The notes under the pieces: generated by a model | Databases searched by the model: none | What the model was told of the DNA's origin: nothing | Seen by the model: only the letters and a program-made list of their open reading frames with translations | In this document: positions 1-64,000 of the stretch, one piece after another | Layout: the number at the start of each line of letters is the position of its first letter | Position numbering within the stretch: the stretch's first letter is position 1 | Source: Methanoplanus limicola DSM 2279 | GTDB lineage: Archaea; Halobacteriota; Methanomicrobia; Methanomicrobiales; Methanomicrobiaceae | DNA: 64,000 bases | Assembly: GCF_000243255.1 (NCBI RefSeq) | Contig: NZ_CM001436.1 | Span: 1,762,957 to 1,826,956, forward strand | Reading direction: 5' to 3' | Program-made: the position numbers and the translations under genes

Positions 1-161
1 GAAAGTTTATGGTTAATGGTATATGGTATGATTCACCTGCAAGGACATACTGTATGTCGTGCAGAACAACGGAGATGCCGGATTACAAAAATGCAGATGC
101 TGTAATGTGTGATGACCTTAAAAAAGAAGGTTTCAGAAGTTTTCTGAATATCATAAGCTGA
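1..161 (+). CDS. C-terminal end of an unidentified protein (cut by window edge)
   Basis: An open frame runs from the left edge (first full codon at base 3) to a TGA at 159-161, giving about 52 residues with a CxxC pair (Cys-Met-Ser-Cys) and another Cys further on, which suggests a small metal-binding or redox-active region. The 5' part lies outside the window, so the protein cannot be identified. It ends 4 bases before the stop of the convergent cbiP gene. Whether it is coding rests only on the open frame and its plausible residue composition. Confidence 0.4.
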   Translation, partial: KFMVNGIWYDSPARTYCMSCRTTEMPDYKNADAVMCDDLKKEGFRSFLNIIS

Positions 162-165
162 GGAT

Positions 166-1638
166 TTATCTGCCGGAATTTTTGTTATTGCATGCGATCT
201 TTCTTATGAATTCAAAATCAGCATTTTTCTCAAAGTGACTGGCAAGATCGTTGAAGCTTTTATCAAGGGAAAAATGTGACTCATCAATACCTGAAAACAA
301 AACGCCCCTCTTTGAATGCAGATATTTAAGAAGTGATTCTGTAAACTTAACATTTGAAAAAAGCCCGTGCATATATGTACCAATAACAAGACCGTCATCA
401 GTTACGGCACCTTCACCCTCGAAGGCATTTTGGATGCCCTCTGATGATGTCACACCCATATGAATTTCATACCCTATGACCTCTCCGGCAGAGGTGAGAA
501 TAGGGCCAACAGGATTTGATCTTCTTGACACCTGAACCGTAGTCTTTTTGTAGCCCTCAAATCTTGTGCTGATGTTAAGAAGACCTATACCCTCATAAAT
601 TTCATCAGAATCTGATTCTACCGACATATCTGTTATTGTATTTCCAAGCATCTGATATCCGCCGCAGATCCCGATAATAGGTATTTTCTTATCTCTTGCC
701 TCCTTTAATCTCTCATAAAAACCGTTTTCCCTTAAATATTTTAGATCTTCGATTGTGTTTTTTGTGCCCGGAATAATGATCAGATCGTAATCTCCGGGTA
801 TCCTGTCAGGATGAACATATTCAACCCCTGTATAATTCTCAAGTATCTCAAAATCACTGAAATTGGAAATTCTCGGAAGTCTTATAATAGCAATTTTTAC
901 AGGCCTCTTCTCCGAAGTTTTATCCTGAATAGAGAGAGAATCCTCACTAGGAATATTTATATCTATATATGGTATAACCCCGATAACCGGTTTTCCGGTG
1001 CGTTTCTCAATCTCACGAACACCTTCCCGGAACAGTTCCGGATCCCCCCTGAACTTGTTTATTATAAATCCCGCAACATTGGGCGCGACATCAGCCGGGA
1101 GAAGATTGTATGTTCCGATTAGCTGTGCAAAAATCCCCCCCCTTTCAATATCGCCTACGATAATTATTGGAATCTGTAGCTTTTTTGCAAGCTGAATATT
1201 TGCTATATCACGCTTATAGAGATTAATTTCGGCTGCTCCACCGGCCCCTTCAACAATAACAGTGCCGTATTTTTCTTCAAGTGAATAAAATGAATCCAGG
1301 GATATTTTCAGCAGTTCTTCAAACTCCATGTAATAATCGCCGATATATACATCTCTGAACGGTTTTCCCAGAAGAACAATCTGAGATGTCTTATCACCTT
1401 TTGGCTTCAGTAAAACCGGATTCATCTCTTTTTGTGGATTTACTCCTGCGGCAAATGCCTGCATGGCCTGTGCTATTCCAATTTCATCGCCTTCAGATGT
1501 TATATATGAATTGAGGCTCATATTCTGCGATTTAAAAGGGGAATTTACAATACCGCTGTTTTTAAGGGATCTGCATATTGCAGCAACGACTGTACTTTTT
1601 CCCGCATGAGAAGAAGTTCCAAGGATCATGAGAGACAT
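166..1638 (-). CDS. cbiP: Cobyric acid synthase (CbiP/CobQ)
   Basis: Glutamine-dependent amidase that converts adenosylcobyrinic acid a,c-diamide to adenosylcobyric acid by amidating side chains b, d, e and g, a late cytoplasmic step of cobalamin synthesis. The 490 residues have the usual two-part family layout. The N-terminal dethiobiotin-synthetase-like ATPase carries a P-loop at residues 7-16 (GTSSHAGKST). The C-terminal class I amidotransferase domain has its nucleophile Cys325 in GICGG and a catalytic His424 in YMHG. The start is the first ATG. An ATATAAAT box only about 8 bases upstream leaves open a leaderless start at Met4. The other corrinoid genes lie about 43 kb away in this window, so this step is encoded apart from the main operon. 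Family length and motifs make the call secure. Confidence 0.95.
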   Translation of the reverse strand: MSLMILGTSSHAGKSTVVAAICRSLKNSGIVNSPFKSQNMSLNSYITSEGDEIGIAQAMQAFAAGVNPQKEMNPVLLKPKGDKTSQIVLLGKPFRDVYIGDYYMEFEELLKISLDSFYSLEEKYGTVIVEGAGGAAEINLYKRDIANIQLAKKLQIPIIIVGDIERGGIFAQLIGTYNLLPADVAPNVAGFIINKFRGDPELFREGVREIEKRTGKPVIGVIPYIDINIPSEDSLSIQDKTSEKRPVKIAIIRLPRISNFSDFEILENYTGVEYVHPDRIPGDYDLIIIPGTKNTIEDLKYLRENGFYERLKEARDKKIPIIGICGGYQMLGNTITDMSVESDSDEIYEGIGLLNISTRFEGYKKTTVQVSRRSNPVGPILTSAGEVIGYEIHMGVTSSEGIQNAFEGEGAVTDDGLVIGTYMHGLFSNVKFTESLLKYLHSKRGVLFSGIDESHFSLDKSFNDLASHFEKNADFEFIRKIACNNKNSGR

Positions 1639-1879
1639 ATTCAGTAATTTATATGTTCTGCTCTTAATTTGAGTATTTGCCTTTTGTTTTCCGGAAAAAT
1701 CCTGAGCAACTAAACTGGAAAATTCAGGTTACAGCCCCATCTTAAATAGTAACCGGGAGGGTTTGAGACGGTTTGATTTTGCGCGGATGCTAATTAAAAG
1801 AGAATTGAAGGATATTTTATATGATTATTTTATTGTATTACCTTTCTGTACAGGAAATGCTGTGATTTGCATGCCAACA

Positions 1880-1887
1880 AATATATA
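1880..1887 (+). promoter_or_regulatory. TATA box of aIF1 gene
   Basis: A TATATAA-type element centred about 28 bases before the ATG at 1912. In archaea transcription starts about 25 bases downstream of the TATA box, so the transcript would begin at or within a base or two of the start codon (leaderless mRNA). Spacing is seen directly; function is inferred. Confidence 0.55.
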
Positions 1888-1911
1888 ACCCGAATATTAA
1901 CGTATCAGGTA

Positions 1912-2217
1912 ATGACTGGTGGTATTTGTCCGAAATGCGGACTGCCAAAAGAACTGTGTATCTGTGAAGAAGTTGCCAAGGAGCAGCAGCAGATCAGTGT
2001 AAAGATCAATAAAAGACGTTATGGTAAAGAAGTTACCGTTATAGACGGACTGGACCCTTACGACATAGATCTTGAAGAGCTTCAGAAATTCCTGAAGGGA
2101 AAACTTGCCTGCGGTGGCACAATTAAAGGCAATTCTATAGAACTTCAGGGTAACCACCGTGAAAGGGTCAAGAATCTGCTTCTTGATAAGGGATATAAAC
2201 TTGACAATATAAATTGA
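1912..2217 (+). CDS. Translation initiation factor aIF1 (SUI1 family)
   Basis: Archaeal homologue of eIF1/SUI1, which binds the small ribosomal subunit near the P site and enforces start-codon fidelity. The 101-residue protein begins with a short Cys-rich segment ([13 protein letters not shown]) typical of archaeal members, followed by the SUI1 fold with the basic stretch around KRRYGKEVT and a central [12 protein letters not shown] segment. The frame is open upstream to a TTG at 1867, but the ATG at 1912 gives the standard family N-terminus and sits the right distance from a TATA box for leaderless expression. A run of seven T follows the stop codon. Confidence 0.92.
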
Positions 2218-2219
2218 TC

Positions 2220-2226
2220 TTTTTTT
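2220..2226 (+). terminator. Oligo-T terminator after aIF1
   Basis: Seven consecutive T start 3 bases after the aIF1 stop codon. Archaeal RNA polymerase commonly terminates at such U-tracts without a hairpin. Confidence 0.45.
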
Positions 2227-2256
2227 GAATCAAAACAGGTATTTTTAGCTGAATAC

Positions 2257-2405
2257 TTTGATAATTATCAAAATAATTGAGAAGTAAAGATTTTAAAAAT
2301 GCCTGTACCCTTAGCAGGCAGTAATCTTTCAGGCGCAGGGCAATCCCGTGTGCAGTGAAAGATTAAATTCAGTTTTTTAGAGCGGATAGCAAAGATAAAG
2401 CTATC
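2257..2405. other. Gene-free structured region with palindrome and competing hairpins
   Basis: The stretch 2218-2522 (305 bases) holds no convincing gene. Inside it are a 16-bp perfect palindrome (TTTGATAATTATCAAA, 2257-2272); a stem AAAGATT (2286-2292) with AATCTTT (2323-2329) enclosing GCCTG/CAGGC (2301-2305 and 2315-2319); a stronger stem TAATCTTTC (2322-2330) with GAAAGATTA (2357-2365) enclosing GCGCAGGG/CCCgTGTGC around a CAAT loop; and GATAGC/GCTATC (2385-2390 and 2400-2405). The first and second stems share the 2322-2330 segment and exclude each other. Read on the minus strand, the GCCTG hairpin is followed by ATTTTT and could terminate the filament operon. It could also be a small RNA; nothing here decides. 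Confidence 0.4.
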
Positions 2406-2522
2406 ATCATAACGTCCGGCATTATACTCTCTCTTAGCCGAAAATATGGCAGATTTTTAGTTATCAAACTTATACTCAAAATATATTGAATCTACGATAT
2501 AAAGCATCATAAAATTACAATA

Positions 2523-3533
2523 TCATATAAAGAACCTAAATGAAACCCAGGCAATAAGAAGCATTATCAGTGAATATTTCAGACCGGAAAGAGCGCTCCC
2601 TTCACCCATCTGCCCTGCAACAAGTCCGGAGAAGAAACCCTGAATCATTGCAGCATGAGAAAATATTCTCCTGTACAGCCCCATATCAACAGAACCTCCA
2701 AAAGACATTCCAGGCGTATCCCCTCCTGAAGACGCTGAAGCTGCCTCACCAGCTTCAGCCATTGTATCAAGAAATGTACCTGTCATAATTGCAATAACAA
2801 AAAGAAATACAAGAAATGATACAAGAACTATCACCACATATATCATCATATTATTTCTCCTCTCGGTAGCAAGGTTTACAAATTCATAGGAGTCATTTGC
2901 TGCCGCATTTAAAACTTCACTGACGTCCCCACCGGCTTTACTGGCCTTTGCAATAAGATCAACACTTCTTCTTGCAAGTGGGGTGCCGAGATTCTCACCA
3001 AATCTGTATATCGCCTCAACAAAAGGAACATTCCAGGAGATTTCATTGTCCAGTTTTTTTATGTGCTTTGTTAGACTCCCATAATCTCCACCGGAAACAG
3101 AATGTATTGCAGTAGGCAGTGTCATACCACTTTCGTTCATTCCTGCAACGTCCCTGAAAAAGTTCGGAAGCGCAACCTCGATATTTTTTATTCTCATTCC
3201 TTCTTTGGTATAAAAAAATGCAAGTGGTGTAAGTGCAACAACAAGCGTGATTACAAAGATATCATCTATAAAAGTTGATGTAATAAGTGATTTTATGCCG
3301 TAATCTCTTATTGTTGTTATAAATCCGGTAAAGAAGATAATTAGTGCCGCAGGTACTGAAACAACTAAAATATTGAGTGGATTTTCGGTAAGGAATTTCA
3401 GAGGATTATGAAATATTCTGTTGATACCTGTATTTGACCTGCGCCTGTTTTCTATTTTGGCCAGAATTTCTTCCTGTTTTGGATCCGTATCTGAAATCTG
3501 ATCATTTTTTGCCTTACTCTTAAACAGTTTCAT
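2523..3533 (-). CDS. Type II/IV secretion membrane protein, FlaJ/TadC family (second copy)
   Basis: Polytopic platform protein of an archaeal type IV filament or secretion machine. The 336 residues start with a charged cytoplasmic stretch, then hydrophobic segments near residues 50-70 and 85-105, a long soluble part (about 110-225) typical of the T2SSF/FlaJ fold with AVRK-like pattern residues, and hydrophobic segments near 230-255 and at the C-terminus. A glycine- and serine-rich insert separates the last membrane segments. It begins 1 base after the stop codon of the preceding FlaJ/TadC gene, so the two are co-transcribed and probably form a heteromeric platform, as TadB/TadC do. The exact filament is unknown. 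Confidence 0.85.
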   Translation of the reverse strand: MKLFKSKAKNDQISDTDPKQEEILAKIENRRRSNTGINRIFHNPLKFLTENPLNILVVSVPAALIIFFTGFITTIRDYGIKSLITSTFIDDIFVITLVVALTPLAFFYTKEGMRIKNIEVALPNFFRDVAGMNESGMTLPTAIHSVSGGDYGSLTKHIKKLDNEISWNVPFVEAIYRFGENLGTPLARRSVDLIAKASKAGGDVSEVLNAAANDSYEFVNLATERRNNMMIYVVIVLVSFLVFLFVIAIMTGTFLDTMAEAGEAASASSGGDTPGMSFGGSVDMGLYRRIFSHAAMIQGFFSGLVAGQMGEGSALSGLKYSLIMLLIAWVSFRFFI

Positions 3534-3534
3534 T

Positions 3535-4458
3535 TCAGACCTCCGGAGTCATGGAATCTATAAGAATTACAAACATTATACTTCCCATAGGAATTATTCC
3601 GTATATTACAGCATAGAGAAACAATGGACTTGAAGAACCGCTTATAGTTGACATTATTGACTGAAGGATAATCAGGAATAATGTGCCTGCAACAAGTGCA
3701 GTAACATATGATTCTGATATCAGGCCAAGTGTTTCTAGAAAAGTCTTCTGTTCCTGCCTGTTTTCCCTCGTGTACTGTGAGGCTTTATTTCTGAAATAAT
3801 CAGAGAGATTACTGCCGCTTGATATGCTTGCAACAGCGCCCTGATAAAAATCCTTCATTCTGTCGCTCGGTGTATATTGGCCGGCCACCCTTAAAGCCTC
3901 AACAAGATCCTTTCCAAATATGTCAACATCGCGTGCAACAAATCTTGCTTCCACTGAACTTTCGCCATATATCGGACTTTCTCCAAGAAGCCTGAATACT
4001 TCTGCCGGAGTGATTCCTGCTGTGGACATTGCAGTAATATAATTTATTGCATATGGGAGAGTAGAATCAATATTCCTCTTTCTTTCCCCTGCCAGTATTC
4101 CGGGATAAATTAAAAACAGAGAATAAGTAATCCCCCCGAATATCAAAAGAGAGAGTATCACAACCAGAACTGTACCTATTATAAGATTATACTGGCTAAG
4201 GGTTATGATTATGTCAGGAACCTGTCCGCGGTAAACTACCAGGTTTGGGAGTTTTAAGATATATGTTATGATTCCTATGATAAATGCCATAAGAAGTCCC
4301 GCAATTATTGCTGACACATACGCTGTTGCAAGATATGCCTCAAACGGCGTTTTCATTCTGGCCTTAATCATATCAGTTCTAAGAGACAGATAATCATCTC
4401 TCTTTCTTCTGGCGCGTTCACCCATTAGGTTGAAGCAGAATCTCTCAAGACTATTCAT
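3535..4458 (-). CDS. Type II/IV secretion membrane protein, FlaJ/TadC family (first copy)
   Basis: A 307-residue polytopic inner-membrane platform protein related to FlaJ and TadB/TadC, which binds the assembly ATPase and passes its motion to the growing pilus. The N-terminal basic region (residues 1-40) precedes two membrane segments near 45-70 and 90-120, a soluble domain containing the conserved SGSNLSDYF-like stretch, and two more membrane segments at the C-terminus. Its start overlaps the end of the ATPase gene by 8 bases and the next FlaJ/TadC gene follows after 1 base, a tight operon. It is shorter than archaellum FlaJ (about 550 residues), whose function appears split here between two genes. 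Confidence 0.87.
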   Translation of the reverse strand: MNSLERFCFNLMGERARRKRDDYLSLRTDMIKARMKTPFEAYLATAYVSAIIAGLLMAFIIGIITYILKLPNLVVYRGQVPDIIITLSQYNLIIGTVLVVILSLLIFGGITYSLFLIYPGILAGERKRNIDSTLPYAINYITAMSTAGITPAEVFRLLGESPIYGESSVEARFVARDVDIFGKDLVEALRVAGQYTPSDRMKDFYQGAVASISSGSNLSDYFRNKASQYTRENRQEQKTFLETLGLISESYVTALVAGTLFLIILQSIMSTISGSSSPLFLYAVIYGIIPMGSIMFVILIDSMTPEV

Positions 4459-7400
4459 AGAGATCAGCCCTTACAAGATTCATAATTGCGTCAGGATCTC
4501 TGTAATATGACATCAGAACCTTTCCAACATCCTTATAATTCCTGAGTTTCTTAATTCTCATCCATTCAAGAATTTCCTGTCTCCTCTTTAATTCTTCACG
4601 AATTCTCTCCTCGTTCCAGCCACGTTCTTCCATTATTTCTTCAAGAATGTATGATTTTCCGGAATAACGTATTTCATCCGTTGCAGCATACCATTTAAAG
4701 ACATCATTTGTGATCAATTCACGTGTTCTTGGGTCAATGTCGAGAATCTCAATAAGTTGTTTGTTTCTCCTTATCCTCTGCCCGCCAACCCTTGACTGAA
4801 CCTGAACACTGACAAGGTGAAGTGCGTTCAGCATATTTCTTGGAACATTGAGGGGTGGATTTTCAAGCCTGTGCACAACACTTGCAACTGAATCTGCATG
4901 CATTGTTGCATACGTAATGTGGCCGGTACTCATTGCCTGAAAAAGGGTAAGGGCCTCATTTCCTCTTACCTCACCTACTATGATATATTCAGGCCTCTGT
5001 CTGAGTGCAGCCCTCAGGAGCTCATACATATCGATTGAACCCTTCCCGTCAGAGTCAAATGACTCTCTGGTAATGCTTGGAATCCAGTTTTTATGTGGAA
5101 GTTTTAGTTCCCTTGTATCCTCAAGAGTTACAATTTTTGCAAGAGGAGGTATGAAGAGTGATATCGCATTCAGTGATGTGGTCTTTCCGGAAGCAGTTCC
5201 GCCTGCAAAAATACATGATTTTCCGCTTTCAACAGCAAGCCAGATGTAAGCAATTGAAAGTGGCGTGAATGTTCCCCATTCTATGAGATCAGTCGGCGTA
5301 ATAGGTTCTTCTTTGAATTTTCTTATTGTAAATGTGGAACCGTGTGCCGTAACTTCAGTTCCAAGAGTCATCTGAATTCTTGAACCGTCAGACATTGTGG
5401 CATCGAGCATGGGTTCTGCGATTGATATATATTTCCCGGCTCTTTGTGCAAGTCTTGTAACAAATGAATCCAGATTTGTACTTTTTTCATAAGAAAGGGT
5501 TGTCTGCATAGACTCATAATTAGAATGATAGACAAATATTGGAACATTAAGGCCATCACATGATATGTCCTCAATGAACTTATCGTGCATAATTGGATCA
5601 ATGAGACCGTCACCAAGGAATTCCTTATAAATCATATACAATATTTTTGCCTTTGAAGGAGGATCTATTTTAATGCCATAATCCTGTATTATTTCAGAGA
5701 CTGATATTTTTAAAATATCATACGATTCTTCTTTAGTGACATCTTTTGTATTTACATCAAGAGTTTCAAATAGTCTCTGTTTGATCTCCTGTAATAACTC
5801 CTCTTCTGCCTTATTCAGGGACGGTTCAATAACATTGTATATGTGCTCATTAGTATTTTTGTCATATATTATCCTGACGTATGCATAAGGCTCATTCACA
5901 GGATATAATTCAACCTCCTCAAGACCTTCCACGTTTTCCGGATTAAATGTGAGATCAACAATTGAACCATGAACTGAAGGATTATATTCTGCCTGATATA
6001 CTTTTTCAGGTTTTTTAAACCCGGAAAAAAACTTCTTAGCCGGTTTGGTTTCTCCAAAGATCTTTCCCTTCTTCTTTCTTTTAAAATCCGTTAATCTGCC
6101 GGATATAACCGTCTTTTCATCAGGGAAATTCTTACTGAATATCGAATCAATCCTGGATAATATTTCATCCTTTTCCTCAGGTAAAAATGCCTTATCTTTT
6201 GATTTAAGTTTAAAATCCTCAAGTTCAATAGTTGCACCTTTCGGGAGAATAAGATCTGAAAATTCCTCGTTTGAAGAATATGAAATCTCTCTGTCTCCAT
6301 AACCTCCTTCATCAGACCACCTTGTCTTTTTTGCAGCCGGATATATTTTAATTTCTGTATCTACCGCCTTTATTTTATCCTCAAAGTCCTGCAATTTATA
6401 TTCTTTAGCAATTTCTGCTGCATAATCAGTTATTTTATCTTCCGGTTTTTTTCCTTTCCGGAAATCTTTCGTTATTATATCTTCCTCTGCTCCGGATTCT
6501 TCTTTCTGCTCAGAATCATCAGTCTCACTCTCCTTTCCGGTGCCTCTTTCGGTTTCTGACTTAACCCCGGAATACCCCATATTTCCGGATTCGCTCTTTT
6601 CATTGACTTCAATCTCAGTTTTCTTCTCATTCCCCTCTTCACTTTCAGTTAATCTCTCATATTCTTCCGGATATTCAGACTGCCCATCACTATCATCATC
6701 AATGAATATTTTTTTTGCAGCAGCCGCAATCTGCGGACCTGCCGGACCATCTGCGGTAGTATCAGCTGCATTTATTGCGGATTTATTTTCCTGCCTTAAA
6801 CCGTATCTTCCGGCAGTTTCCTCTGACTCATCCGGACTTCCGGCAGGCACACGCAATTCATCAGGAGAAATACCAAAAGTGGCCTCTGAAGGCTTTGATC
6901 CTGAATTATCTTCCTTTTTTGTTAAATCTGGTAATAATTCAGCAGATTCTCCGGGAAATGATTCATAGTTTTCTTTATCTGATGAACCGCTGTATTCTTC
7001 AGATTCTTCATAAACACCTGTTGCTCCAGGACCATCTCCCGGCCCTTCATTATACGTCCCCTCTTTTTTACCGGTATTTCCGGAAGGTACTTTATTTGTG
7101 ATTTGGAGTTCTTCATTGCCTGCGGTTTGAAAATCAATTAAATTATCTGAATTATCTGAACTTTCTTTTTTACCTTCAGCAGTTCTGATCTTTTTTAAGA
7201 TTTCTTCAAGGCTTTTTCCGGCCTTATAACTATCAGGTTTCTCTTCCGGACTATCACCAGATGAATTATTATTTAACAGTTCATATGGGTCAAATCTGCT
7301 TTTAGCAGGATCATCTTTCTCAGAACTGTCTGGTATAGGATTATTCAGATAAGATCTATCATTATTATTGCCGGAGAGAAGATCTTTATTGCTTTTATCA

Positions 7401-7528
7401 ATACTCTCTTCAGTATTGCTTTTGTTATCAGCCGGAATATTTATTGAAATGTCCTGCTGATCAACTTTATCTGCTGATTTCCTTTTAAAAAATGATTTAA
7501 ATCCCTTCTTTTTCTCTTCATCAGACAT
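4451..7528 (-). CDS. Type II/IV secretion system ATPase (VirB11/TadA/FlaI-like) with long acidic N-terminus
   Basis: Cytoplasmic hexameric ATPase that powers assembly of a type IV filament. Of 1025 residues only the last half is the conserved enzyme. It has a Walker A motif at about residues 776-784 (GGTASGKTT), an acidic box (LEDTRELKLP), a Walker B region (YIIVGEVRGNEA) and a His box (STGHITYATMHAD). The first 400 or so residues are strongly acidic and rich in Glu, Ser, Asp and Asn, with no visible fold, and begin with a short basic segment (KKKGFKSFFKRK). Related ATPases usually have 500-700 residues, so this extension is unusually long. The gene lies between a small upstream gene (11 bases away) and the FlaJ/TadC genes. 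The ATPase call is firm; the role of the extension is unknown. Confidence 0.93.
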   Translation of the reverse strand: MSDEEKKKGFKSFFKRKSADKVDQQDISINIPADNKSNTEESIDKSNKDLLSGNNNDRSYLNNPIPDSSEKDDPAKSRFDPYELLNNNSSGDSPEEKPDSYKAGKSLEEILKKIRTAEGKKESSDNSDNLIDFQTAGNEELQITNKVPSGNTGKKEGTYNEGPGDGPGATGVYEESEEYSGSSDKENYESFPGESAELLPDLTKKEDNSGSKPSEATFGISPDELRVPAGSPDESEETAGRYGLRQENKSAINAADTTADGPAGPQIAAAAKKIFIDDDSDGQSEYPEEYERLTESEEGNEKKTEIEVNEKSESGNMGYSGVKSETERGTGKESETDDSEQKEESGAEEDIITKDFRKGKKPEDKITDYAAEIAKEYKLQDFEDKIKAVDTEIKIYPAAKKTRWSDEGGYGDREISYSSNEEFSDLILPKGATIELEDFKLKSKDKAFLPEEKDEILSRIDSIFSKNFPDEKTVISGRLTDFKRKKKGKIFGETKPAKKFFSGFKKPEKVYQAEYNPSVHGSIVDLTFNPENVEGLEEVELYPVNEPYAYVRIIYDKNTNEHIYNVIEPSLNKAEEELLQEIKQRLFETLDVNTKDVTKEESYDILKISVSEIIQDYGIKIDPPSKAKILYMIYKEFLGDGLIDPIMHDKFIEDISCDGLNVPIFVYHSNYESMQTTLSYEKSTNLDSFVTRLAQRAGKYISIAEPMLDATMSDGSRIQMTLGTEVTAHGSTFTIRKFKEEPITPTDLIEWGTFTPLSIAYIWLAVESGKSCIFAGGTASGKTTSLNAISLFIPPLAKIVTLEDTRELKLPHKNWIPSITRESFDSDGKGSIDMYELLRAALRQRPEYIIVGEVRGNEALTLFQAMSTGHITYATMHADSVASVVHRLENPPLNVPRNMLNALHLVSVQVQSRVGGQRIRRNKQLIEILDIDPRTRELITNDVFKWYAATDEIRYSGKSYILEEIMEERGWNEERIREELKRRQEILEWMRIKKLRNYKDVGKVLMSYYRDPDAIMNLVRADLYE

Positions 7529-7539
7529 ATTTTCTCCGG

Positions 7540-8157
7540 TTATAAATCTATTCTGAAAGACTCATCCGGACCGGTTACTGCCAGTTTTGTCTTAAAATCA
7601 GTACGATATTTAATCATAACAGTACATAAATAATCACCTTTTGGAATCAGAAATGAAGCAATTCCTGAAGAAGACGTTGTTGCATGATTATATGAGGATC
7701 TGCCTTTTCTTTTCATAATTACTCTGGCACCTTCAGCCGGATTATTGTTTAAATATACATATATGATGACCTTTGATGCTTCAACACCAAAATTGCCCAC
7801 ATGAGGTATTGCACTTTCATCGATGTGCTCTTTTAAAATGCTGTCCTTATATATTCTTGCCCGGGAAATTACAGCTGAAGCCAGCCTGTCCTCAATAACA
7901 AATACTCTGAAATTAAGGGATTTATCAAGTTTGTACAGGGCTTTATCCCCATAAAGGACACCAAATTTATCAACAAATACTGCCCCTTCTATCTCTCCGC
8001 CATCTGAAATTAAAAGTAATCCGGTATCGTTTATTTCTGACAGGATTATGGCGGATAAATTATTATCAAAAACATACCCGAGCATATTATTATAGGTATA
8101 TTCACCCGCATAATCTGAATTTTTTAGAATATTTTCAAGTTCCTGAGTAATTTCCAT
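7540..8157 (-). CDS. Uncharacterised protein heading the filament operon, with a C-terminal Ig-like/carboxypeptidase-regulatory-like domain
   Basis: A 205-residue protein with no signal peptide. The first 120 residues form an alpha/beta region (YTYNNMLGYVFDNN, GLLLISDGGEIEGAVFV) loosely like the roadblock or CheW-sized regulatory folds. The last 85 contain a beta-rich segment (VYLNNNPAEGARVIMKRKG, SGIASFLIPKGDYLCTV) with the pattern of carboxypeptidase-regulatory-like domains. The frame is open to 8268, but the ATG at 8157 has a GAGG ribosome binding site 6 bases upstream. It lies 11 bases upstream of the ATPase gene and is probably co-expressed as an accessory factor. Domain calls are pattern impressions, not certain. 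Confidence 0.65.
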   Translation of the reverse strand: MEITQELENILKNSDYAGEYTYNNMLGYVFDNNLSAIILSEINDTGLLLISDGGEIEGAVFVDKFGVLYGDKALYKLDKSLNFRVFVIEDRLASAVISRARIYKDSILKEHIDESAIPHVGNFGVEASKVIIYVYLNNNPAEGARVIMKRKGRSSYNHATTSSSGIASFLIPKGDYLCTVMIKYRTDFKTKLAVTGPDESFRIDL

Positions 8158-8288
8158 TTCATTCCTCATTGGACTAATAGTATACACATTACTTTCATGG
8201 CAGTTCTGAATAATAGACCTGGATAATTTATTAATGCTAATCTGTATCACCTGACAGATTAATATCACTTTTTGTACCTGGGTGCACG

Positions 8289-8297
8289 ATATTATAT
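8289..8297 (+). promoter_or_regulatory. TATA box of prepilin peptidase gene
   Basis: ATATTATAT lies centred about 31 bases before the ATG at 8324, the spacing expected for a leaderless transcript starting at that codon. It also argues against the alternative GTG start at 8282, which lies upstream of the box. Confidence 0.5.
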
Positions 8298-8323
8298 TTC
8301 ACTTTATCAAAACTATAATACAG

Positions 8324-9118
8324 ATGCAGTATATTGTGCCCCTGGCAATCTCATCGTTTGCTGTAATAATGACCCTCCTATATGCGTCATACAGGGATAT
8401 CCTTGAACGGCGGGTGCCCTTTAAGACATGGTACCCCATGCTGACTGTCGGAATTCCGATGACATTGTGGACTTACATGATTTTTTTTGGAATTCAGATT
8501 CATTTTGCCACAGGCATGATAATAATGACATTGATCTTCTCCTTAATGTTTTACTTTATGTCGGCATATCTTCACCTTTTTGGGGGTGCAGACGCCTGGG
8601 CAATGATATTTATCTCCATATTAATTCCATTCTATCCGCTACAGCCAATATGGGGGATTCCCCCGTACCAGTTTTTCCCTTTCAGCGTTTTTGTGAATGC
8701 TGTCATCCTGAATCTGACAGTGCCGGCTGTACTGCTCATATATAACATACTGAAGGGGAATAGGGCGCCCATCAAATATATGATGATCGGGTATCCGGTA
8801 AAAAGTGACTCCCTGACTGACCATTATGGATTTATTATGGAGGAATTTGAAGAAGATGGTGACGGGATAAAAAGGCATTTTATGACATACGGCGGCTCAC
8901 TTAAACGAATGGTTGAAGGGAAAAGAAGGATGTATACTGCTGACATAAGAAAAAATCCTGAGGATTATTCAAAAGAGATAACATATTACAAAAAAGCAGG
9001 ATCTGTCTGGATATCCTACGCGGTTCCGTTTATCATCCCCATCACTGCCGGATTAATTACAGCTCTGATATTTGGAGATATCCTCTTTGCTTTAATCAGC
9101 GTATTTACAGGAGCTTAA
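8324..9118 (+). CDS. Archaeal prepilin/preflagellin peptidase (A24 family)
   Basis: Membrane aspartyl protease that cleaves class III signal peptides from pilin or archaellin precursors. The 264 residues have about six hydrophobic segments. The two catalytic aspartates are visible: one in YRDILERRVP after the first membrane helix, the second in the GxxxD-type motif of LHLFGGADAWA. A charged cytoplasmic insert at about residues 150-225 is larger than in methanococcal FlaK. A GTG at 8282 would extend the protein by 14 residues; the ATG fits the family N-terminus and the TATA spacing. It is transcribed divergently from the filament operon, so it likely processes that system's pilins, none of which are encoded nearby. 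Confidence 0.88.
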   Translation: MQYIVPLAISSFAVIMTLLYASYRDILERRVPFKTWYPMLTVGIPMTLWTYMIFFGIQIHFATGMIIMTLIFSLMFYFMSAYLHLFGGADAWAMIFISILIPFYPLQPIWGIPPYQFFPFSVFVNAVILNLTVPAVLLIYNILKGNRAPIKYMMIGYPVKSDSLTDHYGFIMEEFEEDGDGIKRHFMTYGGSLKRMVEGKRRMYTADIRKNPEDYSKEITYYKKAGSVWISYAVPFIIPITAGLITALIFGDILFALISVFTGA

Positions 9119-9207
9119 ATAAGGAATAATAATTAGAGAAATAAAATTTACTACAGTTTTTGAAACTGAGATATAAATATTTAAAATTATTAATTACAGG
9201 AGTAAAT

Positions 9208-9579
9208 ATGGAAATTAAGTATAATGAAAACAATCTTGTTCCCGTTATTGTTCAGGACTGTGATACAAAAGCTGTACTGATGCTTGCATATGCAGACAAA
9301 GAGGCACTTTCTCTGACTATAGATACAGGATTTGCACATTATTATTCAAGAAGCAGGAATAAAATGTGGAAAAAAGGCGAGGAGAGCGGCCATACGCAGG
9401 AAATAGTAAAAATCCTGAAAGACTGTGACAGTGATACTCTATTATATCAGGTTCGTCAGAAAGGAGCGCCCTGCCACACAGGATATGACTCCTGTTTCTA
9501 CAGAACTATTGAAGGAGAGATTATCGGGAAAAAAATATTTGATCCTGAGAAAGTCTATTCCGGTTCAGAAAAAGACTGA
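9208..9579 (+). CDS. hisI: Phosphoribosyl-AMP cyclohydrolase (HisI)
   Basis: Opens the purine ring of phosphoribosyl-AMP in the third step of histidine synthesis. The 123-residue protein has the full family signature: AYADKEAL, then the [18 protein letters not shown] block, and the zinc-binding cysteines in the C-terminal part (DCDSD metal-binding aspartates, then [14 protein letters not shown]). It is a stand-alone cyclohydrolase without the HisE pyrophosphatase domain. The ATG at 9208 is chosen because GGAG lies about 6 bases upstream; an open frame upstream to 9160 lacks such a site. No other histidine genes are nearby. Confidence 0.95.
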
Positions 9580-9679
9580 ACAAAGTTCAGGCCAATCTCA
9601 TATTTTGATCCTTTATCTTACCATGACTCTATTAAATTAATTATGTATTAATTACATGAGTTTATACGGTGGTTTTTTA

Positions 9680-11617
9680 ATGAAACTTGTACCAGATACC
9701 AGCGTCGTCATAGACGGACGCATCACTTCGATGATTAAAGAATCGGGTGAATATAAAGGGGCCACAATAATTGTTCCAGAGGCCGTAATAGCAGAATTGG
9801 AGGCACAGGCAAACCAGGGGCGTGAAATAGGTTTCAGTGGTCTTACCGAACTTCAGGAATTATCAAAACTTGCAGAAGAGGAAATAATTGTTCTTAAATA
9901 TGAAGGTGTAAGACCGAGCCTTGATCAGGTTAAACTTGCAAGTGGCGGAGAAATTGATGCTTTAATAAGAAAAGTTGCTCTTGATAATGAAGATGCAAAA
10001 TTTATAACAAGCGATATTGTCCAGTCAGAAGTCGGAAAGGCAAAAGGTCTTGATGTACTCTATCTCAAACCACAGTCCGGTGAATTTTCGCCATTATCAA
10101 TAGACAAATATTTTGATGAAAATACACTTGCAGTCTTTTTAAAAGAGAGGGCAAAACCTGTGGCAAAGAAGGGCTCACTAAAAGAGAGCACTCTTGAAAT
10201 TCTAAGTGAAGATCCTGTTTCCGAATATGAACTCAGAAGGATTTCACTTGAGATTCTGGAAAGAGCAAAAAGGGATCCTGATGGCTTTATTGAGCTGGAA
10301 AAGAGAGGAATAACTATTGTTCAGATAGGCTCAATGAGAATTTCCATTGCAAGAAAACCTTTCTCAGATGGAATGGAAATAAATGCCGTAAGGCCTATTG
10401 TTGACAGAAAACTCTCTGACTATACCCACTCTGATATTATATCCAAAAGACTTCTTGACGGACGTCAGGGAATGCTGATTGTAGGAATGCCCGGCACAGG
10501 AAAAACGACTCTTGCACAGAGTGTTGCTATATTTTTATCAGATAAAGAATATTCTGTCAAGACGATGGAAGCGCCAAGGGATATTCAGGTTCCTGACGAA
10601 ATTACCCAGTATACTGCGCTTGACGGAAGCATGGAGAATACCGGAGAGGTGATGCTCCTTATAAGGCCGGATTATGTAATATTTGATGAACTCAGAAAAA
10701 GTGATGACTTCAGTGTCTTTGCTGATATGCGCCTCGCAGGCATAAATATGGTGGGCATTCTGCACGCAGATGATGTTGAAGATGCACTTCAGAGAGTTAT
10801 CAGCAGAACAGGATTCGGAGTGATTCCACAGATTATTGATACAGTAGTCTGCGTCAACGAAGGAGATGTCGCAGGAATATATGACCTCAAATTTGAGATC
10901 AAAGTCCCCGATGCAATTCCTGATGATGAAGAGGAATTTATGGCAAGACCTGTAATTTCAGTCAGGAATATCATTAGTAAAAAGAACGTATCGGAGATAT
11001 TTCTTTATGAAGGAGAGACTATCTTTTTTTCAGCTGAAAAAGAATCAGGACATATATGCACAGAAGATGAATCAGAGGCTCCTGAGACAGAACTTCCCCC
11101 GGAAGAAGATATCTCGATAAAGCTTGTTGAGCGTGAAATACAAAGAGAGATAGGAAGATTTACTGAGGGTGCTGTTGATGTCAGAATGCAGAATGACAGC
11201 AAAGCAATAGTATATATTGATGACCGCGATGTTCCGGCAGCAATTGGAAAAGGCGGAAAGAATGTAGCCGCTATTGTAAACAAACTCAGCATTGGCATTG
11301 ATATAAAACCAAAGAGTGAACTGCCTTCAAAGGAAGTAAGTGAAGAGAAGGAAAAACCGACAGTTCCGGTTCAAAAAACTCCGGACAAAAACGGAAAAGG
11401 CAATGGTCTTGACATCCGTTTCGATAAGAAATACCTGATCATTCATACTCCGGAAAACAGCGAAAAAATAGTTGATGTTTTTGGCGGAAGAGAATATCTC
11501 TTTACTGCTACAGTAAATGAGGAAGGCGATATTCATATGTCAAAGAATAACAGCATAGCTCAGGAAATGATAAGAAGGTATAATGAAGGAGAAGAGATCA
11601 GGCTGAGACCTGTCTGA
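9680..11617 (+). CDS. PIN domain - PilT-like ATPase - KH domain protein
   Basis: A 645-residue archaeal protein combining an N-terminal PIN-type nuclease domain (residues 1-130; acidic residues in VPDTSVVIDGR, EAVIAELE and ITSDIVQSE), a central P-loop ATPase of the PilT/VirB11 class (Walker A GMPGTGKTT near residue 269, then DYVIFDELRKSDDF and GILHADDVEDAL), and a KH RNA-binding domain whose GxxG loop is IGKGGKN near residue 522. A further beta-rich region of about 65 residues ends the protein. The likely role is energy-dependent RNA binding or cleavage, but the function is not established. The ATG at 9680 follows a GGTGG site; the frame is open to 9656. LeuRS follows after 24 bases, perhaps co-transcribed. 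Confidence 0.9.
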   Translation: MKLVPDTSVVIDGRITSMIKESGEYKGATIIVPEAVIAELEAQANQGREIGFSGLTELQELSKLAEEEIIVLKYEGVRPSLDQVKLASGGEIDALIRKVALDNEDAKFITSDIVQSEVGKAKGLDVLYLKPQSGEFSPLSIDKYFDENTLAVFLKERAKPVAKKGSLKESTLEILSEDPVSEYELRRISLEILERAKRDPDGFIELEKRGITIVQIGSMRISIARKPFSDGMEINAVRPIVDRKLSDYTHSDIISKRLLDGRQGMLIVGMPGTGKTTLAQSVAIFLSDKEYSVKTMEAPRDIQVPDEITQYTALDGSMENTGEVMLLIRPDYVIFDELRKSDDFSVFADMRLAGINMVGILHADDVEDALQRVISRTGFGVIPQIIDTVVCVNEGDVAGIYDLKFEIKVPDAIPDDEEEFMARPVISVRNIISKKNVSEIFLYEGETIFFSAEKESGHICTEDESEAPETELPPEEDISIKLVEREIQREIGRFTEGAVDVRMQNDSKAIVYIDDRDVPAAIGKGGKNVAAIVNKLSIGIDIKPKSELPSKEVSEEKEKPTVPVQKTPDKNGKGNGLDIRFDKKYLIIHTPENSEKIVDVFGGREYLFTATVNEEGDIHMSKNNSIAQEMIRRYNEGEEIRLRPV

Positions 11618-11641
11618 TATTATTTTTTGGAGTGATCGTAA

Positions 11642-14425
11642 GTGAGCAGGTTTGAAACAGAAGTTTACGAAGATAATTACAGAGAGTCCTGGTCGCATAT
11701 ATTTGAAGCTGATCCGGGTGAGGCAGATAAATTCTATTTAAATGTTGCATATCCCTATCCCAGCGGAGCAATGCATGTAGGACACGGAAGAACATATATT
11801 GTACCTGATGTCATCGCACGTTTCTGGAGAATGAAAGGGAAGCATGTTCTTTTCCCCATGGCATTCCATGTTACAGGAACGCCTGTCATAGGAATATCCC
11901 GGAGGATTGCAAATGGTGATGAGAAGACAATAAAGCTGTACAGTGAGCTTTACAGGGTCCCTGCTGATGTCCTGGATAAATTTACTGACCCTGATGAGAT
12001 TGTAAAGTATTTCAGCAGTGAATATGAGCGCGTAATGAGGGCGTGTGGTCTCTCAATCGACTGGAGAAGACGTTTTACTACTGTATATCCCCAGTACAGC
12101 AAATTCATAGAATGGCAGTATCTGCACCTTATGGACCAGAACCGGGTCATCAGGGGTGCACATCCAGTCAAATACTGCCCACAGTGCGATAATCCTGTGG
12201 GGGACCATGATCTTTTGGAGGGAGAAAAGGCAGAGATTGTAAAGTACGTTCTTGTAATGTTTAAATGGGGCGAATATACAATCCCCTGTGCTACTCTCAG
12301 GCCTGAAACAACATATGGTGTAACAAATCTCTGGATAAATCCGGATGTTGTGTACAAAAAAGTAACTGTTGACGGTCAGAAATGGATTTTGTCTCCCGAA
12401 GCAGCAGATAAAATACGCCTTCAGGATCATGAACTTACAACAGAGGGAGAAATTTCCGGCAGTGAACTGATAGATGAAAAGGTATTACATCCTTTTTCAG
12501 GAGAGGTTCCCATTCTTCCGGCAACTTTTGTAGATCCGGATATGGCAACCGGAATTGTAATGAGTGTTCCCGCGCATGCTCCATTTGACTACATTGCACT
12601 TAGGGACCTTCAGAAAGAAGGCAGATACACAGAAATTGTTCCGGTTGCTCTAATCAATGTAAAAGGCTATGGTGAGTTCCCCGCCATGGATGCCGTAGAG
12701 AAATCAGGTATTAAAGACCAGAATGACCCCGGCATGGAAACCCTCACACAGGAGATTTACAGCGCGGAGTTCACATCCGGAAGAATGCTCCCGCAGTACG
12801 GCGGTCAGCCTGTACGTGTTGCGCGCGATGAATTTTCTGCTATTATGCTTGAACAGCATGGTTCAATGGCAATGTACGACTTTGATGTCAGAGATGTCAT
12901 GTGCCGCTGTGGTGGCAGGGTTTATGTCAGAATTCTGAAGGATCAGTGGTTCCTGAAGTACAGTGATCCTGAATGGAAAGAAGAAGTTCATGAACAGATT
13001 GGCAAAATTAATCTTGTGCCTGCCGAAGTCCGGACAGAATTTGACAGGACTGTGGACTGGCTTAAGGACTGGGCATGTACAAGAAGGGTAGGTCTTGGTA
13101 CAAAACTTCCCTGGGACAAAAACTGGCTTGTTGAGCCGCTCTCCGATTCCACAATTTATATGGCATTTTATACAATTGCCCATAAGCTTGTAAATCTTGA
13201 AGCGGATAAACTGACACCCGAAGTATTTGATTATGTATTCCTCGGAAAAGGCAGCCCGGCAGATCTTCCTTTAGATGAAGAGACAATATCCGATCTAAGG
13301 TCAGAATTTTTATACTGGTATCCATATGATTTTAGATTTTCAGCTAAGGATCTAATATCAAATCACCTGACATTCCAGTTATTCCACCACAAGGCGCTCT
13401 TCCCTGAAGAACTTCAGCCAAAAGGGATGGTTGTCTTTGGAATGGGTCTTTTGGAAGGAGCAAAGATGTCCTCTTCCAAAGGTAATGTTATACTTCTGGA
13501 GGATGCAGTACAGGAAGTCGGTGCTGACACCGTCAGAATGTTCCTTGTTGGCAGTGCAGAGCCCTGGCAGGACTTTGACTGGAGAAAAGAGCTTGTATCT
13601 TCTACAAGAAAACAGATAGAACGTTTCTGGAATACAATACATGAAGGTGCCGAATCAGAGGAAAGTTATCCTGTTGACAGATGGCTCATCTCCAGGATGC
13701 AGGAGAGAATTAAAAATGCAAACATATGCATGGAGTCATTCCAGACAAGGCAGGCTCTTCAGGAGGCTTACTTCGGAATAGAATCTGATCTTAAATGGTA
13801 CCGCCGCCGCCTGCCTGAAAATGTCAGATCATCATCTGCAGTTTCAGAGATAAGTTCAGCATGGATAAGACTTCTTTCACCGTTCATTCCGTTTACTGCA
13901 CAAAAACTCTGGGAGATTACCGGAAATGAAGGAGAAGTTGCCTTTGCAAAATGGCCTGTGCCTGAAGAATCAAAGACGGATATTTTACTTGAACTCTCAG
14001 AAGAGCTTCTTGAAAGGACAGTTGAAGATGTTGAATCTATCCTTAAGCTCATTCAGATTGACGCTGAGAAGATTGTTCTTATTATTGCACCGGACTGGAA
14101 GCGTGACGTCTTTGATATAATTGCAAAATCAGAGAACAGAAAGAAGGTAATCTCTGAGATCATGAAAGATGAGGAGATGAAGAAGCGCGGAAAGGATGCA
14201 ACTGACGCTGCAAAGCAGATTACAAATCTGATACACAGATTCCCGCCTGAGCTGACATTAAGAATTGCTGAAAACAGGGTGGACGAGTACTCTGTATTTG
14301 AGTCAGCCGCCGAATTTTTGAGGCATGAATTCAATCTGCCTGTTGAAGTAGTCCGTGCTGATGACTATCCGGGCAAAAAATCAGGACAGGCGTTGCCATT
14401 TAAACCGGCAATTGTAGTAGAATAA
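11642..14425 (+). CDS. leuS: Leucyl-tRNA synthetase, archaeal type
   Basis: Class I aminoacyl-tRNA synthetase charging tRNA-Leu. At 927 residues it has the archaeal/eukaryal length. Visible are the HIGH-type motif (YPSGAMHVGHGRT), the CP1 editing domain (ATTYGVTNLW-like stretch and the VMSVPAHAPFDY region), the KMSKS signature as GAKMSSSKGN, and the anticodon-binding helical domain. A C-terminal extension of the archaeal kind ends the protein. The GTG start at 11642 follows a GGAGTGA site. An oligo-T tract after the stop marks the transcript end. Confidence 0.97.
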   Translation: MSRFETEVYEDNYRESWSHIFEADPGEADKFYLNVAYPYPSGAMHVGHGRTYIVPDVIARFWRMKGKHVLFPMAFHVTGTPVIGISRRIANGDEKTIKLYSELYRVPADVLDKFTDPDEIVKYFSSEYERVMRACGLSIDWRRRFTTVYPQYSKFIEWQYLHLMDQNRVIRGAHPVKYCPQCDNPVGDHDLLEGEKAEIVKYVLVMFKWGEYTIPCATLRPETTYGVTNLWINPDVVYKKVTVDGQKWILSPEAADKIRLQDHELTTEGEISGSELIDEKVLHPFSGEVPILPATFVDPDMATGIVMSVPAHAPFDYIALRDLQKEGRYTEIVPVALINVKGYGEFPAMDAVEKSGIKDQNDPGMETLTQEIYSAEFTSGRMLPQYGGQPVRVARDEFSAIMLEQHGSMAMYDFDVRDVMCRCGGRVYVRILKDQWFLKYSDPEWKEEVHEQIGKINLVPAEVRTEFDRTVDWLKDWACTRRVGLGTKLPWDKNWLVEPLSDSTIYMAFYTIAHKLVNLEADKLTPEVFDYVFLGKGSPADLPLDEETISDLRSEFLYWYPYDFRFSAKDLISNHLTFQLFHHKALFPEELQPKGMVVFGMGLLEGAKMSSSKGNVILLEDAVQEVGADTVRMFLVGSAEPWQDFDWRKELVSSTRKQIERFWNTIHEGAESEESYPVDRWLISRMQERIKNANICMESFQTRQALQEAYFGIESDLKWYRRRLPENVRSSSAVSEISSAWIRLLSPFIPFTAQKLWEITGNEGEVAFAKWPVPEESKTDILLELSEELLERTVEDVESILKLIQIDAEKIVLIIAPDWKRDVFDIIAKSENRKKVISEIMKDEEMKKRGKDATDAAKQITNLIHRFPPELTLRIAENRVDEYSVFESAAEFLRHEFNLPVEVVRADDYPGKKSGQALPFKPAIVVE

Positions 14426-14435
14426 TAAATCTATC

Positions 14436-14442
14436 TTTTTTT
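14436..14442 (+). terminator. Oligo-T terminator after leuS
   Basis: Seven T lie 10 bases past the leuS stop codon, in the convergent gap before the 14523-14870 gene. Confidence 0.4.
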
Positions 14443-14522
14443 ATGATTAATTACGTAAACCTGCGAATTCAGATATTGAATTTCCGGTGAAAAAAATAGG
14501 TTATGTATCTCACATGAGGAGA

Positions 14523-14870
14523 TTACTTGCTTTTCTTTGCTGCATCCGTTGCCTTCTTTTTTCTCTCCTTTGTATTGTAACCGGTTACAAATTCGAGATA
14601 TTTATTATATTTTCGTGAAGTTTCAAGGACTATTCTGTCAGCTTCCTCTTCGGGAAGATTATCATACAATGATATATCAGACTCTGTATCCACAACAAGG
14701 GCTTTTTCTTTATCCCCAAGGCTCACGGTCATTTTTTTGAATGCACCGCTGCTTATGGTAAGAACACCGTCATTATCTTCAGGTTTTAAGCCAAAATATT
14801 CTTCTATACCCTCATACATCCTTTCCTTCAATCCTTCTTTGAAACCTCTTTTAATTGGATATTCCTGCAT
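14523..14870 (-). CDS. Conserved archaeal protein of unknown function (possibly DUF5611)
   Basis: A 115-residue soluble protein starting MQEYPIKRGF. It has an alpha/beta pattern and a Lys/Ala-rich tail (KERKKKATDAAKKSK) that may bind nucleic acid or simply be disordered. The N-terminus resembles a methanogen family I recall as DUF5611, an assignment from memory that should be treated as tentative. It is convergent with leuS and divergent from the PAC2 gene at 15051. There are no catalytic motifs. Confidence 0.75.
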   Translation of the reverse strand: MQEYPIKRGFKEGLKERMYEGIEEYFGLKPEDNDGVLTISSGAFKKMTVSLGDKEKALVVDTESDISLYDNLPEEEADRIVLETSRKYNKYLEFVTGYNTKERKKKATDAAKKSK

Positions 14871-15050
14871 ACCTAACTATCTGTCGTTAAAGTTAATCAG
14901 ATTTTTTGAATACAGTTTTATTCCTTAGAACTTACAGAAGATTAAATGATATTTATGCTAAACAGGACATATTACATATTTCACCGATAATACTATATTT
15001 AAAGCCGCTATAATGGTAATAATTGAATAATCAGATATGAGGTGTTTTTA

Positions 15051-15770
15051 TTGGAAGATATTACTATTCTCTCAAAACCACCCTCCGGCCGGGGTATTAA
15101 AGGTATAGTCGGTTTTCCGGGGAGCGGACTGGTGGGCAGTATCTCTGTACAGTATCTTGTAGATAATGCAGGATTCAACTATATTGGTAGCATTACCAGC
15201 AAGTATTTCCCGCCAATTACTATGATGATTGAAGGTGTCATCAATGCACCTGTAAGAATATATGAAAAGGAGAACATTATCGCATTTGTAGCAGATATTC
15301 CTATTCATCCCTCGATATGCTATGAAATATCACATTCAATTATTGAGTGGCTTATGGAATATGACTTAAAAGAGATCGTTGTAATTGCCGGGCTTATTAC
15401 TAATACACCTGAGAAAAGAGTATTTGGTGTAGGAACTGAAACTGAAGCCCTCGATATTATCAGAGACAAAGCAGAAATTCTGCCAATGGGAAGTATTTCA
15501 GGCATTCCGGGAAGTATACTGACAGAATGTAAAATCAGAAATATTCCCGCAGTCGGACTTTTAGGCGAAACAGTTAATACCCCGGATCCACGGTCATCAG
15601 TATCAGTATTGGGCGTCATGAATGATCTTTATGGTTTTGATGTTGATGTTAACCCCCTTATGGAACAGGCCGAGGAGATAGAAGCATCAATGCAGAAGAT
15701 GGCAGAGCAGGTGCGTGATACAGAGGATACGAGAACTCCAAAGAAGGAACATCTTCCTATGTACGGGTGA
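15051..15770 (+). CDS. PAC2-family proteasome assembly chaperone homologue (first copy)
   Basis: A 239-residue member of the PAC2 family, archaeal relatives of the eukaryotic PAC1/PAC2 and PbaA/PbaB factors that guide 20S proteasome alpha-ring assembly; some members may have other roles. Characteristic are GIVGFPGSGLVGSISVQYLVD near the N-terminus, the IAGLIT stretch and the GLLGETVNTPDPRSS region. The frame is open from a GTG at 15042, but that GTG lies within a GAGGTG ribosome binding site placed 6 bases before a TTG at 15051, so the TTG is the likely start. The DUF473 gene starts 5 bases after the stop. A second PAC2 gene lies at 41715. Confidence 0.87.
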   Translation: MEDITILSKPPSGRGIKGIVGFPGSGLVGSISVQYLVDNAGFNYIGSITSKYFPPITMMIEGVINAPVRIYEKENIIAFVADIPIHPSICYEISHSIIEWLMEYDLKEIVVIAGLITNTPEKRVFGVGTETEALDIIRDKAEILPMGSISGIPGSILTECKIRNIPAVGLLGETVNTPDPRSSVSVLGVMNDLYGFDVDVNPLMEQAEEIEASMQKMAEQVRDTEDTRTPKKEHLPMYG

Positions 15771-15775
15771 TTTAA

Positions 15776-16168
15776 ATGATTGTTTCAGCATTAACAGGAA
15801 TTTCTCCAAATATAATTACTGAGTTAAAGAAGGGTAAACCAAGAACTCTGGAACTATACAGCGCCCACAATATCATTACACTGACCGAAATTCTCCCGGG
15901 AGATCATATATTTATGACTGATGTTGATCTTGAAGATGTCTGTACGGGTGACAGGGGAATAATTGCAGAGGTTCAGTCGATCAATATTACTATGAAAAGG
16001 GTGACCGAATGGATTAATCCTTTATTATGTGAAGAGAAAGAGAGAATGTCTGCCCGAATTAAACTTAAATATATAGATATGGCACTTGCAAAAAGGGTTG
16101 AAGGGCGTGAATGGGCAAAACCAACATCTGTCTGTCTGTATGAATCTTCAGTTTATCATGCCGGATAA
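15776..16168 (+). CDS. DUF473 family protein
   Basis: A 130-residue archaeal protein. The N-terminal ALTGIS motif, the pattern RTLELYSAHNIITL, and the MTDVDLEDVCTGDRGIIAEV stretch match the DUF473 family, known mostly from methanogens and of unknown function. It follows the PAC2 gene by 5 bases with a GGTGA ribosome binding site overlapping that gene's stop, so the two are translationally coupled. A T tract of seven bases follows the stop codon. No catalytic site or membrane segment is visible. Confidence 0.82.
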   Translation: MIVSALTGISPNIITELKKGKPRTLELYSAHNIITLTEILPGDHIFMTDVDLEDVCTGDRGIIAEVQSINITMKRVTEWINPLLCEEKERMSARIKLKYIDMALAKRVEGREWAKPTSVCLYESSVYHAG

Positions 16169-16174
16169 ATCTAA

Positions 16175-16181
16175 TTTTTTT
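16175..16181 (+). terminator. Oligo-T terminator after DUF473 gene
   Basis: Seven T lie a few bases past the stop codon, just upstream of the tRNA-Arg promoter. Confidence 0.4.
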
Positions 16182-16201
16182 CTCCAGATAAAAAAAAAGC
16201 A

Positions 16202-16209
16202 TTTATAAG
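16202..16209 (+). promoter_or_regulatory. TATA box of tRNA-Arg
   Basis: TTTATAAG lies 40-47 bases before the mature 5' end of the tRNA, giving a predicted 5' leader of about 15 bases. Confidence 0.45.
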
Positions 16210-16248
16210 TAAGTAATGCTAATCTAATAGAGCAGAAGATGACTGCAT

Positions 16249-16323
16249 GGATCTGTGGCTTAGCCAGGATATAGCGCCGGGCTTCTAACCCGGATGTCGG
16301 GGGTTCGAATCCCTCCAGGTCCG
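16249..16323 (+). tRNA. tRNA-Arg (anticodon TCT)
   Basis: A 75-base cloverleaf. The acceptor stem GGATCTG pairs with CAGGTCC; the anticodon stem CCGGG/CCCGG holds the loop CTTCTAA with anticodon TCT; the T arm is GGGGG/TCCCT-type around GTTCGAAT. The discriminator base is G. CCA is not encoded. Confidence 0.95.
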
Positions 16324-16488
16324 CTTATTTTTCAGAGTTATTCCTTAATAAAATAAATCTGCCCACCACAGAACAGATAAATTATAAAATAACGGCACTC
16401 GCTCTGTTCCCCGGGATATTATAAAAATTCACTGATTTCTGAAAAAAAGAGTTTATTTATTTTAAATCGCTTCTTGTTTGATTATTGA

Positions 16489-18489
16489 TTATAACACCTT
16501 TGTTCCGGCTTCTACATCCCGTAAGGATGTCAGAAGTGACGCATCATCTCCTGCCGCAAGTATCATACCATTTGACTCCACGCCAAAAAGTTTTGCCGGC
16601 TTAAGATTTGTCACTACGACCACACTTTTCCCTATCAGTTCTTCCGGTGTGTAAAACGGGGCAATTCCGGAAACTACCTGCCTCTTTTCATCCCCAAGAT
16701 CAACCTGTATCTTAAGAAGTTTCTTTGAACCTTCAATAGGTTCAGCTTCGTAAATTTTTGCTACCTTTAGTTCAACTTTTGCAAATTCGTCAATTGTTAT
16801 CATATTATCTTCCTTATTCTCTTTATTTTCCTTTCTTACTGCTTCTTCGATTCTGATATTCAGTGTCTTCTCATATTCCTCCACCTTCTCATCCTCTATT
16901 TTTTCAAAGAGAATGGAAGGTTTTGGAAGGATTTCACTCTCAAAACCTGTAACTGACTCTGAGAGATTCTGATCTTTAACAGAAGTTGTAAACCCTAACA
17001 TCTCCCATGCTTCCTGTGCTTTCTCCGGAATTAAAGAGTCAAAGAGTATCACAAGACCTTTTGCGATCTGAAGACAGTTTCTGACGACCTTCTCTGCTTT
17101 TTCTCTGTCGTCCTTTATCAGTTTCCAGGGGGCGTTATTCTGAATGTATATATTGCCATATGAAGCCAGAGACATTATTGAATCAACGGCAGATTTGAAT
17201 TCATACTCGCGTATTGCAGCCTCAGTTTCCGATATAGCTTCTTCAATTCTTCCTGTTATTTCTTCATCCGGGGTGTAATCCGGAACTCCGCCAAGTTTTT
17301 TTGAGGCGAAGTGCAGAGTTCTGTAGAGGAAATTGCCAAAGGTATCAACAAGCTCATTGTTTACACGCGCCTGATATTCCTTCCAGGAGAAGTTCAGTTC
17401 TTTTGTGTGACTTGTGTACGAAAGTATGTAATACCTAAGATAGTCAGGGGAGAGACCGAGATCAAGATAATCGTCATTCGTCCAGACGACATAACCGCGG
17501 CTTTTGGAAAATGTCTTATCGTCTATCTTCACCATTCCGCTTGCCACTACTGCGTCCGGCTTTGAGTAACCTGCACCTTCCAGAAGAGCCGGCCAGAACA
17601 CACAGTGATGATATATAATATCCTGACCGATGAAATGAATGACTGGTGAATCCCCTTTCCAGAACTGTTCCCAGTTGCCGCCGGTCTTCTCTGCCCACTC
17701 CTCTGTGAAGGCAATATAACCGATAGGTGCATCCACCCAGACATAAACCACAAGATCATCATGTTCGGGGAATTTTACACCCCATTTCAGGGTTCTGGTG
17801 ATGCACCAGTCATGCAGTCCCTCCCTGATCCATCCTGAAGCATAATTTCTGGCATTTGATGTCCCTTTAAGATCCGGAAGATAACCTTCAAACATTTCAT
17901 TGAAATCTGATAACCTGAAGAAGAAATGCTCCTGATCACGCAGTTCTGCATTCCCGCCACAGATTTTGCACACCGGATCTTTGATCTCACCAGGCTCAAG
18001 GTGCTTGCCGCAGCCCTGGTCACATTCATCACCTCTTGCTTTCTCTCCACAGAATGGGCATATTCCCTCCACATATCTGTCCGGCAGGAACATATCACAT
18101 TCCGGACAGTAGCTCTGGCTTATTATCTTTTTATAGATATGATCGTTTTGTATGAGCTTTTCAACGACTTCTTTTGTTCTTGCATGATTTGACGGATCGT
18201 CAGTCATGCCAAACCGGTCAAAACTGATGAGCATTTTCTTAAATGTCTCATCAAAATGCCTGTGATATCTCTCAGACATTTCACGCGGGGTTATCCCTTC
18301 TGCTTCGGCACTGATTACTATAGGAGTTCCGTGATTGTCTGAACCGCAGACAAAGACAACTTCATCTCCGCAGTGGCGCAGAAACCTGACATAAAAATCA
18401 GCAGGCACATATGTGCGCAAATGTCCTATGTGGCATGGTCCGTTTGTGTACGGAAGTCCGCATGTCACAAGAACCGGTGTATCACTCAT
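16489..18489 (-). CDS. metG: Methionyl-tRNA synthetase with C-terminal tRNA-binding domain
   Basis: Class I synthetase charging initiator and elongator tRNA-Met. The 666 residues show the HIGH motif as GPCHIGHLRTY, a zinc-binding insert with four Cys pairs or knuckles (CPECD, CPFCG, CDQGCG, CKICGG), the KMSKS motif degenerate as FSKSRG, the anticodon-binding helices, and a fused EMAP/Trbp111-like OB domain over the last 105 residues (from FAKVELKVAKIYEAEPI). The frame is open to 18567, but the ATG at 18489 gives the family N-terminus and sits about 28 bases from a TATA box on the minus strand, which suggests a leaderless mRNA. It is divergent from the gene at 18534. Confidence 0.96.
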   Translation of the reverse strand: MSDTPVLVTCGLPYTNGPCHIGHLRTYVPADFYVRFLRHCGDEVVFVCGSDNHGTPIVISAEAEGITPREMSERYHRHFDETFKKMLISFDRFGMTDDPSNHARTKEVVEKLIQNDHIYKKIISQSYCPECDMFLPDRYVEGICPFCGEKARGDECDQGCGKHLEPGEIKDPVCKICGGNAELRDQEHFFFRLSDFNEMFEGYLPDLKGTSNARNYASGWIREGLHDWCITRTLKWGVKFPEHDDLVVYVWVDAPIGYIAFTEEWAEKTGGNWEQFWKGDSPVIHFIGQDIIYHHCVFWPALLEGAGYSKPDAVVASGMVKIDDKTFSKSRGYVVWTNDDYLDLGLSPDYLRYYILSYTSHTKELNFSWKEYQARVNNELVDTFGNFLYRTLHFASKKLGGVPDYTPDEEITGRIEEAISETEAAIREYEFKSAVDSIMSLASYGNIYIQNNAPWKLIKDDREKAEKVVRNCLQIAKGLVILFDSLIPEKAQEAWEMLGFTTSVKDQNLSESVTGFESEILPKPSILFEKIEDEKVEEYEKTLNIRIEEAVRKENKENKEDNMITIDEFAKVELKVAKIYEAEPIEGSKKLLKIQVDLGDEKRQVVSGIAPFYTPEELIGKSVVVVTNLKPAKLFGVESNGMILAAGDDASLLTSLRDVEAGTKVL

Positions 18490-18513
18490 GCCTATTTTTT
18501 TAGCTTTTGATGC

Positions 18514-18521
18514 TATAAATA
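18514..18521 (-). promoter_or_regulatory. TATA box of metG
   Basis: Read on the minus strand the element is TATTTATA, centred about 28 bases before the metG ATG. It lies in the 44-bp gap between two divergent start codons, so any promoter for the opposite gene must overlap it; that gene's own TATA spacing is not satisfactory. Confidence 0.5.
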
Positions 18522-18533
18522 CATAAATATCAG

Positions 18534-19322
18534 ATGAAAAAAAAAGTAGCCCTGAAAACAGAATCACTTGGTGCAGACGATATTAAAAATCCGGATATTA
18601 AAGAGCTCTCATCGTGGATATCAGATCAGCGCAGGACATCCTGTGATCTGATTACATACAAAATTGAAGCTCTGCTTAAATCCCAGAATAATATTGACAG
18701 TCCCTGTACTGGTGGAATATTTTACAGAAAAAGAATTGAAGAGTCCATAGACGGTCTTAAATGCGGTTTTTTAAGGTCCGAACCTGCCCCGTTAAAGGAA
18801 GATCTTATTTATGATGCAAATAGGGCGTCAAAGATCAGGAAGAGAGCACATATGGCACTGCCGTCACCAATGTCCCTTGGAATTGAGGATGTTTACTACA
18901 AGGATCATGAGGAATTCCTGTCATCATTATGTGATATATATTCAAAAATAATGAGAGAACAGAGGGATGCAGGGATTTCAGGTCATGTCATAATAGCTGA
19001 CAGATTCAGCCGGTTTGAACTTGAAGAACTGTCAAAGTACAGAACCTCCTTCTTTTCACCCTCAGCTAATGCTTCTATATTGTCTTTGATACTGGAATAC
19101 CGGCAGAATATTGTAATTTATCCAAATAAAATACCGGTGCTTACAGAAATAATGAATGAATACGAGGTAAAATCCCTTACCGTTGTTGATGGTAAGAAAA
19201 ATGATTTTAAGGAATTAATGAATCATTTTGACCCGGAAAATATTATCTCCGGAGGTTTTGAAAAACCCGGTAATCCGGACTACTGGAAAAAAATATCGGA
19301 ATTTTCCGAATTTGAACTATAA
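18534..19322 (+). CDS. Hypothetical protein, unrecognised
   Basis: A 262-residue soluble protein with mixed helix and strand pattern and no recognised motif. The N-terminal half has conserved-looking charged helices (KELSSWISDQRRTSCDLITYKIEALL) and a middle segment (MALPSPMSLGIEDVYYKDHEEFL). The C-terminal third (HVIIADRFSRFELEELS, KSLTVVDGKKNDF) looks like an alpha/beta fold. Its start codon is 44 bases from that of divergent metG. It could be a lineage-specific archaeal family; I cannot name it. Codon use and length support a real gene. Confidence 0.75.
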   Translation: MKKKVALKTESLGADDIKNPDIKELSSWISDQRRTSCDLITYKIEALLKSQNNIDSPCTGGIFYRKRIEESIDGLKCGFLRSEPAPLKEDLIYDANRASKIRKRAHMALPSPMSLGIEDVYYKDHEEFLSSLCDIYSKIMREQRDAGISGHVIIADRFSRFELEELSKYRTSFFSPSANASILSLILEYRQNIVIYPNKIPVLTEIMNEYEVKSLTVVDGKKNDFKELMNHFDPENIISGGFEKPGNPDYWKKISEFSEFEL

Positions 19323-19350
19323 TTCATTACTACTCCGGGAAATTAATCCC

Positions 19351-20328
19351 TCAACTTTCAGCAGTTATATTTTCTGATTTCCGGGAGAGTATTTTGAAAT
19401 ATCTGCTCTTTTTTAATAGTTTAAATACCATTTTGTCTGTAAACTTAAAGTCAAAACTCCCACCGGCAGCAGGCGGATGCCCGCCTCCGTTAAACTCTTT
19501 TGCTATAAGATGGCTCACAGGTGGTTCTGATCTGATCGAAAATCTTCCGTTTTCAGAGACTATCACTTCTATATCTGTCCCCATCCTGTCACGGATTGCA
19601 TGCGCAGTCTCACTCGGATAGCCATAGAGAGGAGCAAAGGCAATTTTGTATTTTCCCTGATATATCTTCGTTTTTTTAATGCTCTTCTCAATAGCTTCAT
19701 TCTTTTCCTTTTCAATATGAGAATATATCTTCTCGATCTCTTCATCAATCATTATGCCTTCAGTAAGGCAGTCGCGGACATAATTCAGATTTTTCCTTTT
19801 GGTGCAGACCTCTCCGAGAATTTTTGACCTTGGATCATTATGGCGCCAGAGATCATAATCGCAGACGACCTTTGCAATCTCTGCCGATGATCTGTCTTCC
19901 GGCATCAGATCCTCAGCAACAATTCCTGTAGCACATACTGATGTGTCCACCTTAAGGTATTCAACAATACCCTCTGTTTCCTTAATCTCTTCGTCTGTCC
20001 ACCTGTGATGGTCGCGCCATTCGATCTTCCACCCGTTTGAAACAGCTTTTCTGACATATCTGTCTATCCCCTTCTGATATCCAAGATCTGAGATGCTGAG
20101 GATATCTCCCTTACCTTCGGTTTCCGAGACGTTCTTCAGATTATTTATGAAGCCTCCGACTGATGACCAGATGGTAAATATATCCCTCCCGTATTTTCTT
20201 CTGTGGATTGCATCACATCCGGCAGCATCCAGATCATTGTGGGTCAGGTGGACAATACCCGTTCTTCTCTGCCTTACTGCACTGATAAATTTCTCTTTTT
20301 TATCTCTTTTTTTCTTATTGTTACCCAT
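19351..20328 (-). CDS. DHH-family phosphoesterase
   Basis: A 325-residue phosphoesterase of the DHH/DHHA1 superfamily, related to RecJ, NrnA and cyclic-dinucleotide or oligonucleotide hydrolases. All metal-binding motifs are visible: H30-N-D32-L-D34, D81 in SISDLG, D106-H107-H108, and Asp in VVCDYDLW. The C-terminal DHHA1 domain carries GGGHPPAAGG. The N-terminus is strongly basic (KKKRDKKEK). The CAGGAG ribosome binding site upstream supports the ATG at 20328. The substrate cannot be read from the sequence; single-strand nucleic acid or short oligonucleotides are likely. Confidence 0.88.
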   Translation of the reverse strand: MGNNKKKRDKKEKFISAVRQRRTGIVHLTHNDLDAAGCDAIHRRKYGRDIFTIWSSVGGFINNLKNVSETEGKGDILSISDLGYQKGIDRYVRKAVSNGWKIEWRDHHRWTDEEIKETEGIVEYLKVDTSVCATGIVAEDLMPEDRSSAEIAKVVCDYDLWRHNDPRSKILGEVCTKRKNLNYVRDCLTEGIMIDEEIEKIYSHIEKEKNEAIEKSIKKTKIYQGKYKIAFAPLYGYPSETAHAIRDRMGTDIEVIVSENGRFSIRSEPPVSHLIAKEFNGGGHPPAAGGSFDFKFTDKMVFKLLKKSRYFKILSRKSENITAES

Positions 20329-20344
20329 CTGATACTCCTGATTA

Positions 20345-20530
20345 TTATTCTACCATATACCTGATAAAATCAGGGTTTTCCTGCAATATTCCTTTTTTGA
20401 TCCCGGAAAAGATCATATCCGGAAGCTGGGTCTCCACAGCATATATTGCTCTCAGGCTTTGAAATGCGGAAATTGGGGCATGCGTGCTCAGCTGTTTACT
20501 GCGGCTCAGCCTGGAAAACCAATGCAGCAT
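20345..20530 (-). CDS. Possible small protein upstream of the DHH phosphoesterase gene
   Basis: A 61-residue frame ending 16 bases before the phosphoesterase start, in the same direction. The frame stays open about 14 codons upstream of the ATG without another good start. Composition is protein-like (AFQSLRAIYAVETQLPDMIF, GILQENPDFIRYMVE), but there is no clear ribosome binding site and no recognisable family. It may be a real short gene, a degraded remnant, or chance. Confidence 0.35.
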   Translation of the reverse strand: MLHWFSRLSRSKQLSTHAPISAFQSLRAIYAVETQLPDMIFSGIKKGILQENPDFIRYMVE

Positions 20531-20668
20531 TCCGCGTTCAGGCCGGATTTGGACATTTTTCTGATGAAATAATTATCGAACAGAGATATCATATTTGATA
20601 ATTCCGGTTTAAAATCAAATCATTTATTAGTTGAGACATCCCATTCTATTTGCTCACATGAGTTCGAA

Positions 20669-20742
20669 GCCTCAATAGCTCAGCCTGGGAGAGCGCCAGA
20701 CTGAAGATCTGGTTGTCCCCGGTTCAAATCCGGGTTGAGGCA
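20669..20742 (+). tRNA. tRNA-Phe (anticodon GAA)
   Basis: A 74-base cloverleaf. The acceptor GCCTCAA pairs with TTGAGGC; the anticodon stem CCAGA/TCTGG holds CTGAAGA with anticodon GAA; the T arm is CCCGG/CCGGG around TTCAAAT. The discriminator base is A. CCA is not encoded. Confidence 0.96.
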
Positions 20743-20746
20743 TCCT

Positions 20747-20773
20747 GACAACATGGTTTAATGCCCTGTTGTC
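20747..20773 (+). terminator. Hairpin after tRNA-Phe
   Basis: GACAACA (20747-20753) pairs perfectly with TGTTGTC (20767-20773); five T follow a few bases later. It begins 5 bases after the tRNA, so it is probably the tRNA terminator or a processing signal. Confidence 0.45.
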
Positions 20774-20908
20774 CGACACATTTTTCGTAAATATTTCTCT
20801 GCGTCATCCTGATCCCCGGATCATTCAGCATTTGCTTATTCACAAGATAATCATCACCAGAATTCCGGAAGACAAAATTATTCATTAAATAAATCAAAAA
20901 CTGCTCTG

Positions 20909-22072
20909 ATGAAAAACCCTTTTCATGTCATGCTGATCCCGACACTGGGATGTCCCGCAAACTGTGAGTACTGCTGGAGTTCTGATACTAATTCTCCTGT
21001 TATGCCAATTGAGACAGTTAAGGAGATTGTTGAATGGCTCAAAGACTTCAGGAAAGACGACCGGGTAACATTTACATTTCATGGGGGTGAGCCTCTGCTT
21101 GCCGGAGAGGAATTTTACAGAAAAGCCCTGCCTCTGCTTTCAGAAGGTCTGAACCATCTTAATCCAGAATTTGCCATACAGACCAATCTCTGGCTTATGA
21201 CTCCTGAAATGGCAAAAATTCTTGCTGAATACAGAGTTCCTGTTGGTTCAAGTATAGACGGTCCGGAGGAGATCAATGACCTTCAGAGAGGGAAAGGCTA
21301 TTACAGGAAAACGCTTGAAGGTTATAAGACTGCAATTGAAAACGGCCTTAGTGTCAGATTTATCTGCACCTTCACAAACCAGTCTGCAAAAAGAAAGGAA
21401 GATATCTTTGAATTCTTCTATGAAAACGGCCTTGTAATGAAGCTGCATCCGGCACTTCCCTCTTTAAGGGGCAGTGATCCGGATAAATGGGCGCTGCCTC
21501 CTGAGGAGTATGGTGAACTTCTGGTCTATCTTCTGGATATGTCGCTTGAGCATCTGGATGATATGGAAATTATGAATATCAGTGATCTCTGCCGTAGCGT
21601 TTTTACAAGAAGAGGAAATGTATGCACTTTTGCTGACTGCATGGGGACAACATTTGCAATAGGACCTGACGGTGCAGTTTATCCATGTTATCGCTTTGTA
21701 GGGATGCCCGAGTATGCCATGGGCAATGTTCATGACCGCCCGACAATGAAAGAACTCTCAGAATCCGCAGCCTGGAAACTTATGCACGATTTTAAGGATT
21801 ATGTAGATTCTGCATGCAGTGAATGCAGGCATATCAGGTACTGCCGCGGTGGATGTCCGTATAATGCAATAGTTCCCTGTGGCGGAAAGGTTGCAGGAGT
21901 TGACCCGCATTGTCCGGCATATAAGAGAATATATGATGAAATTACTGACCGGATGGATAATGAGATGTTCAGTTCACCGCCTCCGGGAATGTCACATTTC
22001 GGCGGGATGAACGGAGATAAAGAAATTCCCGGAGTGATGTCGCTGATCAGAAAAATTGTTATGAACCAATAG
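20909..22072 (+). CDS. Radical SAM/SPASM enzyme, putative peptide-modifying type
   Basis: A 387-residue radical SAM enzyme. The SAM-cluster motif is C15-x3-C19-x2-C22 in TLGCPANCEYCW. FHGGEPLL (the GGEP motif) and SSIDGP are typical of the anaerobic sulfatase maturase and quinohemoprotein-modifying branch. The C-terminal SPASM region holds many Cys (VCTFADC, VYPCYRF, CSECRHIRYCRGGCPYN, then later Cys) able to bind two auxiliary Fe-S clusters. I associate this architecture in methanogens with a putative peptide-modifying family (Mhun_1560-like), from memory. No Cys-rich precursor peptide is seen next to it. It is followed by a convergent small membrane protein gene. Confidence 0.87.
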   Translation: MKNPFHVMLIPTLGCPANCEYCWSSDTNSPVMPIETVKEIVEWLKDFRKDDRVTFTFHGGEPLLAGEEFYRKALPLLSEGLNHLNPEFAIQTNLWLMTPEMAKILAEYRVPVGSSIDGPEEINDLQRGKGYYRKTLEGYKTAIENGLSVRFICTFTNQSAKRKEDIFEFFYENGLVMKLHPALPSLRGSDPDKWALPPEEYGELLVYLLDMSLEHLDDMEIMNISDLCRSVFTRRGNVCTFADCMGTTFAIGPDGAVYPCYRFVGMPEYAMGNVHDRPTMKELSESAAWKLMHDFKDYVDSACSECRHIRYCRGGCPYNAIVPCGGKVAGVDPHCPAYKRIYDEITDRMDNEMFSSPPPGMSHFGGMNGDKEIPGVMSLIRKIVMNQ

Positions 22073-22159
22073 GAGTTTCAGCCGGAATTTTTGCTGAACA
22101 TCTCTCCCACTGAAAAGGCCCCGGCAACTCAATAATTCAAAAATAAGAAAACTCTCTTT

Positions 22160-22381
22160 TCATTCCAGTCTTATGAACCCATATGATATGATTAAAATTC
22201 CGGTGACCAAAAGAAAAATCGAAAATATTACACATGCCGGATTACAGTCAACTGTGAACATGCCCCCTTCTGCACCACCAAAAGAACCAATGAATCCTGC
22301 AACAGGAAAGGCAATTACAAATCCTGCAAATATAAGTGCATACCTCTTAAATGAGCCAAACAAATACCTGACAAATTCCAT
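22160..22381 (-). CDS. Small membrane protein with two predicted helices
   Basis: A 73-residue protein with hydrophobic helices at about residues 13-33 and 49-70, joined by a loop containing DCNPAC. Charge distribution (KR near residue 12, R at the C-terminus) places the loop outside the cytoplasm. No family is recognised. It is convergent with the radical SAM gene (87 bases between stops) and lies downstream of nothing obvious. A weak GGG-type ribosome binding site precedes the ATG. The coding call rests on the clean hydrophobic pattern. Confidence 0.6.
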   Translation of the reverse strand: MEFVRYLFGSFKRYALIFAGFVIAFPVAGFIGSFGGAEGGMFTVDCNPACVIFSIFLLVTGILIISYGFIRLE

Positions 22382-22568
22382 TATAACAACCCGTCATTCT
22401 CCACGCCCGGAAATTAAAAGGCCGAAACACAGAGCATTCTGTAAATGTATTGAGTGAATCTGCTTATAGATAAAATTATCTGAGGTTTTATTGGGTGTGA
22501 CAATTATAGAATAAAATAATTATTCCGCAGATACAGCACAGGAGTAAAATGGGGACCATTATCTGTGA

Positions 22569-24413
22569 TTATGAACTATTTACAGGATTTACAGGGGTTT
22601 TCACAGTAAATGTACTGCCTCTGCCCTTCTCTGAAGATACAAGAATTTCTCCTCCATGAAGTTCAATATATTTTTTTGCAATTGAGAGATCAAGTCCAAT
22701 TCTTCCATATTCACGGCTTAATAAGCTAAGATTGTCGATATAAAACGGTTCAAATATAAGTGCCAGTGACTCAGGAGGAATCCCATTCCCATTGTCAGTA
22801 ATTTCAATGAAATTGTATAATTCGTCTTTTCTGAAACTGATCTCAACGACTCTGGGGTCAGAATTATACTTCACTGCATTTGAAATAATACCGTTTAATA
22901 CCTGGTAGAGTCTGTCCCGGTCCGCATATATCACTGTATTCCCGTCAATTCTGTTTAGAATATCTGCACTGTCAGAATAATGACCGATTTTAATGATTTT
23001 TTCAGCCAGTTCATGCAGTTTTATTTCAGAGATCAAAAGATTAACCGGGTAACTTTCGCATATGCCCAGCTCAAGCATTCTCTCAACAATTGCACATTCC
23101 CTCTCAACACTGCTGAGACACCTTCTGAGCATACCTGCGCTGTAATCATTCAGTCCCGAATCTTTAGGATCGTCTAAAAGGAGATTCAGATATCCTACAA
23201 TAGGCTGAAGAGGTGTACGCAATTCATGAGCAGCATTATTCACAAAAAAATTCCATCTGTTCATCTCATAATTGATTCCGATATTTTTGTCTTCCTCAAA
23301 TGTCTCAGAGTGGTTATCAAAGATAAATTCAACTGATCCGATAATACCAATAGTATTACCTGCTGAATCATTCAGAGGCCCTGATATGACAGAACAGGAT
23401 TTTTTTAAACCGTCTGATGTGAGTATATAAGATTTAAAGGATTTTGTACTTCCCGAACTCAAGATGGAATCGGTATATTTTTTGCAGTCTTCATCTGTAC
23501 AGTTACCAAGTAACTGTGACAGATATCTGCCGCATAATAGCTCTTCCCGGATGTTATTCTCCTTTGCTTTTGACCAGTGAATCTTAAATATTTTTCCGGT
23601 TTTATCAAGCATGAAGAAAATATTGTCGGATGAATCAACAAAACGCCTGAAGAGTTCTTTCTCTTCAATTGCATCTTTTTTCTCTCTCTCACTTTCTGTG
23701 ATATCAATAAAGGTACACTCAATATTGTCTTCTTTGTTATTCTCAACAGATGTTACAAGAAAGATTTTTTCATCATCATCAGAACATTTTACTATAATTT
23801 TCTCATTTATTATTCCGGATTTATCTATAATTTTATCTGTTTTTGAACTTTCAAGTCCCAGATTATAGAGAAATACTGTAAGATTTTTCCCAATAATCTT
23901 ATTATGGCTCTGCCCGGAAATTTTACATATTTTTGGGTTGGCATCAATTATTTTCAGATTTTTTGCATCAACAATAAGTATCCCGTTCTTTGAATTATAA
24001 AAATAACCAAAATATCTAAAATTAAAAATGCCGGAACTCTTAGCAATATATGCAGATGCAAGACCAACCCAGAGGAATAACGCAGCGTTTATTCCGGCAA
24101 TAAAAGGATCGATTCTCAGACCCTGATAATAAAAATATGTTACAGCAAGCAAAAATCCTGCAATTATCAGGACTGATGCCAGGATGCCGCGTTTTGGATA
24201 CCAGACCGTTATGAGAATTATTGGTATATAGTATAACTGCGGGATTAGAAATATTACGGCTTCATAGGTGCCGGAAAAACTGAACTGAAAATATATAGTT
24301 GTTATCAGAACAGAGAATATAATCAGGCAGCCTATAACCGAGAGTTTTACAACGTCCTTATGTTCAATTGAACCAAATAATCCGGACTTAGATACAACCT
24401 CTGTAAAACTCAT
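22569..24413 (-). CDS. Membrane-bound PAS sensor histidine kinase
   Basis: A 614-residue two-component sensor. The N-terminal 130 residues contain about four or five membrane segments forming a sensor domain. Two PAS-like domains follow at about residues 135-250 and 255-380 (ILIVDAKNLKIIDANPKICK; IFFMLDKTGKIFKIHW). The HisKA dimerisation domain has the phospho-acceptor His396 in AAHELRTPLQP. The catalytic domain has an N box (NGIISNAVKYN), a G1 box (DNGNGIP) and a degenerate G2 (GRIGLDLS). No response regulator is encoded nearby, so its partner is elsewhere. The signal is unknown. Confidence 0.93.
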   Translation of the reverse strand: MSFTEVVSKSGLFGSIEHKDVVKLSVIGCLIIFSVLITTIYFQFSFSGTYEAVIFLIPQLYYIPIILITVWYPKRGILASVLIIAGFLLAVTYFYYQGLRIDPFIAGINAALFLWVGLASAYIAKSSGIFNFRYFGYFYNSKNGILIVDAKNLKIIDANPKICKISGQSHNKIIGKNLTVFLYNLGLESSKTDKIIDKSGIINEKIIVKCSDDDEKIFLVTSVENNKEDNIECTFIDITESEREKKDAIEEKELFRRFVDSSDNIFFMLDKTGKIFKIHWSKAKENNIREELLCGRYLSQLLGNCTDEDCKKYTDSILSSGSTKSFKSYILTSDGLKKSCSVISGPLNDSAGNTIGIIGSVEFIFDNHSETFEEDKNIGINYEMNRWNFFVNNAAHELRTPLQPIVGYLNLLLDDPKDSGLNDYSAGMLRRCLSSVERECAIVERMLELGICESYPVNLLISEIKLHELAEKIIKIGHYSDSADILNRIDGNTVIYADRDRLYQVLNGIISNAVKYNSDPRVVEISFRKDELYNFIEITDNGNGIPPESLALIFEPFYIDNLSLLSREYGRIGLDLSIAKKYIELHGGEILVSSEKGRGSTFTVKTPVNPVNSS

Positions 24414-24550
24414 TTATATTATATCTTAAATTATTTCTTTTAAAGTTACTGTATGTATTCACAATTGCACACCAACAATGTAGATCAAACTTATGGCTCC
24501 GGATGAAACCAATTTTATTATGACCTCCTAAAAACAAACAGAGATTTGAA

Positions 24551-25225
24551 ATGAAACCTTTTGTTTTTGTTAACCTTGCAATGAGTGCAGACGGAAAACT
24601 CTCCACAACAGAAAGACGTCAGGTAAAAATTTCCGGAAGAAGCGATTTTCTTCGTGTTGATGAAATTAAAGCCGGAAGTGACGCAATCATGGTTGGAATC
24701 GGAACTGTCATTGCAGATGATCCATCACTAACAGTCAAATCCGAAAGGCTGAAAAAAGAGAGGACAGACCGGGGATGTGATGAAAACCCGGTCAGAATTA
24801 TAATTGACAGTGAAGGCAGAACTCCGGAAAATGCTGAAATTCTTCATAAAGGGCCTGGCAGAAGGATAATCGCAGTCTCTGAAAAGGCATCAGATAAAAA
24901 TCTTGAGAGATTAAGCCCTTATGCAGATATAATTGTAGCCGGGAAAGATAAAGTTGACCTTGGAGGAGTTATGGAAGCTCTCTCAGATATTGGTATAAAA
25001 AAAGTAATGGTAGAAGGCGGAGGAACTCTTATCTGGTCGTTGTTTGAAGAAAATCTGATTGATGAGTTTTACACCTGCATAGGCAGCATCATAATCGGCG
25101 GGCAGAGTGCACCCACAGCTGCGGACGGTACAGGTTTTATCAAAGAAGAAAATTTTACCAAACTTGAATTAATTGATATGGAGAAGGCTGATGATGGTGT
25201 CCTTCTCAGGTGGAGAGTAAAATGA
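24551..25225 (+). CDS. 2,5-diamino-6-ribosylamino-pyrimidinone 5'-phosphate reductase (ArfC)
   Basis: NADPH-dependent reductase of archaeal and fungal riboflavin and F420 precursor synthesis. It reduces the ribosylamino side chain to ribitylamino before deamination. The 224 residues show the RibD C-terminal fold: NLAMSADGKLST, GSDAIMVGIGTVIADDPSLTV, PVRIIIDSEGR and VMVEGGGTLIWSL. It lacks the RibD deaminase domain, as expected for archaea. It diverges from the histidine kinase gene. A TATTAT element about 35 bases upstream suggests a very short leader. Confidence 0.93.
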   Translation: MKPFVFVNLAMSADGKLSTTERRQVKISGRSDFLRVDEIKAGSDAIMVGIGTVIADDPSLTVKSERLKKERTDRGCDENPVRIIIDSEGRTPENAEILHKGPGRRIIAVSEKASDKNLERLSPYADIIVAGKDKVDLGGVMEALSDIGIKKVMVEGGGTLIWSLFEENLIDEFYTCIGSIIIGGQSAPTAADGTGFIKEENFTKLELIDMEKADDGVLLRWRVK

Positions 25226-25341
25226 TAATATTTCCGGAATAACTCTTATAATTCCCATTTAATCCGGAAATTTACTGATCTGTAAATTATTTAAGTCTGA
25301 ATTTATCCGGTTAGACCTGCCCCGTATAATCGGGCGGTATT

Positions 25342-25824
25342 TTACCTGTTGTCAGTTCTCTCCCTGTATTTCAGCAGTTCATCATATATCCTGTAATCTT
25401 CTCCGTTTACGTAATAAGCCTCAACCAGTATCCTGTCATCACCTTTTGTTCCTTCTTCAATGATAAGTTCTGAGTTTACATCTCCGCTGAGCTGTTTTTC
25501 AATTATTTCGCCATCTGAGAGATATGCTGTGACCTTCAGATAATCAACCATATACTGTCCAAAACCACCTCTTGAGGTTACGGTGATCACTCCGGAAATG
25601 GGATCCTTGACAGCCGCAGCATGAACCTGCAAATTGTCCGGAACAGTTTCTGTTGGCATAGGATTCAGAGAGAAACCTTCAGGAAGACCTGAAGCCTGTG
25701 TTACAGCTGACGTGGGATTATTCTCTGTTCCGGCGGTACCGGTCCGTGAAGAATCCGAACATCCTGCAGAGAGAAGAAGCACTGTAATCAGCAGTAATAG
25801 CGGGAAAATATACTTTTTGCTCAT
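25342..25824 (-). CDS. Putative lipoprotein of unknown function
   Basis: A 160-residue exported protein. After MSKK a hydrophobic stretch ends in LLLSAGC, a lipobox with the expected lipid-modified Cys. A Ser/Thr/Pro-rich linker follows, then a beta-rich domain (IQVHAAAVKDP-like start, GVITVTSRGGFGQYMVDYLKV) of about 100 residues. The frame is open to 25842, but the ATG at 25824 puts the charged n-region directly before the hydrophobic core. It is convergent with arfC and divergent from the gene at 25915. Its role is unknown. Confidence 0.72.
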   Translation of the reverse strand: MSKKYIFPLLLLITVLLLSAGCSDSSRTGTAGTENNPTSAVTQASGLPEGFSLNPMPTETVPDNLQVHAAAVKDPISGVITVTSRGGFGQYMVDYLKVTAYLSDGEIIEKQLSGDVNSELIIEEGTKGDDRILVEAYYVNGEDYRIYDELLKYRERTDNR

Positions 25825-25914
25825 GGTTTTAAAATGAACCATATTATATTTTAAACTTACCTGCTCTCATCCATTCTTCAGGAAAGTTTTTTTTGCAGAT
25901 TTACTCAATAATGA

Positions 25915-26658
25915 ATGATGAAAATAGCAGACTGGGAAATTAAACTTGGAGTTATTCTTATATGTATTACTCTGACTGTGTATTCCTTAAAATTTATAAT
26001 ACTGCAAAATCCTGGAGATACAGTGAATTATATCTTCAATTCCTTTGGTTTTCTGCCGATGAATGTCCTTCTTGTAACAGTTGTGCTGAATAAACTTCTT
26101 TCTGTAAGGTCAAAAAAAGATAAAATGGATAAACTGAACATGGTCATAGGTACTTTCTTCTCAGAAGTCGGAACCGGACTGATGTCAAAGTTATCATCCG
26201 GAGATTCGGCTATTGAGGATATAAGGAAAGAACTTATCATAAAAGGGGATTTCTCAGAGGATGATTTTGAAAGAGTCAGGAAAAATATTAAATCTCACAG
26301 TTTCACAGTAAATATCTCTGACATCGATGTAATATCTCTTGAAAGCTATTTAAGCGGAAAAAGGGATTTTATGATAAGGCTCCTTGAAAATCCTGTTCTG
26401 CTTGAGCATGAAGACTTTACTGAGCTTTTAAGGGCAGTATTTCATCTTGAAGAGGAACTACAGTGCCGTGATGACTTTGCATGCCTGCCGTCCACAGATT
26501 TTGATCATCTTAACGGAGATATAAACCGTGCATATGGAAAACTTGTATTTCAGTGGCTGGATTACATGTCTCACCTTCAGGAGCGCTACCCATATCTTTT
26601 CTCCCTTATGATAAGGACAAATCCGTTTGACGATAATGCTTCCCCCGTAGTAAAATAA
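25915..26658 (+). CDS. Membrane-anchored protein of unknown function
   Basis: A 247-residue protein with two predicted helices at about residues 9-30 and 45-62, then a cytoplasmic helical domain of about 180 residues (SKKDKMDKLNMVIGTFFSEVGTGL onward) rich in charged residues. The middle stretch (ELIIKGDFSEDDFERVRKNI) and the C-terminal DYMSHLQERYPYLFSLM resemble an uncharacterised methanogen family that I cannot name with certainty. Two adjacent ATGs (25915, 25918) could start it. It precedes the oxidoreductase operon by 69 bases but an A-rich, T-rich gap suggests separate transcription. Confidence 0.75.
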   Translation: MMKIADWEIKLGVILICITLTVYSLKFIILQNPGDTVNYIFNSFGFLPMNVLLVTVVLNKLLSVRSKKDKMDKLNMVIGTFFSEVGTGLMSKLSSGDSAIEDIRKELIIKGDFSEDDFERVRKNIKSHSFTVNISDIDVISLESYLSGKRDFMIRLLENPVLLEHEDFTELLRAVFHLEEELQCRDDFACLPSTDFDHLNGDINRAYGKLVFQWLDYMSHLQERYPYLFSLMIRTNPFDDNASPVVK

Positions 26659-26727
26659 AAAAAAATCATTTTTTACATAAATTATTTATGTATATCCAAA
26701 CCATTTCCAGACAGGAGAAAAAAGGAA

Positions 26728-28416
26728 ATGGAACTGGATTTTTCAGTTATTATAGGAGGTAAGGCCGGGGAGGGAATCAGCAGTGCAGGGCTTACAATTG
26801 CCAGATTATTCTCCAGGCTTGGTTACTATGCATATATGGATTTTGACCATCCTTCGCTTATCAAAGGAGGGCATAACTTCTCTGTAATCAGGGCATCTGA
26901 TAAAAAGACAGGTTCACTGAGAGATGAGATTGATATTCTGATCGCACTGGATAAAAATACCGTAAAAATCCACAGAAAACAGCTCAAAACGAAATCAATC
27001 CTTATTTTTGATTCTGACAGTGTAAAAAAAGTATCAGGGACAGCTGTCCCGGCAAAACAGATTGTTGAAGAATGCAGCGGAATTCCGGTTATGATAAACT
27101 CCTGCCTTCTCGGTGCATTCTGCAGAACCATCGGGCTTGAACGCGAATTCACCCTGTCAGTTCTCAGGGATGAAATGCCGGTAAAAACTGAAAAAAATCT
27201 TGAAATTGCCATGAAAGGATATGATTATCTCTCAGAATTCTGTAAAATACCGGATATATCTGAAATTTCGGGCCGGAAAAAAATATTATCCGGAAACGAA
27301 GCACTTGCACTTGGTCTTGTTTATGCCGGACTTGATGCCTACATCGCTTATCCCATGTCACCCGCTTCCGGTATCCTGCACTTCCTCGCCGGAAATTCAG
27401 ATAATTTCGGGATAAAGGTTATACATCCCGAAGGGGAGATCGCTGCTGTATTAATGGCAGAAGGCTTTGCATGTGCCGGCAGGAGGGCTGCAACCGGAAC
27501 CTCCGGGGGTGGGTTCTGCCTGATGACAGAAGGACTTAGCTATGCCGGAATTGCTGAAATTCCCCTGGTTATAGTTCTGGCACAGCGGCAGTCTCCAGGC
27601 ACCGGAGCACCGACGTATAATGCACAGAGTGATCTCTTATTTGCATCATATGCAGGACATGGTGAATTCCCCCGTTTTGTCGTTGCGCCTGCAAATTCTT
27701 CACAGGCATTCTCATGGTCCCGTCTTGCTATGGATATTGCCTGGGATTTTCAGATACCGGCAATTATTCTGATGGACAGAACCGTATGTGAGGGCATTTA
27801 CACATTTGAATTTGATCTCTCTTCAGCCGGTAAAATTTCAGAAAATAAAACTCTCTCAGAATCCTCTGTTATCAATTCCGTTCCGGATGATTCCAGATAT
27901 GAAAGATATGCTGATTCAGAAGACGGAATCTCCCCATTTGCCCCATTAGGAACAAAAAATGCAGTGGTCAAAATTAATGGAAAGACACATTTTTGTTCCG
28001 GAATTTCAACAGGAGATCCTGAAATGCTGCAATGGCTTGCTGACAAAAGAGAGAAGAAAGAAAACGCCCTCAGGTCAGCAGTTGAGAAAATAAAGTGCAT
28101 ACATACAGGGGGAATGGTAAATTCTGAGACTGCACTGGTATGCTGGGGTTCTTTGTCAATGCTCTGTGAGGAAGTCTCTGAAAAGTTAGCCTTAAAGTTT
28201 ATACAGCCGGTTGTTATGGTTCCCTTCCCTGAAAAAGAGATGAAAAAAGAATTTTCAGGGGTTAAAAAAATAATTGTTGCCGAGGATAATTCAACCGGAC
28301 AACTATCCCTGATATTAAAAGGGATGGGAATTCATGCAGACATACAGATCCTCAGTTACAGAGGCAGACAGATGACTGTTGAAGAACTTTACTCAAAAAT
28401 ATCGGAGGTGCTGTAA
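26728..28416 (+). CDS. 2-oxoacid:ferredoxin oxidoreductase, fused gamma-alpha subunit
   Basis: Large subunit of a CoA-dependent 2-oxoacid oxidoreductase, which decarboxylates a 2-oxoacid (or runs in reverse) with ferredoxin. In 562 residues the gamma domain (1-190, GGKAGEGISSAGLTIARLF, DHPSLIKGGHNFS) is fused to the alpha pyrimidine-binding domain (from GNEALALGLVYAGLDAYIAYPMSP). The C-terminal transketolase-like domain holds ALVCWGSLS and VPFPEKEMKKEF. This gamma-alpha fusion occurs in archaeal KorA-like enzymes. The beta subunit gene starts immediately after the stop codon. The substrate (2-oxoglutarate, pyruvate or other) cannot be set from sequence. Confidence 0.9.
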   Translation: MELDFSVIIGGKAGEGISSAGLTIARLFSRLGYYAYMDFDHPSLIKGGHNFSVIRASDKKTGSLRDEIDILIALDKNTVKIHRKQLKTKSILIFDSDSVKKVSGTAVPAKQIVEECSGIPVMINSCLLGAFCRTIGLEREFTLSVLRDEMPVKTEKNLEIAMKGYDYLSEFCKIPDISEISGRKKILSGNEALALGLVYAGLDAYIAYPMSPASGILHFLAGNSDNFGIKVIHPEGEIAAVLMAEGFACAGRRAATGTSGGGFCLMTEGLSYAGIAEIPLVIVLAQRQSPGTGAPTYNAQSDLLFASYAGHGEFPRFVVAPANSSQAFSWSRLAMDIAWDFQIPAIILMDRTVCEGIYTFEFDLSSAGKISENKTLSESSVINSVPDDSRYERYADSEDGISPFAPLGTKNAVVKINGKTHFCSGISTGDPEMLQWLADKREKKENALRSAVEKIKCIHTGGMVNSETALVCWGSLSMLCEEVSEKLALKFIQPVVMVPFPEKEMKKEFSGVKKIIVAEDNSTGQLSLILKGMGIHADIQILSYRGRQMTVEELYSKISEVL

Positions 28417-29259
28417 ATGGACAGAAACCTGATTACGACTGAACAGAACACATGGTGTATGGGCTGCGGAAATTTCTCAATTGAACACAGCCTGAAAGAG
28501 GTTTTCGCAGATATGGCAGATGAAAGTGAAAACCTCAATAAAGTTGTTCTCGTCGCCGGAATAGGGTGCCATGGTAAAATTGCGGATTATCTGAACGTAA
28601 ATACAGTATATTCACTTCACGGGCGTGCAATTCCCTTCGCAACCGGAATTAAACTTGCAAACAATAATCTCAGGGTTATCTGCTGTGTCGGGGACGGAGA
28701 TACCTATGCAGAGGGTCTTGAACATCTCATATTTGCTGCAAAAAGAAATCTTGACATTACAGTTATTGTTCATGACAACCGGGTATATGGCCTGACAACA
28801 GGGCAGTACACGCCCACCTCACCATATCATTTTAAGGGCCGGTCTACACCGGTTGGTTCTCCTGAAAGGCCGGTTAATCCCATGAGTCTGATGCTTGTCA
28901 GCGGCGCCACATATATTGCCAGAGGTTATTCCGGGAGAAAAGACCATCTCGCCGGACTTATCAGAGCAGGCATCGGACATAAAGGATTTTCATATATCGA
29001 AGTGCTCCAGATATGTGCAAGTTATTTTAATATGACTGATGTCTATGAGGAGAAGGTGAAATTCCATAATAATCAGAATCTTTCATCTTATTCCGGTGCA
29101 GAAGAGATAATCAGACTATGGAATTATAATGGCGGTGAAGAAATACCACTGGGAGAATTTTATCAGGTCAGTAAATCTGTATACGAAGATGAATTCTCCC
29201 CCTTCTCTGACACAGATACCAGAAAGAATTCTGTAAAAGAGTTTATGGAGAAAATCTGA
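28417..29259 (+). CDS. 2-oxoacid:ferredoxin oxidoreductase, beta subunit
   Basis: Thiamine-pyrophosphate-binding subunit partnering the preceding gene. The 280 residues show the N-terminal WCMGCGNF pair of cysteines that helps bind the [4Fe-4S] cluster, CHGK, LHGRAIPFATGIKLAN, the GDGDTYAEG metal/TPP motif and DNRVYGLTTGQ. It starts right at the end of the alpha gene, with a GGAGGTG ribosome binding site inside that gene. No separate delta ferredoxin subunit is encoded here, so an independent ferredoxin must accept the electrons. Confidence 0.92.
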   Translation: MDRNLITTEQNTWCMGCGNFSIEHSLKEVFADMADESENLNKVVLVAGIGCHGKIADYLNVNTVYSLHGRAIPFATGIKLANNNLRVICCVGDGDTYAEGLEHLIFAAKRNLDITVIVHDNRVYGLTTGQYTPTSPYHFKGRSTPVGSPERPVNPMSLMLVSGATYIARGYSGRKDHLAGLIRAGIGHKGFSYIEVLQICASYFNMTDVYEEKVKFHNNQNLSSYSGAEEIIRLWNYNGGEEIPLGEFYQVSKSVYEDEFSPFSDTDTRKNSVKEFMEKI

Positions 29260-29409
29260 CAATTCAGCCGGAGTGTAACTTTATTTGACCGGATTTCAGG
29301 GACTGATTATCTATGACTGTCTGATTTTTACCGGATATAATTCCGGTGGAAAATTTATTATATCTTCGCGCTCAATCAGGAAATAAAAGGGAAAAGAGGC
29401 GTAATAAAA

Positions 29410-29937
29410 ATGGCAATGAATCCAAAAATTGAGAAAGAGCTTAACGAACAGATCATGTGGGAACTTTATTCATCCTATATGTATCTCTCAATGTCATCCT
29501 GGTATGAATCCATAGGCCTTAAGGGCTTTGCAAACTGGGAATCTGTTCAGGCTCAGGAAGAACTTGAGCATGCAATGAAATTTTACAGTTATATGATTTC
29601 AAGAGGTGGGAGGGTAAAACTCCAGGCAATAAAAGAACCCCCAACAGAATGGGCATCACCCCTTGATGCATTTGAGGCATCCCTTGAGCATGAAAAATTT
29701 GTAACTTCAAGAATAAATCTTCTGGTTGAACTTGCTATTGAAGAGAGAGATCATCCGACAAATAATATGCTTCAGTGGTATGTTGATGAACAGGTTGAAG
29801 AGGAGGCAAATGCTGAAGAGATCCTGAATCAACTAAGACTTATGGGTTCTCAGGGAAACTCCAGCCTTCTTTACATGCTTGATAAGGAACTTGCAACAAG
29901 AGTTTATACACCACCTGCAACGGATAAAAAGAACTGA
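29410..29937 (+). CDS. Ferritin
   Basis: Iron-storage protein that oxidises Fe(II) and stores mineralised iron in a 24-subunit shell. The 175 residues form the four-helix ferritin fold with ferroxidase ligands visible in LNEQIMWELYSSYMYLSMSSWYE, AQEELEHAMKFYSYM, and LAIEERDHPTNNMLQWYVDEQVEEE. This matches bacterial-type non-haem ferritin (FtnA). An ATTATAT promoter element lies about 50 bases upstream and a GAGG ribosome binding site precedes the start. It is flanked by the oxidoreductase operon and by arginine decarboxylase; neither relation implies a shared function. Confidence 0.95.
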   Translation: MAMNPKIEKELNEQIMWELYSSYMYLSMSSWYESIGLKGFANWESVQAQEELEHAMKFYSYMISRGGRVKLQAIKEPPTEWASPLDAFEASLEHEKFVTSRINLLVELAIEERDHPTNNMLQWYVDEQVEEEANAEEILNQLRLMGSQGNSSLLYMLDKELATRVYTPPATDKKN

Positions 29938-29969
29938 ATTCAGAATAAGAATTACCGCTCTGCTGATAA

Positions 29970-30011
29970 GTTGGGACAACTCATAATACCCAACAATAAC
30001 CGGTAAACCGG
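29970..30011. other. Gene-free interval with two short hairpins
   Basis: The interval 29938-30272 (335 bases) after ferritin holds no gene I can support. Near its left end are GTTGGG/CCCAAC (29970-29975 and 29989-29994) and CCGGT/ACCGG (30000-30004 and 30007-30011). These may end the ferritin transcript. The remainder is AT-rich, with a TATAAT-like stretch near 30230 probably serving the decarboxylase gene. Confidence 0.3.
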
Positions 30012-30272
30012 ATAATTCAATATTTTACCCTGTATTTCCAGGACATATCTGATATTTTCCGCAACTATCCCAATTCATCCATAATTATATTGCACCACCC
30101 ATATATTACTTAATTTGGGTTTGTCCATCAATATTGTCACTACTTTTTCAGATAGTGCCGGATAATCAGAAACATTGCCGCATATGAAAAACCGTTATTT
30201 CCCCGGGTAATTTCATATAATTTTAAGGTTACTCAGGTATAATAAAAAAGAATAATTTCGGAGTATATTTCA

Positions 30273-30776
30273 GTGACAGGTCAGTTTGTTCCAAAAAAAG
30301 TGTTTTTCACGTCCGGCGCAGGTTCTCACCCTGACAAACTTACATCTTTTGAGATGGCATTAAGAGAAGCGTCAATACATTGCTACAACCTTGTAGAAGT
30401 CAGTTCAATTCTACCCCCAAAATGCAGGATTGTATCAAAAGAGGAAGGAATAAAAATGTTATTCCCCGGCAGTATTACGTTTACCGTACTATCCCGTCTT
30501 TCATCAAATGAAGCGGGAAAAAGAATAACAGCATCGGTTGGAATGGCAATTCCACGCGATGTTGAAAAAGACTGGGGATATTTTGCGGAATACCACAGTT
30601 TTGACGAAAGTAAAGAGGTTGCAGGTGCATATGCAGAAAAGATCGCAGACAATATGTACAGGAGTATTTCTGATAAAGTACCTGAGAAAACCATGAACAG
30701 GACAAAATCAACAGTTGTAAATGATAACGGCGACTGGTCCACAACTCTTGCAGCTGCTGTTTTTATAATGGAATAA
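30273..30776 (+). CDS. pdaD: Pyruvoyl-dependent arginine decarboxylase
   Basis: Makes agmatine from arginine, the archaeal route to polyamines and agmatidine. The enzyme self-cleaves at a Ser-Ser bond to create the pyruvoyl group; here the site is S44-S45 in LVEVSSILPP. In 167 residues the family pattern is complete: FFTSGAGSHPDKLTSFEMALREA, then ITASVGMAIP and WGYFAEYHSF. The start is a GTG at 30273. An oligo-T tract follows the stop. Confidence 0.94.
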   Translation: MTGQFVPKKVFFTSGAGSHPDKLTSFEMALREASIHCYNLVEVSSILPPKCRIVSKEEGIKMLFPGSITFTVLSRLSSNEAGKRITASVGMAIPRDVEKDWGYFAEYHSFDESKEVAGAYAEKIADNMYRSISDKVPEKTMNRTKSTVVNDNGDWSTTLAAAVFIME

Positions 30777-30800
30777 GACCTGCATTAATCTTAATTATAC

Positions 30801-30808
30801 TTTTTTTT
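30801..30808 (+). terminator. Oligo-T terminator after pdaD
   Basis: Eight T lie 25 bases past the pdaD stop codon. Confidence 0.45.
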
Positions 30809-30973
30809 AGGCACTTAAAAATAATACACACAGTTACATAATGACAACATATGTTATCCGCTGTATTTGCGTATTCAGGATTTATATGAATTAAAAACCC
30901 AATATAAAATACTGCCGGAACTCTCAGGTTTCCCAAAAATAAATATTATGATTTATTATTTATAACTGCTGAA

Positions 30974-32407
30974 TTAATACGATCTTGCAACAAGTGCCGG
31001 CTTTCCGGCTTTTTTACAGATTATACATTCGCCTTCAGCATCACTGATATATTCAGACCTTATCTCACTGCCAAGAATGCTTACGTTTAATCTTTTTTCT
31101 ATCTCATTGGCGCAGGATTCACATCCGCACCACTGAACAACTGCAACACCGTCTTCAACAGCTTTTCCGGCCTCATCAAGAGTATCCGCTTTTCTGATCT
31201 TCTCTTTTACAGTCTCCTCAGCTCTGTTACGGAGACTCTCAGCAAAAGCATCAAGACTTTTCCTTACATCTTCAGTAATATTCTCACGGCTCAGACTGGC
31301 CTTCTCTCCCAGGCGGTTTGCCGACATAACAACATTATTGTCAATATCTCTGGGGCCTAATTCAAGCCTCAGGGGAACACCCTTCATCTCCCAGTGGTAA
31401 TACTTTGCACCAGGCCTCAGTGGCCTGTCATCAATCCTTACCCTGAGTCCTGCTTCCTTTAACTCCTTCTCAAGAGCTTTTGCAGATTCCAGAATTTCAT
31501 CAGCCCTCTTCTTCATAATAATCGGGACAATGACGACCTGGACAGGTGCCATCTCAGGCGGAAGAACAAGACCTTTGTCATCTCCGTGAACTGATATAAG
31601 TGCCGCTATACACCTCTCCGATATTCCATAGCAGGTCTGGAATGCAGGCTTCTGTTCCCCATTCTCATCCTCAAAACTGATGTCAAAGGTCTTTGAGAAA
31701 TTATCACCGAGATGATGAACAGTGCCGACCTGAAGCGTTCTTCCGTCCGGCATAACCGCATCGGTTGCCATGGTGTAATCCGCGCCCGGAAATTTATCCC
31801 AGTCCGGCCTTTTAGAGATAATCACCGGAACACAGAGCCTTCTGTAAAACTCAGTGTAGAGAGCAACAGCATCTTCAACCTGATCCTTTGCATCATCCCA
31901 TGTTGCATGGACGGTGTGCGCCTCTTTAAACGATGTTATCTCACGCAGGCGAATAAGGGGCCTGGTATGCTTAGTCTCATACCTGAACGTATTAACAATC
32001 TGGTACAGCCTTAACGGAAGGTCAGCATGTGATCTCACCCACAGCGCATACATAGGATAGATTGCAGTTTCACTTGTCGGCCTTAATGCAAGAGGTACAT
32101 CAAGTTCAGATGTTCCGCCATGAGTAACCCAGTATACCTCCTCCTCAAAGCCCTTGATATGCTCAGCCTCCTTCATGAATTCGTTTTCAGGAATTAAAAG
32201 CGGGAAAAGAGTTTCTTCATGATCCCTGTCAAGAAGTTCTCTTAATGCTGAATATACAGCCTTTCGGACTGCAAAACCATGCGGGTACCAGACATAAACC
32301 CCTTTAACAGGGTATCTGACGTCCATTACCTCGGCGCGCCAGAGTATTTCATTGTACCATTCGCTGAATGTTTCTTTTGAAGGCAGTGTGCCCTTCTCTT
32401 CGGACAT
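30974..32407 (-). CDS. proS: Prolyl-tRNA synthetase, archaeal/eukaryotic type
   Basis: Class II synthetase charging tRNA-Pro. The 477 residues have the short archaeal architecture without a bacterial editing insert: motif 2 as [19 protein letters not shown], proline-site residues in [18 protein letters not shown], motif 3 near [11 protein letters not shown] after the anticodon-binding domain begins, and a C-terminal zinc-like domain with [11 protein letters not shown] and CIICKK. It is the third gene of a run DUF63-spoIIM-proS, 13 bases after spoIIM, so probably co-transcribed. A tRNA-Pro gene lies elsewhere in the window, at 61813. Confidence 0.97.
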
Positions 32408-32420
32408 TTATGAAAAACTC

Positions 32421-32990
32421 CTAAATACTAACTAAATTTATGATTTGAGGCGTAATAAATGCCTCTGTGAATGCCGCTGCAATAAGAAGCGGTATAACTG
32501 TCATAACAAATATCTTCCCAAGTCTCCTGGCTTCAGCTGCTGCATCACCACTCCCCCTGAATTCTCTCCAGAGGGATTCTGACAGTATAAATCCAAGTCC
32601 TGCTGCCGTTATGAATGCCGGAATTTCAAATATTCCATGTGGAACTATCCCGGCAAAAACAACCGGAAGGCCCTTTTCAGTCATTGTAAACTGAAGGATA
32701 AAACCAACGATAATTCCGTTAGTCATGAGTATAAACATCGTAACAATGCCAAAAGTTGCACCGCCGATGAAGAGAAGAATTGATGCTTCCGTATTATTAA
32801 TAAAGAGATTAAGAGCCAGCAGGGCATCATTGTCAGTTAAAATCGGCAGGAATATATTCTGACTTATAGTTTCAATCATCGCCTTACCGGATTCGGGATT
32901 CTGCGAGAATGCAAGTGCTCCGAATATGAAAAATAATACAAAAAGAGAGAGAGAAAACAGAAATGCTCTCTTCAGATTCCCTTCAAACAT
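32421..32990 (-). CDS. SpoIIM-family (DUF95) membrane protein
   Basis: A 189-residue integral membrane protein with about five hydrophobic segments. The conserved IFLPILTDNDALLALNLFINNTEAS region and the VPHGIFEIPAFITAAGLGF stretch are hallmarks of the stage II sporulation M/DUF95 family. In archaea the family has no defined role; sporulation is not implied. Its start overlaps the end of the DUF63 gene by 8 bases. The two probably function together at the membrane. Confidence 0.87.
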   Translation of the reverse strand: MFEGNLKRAFLFSLSLFVLFFIFGALAFSQNPESGKAMIETISQNIFLPILTDNDALLALNLFINNTEASILLFIGGATFGIVTMFILMTNGIIVGFILQFTMTEKGLPVVFAGIVPHGIFEIPAFITAAGLGFILSESLWREFRGSGDAAAEARRLGKIFVMTVIPLLIAAAFTEAFITPQIINLVSI

Positions 32991-33828
32991 AAAGAATCAT
33001 CCTGACCATATCCCTGATTCCAGGTGCCATTCCGACCATTATCATTGCAAGAATTATCAGATGCCAGAGCGCTTTGTTTCCTTCTTTCCTGTACATCTCA
33101 AGGATATATATCGCAGGAATTACCACAACAAGTTTAAGCCCGAACATGGAAAATGCGGTTCCGGTTGCATCAATCAGAGCAGAACCGACAACATGCTGCT
33201 CAACATATGCCATCTCATGCAGATCAATACCAAAACTTGTTGCGCTTGCATCAAGCAGATGCCCGAATATCAGCAGTTTGTACAGGATATCGGACGCAAA
33301 ATCCCATTTAAATACATATCTTATCACTAACCAGACTGCTGCCGATGATGCAAAAGCCATAGCCAGAATGATAACCATCACAGATATGTGAATTTCTGAC
33401 TGTGTTATTCCATACCAGACAAGCGGAATTAGTGAAGCAATAACAGCGATTATACCTCCGGCTGCAAAACCCTGAGTATACCTCCTGATTATCCCCTTTG
33501 ATTCCAGGGTCCGCGATATTATCAGGACAATTATAGCATAAAAGAATATTGCAAAAAATATCACCGGAGTTATCAGCAGGATATACCACGGGTACGGAAT
33601 AATCCCTGTATCCTCTACAACTCTTAGCGTGCCTCCAAGTACAACATAGGGAATTACTGCAAGAATAAAATCCCTGTCAATTGAGATCCCTGTCCTTTCA
33701 AGCCATCTGTACACCAGATATACCGACAGTATCAGTATCAGGGCGTAGGTAAGGGTGTCAACAATTGTATAGGCCTCACCGTTCACAATCGGACCTACAT
33801 AATATTTGTATATAAAATCCCCTATCAT
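32983..33828 (-). CDS. DUF63 family membrane protein
   Basis: A 281-residue polytopic protein with about seven hydrophobic segments. The start FIYKYYVGPIVNGEAYTIVDTLTYALIL and the central GHLLDASATSFGIDLH stretch match the archaeal DUF63 family, of unknown function. The ATG at 33828 is only 14 bases from the divergent egsA start, so the promoter must lie inside egsA or use shared sequence. Downstream are spoIIM-like and proS genes. Confidence 0.87.
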   Translation of the reverse strand: MIGDFIYKYYVGPIVNGEAYTIVDTLTYALILILSVYLVYRWLERTGISIDRDFILAVIPYVVLGGTLRVVEDTGIIPYPWYILLITPVIFFAIFFYAIIVLIISRTLESKGIIRRYTQGFAAGGIIAVIASLIPLVWYGITQSEIHISVMVIILAMAFASSAAVWLVIRYVFKWDFASDILYKLLIFGHLLDASATSFGIDLHEMAYVEQHVVGSALIDATGTAFSMFGLKLVVVIPAIYILEMYRKEGNKALWHLIILAMIMVGMAPGIRDMVRMILYV

Positions 33829-33842
33829 TTATTGATAAAATA

Positions 33843-34922
33843 ATGAGCGCAGAAGGTATAAAAGTACTCAAAAAACCGCAATTTGACAAATCCAAATGGC
33901 TTCAGATGCCACGTGATGTCATAATCGGTCATGATTCAATAGAACAGATCCCAAAAGTCTGTGAAGATCTGAGAACCGGCAATTCTGCGTTGATAATCTC
34001 CGGCAGAAATACCATGAAAGCCGCAGGAGGGCGTGTTCTGGACCTTTTGGAAGACAAGTATGACGTATCGGTTTTTACAATTGATTCAATTTCAGAACAG
34101 AGCATAGCTGATGCTGAAGATGCCGCATCCGGTTCAGACTTTCTGATAGGTGTGGGCGGAGGAAAACCGATAGATGTGGCTAAAATTGCTTCATATAATC
34201 TTAACAGACATTTCATCAGCGTCCCTACAGCAGCATCACATGACGGAATAGCCTCCTCGCGTGCATCAGTGCCGATTGAGGGAGGGAGAGTATCACTTGA
34301 TGCGCACCCACCCATTGCAATTGTAGCAGATACAGCAATCGTATCAAAGGCTCCACACAGACTTACTGCATCAGGATGCGCCGATGTCATCTCCAATTAT
34401 ACAGCCATTCTCGACTGGGAACTGGCGCACAGGCTCAGGGGAGAAGTCATAAGTGAATATGCCATTGCGCTCTCTAAGATGACCGCAGAGATACTTGTAA
34501 AAAATGCCAATGTGATAAAACCCGGTTCTGAAGAAGGGGCATGGATGGTTCTAAAGGCACTCTTCTCATCCGGAATTGCAATGAGTATCGGAGGTTCATC
34601 AAGACCTGCTAGCGGCGGTGAGCACAAATTCAGCCACGCTCTGGACATACTGTCTCCGGATACCGGCCTTCACGGTGAACAGTGCGGAATAGGTTCTATA
34701 ATGACGATGTATCTGCACGGCGGCGACTGGCGGTGGATCAGAAATTCCCTTCGCGCAATAGGTGCACCTGTAACTCCAAAAGAACTCGGCATTGATGATG
34801 AAGTGGCAGTTGAGGCACTAATGATGGCAAGAACAATACGCCCGGAAAGATTTACTGTTCTTGATATGGGTCTTGAAAGAGACTGTGCTGTAAAACTTGT
34901 AAAAATGCTTTATAAGGATTAA
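33843..34922 (+). CDS. egsA: Glycerol-1-phosphate dehydrogenase [NAD(P)+]
   Basis: Reduces dihydroxyacetone phosphate to sn-glycerol-1-phosphate, the stereochemically distinctive backbone of archaeal membrane lipids. The 359 residues match the family: SKWLQMPRDVIIGH, GVGGGKPIDVAKIAS nucleotide-binding motif, SVPTAASHDGIASSRASV, and zinc-binding His/Asp in GEHKFSHALD and LHGEQCGIG. No ribosome binding site is evident before the ATG and the divergent gene starts 14 bases away, so a very short or leaderless mRNA is likely. Confidence 0.97.
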   Translation: MSAEGIKVLKKPQFDKSKWLQMPRDVIIGHDSIEQIPKVCEDLRTGNSALIISGRNTMKAAGGRVLDLLEDKYDVSVFTIDSISEQSIADAEDAASGSDFLIGVGGGKPIDVAKIASYNLNRHFISVPTAASHDGIASSRASVPIEGGRVSLDAHPPIAIVADTAIVSKAPHRLTASGCADVISNYTAILDWELAHRLRGEVISEYAIALSKMTAEILVKNANVIKPGSEEGAWMVLKALFSSGIAMSIGGSSRPASGGEHKFSHALDILSPDTGLHGEQCGIGSIMTMYLHGGDWRWIRNSLRAIGAPVTPKELGIDDEVAVEALMMARTIRPERFTVLDMGLERDCAVKLVKMLYKD

Positions 34923-34980
34923 ATTCTATTAGAAATCAGGTATGGATAAAATACGTCTGCTTAAAGGGAGTAACTGAAAT

Positions 34981-35430
34981 ATGTCTGAAAATGCTGTAAT
35001 TATTACACTGATTGGTAAAAACCTCGCAAAAATGGGTCTTGAATTTATTTATAAAGGTGAGCTTGAAAAATGCGAAGGTTGCAGAATGTTTAAGGTCTGT
35101 AACAATCTGGTACCAAAAAGGAGATATCGCATTGTCGGACTTAGAGGAAATACAGTTCATTCCTGCAATATACATAACTCCGGAGTCTGCGCTATAGAAG
35201 TGATTGAACCTCCGGTCATTGCACTTATTGAATCAAAGCGGGCAATTCCCAAATCAGAAATAATATTCAATCAGACATGCCCGAATCTCACATGCAGCCT
35301 CTATGATATCTGTTTCCCGGAAGGTGTGATTGAAGGTGAGCGATATCAGGTATCAGGAGTTTTTGAGGAGAATGACCAGCCATGCGCGATGAGCCGGAAG
35401 TTAAGAAAAGTAGAGCTTACTCCGATCTGA
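34981..35430 (+). CDS. UPF0179 family protein, Cys-rich
   Basis: A 149-residue archaeal protein of unknown function. It carries cysteines in CEGCRMFKVC, HSCNIHNSGVC, and CPNLTCSLYDICF plus one near the C-terminus, enough for zinc or Fe-S binding. Segments such as LRGNTVHSC and EGERYQVSGVF fit the UPF0179 family. The start has a GGGAG ribosome binding site. It stands alone 58 bases after egsA, in the same direction. Confidence 0.87.
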   Translation: MSENAVIITLIGKNLAKMGLEFIYKGELEKCEGCRMFKVCNNLVPKRRYRIVGLRGNTVHSCNIHNSGVCAIEVIEPPVIALIESKRAIPKSEIIFNQTCPNLTCSLYDICFPEGVIEGERYQVSGVFEENDQPCAMSRKLRKVELTPI

Positions 35431-35504
35431 AAGAAAAACGTCATTTTGGTTGTAAAACTCAGAAATATCTACCCAAGGTTCAATATTTATTTCCACCTCA
35501 AAAA

Positions 35505-36365
35505 TTATTTTTCGGAGGCATCTGCAAGTTGAAAAGCAGTTTTTAGAATCTCTTCCCTGATTTTCAGACTGGACAGCCACCTTTCCGGGATGGAATCACA
35601 GCCATATTCAGCGCCACACAATGCACCGGTGACTGCAGCTATAGTATCTGTATCTCCCCCGATTGACACAGCATCCGAGACTGACTCCTCAAATGAATTT
35701 CCCTGCATAAAAAAAGCGAGTGCGCAGTGCGTTGTATCCAGCGCATCAATGGACGGGGTGAGTTCTCTTCTCTTAATCTTTGAGAGTTCTCCCAGAACCT
35801 CTTCATTTCTGCATCCGGAGAGTGCGAGATAATAAGCCTCCCTCCTGCCGCGGCCCCTGCACATACAGCTAATCATCATATTTACAAAAGCCGAGCATTC
35901 ACAGGCGACCGGGTGGTAATGTGTCATCTGTGAATATAGAATACTCATTGTCCTGACTTTATCAGGCCCGAAGAAAATACCCACCGGCGCACCCCTCATA
36001 ACACTGCCGTTTGTCCTGCCGCCTCCTGAATCGTAAACCTCTTTTGAGATGCGAAATGCAGATTTGCCCGCTAATACGGCTTCAAACACCCTTGCAGATG
36101 TAGGACCGAATAATTTTCTGTGAATCCTGAAACTTTCAGCCATGAAGAGCGCAGTTTCGTCATAGGCAAGTTTTCTATGCTTGATTAACGATTTAGCGAC
36201 AGATAAGGCCTGATATGTATCATCCGTAACCTCTCCTCCCCTCAGATTATGAACACCCCCGGAAATAATATCAGATACAGGCTTATTTTCTGGTTTTAAG
36301 CCCTCAAAGGCTGCACCTAACGCATCCCCCACAGATAAACCTACAAGTGACCCCGCTTTTTTCAT
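35505..36365 (-). CDS. ADP-ribosylglycohydrolase family protein
   Basis: A 286-residue enzyme of the DraG/ARH family, which removes ADP-ribose from proteins or related conjugates using two metal ions. The motifs GLSVGDALGAAFEG, the metal-binding EVTDDTYQAL, RTNGSVMRGAPVG, and SIGGDTDTIAAVTGAL are all present. The frame is open to 36557, but the ATG at 36365 starts right at the family N-terminus; the upstream part is low in similarity to any domain and would run into the divergent UPF0058 gene. No DraT-like transferase is nearby. Confidence 0.88.
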   Translation of the reverse strand: MKKAGSLVGLSVGDALGAAFEGLKPENKPVSDIISGGVHNLRGGEVTDDTYQALSVAKSLIKHRKLAYDETALFMAESFRIHRKLFGPTSARVFEAVLAGKSAFRISKEVYDSGGGRTNGSVMRGAPVGIFFGPDKVRTMSILYSQMTHYHPVACECSAFVNMMISCMCRGRGRREAYYLALSGCRNEEVLGELSKIKRRELTPSIDALDTTHCALAFFMQGNSFEESVSDAVSIGGDTDTIAAVTGALCGAEYGCDSIPERWLSSLKIREEILKTAFQLADASEK

Positions 36366-36439
36366 TATCTCAGATATAAACCTCACCAATAAATTATATG
36401 TGGTTTCGGCTGAACTAAATCTTAAGGATTGGTGATCTA

Positions 36440-36706
36440 GTGCAGAAAGAGGAATTACTACATCTACACATGCTTTTAGTTCAGGTAAAAAAATATTATG
36501 AGTCAACAAACTGTGATGAGATTCTGACCGAGAGATATGATAATCTGAAAATATCACCGGTTCATATTCACAAAAACAAAATCTGCCATAAAGAGGCTAT
36601 TTTGACTCTTGGTGACGAACTTGTCGGATATATTCAGAGCAGAAGTGTGCCCACAGTTGAATACTCACCGGGTGCAGGTTCAGAAGAGGTTGCTGTTGAA
36701 CACTGA
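36440..36706 (+). CDS. UPF0058 family protein
   Basis: An 88-residue archaeal protein starting with a GTG after a GGTGATC ribosome binding site. MQKEELLHLHMLLVQVKKYYE and the segment SPVHIHKNKICHKEAILTLGDEL are characteristic of UPF0058, a small helical family, possibly metal- or nucleic-acid-binding (His-rich centre). Its last 11 bases overlap the likely TTG start of elp3, so translation is probably coupled. Confidence 0.87.
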   Translation: MQKEELLHLHMLLVQVKKYYESTNCDEILTERYDNLKISPVHIHKNKICHKEAILTLGDELVGYIQSRSVPTVEYSPGAGSEEVAVEH

Positions 36707-38285
36707 CCCAAAAAATCAGGATTTTGTTTTAAGGGAATTAATCTCCCGAATTTTATCGGAAGCCAGAGATTCTTCAGATGTTCCCGGGATAAAAACATCT
36801 GTTGCTAAAAAATACAGGCTTCATACTATCCCGCGCAATTCAGAGATATTTTCTTCTGCAACTGAGGTTGAGAAGGAACTTTTAAGGCCTTTTGTTCAGG
36901 TTAAGCCCTCACGAACTATCTCAGGGGTAGCGCCCGTGGCAGTTATGACTTCGCCGCATTCATGCCCTCACGGGATATGTCTGCCATGTCCGGGAGGTCC
37001 GGACCATCCGTTTAAATCTCCCCAGAGTTATACCGGAGAGGAACCGGCGGCTTTGAGGGGCAGGCAGCTTGAATACGACCCTTATAATCAGGTTCAGGCA
37101 AGGCTTAAACAGTTTGAGATACTTGGCCATCACATTGACAAAGCCGAGTTAATTGTGATGGGCGGCACTATGACTGCAAGAGACTCTGAATATCAGGAAT
37201 GGTTTATGAGGTCATGTATTCGGGCAATGAACGAATATAATTCTGATAACAGAGGAGACATATTCACATTCGAAGAACTTTGCAGAGAGAATGAATCCTC
37301 CGGGGTACGATGCATTGCAGTAACCTTTGAAACAAGACCTGACTGGTGCAAAAAAGAGCATATTGACAGAATGCTCACACTTGGAGTGACAAAAGTTGAA
37401 ATCGGTGTGCAGCAGACTAATGACAGGATACTGGACTTCAACAGGAGGGGACACAAAGTAAGTGATTCCATAGAGGCTAACAGACTCCTGCGCGATGCCG
37501 GAATTAAGGTTGGTTTTCACATCATGCCAAACCTCCCATCAGCAACGATTGATGACGACATAAAGATGTTTGACACGCTCTTTACCGATGAGGGTTTCTG
37601 TCCCGACTTTCTGAAGATATATCCCACACTTGTGACTCCCGGTTCAGAGATAGAGGATATGTGGACGAAAGGAAGTTACGATGTCTATGACGAGGATAAA
37701 CTCATTGATCTTGTGGCTTATGGGAAATCACGCCTTCCGGAATATGTACGCCTGCAGAGAGTTCAGCGCGACATACCTGCAAAGCTGATTGTAGCCGGAT
37801 CGCACTTCAGCAATTTCAGACAGCTTGCAGGCAGCAGACTGACTGAAAGGGGTGGAAAGTGCCGCTGCATAAGATGCAGGGAAGCCGGAAGGAACAGAAT
37901 TGATGAAGAGCCGCATATTGAGATTACTGAGTATCCATGCTGCGGAGGCAGGGAATTTTTTATTCAGTTCACCGCAAGTGATGCACTCATTGGTTTTGCA
38001 AGGCTGCGGTTTCCGTACATGCCCTGGAGAGATGAGCTTAAAGACGCAGCACTTCTCAGGGAACTTCATGTATATGGTTCTGTTGTGCCGATATCCGGTT
38101 CTGCCGGAGAGAATGAATGGCAGCATAAGAGTTTTGGTGACCGGCTCCTTAAATATGCAGAGAGTATTGCAGCAGAGAATGGTTACGGAAAGATTGCCGT
38201 AATGAGCGGAATCGGCGTAAGGCCATACTACATGAAAAGGGGCTACATAAGAAACGGTCCATATATGGAAAAGGAGATCAGATGA
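36696..38285 (+). CDS. elp3: Elp3, tRNA uridine(34) carboxymethyl-type modification enzyme
   Basis: A radical SAM and acetyltransferase fusion that modifies the wobble uridine of tRNAs. In 529 residues it has the radical SAM cluster region (SPHSCPHGICLPCPGGP), the GGTMTARDSEYQEWF block, HIMPNLP, and a C-terminal GNAT domain (HVYGSVVPI, then GYGKIAVMSGIGVRPYYMKRGY). A Cys-rich linker (KCRCIRCREAG) adds zinc ligands. The frame is open from 36609; I chose the TTG at 36696 because GAGGT lies 5 bases before it and the protein then starts at the family N-terminus. Its stop overlaps the priS start (ATGA). Confidence 0.95.
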   Translation: MNTDPKNQDFVLRELISRILSEARDSSDVPGIKTSVAKKYRLHTIPRNSEIFSSATEVEKELLRPFVQVKPSRTISGVAPVAVMTSPHSCPHGICLPCPGGPDHPFKSPQSYTGEEPAALRGRQLEYDPYNQVQARLKQFEILGHHIDKAELIVMGGTMTARDSEYQEWFMRSCIRAMNEYNSDNRGDIFTFEELCRENESSGVRCIAVTFETRPDWCKKEHIDRMLTLGVTKVEIGVQQTNDRILDFNRRGHKVSDSIEANRLLRDAGIKVGFHIMPNLPSATIDDDIKMFDTLFTDEGFCPDFLKIYPTLVTPGSEIEDMWTKGSYDVYDEDKLIDLVAYGKSRLPEYVRLQRVQRDIPAKLIVAGSHFSNFRQLAGSRLTERGGKCRCIRCREAGRNRIDEEPHIEITEYPCCGGREFFIQFTASDALIGFARLRFPYMPWRDELKDAALLRELHVYGSVVPISGSAGENEWQHKSFGDRLLKYAESIAAENGYGKIAVMSGIGVRPYYMKRGYIRNGPYMEKEIR

Positions 38286-39424
38286 ATGCTGCAACTCTGG
38301 AGTATTTAAAACAGAATTTTTATAACCATTATAAAAAAGCCACCATAGAAGTTCCTCCGGCCATTGAACAGCGTGAATGGGGTTTCATCTTTTTTGATAC
38401 CTCCGATGATGTAAGAATGAGGCGCCACATATCATTCAGTTCAAAACCTGAAGTTGAGAATTATCTCCATGCAATGATTCCGCGCCACGTCTATCATTCT
38501 ACAGCATACTACCGTACTCCCTCAGCAGGAACAATGACTGATAAGGAATGGTGCGGGGCAGATCTTATATTTGATCTCGATGCCGACCACATAGTCCGGG
38601 GCGCATATGACATGATGCTTGCGCGTGTGAAGGAAGAGGTATTCAAACTAATTGCCATACTGCGCGATGAACTTGGATTCTCAGAGAAGGATATGTTCCT
38701 TGTCTTCTCCGGAGGAAGAGGATATCACATCCACATCAGAAACCTTGAGGTATTGGGCTGGAACAGTGCTGAGAGGCGTGAGATTGTAGATTATGTCTGC
38801 GGGACAGGGATTGACCCCCAGATTATGCTGAAGTCCCACACAACCGGCTCAGGATGGCCTGAGAGGTACAGAGAATCCCTTGCTGAATACCTGTGCCTGC
38901 TCTCTTCCGGAGAAAAAAAGTGTGCAGTTAAAAAAATTGGCGCACTTCGCGGAATTGGTGAAAAATCTGCTTCAGCATTTATTGAGTCCATGCCGGCATT
39001 ATCAAAGGCGCTGAAATCAGGCAGAAGCGACATTATAATCTCAGAGACTCAGAAAAAAATTCTGGAGGCTCTTAAATCTGATTCAGCCGAATATAGGGAA
39101 ATTTTTGATAAAAGGGCAGTTTTAACCGATGAACCGGTTACAACCGACATCAAACGCCTTATACGAATGCCCGGATCGCTTCATGGCGGAAGTTCAATGA
39201 GGGTTGTACCAATGCCGGTTTCTGAACTTTCAGGGTTTGATCCTCTGACTGATGCAGTTGTGTTTGGTGATGATGATATAATTGTAGATGCTAAATTTCC
39301 TGTGACAATGCCTATACTCGGGAATAAATATTCCCTGGATAAAGGATTAAACAGAGTACCCGAAGCACTTGCCCTGTTCCTCTGCGCAAGAGGAATTGCT
39401 GAGTTTTCGGGCGCCAGAAGATAA
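38282..39424 (+). CDS. priS: DNA primase small (catalytic) subunit PriS
   Basis: Catalytic subunit of the archaeal/eukaryotic primase, synthesising primers for replication. The 380 residues contain the catalytic aspartates in LIFDLDADH, the nucleotide-binding SGGRGYHIH motif, and C-terminal RLIRMPGSLHGGSSMRVV. It overlaps elp3 by 4 bases and is followed after 11 bases by gins51, a common archaeal pairing of primase with a GINS subunit. The large subunit PriL is not in this window. Confidence 0.97.
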   Translation: MNAATLEYLKQNFYNHYKKATIEVPPAIEQREWGFIFFDTSDDVRMRRHISFSSKPEVENYLHAMIPRHVYHSTAYYRTPSAGTMTDKEWCGADLIFDLDADHIVRGAYDMMLARVKEEVFKLIAILRDELGFSEKDMFLVFSGGRGYHIHIRNLEVLGWNSAERREIVDYVCGTGIDPQIMLKSHTTGSGWPERYRESLAEYLCLLSSGEKKCAVKKIGALRGIGEKSASAFIESMPALSKALKSGRSDIIISETQKKILEALKSDSAEYREIFDKRAVLTDEPVTTDIKRLIRMPGSLHGGSSMRVVPMPVSELSGFDPLTDAVVFGDDDIIVDAKFPVTMPILGNKYSLDKGLNRVPEALALFLCARGIAEFSGARR

Positions 39425-39435
39425 ATTACCGGTGA

Positions 39436-40173
39436 ATGATGTCTGGCATATGCAACATAGATCTGGATTATCTAAGACTCATAGTACTTGATGAGAGAGG
39501 GAGCGGAAAGTTATCTGAAATTCCGGATGACGTCTATAGCGAAGCGCTTGAATATCTCTCAGAACTTTACTCCGAAGCAAGTTCAATCGATCACTTTATG
39601 ACTGAGCGCGGAAGTGAACTGCTGAATGAGATCGAGAGCGTTCAGGCCACTCTGCAGGATATTACAAATCAGAGAATAAGAAAAATAATTAAACTCGCTG
39701 AAATTCAGGCAGACTGCGGCAAAACCGATAAAGAAGAACTCAAAAGGATGCTGCCTCCTGAAGAGGAGATGTATGACAAAATTCTTCTGGCCATTGGAGA
39801 ATGCCGTAAAAAATTTACAGAACCTGAATTTCTGAGAACAACTAAGAAAAGCGCGGCAGTAAATCAACAGATTACAGCCCGCGTGGATGAGGAGATATTA
39901 TCTGAAGATTATATATCCGACATTATCCCACATATTGACGATATATTGATAAAAGAAGCCGAAAATGAACCCAAATCAGAATTCTCCCGCCCGGAAAAAA
40001 GTGGCGGAATTGAATATGAACCGATTTATATCATTGAAAATATTGATTCTTTTATGGGCATTGACGGCAGGATATATAATCTTTCAGCAGAAGATATTGT
40101 TACACTTCCCAGAATAAATGCCGATGTTCTGTATAATCGCAACATAGCCTTAAATATAGGCATTGGTAAATGA
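39436..40173 (+). CDS. GINS complex subunit Gins51
   Basis: Subunit of the GINS complex, which activates the MCM helicase at replication forks. The 245 residues have a helical N-terminal A domain (LDYLRLIVLDERGSGKLSEIPDDVYSEALEYL) and a C-terminal small B domain (IIENIDSFMGIDGRIYNLSAEDIVTLPRINADVL), the A-then-B order of the Gins51 type, separated by an acidic linker. Two adjacent ATGs (39436, 39439) follow a GGTG site. Location directly after priS supports the call. Confidence 0.88.
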   Translation: MMSGICNIDLDYLRLIVLDERGSGKLSEIPDDVYSEALEYLSELYSEASSIDHFMTERGSELLNEIESVQATLQDITNQRIRKIIKLAEIQADCGKTDKEELKRMLPPEEEMYDKILLAIGECRKKFTEPEFLRTTKKSAAVNQQITARVDEEILSEDYISDIIPHIDDILIKEAENEPKSEFSRPEKSGGIEYEPIYIIENIDSFMGIDGRIYNLSAEDIVTLPRINADVLYNRNIALNIGIGK

Positions 40174-40221
40174 TAATGGGATTTAACAGGTAAATCAAAT
40201 ATCTGATATACGTCTGTAATT

Positions 40222-40252
40222 GCCGCCTCAATGCTCCAATAATTGTGGCGGC
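40222..40252 (+). promoter_or_regulatory. Leader hairpin before the L44e operon
   Basis: GCCGCC-t-CAAT pairs with ATTG-t-GGCGGC around a 9-base loop, ten base pairs with one T-T mismatch. It ends 31 bases before the rpl44e start. It may terminate gins51 transcription or act in the leader of the ribosomal protein operon. Confidence 0.4.
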
Positions 40253-40283
40253 TTATTTCCAAAGAACAGGGGCCTGATATTTT

Positions 40284-40562
40284 ATGAAAATGCCAGTAAA
40301 ATTCAAAACATATTGTCCGTACTGCAGAACCCACGAGGTTCATGAAGTAGAGAAAGTAAAGAAAGGCCGCGATCTACATTTACACTGGATCGACAGGCAG
40401 AAAGCACGCAGAAGTAAAGTAGGAAATATGGGTAAATTCTCAAAAGTGCCCGGTGGAGACAAACCTACAAAGAGAATCAATGTAAGATACCGCTGCACAA
40501 AATGCAGTAAAGCGCACCTTCGCGCTGGTGTCAAAGCAGGAAAATTCGAGCTTACGGAGTGA
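40284..40562 (+). CDS. rpl44e: Ribosomal protein L44e
   Basis: Large-subunit protein found in archaea and eukaryotes, at the E site. The 92 residues have zinc-binding pairs in YCPYCRTHEVHEVEKVKKGR and YRCTKCSKAH and the basic middle typical of the family. It heads a run L44e-S27e-aIF2alpha-Nop10, a conserved archaeal order. S27e begins 5 bases after its stop. Confidence 0.97.
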   Translation: MKMPVKFKTYCPYCRTHEVHEVEKVKKGRDLHLHWIDRQKARRSKVGNMGKFSKVPGGDKPTKRINVRYRCTKCSKAHLRAGVKAGKFELTE

Positions 40563-40567
40563 TTTAG

Positions 40568-40756
40568 ATGGTTCGTGTAAACAGAGAAAACAGATCAAAA
40601 TTTTATACAGTGAAATGCCCGGACTGCGAAAATGAGCAGAAGATATTCCAGAGGGCAAGCTCAGTCGTGGACTGTGTTGTCTGCGGAAAGGTTCTTGCAG
40701 AGCCTAAGGGCGGAAATGCGGATATAAAGGCAGAGATTATTGCCGAACACGAGTAA
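40568..40756 (+). CDS. rps27e: Ribosomal protein S27e
   Basis: Small-subunit zinc-ribbon protein of 62 residues. Four cysteines in KCPDCENEQ and VVDCVVCGKVL bind zinc. A GAGTGAT ribosome binding site overlaps the end of rpl44e. The gene lies 8 bases before aIF2alpha. Confidence 0.97.
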   Translation: MVRVNRENRSKFYTVKCPDCENEQKIFQRASSVVDCVVCGKVLAEPKGGNADIKAEIIAEHE

Positions 40757-40764
40757 TATTAACT

Positions 40765-41550
40765 ATGTACGAGAGAGAATGGCCGGACGAAGGTGAACTT
40801 GTAGTATGCACTGTTACAAATGTGAAGGATTTTGTCTCATTTGTTTCACTTGATGAATACGATGACCGTGAAGGTCTGATACCTATTGCTGAGGTTGCAC
40901 GGGGATGGATTAAGCACATACGTGATTATGTCCGTGAAGGGCAGAAGGTTGTGTGCAAGGTTCTCCATGTGAACAAAAGCCGCGGGCACATAGATCTCTC
41001 TCTGAAAGATGTTAACGATCATCAGCGCAAGGAAAAGATCCATGAGTGGAAGAATGAACAGAAGGCAGAGAAATGGATCGGTTTTATAGCCGAGAAATCC
41101 GGTGTCCCTGCTGAAGAGATTATCTCAAAATTCTTCCCGGAATATGGCGCACTTTTTCCGCCTTTTGAGGATGTGCTGATTGATGAGGAAAAGACACTTT
41201 CAAAGCTTAAACTTGATGAAAGTGTTGCAAAGGCTTTTGTTGAAGTTGCAAATGAAAATGTAAAACTTCCTAAAGTTACTATCTCCGGCACTCTGATTCT
41301 GACATCTGACAAGCCTGACGGTGTTAATATAATCAGAAGGGCTCTCAGAAGTGCACAGCCAAAGATCGAAGGAGTTGAGCTTGAGCTTGTGTACGTCGGT
41401 GCCCCGAAATACCGTGTAAAGGTAACTGCACCGGATTATAAATCCGCTGAAAATGCAATCAACAAGGTTGCAAAAGCAGCGATCGGTGTCATGGAGCGGG
41501 CAGAAGGTGAAGGTAAATTCATCAGAAAGCAGCGCTCCGCTAAAAACTGA
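40765..41550 (+). CDS. Translation initiation factor aIF2 subunit alpha
   Basis: Alpha subunit of the heterotrimeric factor that carries initiator Met-tRNA to the ribosome. The 261 residues start with an S1/OB domain (GELVVCTVTNVKDFVSFVSLDEYDDREGLIPIAEVARGWIKHIRDYVREG), followed by a helical domain and the C-terminal alpha/beta domain that binds aIF2gamma (VTISGTLILTSDKPDGVNIIRRAL). The family length is normal. It is 13 bases before nop10, in the same operon. Confidence 0.96.
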   Translation: MYEREWPDEGELVVCTVTNVKDFVSFVSLDEYDDREGLIPIAEVARGWIKHIRDYVREGQKVVCKVLHVNKSRGHIDLSLKDVNDHQRKEKIHEWKNEQKAEKWIGFIAEKSGVPAEEIISKFFPEYGALFPPFEDVLIDEEKTLSKLKLDESVAKAFVEVANENVKLPKVTISGTLILTSDKPDGVNIIRRALRSAQPKIEGVELELVYVGAPKYRVKVTAPDYKSAENAINKVAKAAIGVMERAEGEGKFIRKQRSAKN

Positions 41551-41563
41551 TTAGACAGTTTAA

Positions 41564-41734
41564 ATGACCAGACACATAAGATGCTGTCCTAAGGACAGCA
41601 GGTATTCTCTTTCCTTTGTCTGTCCTGTTTGTGGTGGCAGTACTGTTATTGCACATCCTCCGCGTTTCTCACCTCAGGACAGATATGGAAAATACAGGAG
41701 GGAGGTTAAAAGAAATGAAGGATATAACTATTGA
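41564..41734 (+). CDS. Ribosome biogenesis protein Nop10
   Basis: A 56-residue component of the H/ACA guide RNP, which isomerises uridines to pseudouridine with Cbf5, Gar1 and L7Ae. The N-terminal zinc-ribbon-like part (MTRHIRCCPKDSRYSL, then VCPVCGG) and the C-terminal AHPPRFSPQDRYGKYRR helix match the family exactly. The second Cys of the first zinc knuckle is replaced by Asp (CPKD), with an extra Cys just before. Its last 20 bases overlap the start of the PAC2 gene in another frame. The position after aIF2alpha is the conserved archaeal one. Confidence 0.94.
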   Translation: MTRHIRCCPKDSRYSLSFVCPVCGGSTVIAHPPRFSPQDRYGKYRREVKRNEGYNY

Positions 41735-42467
41735 TTTTTTTGAGGAGAATCCAGAAGACAACAGATGCGATATAATGATCGAAGGTCTTCCGGGTGTGGG
41801 GCAGGTTGGAAAACTTGTAGCAGAGCACCTGATCGAAGAGCTGGGTGCAGAAAAGGTAGCTGAGATCCAGTCTGTTTTCTTCCCTCCACAGGTTATAATT
41901 GATGAAACCGGCGTAGCGCATATGCCAAACAACGAAATTTTCAGATATTCCGGAAAAGATTTAAATATTCTCTTTCTGACTGGAGATTTTCAGAGCAGTT
42001 CACCTGAAGGGCATTATCTTATGACTGATGCTTATCTGGATATAGCTGAGAAGTATGGTGTTAAAAGAATATACACCCTTGGCGGATATGGTGTAGGGCA
42101 CCTCATCGATGAGATTAGGGTTTTGGCTGCAGTTAACAGCGATACTCTGAAGGATGAAGTTGAGAAAGCCGGCGCAGTATTTGCAAAGGAAGAACCTGGG
42201 GGAGGAATAATCGGTGCATCAGGTCTTCTTTTAGGACTTGGTGTCAGAAGAGAGATCGAAGGAATCTGCCTTATGGGAGAGACCTCCGGATATCTCGTTG
42301 ACCCGAAAAGCTCAGCCAGCGTTCTTGAAGTTCTTTCAAAATTAACCGGAATAGAAGTTGATCCAACAAAACTTGTAGAACGGGCAGATGAGATGGAAGT
42401 CTTTGTTGAACGCTTAAAAGCAATGGATCAGCAGAAATCTGATGAAGAACTGAGTTATATCGGTTAA
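41715..42467 (+). CDS. PAC2-family proteasome assembly chaperone homologue (second copy)
   Basis: A 250-residue PAC2 protein, paralogous to that at 15051. The N-terminus DIMIEGLPGVGQVGKLVAEHLIEEL, the middle ILFLTGDFQSSSPEGHYLMTDAYLDIA and GICLMGETSGYLVDPKSS are typical. The frame is open to 41616, but that extension duplicates the nop10 region in a wrong frame and looks artificial. The ATG at 41715 has GGAGG about 11 bases before it. It is the fifth gene of the translation operon. Confidence 0.87.
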   Translation: MKDITIDFFEENPEDNRCDIMIEGLPGVGQVGKLVAEHLIEELGAEKVAEIQSVFFPPQVIIDETGVAHMPNNEIFRYSGKDLNILFLTGDFQSSSPEGHYLMTDAYLDIAEKYGVKRIYTLGGYGVGHLIDEIRVLAAVNSDTLKDEVEKAGAVFAKEEPGGGIIGASGLLLGLGVRREIEGICLMGETSGYLVDPKSSASVLEVLSKLTGIEVDPTKLVERADEMEVFVERLKAMDQQKSDEELSYIG

Positions 42468-42481
42468 AGAGGATCATTTAA

Positions 42482-43609
42482 ATGATTCTTAATGCCGATT
42501 TTCATATTCATTCTCTTTTTTCAATGGCGGCTTCAAAAGATATGAGGCCACAAAAACTTCTTGACTCATGCGTTATTAAAGGCATTGATGTAATCGGAAG
42601 CGGCGATGCTATACACCCAAAGTGGCGGCAGATGTGGGATGATCCGGATATCAATTATCATGGCGTAACTATAATTCCAACAGCAGAAGTTGAGGGAAAA
42701 GGAAAGGTGCACCATCTGATCCTGATGAAGGATTTCGATACTGCGGAAAATATTTATTCTGAGATGACTCCGTTCAGCAGAAATATCAGTACCGGAGGGA
42801 GACCTCATGTAGCCCTGACGGGTGAAAGGATTGCTGAGATAGTTCACAATAACGGAGGATATATTGGCCCAGCACATGCCTTTACCCCGTGGACAGGAAT
42901 GTATGGCAAATTTGAGAGTATTACTGAGTGCTACGGCAGTGAGGTGGTGGATTTTCTTGAGCTTGGACTTTCGGCCGATACTTCATATGCCGCCGGAATC
43001 GAAGAACTTAAGGAGATTCCATTTCTTTCCAATTCAGATGCACACAGTCCGGCAGTAAACAAAATTGCAAGGGAATTCAACAGAATCAAAGTCAGCAGTA
43101 ATTCAGTAAAAGATATCATTTCAGCAGTTCTCAATAACAGAATCGTTCTCAACGCCGGTTTTTTTCCTGAGGAAGGTAAATACAACCGTACAGCATGTAC
43201 ACGATGTTTCAGACAGTTCAGTGCCCTAAAAGCAGAAAGCTTCAACTGGAAATGTCCGGACGATGGCGGTGCAATAAAGAGAGGTGTTCATGACCGGGCA
43301 AAATATCTCTCAAAAGAGGGATTTACAACCAAAAGGCCCGATTATGTACACATTATCCCACTTGGTGAAATAATAAAAAATGTACTCAAAACCTCTTCTC
43401 CCAATACGAAGGGCTGCCTGAAACTTTATGCTGAATTCATCCGTGAATTTGACAACGAGATAAATGTCCTTTTAAATGTAGATCCCTGTGAGCTGTCAGA
43501 ATTAAATGCAGAGGTTGGTCTTGCAGTAGAGAAGTTCAGGAGTAATGAGATCATTCTTCATCCGGGGGGCGGAGGAATGTACGGAAATTTTGAGATACCT
43601 TACAGATAA
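42482..43609 (+). CDS. Endonuclease Q-like PHP-domain protein
   Basis: Resembles archaeal EndoQ, which nicks DNA 5' of deaminated bases such as uracil, hypoxanthine and abasic sites. The 375 residues begin with a PHP domain (ADFHIHSLFSMAAS, GSGDAIHP, AEVEGKGKVHHL, AHAFTPW, SNSDAHSP), giving the metal-binding His and Asp residues. A zinc-finger region follows: C239-x2-C242 and C258, but the expected fourth Cys is Asp261 (CPDDGG). The C-terminal helical part (CELSELNAEVGLAVEKFRSNEIILHPGGGGMYG) is complete. A GAGGATC site precedes the ATG; the PAC2 gene ends 14 bases upstream. Confidence 0.88.
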   Translation: MILNADFHIHSLFSMAASKDMRPQKLLDSCVIKGIDVIGSGDAIHPKWRQMWDDPDINYHGVTIIPTAEVEGKGKVHHLILMKDFDTAENIYSEMTPFSRNISTGGRPHVALTGERIAEIVHNNGGYIGPAHAFTPWTGMYGKFESITECYGSEVVDFLELGLSADTSYAAGIEELKEIPFLSNSDAHSPAVNKIAREFNRIKVSSNSVKDIISAVLNNRIVLNAGFFPEEGKYNRTACTRCFRQFSALKAESFNWKCPDDGGAIKRGVHDRAKYLSKEGFTTKRPDYVHIIPLGEIIKNVLKTSSPNTKGCLKLYAEFIREFDNEINVLLNVDPCELSELNAEVGLAVEKFRSNEIILHPGGGGMYGNFEIPYR

Positions 43610-43652
43610 AAGATATATTGAAGAGATTTAAGATAATAATCAATCTGATTTT

Positions 43653-43844
43653 TTATTCAGAATTATTATTCCCGGCGCTTTCAGCGATCTGACCGGATAT
43701 CTGTTTTCTGATCTCCCTGATTTCATCCAGGGCGGCATCCCTTCTTTTAAAGTCGCCTCTTTCATGTGCTGAAGCAGCAATATCTGTAAGTTGTATGAGG
43801 AGGGAAAAAGTATCTTTATCCTCAAGTAGTTTCCTGGAAAACAT
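43653..43844 (-). CDS. Small helical protein of unknown function
   Basis: A 63-residue charged helical protein (FSRKLLEDKDTFSLLIQLTDIAAS then HERGDFKRRDAALDEIREIRKQI), probably forming a helical hairpin. No family is recognised. There is no ribosome binding site, but a TATA box about 34 bases upstream of the ATG supports a real transcript with a leader of only a few bases. It converges on the EndoQ gene, 43 bases between stops. Confidence 0.6.
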   Translation of the reverse strand: MFSRKLLEDKDTFSLLIQLTDIAASAHERGDFKRRDAALDEIREIRKQISGQIAESAGNNNSE

Positions 43845-43872
43845 CTTTTTTATGAGTTTTGTTTTCTCTAGG

Positions 43873-43882
43873 ATATATATAT
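43873..43882 (-). promoter_or_regulatory. TATA box of the small helical protein gene
   Basis: ATATATATAT-type element whose upstream edge lies 38 bases before the ATG at 43844, giving a predicted leader of about 5 bases. Part of it overlaps the gap before the cbiA/cfbB stop. Confidence 0.45.
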
Positions 43883-43919
43883 TGGGTAAACCACAAAATT
43901 ATTCATATTTCAAAAAATA

Positions 43920-45260
43920 TCATCTTTCAGAATATTTTACTGCATTATTAACGAAGGCCTCTGCAAATCTGTCTGAAAAATATGCATGGGTATATCCCCC
44001 TATTGTATTTCCGGAATATAACCCATCCCTTCCGTCTTCAATTCCCTTCCCGCGTGAAAGTTTCATGGCAAATTTTGCGTCATAATCACAGATCATTTTT
44101 GTATAATGAAATTCATGTCCTTTTATTGAAATTCCGGATGGCAAAGGGGAACCTTCTGCTCTGTATACTGCCTCAACATATCCAAGTGCCTGAAACCTGT
44201 TCATTTTTACTGTATCCGAAGGGAGTATTCCACACATTTCTGATTTTCTGCCCTCGTAATCAATGCTGCGGGAGAGATATATCAGCCCGCCACACTCTGC
44301 ATAAATCGGCATACCGTCATCAGCATGTTTTTTTATCATAGTTCGGCACTTTGATTTTTCGAGTCTTTCCATATTGATCTCAGGGTAACCACCGCCGAAA
44401 TAGAGCGCATCAACTGCAGGCACATCATCTTCCATCGGGCTGAAAAAGATAATTTCTGCTCCGTATTTTTCAAGCATGTCCAGATTGTCCTTATAATAAA
44501 AATTAAAGGCACTGTCATATGCAACCCCAATTCTGGTCTTATTTACTGCACCTAAGAAGCCGGAAGAGACATTAACATTTTCCCTCCTGTCTGCACCCTT
44601 TGCAATTTCGATAATTCTCTCAAGATTAGTATTTTCTTCAATTATCCCGGTAAATGCTGCCGGAGATTCTTCAGGTAATGTTTCATGAGCCATCTTAAGG
44701 CCAAGATGGCGGCTGTTGAGTGATTTTTCTCTCTCCCATGGAATCCACCCTAACGCCTCCCTCTGAAGTGACGCGCTGATCATTGACCTGTGCCTTTCAC
44801 TGCCCGTACGGTTGAAGATTACACCTTCAATTCTGACACTTCTGTCAAATTCTGTAAATCCGAGAACTGAAGCGTTTGCACTTCTGGAAGATCCTTTGGC
44901 ATCAACAATAAGAATTATCGGCGCACCAAGTATCTTTGCAACATGGGCGGTACTTCCGGCATCTGTTCCTTCAAGGCCGTCATACAGACCCATGACACCT
45001 TCAATAACTGAGATATCAGCATCCTTTGATGCATAATCAAACGTTCTTAAAACGCCATCCTCACCCATCATAAAAGGGTCGAGATTTCTCGATACGCGCC
45101 CGCATATTTCAGTATGATGTGTAGGATCTATAAAATCAGGACCAACTTTAAAAGGCTGAACCTTAAGCCCTCTTTTTGTCAGTGCAGACATAATTGCCGA
45201 TGAAATAGTCGTTTTCCCGCACCCGCTGTGTGTTCCTGCAATTATTATTGTTGGTGTCAT
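43920..45260 (-). CDS. Cobyrinate or Ni-sirohydrochlorin a,c-diamide synthase (CbiA/CfbB)
   Basis: Glutamine-dependent amidase acting on the a and c acetate side chains of a corrinoid or of Ni-sirohydrochlorin (coenzyme F430 path). The 446 residues have an N-terminal P-loop (GTHSGCGKTT), DPTHHTEICGRVSRNLDPFM, VMGLYDG, and a C-terminal amidotransferase domain with Cys in AECGGLIYLS and a His in GYTHAYFS. CbiA and CfbB are close homologues and cannot be told apart here by eye. The position next to the cobalt transporter and cbi operon favours CbiA, but methanogens need both. Confidence 0.9.
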   Translation of the reverse strand: MTPTIIIAGTHSGCGKTTISSAIMSALTKRGLKVQPFKVGPDFIDPTHHTEICGRVSRNLDPFMMGEDGVLRTFDYASKDADISVIEGVMGLYDGLEGTDAGSTAHVAKILGAPIILIVDAKGSSRSANASVLGFTEFDRSVRIEGVIFNRTGSERHRSMISASLQREALGWIPWEREKSLNSRHLGLKMAHETLPEESPAAFTGIIEENTNLERIIEIAKGADRRENVNVSSGFLGAVNKTRIGVAYDSAFNFYYKDNLDMLEKYGAEIIFFSPMEDDVPAVDALYFGGGYPEINMERLEKSKCRTMIKKHADDGMPIYAECGGLIYLSRSIDYEGRKSEMCGILPSDTVKMNRFQALGYVEAVYRAEGSPLPSGISIKGHEFHYTKMICDYDAKFAMKLSRGKGIEDGRDGLYSGNTIGGYTHAYFSDRFAEAFVNNAVKYSER

Positions 45261-45268
45261 CTCTGGTA

Positions 45269-45403
45269 ATCATATTATTTTTTTGTCATATATATTATGA
45301 TACTAAGATATTATGATGTCACAACAGCAAACCTAAATAAAATTTATCTAAATAAACTAAATTTAAATGGAATTAGGACGAACTTATGAATGCACATATG
45401 TGC
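45269..45403. promoter_or_regulatory. Candidate operator region between cbiA/cfbB and cbiM
   Basis: The divergent gap 45261-45443 holds ATCATATTAT (45269-45278), two direct copies of ATATTATGAT (45292-45301 and 45308-45317, period 16 bases), and a 12-bp palindrome GCACATATGTGC (45392-45403). Such a layout suits a metal-responsive regulator. No cobalamin-riboswitch-like sequence was recognised. Function is inferred. Confidence 0.4.
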
Positions 45404-45443
45404 CTTATCATAACGATCATATTTATTGGAGGACATAAATAAC

Positions 45444-46142
45444 ATGCATATTATGGAAGGCTTCCTGCCCGGTCCATGGTGGCAGATATGGTGGATTCTT
45501 CTTCTGCCATGTCTTTTCTATGGAATGTACAGACTGAAAAATATACTTAACGAAAACCGGGAACTGCTGCCCCTTCTCGGTGTGGCAGGCGGTTTTATAT
45601 TTGTACTGTCAGCACTGAAACTTCCTTCTGTTACCGGGAGCTGTTCACACCCAACAGGTACCGCACTTTCGGCTGTGACATTCGGACCATGGATAACATG
45701 TGTCATTGGTGTAATAGTGCTGCTTTTTCAGTCACTGTTTCTTGCGCATGGGGGCCTTACAACACTTGGTGCAAACGCGATGTCAATGGCGGTAATAGGA
45801 CCATTTGCCGGCTATATTGTATATAAAGCGCTTGATAAGATAAATTTCAATTTCTTTGCAGCCATCTTCATTGCAGCATTTCTCTGTGATCTTGTCACAT
45901 ACTGTATTACAGCACTTCAACTTGCTCTTGCATTCCCTTCAACATCAGGTGGATTTGTCGGGTCATATATAGCATTCCTTGGAGTATTTGCATTGACGCA
46001 GGTTCCGCTTGCAATAGTTGAAGGCCTTGTATTTGTAGTTATCTTCAAGTACATAATCATGCTTAAACCTGAACTGCTTTTAAATCTGAAAGTACTTTCA
46101 GAAGATAAAATGAAGAAAATTCAGGGAGGACTTGAAGAATGA
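45444..46142 (+). CDS. cbiM: Cobalt transport substrate-specific component CbiM
   Basis: Membrane S-component of the ECF-type cobalt importer. The 232 residues begin MHIMEGFLP, the conserved N-terminal motif whose His2 takes part in Co(II) binding, and continue through about six helices with HPTGTALSAVTFGPW and GGLTTLGANAMSMAVIGPF. The frame is open to a TTG at 45426, but the conserved motif fixes the ATG at 45444, with GGAGG about 11 bases upstream. cbiN overlaps its end by 4 bases. Confidence 0.96.
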   Translation: MHIMEGFLPGPWWQIWWILLLPCLFYGMYRLKNILNENRELLPLLGVAGGFIFVLSALKLPSVTGSCSHPTGTALSAVTFGPWITCVIGVIVLLFQSLFLAHGGLTTLGANAMSMAVIGPFAGYIVYKALDKINFNFFAAIFIAAFLCDLVTYCITALQLALAFPSTSGGFVGSYIAFLGVFALTQVPLAIVEGLVFVVIFKYIIMLKPELLLNLKVLSEDKMKKIQGGLEE

Positions 46143-46450
46143 GATATAAATTTGAAGCAATTGCTGCAATTGGAATAATTATATTTATTGGGATATTCCT
46201 TTATACAGATACTCTTGTTCAGGCATCCGGAGAAGAGGGCTGGGGCGGCACTGACGGTATAGGTTCAGAGATGGTTGAGGCACAGGGTTATGAACCATGG
46301 ATAGATAACTCAGATTACACCTTTACACCCCCTTCAGGTGAGATTGAATCATGCCTCTTTGCTCTTCAGGCAGTAATTGGCGGATTACTGATAGGCTGGA
46401 TCTTTGGGTCCTGGTATACAGAAAGAAAGCTTAAAAAGAATCCAAATTAA
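46139..46450 (+). CDS. cbiN: Cobalt transport protein CbiN
   Basis: Small auxiliary subunit of the cobalt importer. The 103 residues have two membrane helices (about 8-26 and 76-93) around an exported loop with GWGGTDGIGSEMVEAQGYEPW, as in CbiN proteins. Its start overlaps the cbiM stop in ATGA. It interacts with CbiM and is needed for metal loading. Confidence 0.93.
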   Translation: MRYKFEAIAAIGIIIFIGIFLYTDTLVQASGEEGWGGTDGIGSEMVEAQGYEPWIDNSDYTFTPPSGEIESCLFALQAVIGGLLIGWIFGSWYTERKLKKNPN

Positions 46451-46472
46451 ACTTTTTAACAAACGTGAATCA

Positions 46473-47276
46473 ATGTATCATGAACTTTTGGAAGATATTG
46501 CACAGAATAACAGATTAATTCATATAAATCCGGTTATAAAACTGATCCTCGGTATTGGCTGTATTATTATATCTGTTTCATCGCAGAGTTTTGTAACGCC
46601 CCTTTTTATTGCCCTGACACTCAGCACAGCAATAGTAATGATTGCCGGAATTGATCTGAAATTATATCTGAAACTTCTTCTTATTCCACTTGGATTTGCG
46701 TTTCTGAGTGTTCTGGTGATAATTTTTATCAGAAACAGCGGAGAAGTTATTTTAAATATTCAGCCAATTTCATGGCTTACGCTGAATGTCACAACCGGAA
46801 GTCTTAATGAGGGATTCCTGATACTTTCAAGAGTTTTTGGAGGAACATGTTCACTGTACTTTATATCACTCACAACTCCTGCAACTGAACTTTTTTCACT
46901 TGGAAGAAGATGCAGAATCCCGGATTTTTTAATAGATCTATCAATGCTCATATACAGATTTATCTTTGTATTCATTGAACAGGCATATCAGATAAAAAAT
47001 GCTCAGCTGATGAGACTTGGCTACAGCAGGAGAAATGAAGCTATTAATTCATTTGGAATGATGGCAGGCGCTCTATTTATCAACACATGGGAATCAGGTG
47101 AAAATCTGGTCAGGGCGATGGAATGCAGATGCTATGATGGAAAATTCGCAACACTAAATGATCCTGATGTTTTCTCTGTGAAAGCTTTTATTCTGGTTCT
47201 GATTTATCTCTCTGCAACAGTAATTATTATGAATATAACTTCAGATTCCACACTTTTTGGGAGTTTACCGTTATGA
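46473..47276 (+). CDS. cbiQ: Cobalt ECF transporter transmembrane component CbiQ
   Basis: T-component coupling CbiM to the ATPase. The 267 residues have about five or six hydrophobic segments and the conserved cytoplasmic helices with AQLMRLGYSRR and GENLVRAMECRCYDG, the Arg-containing motifs that contact CbiO. An upstream open frame to 46404 overlaps cbiN and is unlikely. The ATG at 46473 starts MYHELLED, a family-like N-terminus. It overlaps cbiO by 4 bases. Confidence 0.94.
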   Translation: MYHELLEDIAQNNRLIHINPVIKLILGIGCIIISVSSQSFVTPLFIALTLSTAIVMIAGIDLKLYLKLLLIPLGFAFLSVLVIIFIRNSGEVILNIQPISWLTLNVTTGSLNEGFLILSRVFGGTCSLYFISLTTPATELFSLGRRCRIPDFLIDLSMLIYRFIFVFIEQAYQIKNAQLMRLGYSRRNEAINSFGMMAGALFINTWESGENLVRAMECRCYDGKFATLNDPDVFSVKAFILVLIYLSATVIIMNITSDSTLFGSLPL

Positions 47277-48457
47277 AGGCAATAATTGAAATTAAAGATG
47301 TGTCATATAAATACCCAAACAGCTCCTATGCTCTTGAAAATGTCAGCCTCACCGTATATTCGGGTGAAAAAATAGCAATTGTCGGTTCAAACGGTGCAGG
47401 CAAGTCAACACTGCTTCTGATGTTAAACGGAATTTTAAGACCGCAATCCGGAGAGATATTATTTAACAGTGAGAATATCTCATACAAACGTTCTTCACTT
47501 CGTGAATTAAGAAAGAAGGTTGGATTTGTATTCCAGAACCCGGACAACCAGATAATTGCCCCAACGGTCTATCAGGATGTCGCCTTTGGTCCTGTAAATC
47601 TTGGATATGATAAAGACAGAGTAAAAACCTACGTAAACCATGCACTTGGGTATACAGGACTTCTGGGTTTTGAGAGAAGGCCACCACACCATCTCAGCGG
47701 CGGAGAGAAAAAGAAAGTGGCTATGGCCGGAATTCTTGCAATGGAACCTGATGTTTTTGTATTTGATGAACCTACAAGTGCTCTGGATCCTGCTTCATCT
47801 GAGGACATCATGGAACTGTTATCTGAGCTTAACGGACATGGTAAGACGATTATTATCTCAACTCATGATGTTGAACTTGCGTACCCGTGGGCTGACAGAA
47901 TAGTTCTGATGAATAAAGGTAAAATTATCTCTGAAGGGAAACCCGGAGAAATATTCACAAACCGGGCCGACTTAAAGAGCGCTTCACTCTCAATGCCGGT
48001 TCTTATGGATCTATATGAATGTCTCTGTGAAAGAGGACTCACATTTACAGGCAATCCACCAAGATCTGTTCTTGAAATGGTGAAAAAAATTGAAACTTTT
48101 AACCAGGGACCCATTCAGCGTGATGAAGATATGGGAAAGATATATATTTTAAATGCTGAATCCCCTGCAATTGATTCACTTCAGGAGTTAATGAAGAGAT
48201 ATTCAGCACAATCCCTTGGTGCAATGGGTACAAAGGCTAAAATCTGCCTGGAAAATAAGAACTTAAGTCCCGATTTTACATATGGCGTTATTGACAAATG
48301 TCTTTTAAAGGCTATGAACAGCGGGAACAGTATAATTGTTACTGTTCCGGTAATGATAAAGAGAATTGGAGAAAGAGTACAGGACTTTAACTCAGAATCG
48401 GGCCATAATATTGAAATTATTGAGATTCAGGAGAACTGTCAGACTAAAACCGGATAA
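47273..48457 (+). CDS. cbiO: Cobalt ECF transporter ATPase CbiO with C-terminal extension
   Basis: ABC ATPase of the cobalt importer. The first 270 residues hold Walker A (GSNGAGKST), the Q loop (QNPDNQIIAP), the signature LSGGEKKKVAMAG and Walker B (VFVFDEPTSALDP). About 120 extra residues follow, with GKIYILNAESPAIDSL, SLGAMGTKAKICLEN and NSIIVTVPVMIKRI; ordinary CbiO proteins end near 280. The extension looks like a separate alpha/beta domain of unknown role. The last 19 bases overlap the 3' end of cbiE on the other strand. Confidence 0.93.
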   Translation: MKAIIEIKDVSYKYPNSSYALENVSLTVYSGEKIAIVGSNGAGKSTLLLMLNGILRPQSGEILFNSENISYKRSSLRELRKKVGFVFQNPDNQIIAPTVYQDVAFGPVNLGYDKDRVKTYVNHALGYTGLLGFERRPPHHLSGGEKKKVAMAGILAMEPDVFVFDEPTSALDPASSEDIMELLSELNGHGKTIIISTHDVELAYPWADRIVLMNKGKIISEGKPGEIFTNRADLKSASLSMPVLMDLYECLCERGLTFTGNPPRSVLEMVKKIETFNQGPIQRDEDMGKIYILNAESPAIDSLQELMKRYSAQSLGAMGTKAKICLENKNLSPDFTYGVIDKCLLKAMNSGNSIIVTVPVMIKRIGERVQDFNSESGHNIEIIEIQENCQTKTG

Positions 48458-49032
48458 TCTCCGGCAATCACTACAAAAAGACCGGATTTATTTTTAGGAG
48501 GACTTTGCACAGTTCCGGTGGCAATTCTTTCATCAGGATAACCAAGATTTTCACATACCGATATGGCACATACGATTTTCTCATCATTCAGATATTCCGC
48601 AAATTTTATTGTATCAAATTCAGGATCAGCAATCATAAATGAGATATGACCGTTTTTTATATCTGCGGCAGACTGCTGAATTGCAGAGAGATGATCTTTC
48701 CCATGTGCATTTGATACTGCAACTTTTGAGAGCGGAATTTTTAATCTGGCAAATGCGTAACTCATGGATGAAATTCCGGGCACAACCACTCCTTTAAGAT
48801 AACCAAGCCCTGCAAGCATTGGATCGCCTGTTGAGAGCACAATGGCATCTTCCGGAAGTTTACTCAAAGATTTGTAATCCGTAATTTCAACTACCTCTGT
48901 TTTCTCATCTATGAACTCAAGGCAGCACTCAATAGCACGCTTTGAGCCATATATCAGGGTTGCACCCATTATTTTATTTCTGGCCTCTTCTGTCAGCATC
49001 CCGGGCCCGCATCCTGCCCCGACAATAATCAT
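48439..49032 (-). CDS. cbiE: Cobalt-precorrin-7 (C5)-methyltransferase CbiE
   Basis: SAM-dependent methyltransferase of the corrin ring acting at C5 (with CbiT for C15 and decarboxylation). The 197 residues start IIVGAGCGPGMLTEEA, with VLSTGDPMLAGLGYLKG and VVPGISSMSYAFARL, typical of the tetrapyrrole methylase fold. It is the last gene of the minus-strand cbi operon, overlapping cbiD by 4 bases and cbiO tail-to-tail. Confidence 0.9.
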   Translation of the reverse strand: MIIVGAGCGPGMLTEEARNKIMGATLIYGSKRAIECCLEFIDEKTEVVEITDYKSLSKLPEDAIVLSTGDPMLAGLGYLKGVVVPGISSMSYAFARLKIPLSKVAVSNAHGKDHLSAIQQSAADIKNGHISFMIADPEFDTIKFAEYLNDEKIVCAISVCENLGYPDERIATGTVQSPPKNKSGLFVVIAGDYPVLV

Positions 49033-50090
49033 AATCCTGTTTCTCCTTTTGTTTTAAATCTTTCAGAATCGATCTCAATATCACCATTTCTGTTAATTAT
49101 AACAACCCTTACTTCATTATGACCTTTAATATAGCGGGATATTGACTTCTCCGCACGGATTTTCCATTCAGGATCAGACGTCATCTCTTCAACTGTAAGG
49201 TACGGAGTGCCTGAGAGAATATCCGGGTCAATGAATTTAAGAATAAGGGCAGGAAGGCCACAGAGAATTATATCGCCTTTTGCTACCGATATAGCCCTTT
49301 CCATATATTTACCAACAAGAACTGTTTCATAATCCGGAAAGAGCATTCTTGAAAAACGAAGACCAATTCTTCCTGTTGTGATAACAACCCCGTCAGCACA
49401 CATAATTCTGTCAAAAACAGATTCAGAGAGATGATCATCCCAGGGTTCGACAAATCCTGTTGAACCGAGAACTGATATACCTCCTTCTACCCCTACTTTC
49501 GGGTTAAGTGTCTTTCTGCCAGTTTCTTCACCTTTAGGAATGGAGAGGTTAACTGTCACATTCGGAATATCTGTCTCGTAAAGAGCCTCGTTTATAGCAT
49601 CCAGAATTGTTTTCATAGAACTATTACTGATAGCAGGAGTGCCCTTTTGATATCGTGGTGTATCTCTTGAAAACCGTCCTATCCCCTCTCCGGCAATAAA
49701 TTCAGTTCCTTCCCGATTTTCTGTTGCTTTGGCAATGAAAAGGATACCTGAAGTTATGTCATCCTTATAATCACCGGAGTATTTGGCCGACCTTCCGGTA
49801 CCGGATTTTCCGGAAGCCTTTACATCCACCCGGATTCCGGATGCAGTTCTGATATTGACAAAATCAATGCCGCTTTTTTTTAAGGACAGGACGGCGGCCT
49901 TGCATGCCGCAGCAGCAGTGCTTCCGGTTGTAAAGCCCCTCATCAGAATATTCCCGTCTGATGTAAGCACTGCAAGACCATCTGTTACCAGCCTGAGATC
50001 TTCAGTACTGCTGCACTTCCCGGACCATTCTTCCGGGTAGAAAAAATCCGAGACAGGATCCCTAATCCTCTTTTCTGTTTCTTTCGGCAT
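49029..50090 (-). CDS. cbiD: Cobalt-precorrin-5B (C1)-methyltransferase CbiD
   Basis: Methylates C1 in the anaerobic corrin path. The 353 residues show RGFTTGSTAAAACKAAVLSL, the GEGIGRFSRDTPRY region, PKGEETGRKTLNPKVGVEGGISVLGSTGFVEPW, and the C-terminal GLPALILKF. It overlaps cbiC by 29 bases upstream and cbiE by 4 bases downstream. Confidence 0.95.
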   Translation of the reverse strand: MPKETEKRIRDPVSDFFYPEEWSGKCSSTEDLRLVTDGLAVLTSDGNILMRGFTTGSTAAAACKAAVLSLKKSGIDFVNIRTASGIRVDVKASGKSGTGRSAKYSGDYKDDITSGILFIAKATENREGTEFIAGEGIGRFSRDTPRYQKGTPAISNSSMKTILDAINEALYETDIPNVTVNLSIPKGEETGRKTLNPKVGVEGGISVLGSTGFVEPWDDHLSESVFDRIMCADGVVITTGRIGLRFSRMLFPDYETVLVGKYMERAISVAKGDIILCGLPALILKFIDPDILSGTPYLTVEEMTSDPEWKIRAEKSISRYIKGHNEVRVVIINRNGDIEIDSERFKTKGETGL

Positions 50091-50703
50091 ACATTGTGAT
50101 TATCTCATTCATGACTGCAACTGCCGGCGGTGTGCCACCCCTTGTCCCCCTGTTTGATACTGAAGGGACATCGAGAGTCCTTAACAGTTCTTTTGATTCA
50201 GCGGCATTTACAAACCCCACAGGACTTCCTATGACCAGAGCCGGAACAACCCCCTCCCTGATCATATCACAGACTGTAAGGAGGGCAGAGGGTGCATTTC
50301 CAATTACAATTACTGAACCCTCAATTTTTTGCCTGAGTGCAAGGAAACCCGCAGAACTTCTTGTTATCCCAAGCTCCTTTGATATTCCGTCACCATAATC
50401 CAGCGCACATAAAACTTCGCTGCCATGCTCTTTTTTCCTGATGCCGGTCTGAACCATTCTGATATCAGTGATTATTGGCACTTCTTTTTCAAGTGCTCTA
50501 AGTCCTGCATCTACGGGATTGTTCTTAAACGCAGTCAGATCTGCCATGACAAAGTCACCAACCGAAATTGCACATCTCTGACGAATTCTGTCCTCCGGGG
50601 TTCTGTCGCCAACTACCTGCCTTGCAAGCCTTCTGCTGGTCAGGGAGATATTATAACCCTCTTTTGTATCCGCACCCGGATCAATATACATATTTTCTGT
50701 CAT
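50062..50703 (-). CDS. cbiC: Cobalt-precorrin-8 methylmutase CbiC
   Basis: Moves the methyl group from C11 to C12, giving cobyrinic acid. The 213 residues have RQRCAISVGDFVMADL, GALEKEVPIITDIRMVQTGI-like stretch, VIGNAPSALL, and the glycine-rich SNRGTRGGTPPAVA. Two starts are possible: ATG at 50703 (used here, with AGAGG very close) or the ATG pair at 50742/50739 with AGGAG directly before them, which would add 12-13 residues. It overlaps cbiH either way. Confidence 0.92.
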   Translation of the reverse strand: MTENMYIDPGADTKEGYNISLTSRRLARQVVGDRTPEDRIRQRCAISVGDFVMADLTAFKNNPVDAGLRALEKEVPIITDIRMVQTGIRKKEHGSEVLCALDYGDGISKELGITRSSAGFLALRQKIEGSVIVIGNAPSALLTVCDMIREGVVPALVIGSPVGFVNAAESKELLRTLDVPSVSNRGTRGGTPPAVAVMNEIITMYAERNRKED

Positions 50704-51457
50704 AACCTCTTGGCGTGACAATTCCTCTGATATTTTCATCATCTCCTATAAATTCTGATTCCTCACCGCCGATTATTACAACCGAGCGCATATCCACAAA
50801 CTCATCATCCTCAAAAAGTTCTGAGAGTTTGTAATATCTGATCTCTTCCCCGCTGCGGTGCGAGTTTTTGACAACCGCAACAGGAGTGTCCTTATTCTTA
50901 TATTTCAAAGCCTTTTCCAGTGCAATTGCAAGATTGTGAGGTCTTCCATTGCTCTTGGGATTGTACAGGACAACCGGAACACCCATCTGAAATGCAAGGT
51001 CAAGCCTTTTTTCAATGATTTCAATGGGAGTTAACAGGTCTGAGAGAGATACTGTGGCATAATCTCCGGAGAGTGGAGAACCTGTCTTTGATGCTGCGGC
51101 GGTTGCTGCCGTAACACCAGGTATAACCTCATATTCAACCCCGGAATTATCTCTTTTGATAATCTCGATGACAATTCCCGCCATACCGTATATTCCGGGA
51201 TCACCTCCGCTTATCATTGCAACTTTCTTTGTCTCTGCAAGTTCGATGCACCTCCGCGCTCTCTCAACTTCTTTACCCATTGAGCTGTAAATGACCTCTT
51301 TATCTCCAATGAGCGGTTTTATCAGATCAAGATAAAAATCATTCCCTATGATTATCTCCGATTCCATGATAGCATCTGATGCACGCTTTATCATGAAATC
51401 AGTGTCACCAGGCCCTATACCTATTATGAAAAGTTTTCCTTTATTCAATGACTGCAA
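50681..51457 (-). CDS. cbiH: Cobalt-precorrin-3 (C17)-methyltransferase CbiH
   Basis: Catalyses C17 methylation and ring contraction. The 258 residues have IIGIGPGDTDFMIKRASDAI, ISGGDPGIYGMAGIVIEI, VIPGVTAATAAASKTGSPLSGDYATVSLSDLLTP and VVLYNPKSNGRPHNL, matching CbiH/CobJ. It overlaps cbiG by 17 bases and cbiC by 23 or more. Confidence 0.94.
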   Translation of the reverse strand: MQSLNKGKLFIIGIGPGDTDFMIKRASDAIMESEIIIGNDFYLDLIKPLIGDKEVIYSSMGKEVERARRCIELAETKKVAMISGGDPGIYGMAGIVIEIIKRDNSGVEYEVIPGVTAATAAASKTGSPLSGDYATVSLSDLLTPIEIIEKRLDLAFQMGVPVVLYNPKSNGRPHNLAIALEKALKYKNKDTPVAVVKNSHRSGEEIRYYKLSELFEDDEFVDMRSVVIIGGEESEFIGDDENIRGIVTPRGYDRKYVY

Positions 51458-52316
51458 TTGTAACTCTCCCGAATATCTGTTTTTTTAGAATAATTTTTTT
51501 GCTCTTTGAAAGTGAGAGTGCTGAAGGTTCTGCAACTCCCTTAAGCCCTACTTTATCATATGCCCTTGAATCTGACTCAGGACATTCATCGTTGATCTCT
51601 TCATCAGAAACAAAGACAAGATTGCCTGAGAGAGTCCGGACGGCTTCAGTAAGCCCCGCTTCATCTCTCTTCAGAACAGTTGTTGAATATGCCAGGACAT
51701 CCTTCTTATCAATCCCGGCAATATTCAGGGCCTTCCTTATAGCACTGATTACTTCATCTGCACTTACGCCCCTTCTGCACCCAATCCCGACAATATACCT
51801 GCCTGTACTAAGAAGAACTGATACCTCAGGGGAAACAACTGCCATTGCCGGTTCATTTAAGAGATAGCAGGGGACATTGCCATCGAGTATCTCCGCATTC
51901 ACCCTCCTCGTAGAATCCTTATTGAGAATTTCAAGATTATTCCTCCGTGCATAGTTCTCAACAGAATCACGATTCATACTCTCTGTGGCCGTTGTGATTA
52001 CAGGTTCAATACCAAGGCCGGTAAGCATCTTTGCGATCTCATTTCCGCCATGGTGCCCGCCCGTAACCGGAACGGCATATTTCATATCCGGACTTACAAC
52101 GACAACAGGTGGGTCGGTCCATTTGTCATTTAGCAGCGGTGCAATATTTCTTACCGCAATTCCGGCAGACATCACCGCAATGATACCTTCATAACAGTCA
52201 AATGCCTCTTTGAAAGCATCTTTTGAATAACCGGCAACATCGCCGTCAATGGCTCTGCTTATTATCTCTGCACTTTCCCTGAATCTGTCAAGTGAGATAA
52301 CTATGTATTTTTTCAT
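51441..52316 (-). CDS. cbiG: Cobalt-precorrin-5A hydrolase CbiG
   Basis: Opens the delta-lactone and releases acetaldehyde in ring contraction. The 291 residues have MSAGIAVRNIAPLLNDKWTDPPVVVVSPD, GGHHGGNEIAKML and the C-terminal GIGCRRGVSADEVISAI, then LSLSKSKKIILKKQIFG. It overlaps cbiF by 4 bases upstream and cbiH by 17 downstream. Confidence 0.94.
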   Translation of the reverse strand: MKKYIVISLDRFRESAEIISRAIDGDVAGYSKDAFKEAFDCYEGIIAVMSAGIAVRNIAPLLNDKWTDPPVVVVSPDMKYAVPVTGGHHGGNEIAKMLTGLGIEPVITTATESMNRDSVENYARRNNLEILNKDSTRRVNAEILDGNVPCYLLNEPAMAVVSPEVSVLLSTGRYIVGIGCRRGVSADEVISAIRKALNIAGIDKKDVLAYSTTVLKRDEAGLTEAVRTLSGNLVFVSDEEINDECPESDSRAYDKVGLKGVAEPSALSLSKSKKIILKKQIFGRVTIAVIE

Positions 52317-53029
52317 CCGTAAAGGTGTGAATTGATGTATTCTGAATTGCAGGCTTTAACGACATCACCGATAATAATCAGTGAAGTTCTCTCTATACCC
52401 TCTGCCCTTGCCTTTTCAGCGATATCCGCGACAGTTCCCTTAACCACAATCTGGTCCGGCCAGGTTGCCCTGTAAACAACTGCTGCGGGTGTTTCCGGCG
52501 GACACCTGACCCTCGACAGTATATCCTCCATATGCTCTGTACCAAGGAATATGACCATAGTCTCACCAAGTGCAGACATCTCTGCAATCTTGTCTTTATC
52601 AAGGGTATTTCCTGCCGGACGGGTGATAATTACAGATTCAGACACTCCTCTTAAGGTAAGCTGAGTCTCAAGTGCTGCCGCGGCGCCAAACATTGAAGAT
52701 ACACCCGGCACCCTCTCAGCATCAACGCCTTTAGCCTTAAGGAGTGCACACTGCTCAACAATTGCACCATACAGAGCAGGATCTCCGGAATGCAGCCTGA
52801 CTACTGTTTTACCCTCAATTGCAGCTTTTGCCATAATCTCAGTCATCTCTTCAAGCTTCATGCCCCAGCTGTCATATTTTTCCTCCGCAGGGCAGTTCTT
52901 TACCAGTTCCGGATTAACAAGCGACCCGGCATAAACTAAAAGATCTGCCTTATCAAGGAGATCCTTTCCTTTAACGGTTATAAGGCCAGGATCACCACAT
53001 CCGGCACCGACAATGTATATTTTAGGCAT
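52313..53029 (-). CDS. cbiF: Cobalt-precorrin-4 (C11)-methyltransferase CbiF
   Basis: Methylates C11. The 238 residues have IYIVGAGCGDPGLITVKG, VYAGSLVNPEL, RLHSGDPALYGAIVEQ, VPGVSSMFGAAAALETQLTL and CPPETPAAVVYRATWPDQ, typical of CbiF/CobM. The gene starts 21 bases after the end of cbiL and overlaps cbiG by 4 bases. Confidence 0.95.
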   Translation of the reverse strand: MPKIYIVGAGCGDPGLITVKGKDLLDKADLLVYAGSLVNPELVKNCPAEEKYDSWGMKLEEMTEIMAKAAIEGKTVVRLHSGDPALYGAIVEQCALLKAKGVDAERVPGVSSMFGAAAALETQLTLRGVSESVIITRPAGNTLDKDKIAEMSALGETMVIFLGTEHMEDILSRVRCPPETPAAVVYRATWPDQIVVKGTVADIAEKARAEGIERTSLIIIGDVVKACNSEYINSHLYG

Positions 53030-53050
53030 AATGATCAGTTGTTATCTTCT

Positions 53051-53686
53051 TTATCCGGACCTCTTTTCGGCCGGATTATTTTTCCGGGCAAAAAGAATAC
53101 TGAAATACGGACTTTCATCGGGAATATCACCATTTCTGAAAATATTCTGCTCATTCATAAATATCTTCTCTGCAAGAATAAACTCGTTATATCCTTCAGC
53201 CTTAAGTTTAACAGACATATCTTTTGGTTTTCTTACCTTAAGCATTAACTTAGAATTGATCTCTGACCCGTCTGAGATCTCGACTCCGCCGTTAATAGCT
53301 ATGCCTGTGGCTGATGCAAAAGCTGTAATTGAACTTATACCCGGAACGGTATCAAAAGAGATTTTTGGATGGGTCTTTTTCAGTACTGAACATAGCCGGC
53401 CAAATGTCCCGTAAAAATTGGGATCACCAAGTATGCAGAATACTGCAAGACCTTCTTCAGCAACAGGAGCAATTATTTCTGTATTTTCATGGATACACCT
53501 GCTGATGTAATCCTCATCATCGGTCATAGGAAAAGAAAGCACTGTTACGTCTTTTCTGTATGGTGAGATGATCTCCTTTGCAACTTTACCGGGTACAAAT
53601 ACCGCATCAGCTTTTTTAATCAGGTTTACTGCTTTTATAGTCAGCAACTCCGGATCTCCGGGACCTATTCCGACTGCAACAAGCAT
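53051..53686 (-). CDS. cbiL: Cobalt-factor II/precorrin-2 (C20)-methyltransferase CbiL
   Basis: Adds the C20 methyl group, the first committed corrin-path methylation after precorrin-2. The 211 residues show LVAVGIGPGDPELLTIKAV, LGDPNFYGTFGRLCS and VPGISSITAFASATGIAI. It starts 1 base after the cbiT stop. This is the second gene of the operon. Confidence 0.92.
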   Translation of the reverse strand: MLVAVGIGPGDPELLTIKAVNLIKKADAVFVPGKVAKEIISPYRKDVTVLSFPMTDDEDYISRCIHENTEIIAPVAEEGLAVFCILGDPNFYGTFGRLCSVLKKTHPKISFDTVPGISSITAFASATGIAINGGVEISDGSEINSKLMLKVRKPKDMSVKLKAEGYNEFILAEKIFMNEQNIFRNGDIPDESPYFSILFARKNNPAEKRSG

Positions 53687-53687
53687 T

Positions 53688-54215
53688 TTACTTGTTCACA
53701 CTCCCTGAAATTATGTAAACCGGATTTATAGGCTTAAACATTATTCCGGCGGCAATATCACAGGATTTAGTAACCTGAACATATACTGCCTCTTCAAATA
53801 TATCAAGTTCTTTCATCTTATTAACAGTTTTACTGACCGTCTCAAGCATAACAGCATTAACAACAATTCTGCGCTGCACAATTTCATTAAGTCTGTCAAG
53901 AACTGCCTCAATGTTAACCGAACCTCCAAGGAAGGCGCAGTCAAGATAATCAATCTCCAGAAGAGTTTTTCCTGCTTCACCTTTTATGAGACAGATATTT
54001 TCCGCTGAGGATTCTTCAATTTCCCGTCCGGCATACCTTATTGCTTCTTCTCTCTTATCAATTGCAATAACTTTTTTACACATTTTAGAGGCTTCAATTG
54101 ATATTTTGCCGGTTCCGCATCCAATGTCTGCAAAAATATCATCCTTCAAAAGTCCGAGCTTCTGCATGGATATAGCCATTATCTCATCCTGAGTCGGACC
54201 ACCGGTAAGTTTCAT
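53688..54215 (-). CDS. cbiT: Cobalt-precorrin-6B (C15)-methyltransferase/decarboxylase CbiT
   Basis: Methylates C15 and decarboxylates the C12 acetate. The 175 residues start with KLTGGPTQDEIMAISMQKLGL and the SAM-binding FADIGCGTGKISIEASKM, with AFLGGSVNIEAVLDRL later. It is the first gene of the minus-strand cbi operon. Its promoter lies in the gap 54216-54446, which also holds a 12-bp palindrome CTGCTTAAGCAG at 54276-54287; a palindrome of that size is expected by chance in this window and is not claimed as an operator. Confidence 0.95.
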   Translation of the reverse strand: MKLTGGPTQDEIMAISMQKLGLLKDDIFADIGCGTGKISIEASKMCKKVIAIDKREEAIRYAGREIEESSAENICLIKGEAGKTLLEIDYLDCAFLGGSVNIEAVLDRLNEIVQRRIVVNAVMLETVSKTVNKMKELDIFEEAVYVQVTKSCDIAAGIMFKPINPVYIISGSVNK

Positions 54216-54446
54216 GTCAGAAATAACTTTAATTTTTCTTATGTAAATTAATGCTTAATTTATTTTCACGATATTCTGCTTAAGCAGTATCATTTATGAG
54301 TACCCGCACAGGTAAAAATCAGGCAGTTTTTTGCCGTGACTTCATTAAATTTTGATAATTCTGAGTTAATCAGTATATAAAGAAATCTCTTTTTTTCAAA
54401 TTCGTGTCGTAAAGGTTAAAGAGCGTATCTGCTCAATATATACAGA

Positions 54447-54626
54447 ATGATCAAAGTAAGAAGAGAGGTCTGTGGATATTGCGGTGCCTGTGTTTCTGTC
54501 TGCCCAAAAGGAGCACTCGAACTTGTTGATGCTTACCTTTCAGTTGATTATGATAACTGCAAAAATTGCAATATTTGTGTGAAAGTCTGCCCCCTTGGCG
54601 CTCTGGAGGTGGCCGATGAAGAGTGA
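54447..54626 (+). CDS. Two-cluster [4Fe-4S] ferredoxin
   Basis: A 59-residue ferredoxin with two complete CxxCxxCxxxC motifs at Cys 9, 12, 15, 19 and Cys 38, 41, 44, 48. Its last 11 bases overlap the start of the geranylgeranyl reductase gene. A ferredoxin next to this reductase in Methanosarcina acetivorans has been reported to be needed for full saturation of archaeal lipids, so this one likely supplies electrons to its neighbour. A TATATAA box near 54371-54378 could serve as promoter. Confidence 0.92.
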
Positions 54627-55815
54627 ATATGATGTTTTAATAATCGGAGGAGGTCCCGGTGGCGCCCTTGCTGCAAAAACTGCCGCAGAAAAGGGTCTTT
54701 CCGTAGCCCTTGCCGAAAAACGCCCTGCAATTGGTGCCCCTGTGAGGTGCGCAGAGGGAATAGGCGAGGATTTAATCTGCGAATTTTTTGATGAAATTGA
54801 TCCTAAATGGATCTCTGCAAAGATAGAAGGAGCAAAACTCATTGCACCAGATGGATCATATTTCTACTTAAATCCGGAAATGGCCGGCAATGAAGTGGGA
54901 TTTGTTCTTGACAGGAAATTTTTTGACCGGGATCTTATCTGGCAGGCAGTACATGCCGGCGCAGAGATATTTGTAAAGGCAAGGGCCGTTGGTGCTATTG
55001 TTGAAAATGGCGTTGTATGCGGTGCAAAAATAGAGTACAATGGCGAGGTTCGGGAAGTCAGAGCAAAGATTACAATTGCCGCTGACGGAGTAGAATCAAA
55101 ATTCACACGCTGGTGCGGAATTGATACGACAGTGCCTCTGCGCGAAATGGAAACCTGCGCACAGTATCTGATGACTGATATTAACATCGAACCCAATATT
55201 ACTGTATTTCATGTCGGAAGAGAGATCGCACCAGAAGGATATCTGTGGATCTTTCCAAAAGGGCACCGCTCTGCAAATGTAGGTATTGGTATTTCCGGCA
55301 CGCAGTCAGGAGACGGGCAGCGCGCAAAGGATTATCTCGACAGATATGTCAGTGAAAACTTCCCCGAAGGAAAGATTATTGAACAGATCGCAGGAGGAGT
55401 TTCAGTCTGTGAACCTCTGGAATGTACTGTGTCTGACGGTCTGATGATCATTGGGGACGCTGCAAGGATAAGCGATCCTATGACAGGCGGCGGGATCTAC
55501 AATGCGATGTATACCGGACGTCTGGCAGCTGAAGTTGCTTCAAAGTGTATTGAATCAGGCGACCTTTCAAAAGAGGCACTCATGGAATATGATTCTGTGT
55601 GGCGCGATTCAAAGATGGGCAGGGCACTTGAACGTAATTATCAGATGAAAGAGATATTTGTAAAATTGACCGATAAACAGCTTAATGCAATTCTTACTTC
55701 GGTAAAAAATCTTAAAATGGCAGATTTTTCCACACTTTCACTTGTTAAAGAAATTGTGAAGTTAAATCCCAAACTTATCAAGGACCTTACCGGCCTTAAA
55801 AAATATTTTGAATAA
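54616..55815 (+). CDS. Digeranylgeranylglycerophospholipid (geranylgeranyl) reductase
   Basis: Flavoprotein that saturates the isoprenoid chains of archaeal lipids. The 399 residues start with the FAD-binding [22 protein letters not shown], then [46 protein letters not shown], and the second FAD motif [24 protein letters not shown]. The ATG at 54616 has GGAGGTGG upstream inside the ferredoxin gene; the frame open to 54595 is not needed. The overlap with ferredoxin indicates coupled expression. Confidence 0.95.
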
Positions 55816-56037
55816 TTTTTATTCTAATATACCATTTTAATTATAGGAGTTAATCAGCCAGCATTTTTTATTTTCACTTCAGACACAGATAAAAATCAGG
55901 ATAATTAAATTCAAAACACTGTGATTATTAAAAATAAATATATGTCAGTTGATGAAACAGCAGACATACAGTTAATTCTGCCCGCCCACAGAGATATTAT
56001 CAGATATGTGATTTATAGATTTAGACGATAATATTGT

Positions 56038-56724
56038 TCATTTCCTTCCGGCAGGCTTTTTATTTGGTGCTTTAAGCTGCTTGTTCAGAATTTTTAGACA
56101 TTCTTCTTCTGCTTCCTTCTTCGAAAAAACTATGATATTATCATTTGGCCTGATTCTTACGCTTCCGTTTGGAATTATTATATCCTTACCCTGCCTGATG
56201 ATTGCAATAAAAACAAAATCCTTAACGTTTAATTCTTTAATTTCATGGTTAACAAACGGAGCATCTTTATCTACTGCAATCTCAAAGATTATCCCTCCGG
56301 GAATTGCGGCCAGCTGCTCCATGTTTGGATTTTCTGACCAGTAATAAAGCCGATTCGCAACAAGTTCGTCAGGATTTTCGCTTATTCTTACACCAACTTC
56401 CTTAAAGAGTTCTGAATGCTCTATCTGGTTAACTATAGATACAAGATTTTTAACATTGAATCTCTTTGCAAGCCAGCATGTCATCAGATTAACTGCATCG
56501 TCACTGGTCGTTGTAACAAGGGCATCTGCCCTGTCTATACCTGCATCCTCAAGAATAGATTTATCTGTTGAATTGCCCGTTATTGCAAGGACATCATAGT
56601 GTTCAAGTATCTCATTGCATCTTTCCTCATCCTTATCAATAACGACAACACTGTCACCGTGCTGTGCAGCTACTGCTGCAAGGCTTCTTCCTATTCCGCC
56701 AAGACCAATCACTATGATATACAT
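56038..56724 (-). CDS. TrkA-type NAD-binding potassium uptake regulator (RCK domains)
   Basis: A 228-residue cytoplasmic regulator of K+ transport. The N-terminal RCK_N domain has IIVIGLGGIGRSLAAVAAQHGDSVVVIDKDEERC, binding NAD(H) or nucleotides, and VTTTSDDAVNLMTC. The C-terminal RCK_C domain (residues 145-215, FEIAVDKDAPFVNHEIKEL; VRIRPNDNIIVFSKKE) senses ligands. No transporter (TrkH) or channel is adjacent, so the partner lies elsewhere. It could be a stand-alone TrkA. Confidence 0.9.
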   Translation of the reverse strand: MYIIVIGLGGIGRSLAAVAAQHGDSVVVIDKDEERCNEILEHYDVLAITGNSTDKSILEDAGIDRADALVTTTSDDAVNLMTCWLAKRFNVKNLVSIVNQIEHSELFKEVGVRISENPDELVANRLYYWSENPNMEQLAAIPGGIIFEIAVDKDAPFVNHEIKELNVKDFVFIAIIRQGKDIIIPNGSVRIRPNDNIIVFSKKEAEEECLKILNKQLKAPNKKPAGRK

Positions 56725-56782
56725 CAGGATAACGTATCAAACAAGGCTATAGATATAATTTATGAATTACCATAACTAAGTA

Positions 56783-57421
56783 GTGATCTGCGGCATCGAT
56801 GAAGCGGGAAAAGGTTCAGTTATCGGCCCGATGGTAATTGGCGGAATAAGCGGCGTAAAATTATCAGACTTTGAAGAGAGAGGTTTTGCAGACTCAAAAA
56901 AACTTTCTCCAAAGAGAAGGGAGAGCCTTTATGGGGAGCTGACAAGAGAATTTAAAACTTCAGTAATTGTTATCTCAGCGCCGGATATTGATCAGAAAAG
57001 AGAAACAATGTCAATGAACGATATCGTAGCGCACGGACATGCCTCAGTAATTAAGCAGCTATCTGCCGGCACTGCTTATGTAGACGCCTGTGATGTCAAT
57101 GAGGCAAGGTACGGAAATAAGATAGCTGATCTTCTGGACAATAAAGTAACAGTATATTCAAAACATAAAGCAGACAATATTTATCCGGTTGTTGCCGCAG
57201 CCTCGATAGTCGCCAAGGTAACAAGGGACAGACTGATAAAAGAATTATCTGAAGTTTACGGGACAATAGGCAGTGGTTATCCGTCAGACCCTGTTACGAT
57301 CTCATATCTGGAGGGTTATATCCGGGAAAACAAAGAAGCACCGGATATTGCAAGAAAAAGCTGGAAGACAGTCTCTAACATTATCGAACGGGGAAAACAA
57401 AGAAGTATTTTTGAATTTTAA
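56783..57421 (+). CDS. rnhB: Ribonuclease HII
   Basis: Cleaves the RNA strand of RNA-DNA hybrids and single ribonucleotides in DNA. The 212 residues have the catalytic Asp6-Glu7 in GIDEAGKGSVIGPMVIGG, Asp in AYVDACDVNEARY, and HKADNIYPVVAAASIVAKVTRDR with the conserved Lys and Asp. GK in the first motif replaces the common GR, a mild variant. The start is a GTG at 56783, with no strong ribosome binding site, so the mRNA may be leaderless. Confidence 0.95.
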   Translation: MICGIDEAGKGSVIGPMVIGGISGVKLSDFEERGFADSKKLSPKRRESLYGELTREFKTSVIVISAPDIDQKRETMSMNDIVAHGHASVIKQLSAGTAYVDACDVNEARYGNKIADLLDNKVTVYSKHKADNIYPVVAAASIVAKVTRDRLIKELSEVYGTIGSGYPSDPVTISYLEGYIRENKEAPDIARKSWKTVSNIIERGKQRSIFEF

Positions 57422-57611
57422 GCACAGAATATATAAACTCAGACAATATATCCGGCAGAATTAATAACTGCGAAGATGGTATAGAAGTATTCACAGGAGG
57501 TGCAGTCACTGTCATATATTGCCTCAATATGTAACTTCATCATAAAATTATTTGATGTAAAATCTGTTCTCTTAAGAACTTTCATCAGCTATAGAATTCA
57601 AACCATTGTAG

Positions 57612-58913
57612 ATGAATTTGCTATTGATTGCAGTTTTTTTGGTTGCACTATACTTTTTAATAGCGGGTTATATTAAGAAAAATAATCTCTGGGAAGATCA
57701 TATCAGATTTTATGGACCAATACTTGCTCTGAAGACCGACAATGTTGGTTTTTTTGATAAATTCCTGCCATACTCAAGATTTCTGAAACTATACGGTACT
57801 GCGGGTGCGGTAATGGTAGTCATCGTATCCCTGCTGTTTTCAGTGCTGATGATCTTTTCATTCCAGAAGACGCTCGCCTCCCCGCCTGCGCCTACAGGGA
57901 TTTATGAACCGCAGAATATTCTTGCAATTCCTGGAATAAATGAATTTCTTCCCCTGAGTTTTGCAGTAATTATAGCCTTTATTGTAACTCTCGTAGTCCA
58001 TGAGTTTGGGCATGGAATACTTGCAAGAATTGAAGGTATGCGGGTTGAAAGTACCGGAGTATTGTTTTTTGTAATTCCTATTGGTGCTTTTGTTGAACCA
58101 TGTGAAGAAGATGTTGAAAAAGCCAGCGGCAGGTCAAGAATAAGGATGTTTGGTGCAGGGATAACCAATAATCTCGTAGTTGCACTTATTGCATTTCTGC
58201 TCCTGGCACTCTTCATGGGCATGGCACACCCGGTTGATGCACCGTATGTGAAGGCTGTTTATGCCGGTTATCCTGCCGATGATTCGGGTCTTTTGCCCAA
58301 CTCACTGATAATATCTGTAAATGACATTGATGTCACTTCAAGAGAGGATGTTACATCTATAATGTCGGGCACAAAACCCGGAGATACTGTTTCAGTTACA
58401 TCAGTTCATGAAGGAATGACCAGTACAAATAATCTGAAACTTACAGAATGGCCGGAGGAATACGGAGATAAAAATTCAGGTTTCATGGGAGTCTCTTATT
58501 ACGATTCTTCCAGAGCAAAAGAACTGTCGGATAAATATATCAGATCTCCCTTAGGGCCGCTTTTACTCGTATATGTGCCGATAAATGCCGTAATTGACGG
58601 TGACAGTCTCGGACTTGGCATACTTGCATTTGATTCACCCGACACAGTTGCATGGAGCGAACCTTTCTACGGCTACTGGCAGTTAATTCAGATATTATTC
58701 TGGCTTTTCTGGTTTAATTTTGCAGTGGCAACATTCAACGCCCTGCCGCTGATTCCTCTGGATGGCGGATATATTATGCAGGAAGGTGTTAAAAACTTTT
58801 TTGCAGCCAGAAACAAGGAGAGATATGCGGACTATATCGTATCGGGGATAAGCTGGCTCATGATATTTATCATAGTGTCGCTGATTATGATACCATATAT
58901 TGCTTCGTTTTAA
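57612..58913 (+). CDS. Site-2 protease family membrane metalloprotease (M50)
   Basis: Zinc protease that cleaves within membranes. The 433 residues have an N-terminal helix, a further helix near residues 75-95, the zinc motif HEFGHGI in a membrane helix, GIPIGAFVEP-like turn, a PDZ domain at about 205-265 (VDAPYVKAVYAGYPADDSGLLPNSLIISVNDIDV), and the third zinc ligand in NALPLIPLDGGYIM. About six membrane segments are visible. The region 57422-57611 upstream holds only AT-rich sequence and a GGAGGTG without a convincing gene. Confidence 0.92.
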   Translation: MNLLLIAVFLVALYFLIAGYIKKNNLWEDHIRFYGPILALKTDNVGFFDKFLPYSRFLKLYGTAGAVMVVIVSLLFSVLMIFSFQKTLASPPAPTGIYEPQNILAIPGINEFLPLSFAVIIAFIVTLVVHEFGHGILARIEGMRVESTGVLFFVIPIGAFVEPCEEDVEKASGRSRIRMFGAGITNNLVVALIAFLLLALFMGMAHPVDAPYVKAVYAGYPADDSGLLPNSLIISVNDIDVTSREDVTSIMSGTKPGDTVSVTSVHEGMTSTNNLKLTEWPEEYGDKNSGFMGVSYYDSSRAKELSDKYIRSPLGPLLLVYVPINAVIDGDSLGLGILAFDSPDTVAWSEPFYGYWQLIQILFWLFWFNFAVATFNALPLIPLDGGYIMQEGVKNFFAARNKERYADYIVSGISWLMIFIIVSLIMIPYIASF

Positions 58914-58923
58914 GACGGAATAA

Positions 58924-58939
58924 TTGCTGAATTCAGCAA
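58924..58939. terminator. Palindrome between converging genes
   Basis: TTGCTGAATTCAGCAA is a 16-bp perfect inverted repeat in the 67-base gap between two stop codons; it could form a short hairpin ending both transcripts. An oligo-A tract for the opposite strand follows. Confidence 0.35.
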
Positions 58940-58980
58940 AAACTCACAAATTTTCTATATTAATTACTGTTAAAAAAGTG

Positions 58981-60060
58981 TTATTTTTCATCCAGATCTT
59001 TGATGTCCTTTACACTGACATCACTTAGATCTTCGATTTTGTTCTCAATTCTCTGTACAGTCTTTGCGGCATCCTCAACATCCTCATCCCCGGCCATACT
59101 TCCAAGGATTGATTCGTCAAGGCTGACATTTTTCCAGTCCTCATCTTTCAGCTCTTCATCCTCGGCGCCGAGAAACTTCGCGCTCTGTTTAATAAGACTT
59201 GAAATCTCAAACGGAAATATGATCTTGGTGGCCTGACCGTCTGACATCTGCTTTAAGGCATCAAGGGAAAGGACAGTTATTGCCTTTTTGTCAAGCGGCC
59301 GCGAACCAAGCGCAAGAATTCTTAGTCCCTGCGCCTCACCCTGTGCCTGGAGTATTCTTGATTTGCGGTCACCTTCGGCCCGCAGAATTTTACTCTGCCT
59401 GTCACCTTCCGCCTCCAGTATCATCGACTGCCTCTTTCCTTCGGCAGAGAGAATTGCAGACCTCTTCTCACCGTCTGCACGCAGGATTGCAGCTCTCCTC
59501 TCCCTTTCTGCTGCTGTCTGCTCCGTCATCGCCTGTTTTACCGCGCCGACAGGATCAACTTCCCTTATCTCCACCCTCTCAACCTTGACACCCCACTGGT
59601 CAGTCTCCCTGTCAAGAGAGTCGCGCAGGCGGTTGTTGATGAGATCCCTGTTATAAAGGACCTCATCAAGTTCGAGATCCCCTATTATACCTCTTAAGCT
59701 TGTCTGTGCCAGTGCGAGGGTTGCCATCCGGTAATTTGACACCTCAAAATAAGATTTTTCAGGGTCAACCACTCTCGTATATACAATTGCATCCACATTG
59801 GTGGGTGAATTATCCTTTGTAATCACTTCCTGCTGTGGTACATCCATCACCTGCGTTCTAAGGTCAATCTTTACAATTTCCGTGATGAATGGTATGACCC
59901 ACCGAAATCCCGGATTTAGCCTGCCTATATACTGCCCCAGACGAATCTGGAGGGCCTGTTCGTACGGCTGAACGATTACAACGCCCTTTGCAAATATAAG
60001 AACAATTGCAAGAACGAGAATTATTGTCAGAAATATATTGTCTAAACCAATAAGAGCCAT
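58981..60060 (-). CDS. SPFH/Band 7 domain protein (stomatin/HflK-like)
   Basis: A 359-residue membrane-anchored scaffold protein. An N-terminal helix (residues 8-28) precedes the SPFH domain (VQPYEQALQIRLGQYIGRLNPGFRWVIPF, VVDPEKSYFEVSNYRMATLALAQTSLRGIIG), then a coiled region of repeated 10-residue units (RAAILRADGEKRSAILSAEG and so on) rich in Ala, Glu and Arg. It is partnered with the NfeD gene two bases upstream, a widespread arrangement. Such pairs organise membrane microdomains or regulate proteases. Confidence 0.93.
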   Translation of the reverse strand: MALIGLDNIFLTIILVLAIVLIFAKGVVIVQPYEQALQIRLGQYIGRLNPGFRWVIPFITEIVKIDLRTQVMDVPQQEVITKDNSPTNVDAIVYTRVVDPEKSYFEVSNYRMATLALAQTSLRGIIGDLELDEVLYNRDLINNRLRDSLDRETDQWGVKVERVEIREVDPVGAVKQAMTEQTAAERERRAAILRADGEKRSAILSAEGKRQSMILEAEGDRQSKILRAEGDRKSRILQAQGEAQGLRILALGSRPLDKKAITVLSLDALKQMSDGQATKIIFPFEISSLIKQSAKFLGAEDEELKDEDWKNVSLDESILGSMAGDEDVEDAAKTVQRIENKIEDLSDVSVKDIKDLDEK

Positions 60061-60062
60061 AT

Positions 60063-60518
60063 TTAAATCTCCTCAACGGTCACATGCACTCCTTCCGAAT
60101 GAATGACTTTGACCTTCTTTCCGGCAGGAATACTCCTACCTTGCGTTGTTGCACTCCAGTCAACATTTTCTATTGTAACTTTTCCGGATATTGAATCAGC
60201 ACTGATCTCCTTTGTAGCAATTCCGGTCTTTCCAATCAGTGAATCTTTACTGGCAGTAAACGGGGACCTGCTGTCAGTAGCAATTCTGCTGTATATCATC
60301 ACCGAAATTCCGGCAGACAGGAGAGCAACAATTATCCCGATCACAATAATCAGAGATGTGTCAAATAGTTCAGGAAACAGAAGTGAGATGATTCCGATTA
60401 TTATCAGGGTTGTTCCGGGCACTGCGATGAAAAATCCCGGATTAAAAGCCTCAATAAGCAGCATGAGGACACCGATTACTATCAGAATCCATCCAATGGC
60501 AATTATATCCATTACCAT
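60063..60518 (-). CDS. NfeD-family membrane protein
   Basis: A 151-residue protein with membrane segments at about residues 8-25, 30-48 and 53-73, then an OB-fold domain (SLIGKTGIATKEISADSISGKVTIENVDWSATT; IPAGKKVKVIHSEGVHVTVEE). This is the short NfeD type lacking the protease domain. It starts the SPFH operon and probably binds the SPFH protein. A second ATG two codons in could also start it. Confidence 0.9.
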   Translation of the reverse strand: MVMDIIAIGWILIVIGVLMLLIEAFNPGFFIAVPGTTLIIIGIISLLFPELFDTSLIIVIGIIVALLSAGISVMIYSRIATDSRSPFTASKDSLIGKTGIATKEISADSISGKVTIENVDWSATTQGRSIPAGKKVKVIHSEGVHVTVEEI

Positions 60519-60680
60519 GATGAAGAAAGAATAGTTCCCTATTATATATAAGGTTTAATCAGACATTACTGAAAAAAATGTCAGGTTATTTATTTTTCCC
60601 GGAAAATAACAGCTCCATGAACTCCTATGAAATAATAACTGTTTCATTCATCATCTGTGAACCGGCTGGCTCATAGGGGA

Positions 60681-61547
60681 CTATTTAACAAGCATCGCAA
60701 TGCGTGAACCCTTATCAACACCGATATCTTCTGCAATCGGCTGGCATTTGACCATCATAAGATATAGAACTGGCGGAAGTTTTTCTGTCTTTTTATGTTC
60801 ACTTAAGGATTCATAATTTGCCATTCCCTTAGAGATTATGAGGGTTGCATCATCTATTGCAGCTTTAACATCCTGCGGCAGTATATCCAGGTTAACTCCG
60901 AGTTCTGCTATATCTTTAGTATTTGTGAGTAATCTGTCTGAAATTTTATCAAGTCCGATACTTAGGGCATCTTCCATTGTAGCATCGTTTATTATTGGAC
61001 TACCCCTTACCACAACTGTGATGTATGAACCGTTATTTTTAAGATATTCTATAAGATATCGGTCAAAAACTATCTCCCCACAGTTATCACAGAGATAAAC
61101 AATTTTGCTGCATAAACCGGATGCTTCATTTGTATCGTCTATTGAAAGACCTTTCCTGAATTCTTCCATGAAGAAAGAACTGAAATCATCTGAAACTTTG
61201 TGCTCCACCGAACCGTGATCAAGGGTATTTGCAATGATTGTTCCAAGGCAGATGTCCCGGAAACCTGATAATCTCCCCTTTACATCTTCAAGAACATTTA
61301 AAGCAGTGTTATTGTCTTCAGATTTTATTTCCCTGTAAGGGTCACTGTCAGATATGCACTCACAGACAAGCCTGTGAATCATGCTGGAGATCTGTGGTGA
61401 CGGATTATCGTCATTAATATGTTCTAACAGCAGATTCTCACATTTATCTGCAGTTTCTTCGATAAGTCTGTCATCATCTGTTGAAAGTCTGCATTCATAT
61501 TCAACTCTTCCAAGAAGGCAGTTAAAACAGGTTTTATTCATCTTCAT
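60681..61547 (-). CDS. DUF89/ARMT1-like family protein
   Basis: A 288-residue protein of the archaeal DUF89 family, related to damage-control phosphatases that act on unwanted phosphometabolites. It starts MKMNKTCFNCLLGRVEYEC, with YLCDNCGEIVFDRYLIEYL (the Asp-Asn pair expected for metal binding), VRGSPIINDATMEDAL and LIISKGMANYESL. These match the family motifs. The frame is open to 61574, but the ATG at 61547 fits better. It stands alone, convergent with nothing nearby. Confidence 0.87.
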   Translation of the reverse strand: MKMNKTCFNCLLGRVEYECRLSTDDDRLIEETADKCENLLLEHINDDNPSPQISSMIHRLVCECISDSDPYREIKSEDNNTALNVLEDVKGRLSGFRDICLGTIIANTLDHGSVEHKVSDDFSSFFMEEFRKGLSIDDTNEASGLCSKIVYLCDNCGEIVFDRYLIEYLKNNGSYITVVVRGSPIINDATMEDALSIGLDKISDRLLTNTKDIAELGVNLDILPQDVKAAIDDATLIISKGMANYESLSEHKKTEKLPPVLYLMMVKCQPIAEDIGVDKGSRIAMLVK

Positions 61548-61812
61548 ATTTATTTCACAACCGTCCGGTACCAATAAAACTTGAACCCGCAGCAGAATAG
61601 TATATTCGGTTTTAAAAAATAGTTATCGGGTTTTTTATTCAGAATCTGTACAGTGATTCGATATAACTTTCAAAAGGATTGTTGCAATGATATTCGGTCA
61701 TTTTTTTCACCGGAATATCATTTGTATCGCCAGGCAATAATATTATTTGACAACAATAAATCATTATAATTATTGATCATCATAATTGAAAAATATAAAT
61801 TTTATAAAAATA

Positions 61813-61887
61813 TGGGGCCACCGCGATTCGAACGCGGGTCAGAAGACCCCCAGTCTCCTAGGATGGTCCAGGCTACCCTATGGCCCC
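61813..61887 (-). tRNA. tRNA-Pro (anticodon GGG)
   Basis: On the minus strand: acceptor GGGGCCA pairs with TGGCCCC; the anticodon stem GGAGA/TCTTC holds CTGGGGG with anticodon GGG; the T arm is CCGCG/CGCGG around TTCGAAT. The discriminator base is A. CCA is not encoded. Confidence 0.93.
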
Positions 61888-61955
61888 GGTGCAAAATGCT
61901 ATTTCATATTGTCAGTGCCAACTTAATTAACTTCTCTTTTGTCTCCGGAGGTTCT

Positions 61956-62165
61956 TCAGATCTTTAATTTTTTAAATTCTTCAACATTTTTTGTCAGTTC
62001 CTCAAGTTCTGTACATGTAACATTCATTGTACTGCTGAGATCATCAACCTCTGTCAACAACTGTCCAATCCTCCTCTGCATCAGATAAATCAGAACCAAA
62101 AGAAAAATAATTACAATCCCGAACAGTATTATCAGCCCGGATTCAATCCCAAAAAACATACTCAT
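61956..62165 (-). CDS. Small membrane protein with coiled-coil tail, MinD partner candidate
   Basis: A 69-residue protein: one strongly hydrophobic helix at about residues 8-29 and a charged heptad-like tail (RRIGQLLTEVDDLSSTM, then LEELTKNVEEFKKLK). It overlaps the end of the MinD-like gene by 4 bases, so it is translated with it and is a plausible membrane partner or regulator. No family is recognised. It could also be a division or motility accessory factor. Confidence 0.75.
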   Translation of the reverse strand: MSMFFGIESGLIILFGIVIIFLLVLIYLMQRRIGQLLTEVDDLSSTMNVTCTELEELTKNVEEFKKLKI

Positions 62166-62953
62166 TTTTTACCGCCTTTAACTAATGTTTTTGCAAGTCT
62201 GTCAATAAATTTATCTCCGGAAATCTCGGATTTAGTTTCCGGATATTCTTTCCCGGCAATCTTTGCAGCAATTCTACCTATCTCTTTTGAAGCAGATGAA
62301 TCGGGGTACTTAATAACAATCGGTGTTTTATAAGCTGCTGCTCTTCGAACGTTTGGATCTTCAGGTATCAGACCAATAACTTTTACGCCAAGCACTTCTT
62401 CAATTTTGTGAACGCTTACTTCGGTATTTTCAAGTGTTGCCCTGTTCAGTATAGCCCCCATTACATGACCACCAATCAATTCAGTCAGAATCTTTGTTTT
62501 TAAGGCATCGACCATTGATGACAGTTCAGGGTTTACAACAAGAATAACTTCATCTGCAATAGCCAGAGGAATTACACCATCTCTGCTTATACCTGCCGGT
62601 GCATCAATAATCAGATACTCACAGTGGTTTACTATCTCACTCATTACATCCCTTAGATGCTCAGGATCCGCATCCTGAAAACCTTTAAGCGATATTCCGC
62701 TCGGAACAACTTTTACACCCAGTGGCCCGTCATAAACAGCCTCTGAGACAGGCGCTTTTCCGGCAAGAACTTCATGAAGGGTTACAGGTACATTTTCAAG
62801 TCCAAGAAGAATTGCCAGGTTTGCCATCCCCATATCTGCATCCATTATGTACGTCTCTTTCCCATAGGAGGCAATAATTGTACCAAGGTTAACCGTTAGA
62901 GTTGTTTTTCCCGTTCCGCCTTTTCCGGAAGCAATAGTATAGGTTTTGACCAT
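62162..62953 (-). CDS. MinD/ParA-family ATPase
   Basis: A 263-residue P-loop ATPase of the deviant Walker A type: SGKGGTGKTTLTVNLGTIIA with both lysines, MDADMGMANLAILLG, and LIIDAPAGISRDGV. This is the MinD branch, used for division-site or other polar positioning. An amphipathic membrane-targeting tail is not obvious; the last residues (SGDKFIDRLAKTLVKGGKK) form a basic helix that could serve. Archaeal MinD homologues are diverse (chemosensory and archaellum positioning in some haloarchaea), so the role is open. Confidence 0.92.
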   Translation of the reverse strand: MVKTYTIASGKGGTGKTTLTVNLGTIIASYGKETYIMDADMGMANLAILLGLENVPVTLHEVLAGKAPVSEAVYDGPLGVKVVPSGISLKGFQDADPEHLRDVMSEIVNHCEYLIIDAPAGISRDGVIPLAIADEVILVVNPELSSMVDALKTKILTELIGGHVMGAILNRATLENTEVSVHKIEEVLGVKVIGLIPEDPNVRRAAAYKTPIVIKYPDSSASKEIGRIAAKIAGKEYPETKSEISGDKFIDRLAKTLVKGGKK

Positions 62954-63217
62954 GTTATTCTCTGTTTTAAGTTACAAATCCGAATCGGTATTCCGGATAA
63001 CTAATTTTACCGGAGTTTATATTTAAAGATCCTTTTCTCTGTAATTATAGTTAATTGATTCTTATTTGTGCACAATCTGAAATAAAATTTCTTCAGGACG
63101 GGCAATATATCATATTGAATCCTGATTTGGAACTGAATGAAACAGACAGATTCTCTCATATCCGGTAAAATATTCATCCGCAGAAAAACCCCATATGAGC
63201 AGGTGTTCCATCGCAGA

Positions 63218-63754
63218 TCAGTCATTTTTTTCATTCAGGATTTCGCCAGCTAAATCTTCCATTTCACGTCTGAATTTTTCTTTCATTTTAACTATTGAAG
63301 CGCTGTCAAGTCTGGAAAGTTCCTCTTCAAAAAGTGAATCAGGATCATAAGTTATTTTTTTCGGATTATATTCGGAAGAATCCTTTGTTTCTTCAGCCAT
63401 AAATCCTATATCTTTAGTTTTAACTAATAGTGCACTTTCAGCATCGGCTGAATTTTCTTTTTCTGAACCATTCCGGGAATACAATCTGGTCTCCCTCGCC
63501 AGAGGATTAATTTCAGTAATCTTCCTGATGAGAGAACTGTCTCTTAAGCCGATAAATTCAGATGGAATTTCGTCATCTGTGGATTCAGCCCCTGCATCGC
63601 GGCACAGACCCTCATCTTCAGTCAGTATGAGTATCAGGTCGTCTGTTTTTATCAGGCATTTTCCGGTGAAATTTATCATTTTCAGAATTTCAAGAATCCT
63701 GACTAAATCTGTATTGTATATACAGGCTTTCAGAGTATTCTTATCATCATTCAT
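63218..63754 (-). CDS. Hypothetical acidic protein
   Basis: A 178-residue acidic protein beginning MNDDKNTLKACIYNTDLVRILEILKMINFTGKCLIKTDD, which resembles a DUF4388-like N-terminus of small gene regulators only in a loose way. The C-terminal half is charged helical (EEELSRLDSASIVKMKEKFRREMEDLAGEIL). No function is recognised. It lies 264 bases before the MinD gene in the same direction, perhaps sharing its transcript. Confidence 0.62.
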   Translation of the reverse strand: MNDDKNTLKACIYNTDLVRILEILKMINFTGKCLIKTDDLILILTEDEGLCRDAGAESTDDEIPSEFIGLRDSSLIRKITEINPLARETRLYSRNGSEKENSADAESALLVKTKDIGFMAEETKDSSEYNPKKITYDPDSLFEEELSRLDSASIVKMKEKFRREMEDLAGEILNEKND

Positions 63755-64000
63755 AAATCACCCGATAAAACTATTACCGCAAAGTAAATTATATTTCCCG
63801 GTTACCATATATGAAACGGATGACTTTTCTAAAGGACAGGACATCTATGGATATACCCCCACAATAAATTTATGCTGCACATTTATCTGAACTTTTTATG
63901 CCCGGCCAATTTGCAGGGATAATATTTACATATTTCTGCATCAATAACACTAATAAGTAATAATTTGAGATAAATTGATTATAGTGATCTTATTGCTACT

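Follow-up and report, generated by a model that had tools for sequence, protein, structure and literature searches.

We propose a model in which the radical SAM/SPASM enzyme encoded in a 64,000-nucleotide stretch of the Methanoplanus limicola DSM 2279 genome, referred to here as the window, would act as a maintenance modifier on methyl-coenzyme M reductase (Mcr), not as a peptide maturase. That Mcr is the substrate we regard as quite probable, and that didehydroaspartate is the product as moderately probable. The complete reading, in which the family TIGR04083 is the didehydroaspartate synthase of Mcr, a SPASM enzyme desaturating an aspartate in a large metabolic enzyme, appears to us to have slightly better than an even chance of being correct. 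No precursor peptide accompanies the enzyme, probably because its target is McrA, part of the methane-making enzyme. The preliminary description of this locus had placed the enzyme in the frame of peptide maturation, which is probably wrong, as the distribution of the family, its recurrent linkage to mcr and a known modification of McrA point to one conserved protein substrate. Maturation of another protein, which that description had held against its own reading, is now the outcome we think likely, though it is unproven.

Both open reading frames of the locus lie where the preliminary description had put them (Table 1), and its assignment of the larger one to the radical SAM/SPASM enzymes is borne out by the family match, the radical-SAM motif and the SPASM domain, all of which are present. 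The NCBIfam profile TIGR04083 matches the enzyme at 675.7 bits (E 1.4e-203, curated cut-off 300) over its full length, with positions 1-376 of 376 of the profile covering residues 6-382, and Pfam places Radical_SAM (PF04055) and SPASM (PF13186) domains in the same chain. The enzyme is a member of TIGR04083, the match being far outside chance, and the family is one already catalogued and as yet uncharacterised. In an alignment of 38 sequences, with a mean column identity of 71%, all 11 cysteines (three of the radical-SAM motif and eight of the SPASM domain) are invariant and are predicted to hold iron-sulfur clusters; by analogy the eight SPASM cysteines would bind two auxiliary clusters, and the assignment of each cysteine to its cluster follows the same analogy. 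Identity to the protein of the window is 62-72% across orders. The C-terminal tail retains a PGVM-like motif and has a linker of variable length, and a precursor fused to the enzyme in this tail is unsupported, the tail consisting of that linker and a short helix.

Table 1. Features of the enzyme locus, with positions counted in the window.
Feature	Positions	Strand	Basis
tRNA-Phe (GAA), upstream neighbour, outside the system	20669..20742	+	ARAGORN
Radical SAM/SPASM enzyme, family TIGR04083, 387 aa	20909..22072	+	ORF (ATG start), profile match
Radical-SAM cluster motif C15-x3-C19-x2-C22	20951..20974	+	PF04055; alignment
SPASM domain, C239 C244 C260 C303 C306 C312 C316 C335	21623..21913	+	PF13186; aligned with 4k36 SPASM region
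YPCYRF motif with Tyr261	21680..21697	+	Comparison with 4k36 and 5wgg
C-terminal tail: linker residues 357-371 (low confidence) and predicted helix 376-385	21977..22069	+	AlphaFold2; alignment
73-aa orphan membrane ORF with DCNPAC, outside the system	22160..22381	-	ORF list, profile and genome searches

The AlphaFold2 model of the enzyme (pLDDT 86.4, pTM 0.84) finds its closest solved fold in the anaerobic sulfatase maturase 4k36 (TM 0.78, Z 35.3, rmsd 2.8 over 352 residues), followed by ChlB and the thioether maturase 5wgg/5why, a ranking of folds that cannot tell a peptide substrate from a protein substrate. As the sulfatase maturase is an oxidising SPASM enzyme, we count the likeness of the predicted fold in favour of a desaturase. 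The same likeness, together with a sequence that among solved structures is also nearest to 4k36 (24-25% identity), is what would make the enzyme itself an anaerobic sulfatase maturase, a role we consider very improbable. The sulfatase maturase profile TIGR03942 scores 165.9 bits against a cut-off of 349.45, and sulfatases (PF00884, E<=1e-5) have no match in the genome of the window nor in 10 of 15 carrier genomes, this one included. Furthermore, Tyr261 takes the place of the aspartate of the sulfatase maturases directly after the same (third SPASM) cysteine, where 4k36 reads YPCD and 5wgg reads YPCH, and this tyrosine is kept in 38/38 and 36/36 relatives of two overlapping sets. The aspartate in question we take to be D277, the catalytic base of anSMEcpe. 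With the cut-off missed, the active-site residue different and sulfatases lacking, we reject this role, and as a general role for the family it is contradicted by the sulfatase-free carriers.

A peptide maturase would be expected to show its precursor, and the preliminary description, which reported none, holds on this point both at this locus and across 89 loci, within the limits of the ORF search. That search took ORFs no shorter than 25 aa from up to 6 kb on either side of the enzyme and grouped them into families (E<=1e-4, coverage of 50% or more), of which the 70 commonest (seven or more loci) were examined, a setting that very short, fast-evolving or rare peptides could escape. Every family found in at least 19 of the 89 loci is the enzyme or overlaps it, and the commonest family that does not overlap it, in 17 of the 89, consists of ABC-type proteins some 300 aa long; no linked short conserved precursor gene stands among the 70. 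The Cys-rich precursor model TIGR04165 gave nothing above its 60-bit cut-off in 15 carriers, with matches below it in seven (27.0 bits at best, 19.1 bits in the genome of the window). TIGR03973 gave nothing in the same genome, a result that weighs little as the control was also silent. On the 70 commonest ORF families of the 89 loci and the sub-threshold TIGR04165 matches in seven of 15 carriers, a linked precursor peptide is rejected. There remains the reading that the substrate is a conserved small peptide of methanogens encoded elsewhere, which would yield a RiPP or a cofactor derived from a peptide. The name 'peptide-modifying' carried by TIGR04083, the many SPASM relatives in NCBIfam that are peptide maturases (DynA, CbpB, PapB) and the motif YPC-x-x-F-V-G common to the enzyme and the thioether maturase 5wgg all speak for such a peptide, but the precursor searches described here speak against it, as do the usually single copy and the high identity across orders, both atypical of a peptide system, and we hold this explanation to be unlikely. 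As a separate observation, a peptidyl-prolyl-isomerase-like gene lies divergently upstream of the enzyme in 12 loci. The example examined, in L018 (Methanocorpusculaceae) at -520 to -13 from the enzyme start, is presumably a peptidyl-prolyl isomerase.

The 73-aa ORF had been put forward in the preliminary description as a candidate substrate through its DCNPAC loop. Its position, convergent with the enzyme gene and 87 bp away, is the sole point in favour of this idea. Neither NCBIfam at E<=1 nor Pfam above cut-off gives a match for the ORF. In a family sample of 28 genomes its protein occurs in one, its own, and the second genome of the genus lacks it, although that sister species carries the enzyme. 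That the enzyme modifies this loop is therefore hardly credible. Of the earlier overall reading, the SPASM enzyme without a linked precursor stands and the DCNPAC candidate falls.

The distribution of the family was read from 392 genomes of the phylum, in which the enzyme and mcrA were each called at E<=1e-60. The enzyme is found in 133 of the 392, a count that, like those of linkage below, comes from related genomes and so not from independent ones, and is usually present in a single copy. A copy of at least 570 bits is held by 130 of the 133 carriers, the others being G364 and G373, in which the gene is split over contigs, and G319, which has an internal stop. In the class of G139, taken to be Methanosarcinia, 153 of 237 genomes carry the enzyme. 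Twelve non-carriers searched again at E<=0.001 returned at best 132.6 bits, leaving carriers and non-carriers well separated. Among the 133 carriers, mcrA is matched at E<=1e-60 in 128; the remaining five (G145, G163, G295, G366 and G389) are all in several contigs, and three of them hold mcrA pieces, with G295 and G366 giving no mcrA match. Conversely, 170 genomes gave no mcrA match at E<=1e-60, and no carriers other than these five are among them; 94 of the 222 mcr-bearing genomes are without the enzyme. The family behaves as a core gene, and the gene is nearly confined to mcr-bearing genomes. Methanocaldococcus jannaschii, a control species that lies outside the modification table consulted, gave no TIGR04083 match above cut-off. 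Two copies merit separate mention. The one in G319 (C47:64335-65450), which matches TIGR04083 at just 209.8 bits and contains one in-frame TGA, is perhaps a decaying gene; three other listed members of its genus (G157, G231 and G354) have intact copies. The strongest match below the cut-off in the 12 non-carriers, G265:C1:2281849-2282958, is possibly a sulfatase maturase.

The genes for the enzyme and McrA lie close together in a part of the carriers. Positions of both were listed for 102 of the 133 carriers, and linkage was defined as a distance within 5 kb. Both genes share one contig in 59 of the 102, and in 21, belonging to seven genera of five families, the gene lies at most 5 kb from mcrA, a number to be set against a chance expectation below one (by simple arithmetic, for a target of 13 kb and a genome size of 1.6 Mb or more). 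It is always past the 3′ end of mcrA, on the same strand in 20 of the 21 and with a gap of less than 500 bp in 17. A named record with this arrangement is Methanoregula sp. SKADARSKE-2 (L013), where 171 bp separate the two genes. The 21 linked carriers comprise ten of genus g59 (family f8), five of g12, two of g14 and one, convergent, of g11 (all three in f3), and one each of g16 (f5), g27 (f7) and g88 (f22), the last being G216 with a gap of 4,786 bases. No linkage within 5 kb is seen in the other 81, the genome of the window included; there the enzyme gene lies about 1.2 Mb from mcrA, and the suggestion of the preliminary description that the substrate is unlinked is true for this genome. 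A further 51 genomes of the class of G139 include nine with both genes on one contig, and in six of these (G515, G520, G530, G531, G532 and G533) the enzyme lies 0.5 to 5.2 kb from the McrA loop, the four of genus g117 being convergent. Two arrangements and several families of linkage to mcr suggest repeated selection rather than a single old accident.

Within genus g59 the gene is present in some members and absent from others. In carriers G095, G073 and G061 (three of the five examined) it separates mcrA from a gene that begins MQYSLGIDAGGTFTD; G206 has a different gene behind it, and the G135 stretch did not extend far enough to show this position. In all five non-carriers examined (G246, G260, G265, G348 and G375) the MQYSLGIDAGGTFTD gene comes next after mcrA, about 190 to 285 bp from the match. 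The enzyme gene of G061 is directly followed by a truncated second mcrA 3′ end (L112 about 8336-8699; G061:C1:2695835-2696198). The DNA of this truncated copy is continuous with the downstream flank in non-carriers G265, G314 and G375, and the same match ends near the mcrA end in the other listed carriers and in non-carrier G324; the intact mcrA of G061 plus the bases behind it also match the truncated copy (84.8%). Such an arrangement would fit a recombination event that inserted the enzyme gene, or the local duplication of a segment around this gene. In the mcrA tree of g59, carrier G061 clusters with non-carriers. Elsewhere, the tree places the enzyme of G021 (L123, family f7) among those of family f22 with a support of 0.987, and this copy was probably acquired by horizontal transfer; of the f7 genomes listed, G001 and G011 are without the enzyme and three have it. 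When McrA of 10 carriers was compared with that of 9 non-carriers in g59, a single column, at the N-terminal end of the frames, told the two groups apart.

The distribution was compared with the modifications reported for McrA. Didehydroaspartate, reported in the active-site region of Mcr in 2016, is given in Table 1 of PMC9081873 as present in M. acetivorans, M. barkeri and M. marburgensis, and as absent from M. shengliensis, M. wolfeii, M. kandleri, M. formicicus, M. thermolithotrophicus, ANME-1 and E. thermophilum; PMC12413448 adds ANME-2c and ANME-2d to those that have it, and for the organisms or clades with didehydroaspartate among those compared here we draw on PMC7058361 and PMC12413448. 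Our comparison rests on three organisms (M. acetivorans, Methanoperedens BLZ2 and E. thermophilum) and two clades (ANME-2c-like and ANME-1-like), with M. marburgensis, which is outside the phylum, M. wolfeii and M. shengliensis falling outside it. The enzyme is present in M. acetivorans (a named control; G383, with an McrA identical over 561 residues to 8gf5_A, which we take to be the M. acetivorans structure) and in Methanoperedens BLZ2 (L044), of ANME-2d. ANME-2c is represented by family f39 (ANME-2c-like; its member G415 best matches 9qm5), where the enzyme is present in 12 of the 17 draft genomes listed, the five without it being 68-90% complete. Genus g73 (Methanosarcina) has at least 30 carriers, among them G330, whose McrA is closest to 1e6y, the M. 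barkeri enzyme. E. thermophilum (G388, with an McrA identical over 595 residues to 7b1s_A, its ethyl-CoM reductase) has no TIGR04083 match above cut-off, the best reaching 61.7 bits, and in the ANME-1-like family f10, whose member G005 best matches 3sqg, the enzyme is found in 0 of 37 mcr-bearing genomes, those of f10 and f39 being mostly incomplete drafts. Presence of the enzyme agrees with didehydroaspartate in all three organisms and both clades, and none clearly disagrees. Separately, G251 was considered as M. shengliensis, being the sole identical match to a published peptide, yet it is another organism.

The other modifications in the table fit less well as products. Thioglycine, N1-methylhistidine, methylarginine and S-methylcysteine are listed for E. 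thermophilum (Table 1 of PMC9081873), where the gene was not found, and are rejected for this reason; N1-methylhistidine is also given there for ANME-1, and the gene was not found in the ANME-1-like family f10. Methylglutamine and 6-hydroxytryptophan are rejected as they are absent from M. acetivorans, a carrier. Moreover, the passages of PMC5943407, PMC11796369, PMC9081873 and PMC7058361 name enzymes for methylarginine, methylglutamine, thioglycine and methylcysteine, which in these sources leaves N1-methylhistidine and didehydroaspartate as the only modifications of M. acetivorans without an assigned enzyme. This elimination makes didehydroaspartate the product that fits best. A review from 2020 and a structure paper from 2021 call its enzyme unknown (PMC7581889, PMC8070964), and none is named in the literature searched, most subscription papers being outside that search.

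The enzyme may instead act on Mcr in another way, through a new modification in McrA, McrB, McrG, McrC or McrD or through a step in the loading of F430, since linkage and near-restriction to mcr-bearing genomes point to Mcr and not to one residue. New modifications are indeed still emerging, as with the 3(S)-methylhistidine described on McrG of ANME-2d in PMC12413448. Against this, the distribution of didehydroaspartate already fits, and N1-methylhistidine is shared by E. thermophilum and ANME-1, in neither of which the gene was found; we give these other roles in Mcr about one chance in five.

Returning to didehydroaspartate synthesis, we infer McrA as the substrate and Asp470 as the site, along with the entire chemistry of the reaction. 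The enzyme would bind the nascent or unassembled alpha subunit, McrA, and a 5′-deoxyadenosyl radical would remove a hydrogen from the aspartate beside the thioglycine loop (Asp470 in M. acetivorans, within GYDLQDQC or GFDLQDQC). The auxiliary iron-sulfur clusters would accept a second electron and a proton would leave, giving the C-alpha=C-beta bond. Sulfatase maturase oxidises its residue through abstraction of a C-beta hydrogen, with the electrons passing to auxiliary clusters. As the aspartate of that enzyme is replaced by tyrosine in the 36 relatives, a different base is to be expected here. Carriers and non-carriers both conserve the aspartate loop of McrA and hence cannot be told apart by the sequence of the substrate; a site that exists without the enzyme would be in keeping with a dispensable modification. 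A possible route, put forward as speculation by analogy with PapB, may run through a transient Asp470-Cys472 thioether that is later eliminated. A cysteine stands at the position of Cys472 in 49 of 49 McrA sequences from carriers against 36 of 41 from non-carriers.

If this model is correct, a family labelled as peptide-modifying and conserved without a precursor would be explained, and didehydroaspartate would be assigned to a single gene, one that the genetically tractable Methanosarcina acetivorans carries. SPASM enzymes would gain desaturation of an aspartate in a core protein; we know of no other SPASM enzyme with this activity. Genomes could then be used to predict the modification in methanogens and methane oxidisers, which would aid the expression of active Mcr elsewhere. 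Should M. marburgensis, which has didehydroaspartate, prove to be without TIGR04083, a second enzyme must exist.

Among known systems, the catalogued family TIGR04083 (rSAM_pep_methan) is the one of which the enzyme is itself a full-length member; its label, 'peptide-modifying', is a hypothesis (hypoth_equivalog) that names no substrate, and McrA is the substrate proposed here. The sulfatase maturase anSMEcpe (PDB 4k36-4k39) resembles the enzyme in fold over nearly the whole chain and in having two auxiliary clusters, which are predicted in our case. It carries out a two-electron oxidation of a protein residue, which by analogy is likely to be the reaction type that both share. The two differ in that identity is just 24-25%, an invariant tyrosine stands here for the aspartate there, and sulfatases went unmatched in 10 of 15 carriers. 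PapB and the SCIFF-type maturases, of which 5wgg is one, share the SPASM domain, and 5wgg also the motif YPC-x-x-F-V-G. They act on small precursors, as a rule linked to the gene of the maturase, whereas none was found beside the enzyme here. PapB forms Cys/Asp cross-links, as described in PMC9413430. Mmp10/MamA (Arg), MgmA (Gln), YcaO-TfuA (thioglycine) and McmA (Cys) act on the same substrate that we propose for the enzyme, but belong to other classes, comprising two radical SAM methylases, a YcaO/TfuA pair and a SAM-dependent methyltransferase, and the fold match to MgmA (9ccb) is weak (TMq 0.39). To our knowledge none of the enzymes that modify McrA is a SPASM dehydrogenase. Finally, passages of PMC5943407 and PMC7058361 place the Mmp10 gene beside mcr in many methanogens and the McmA gene beside mcr in M. 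acetivorans, an adjacency that resembles the linkage of our enzyme in 21 of 102 carriers.
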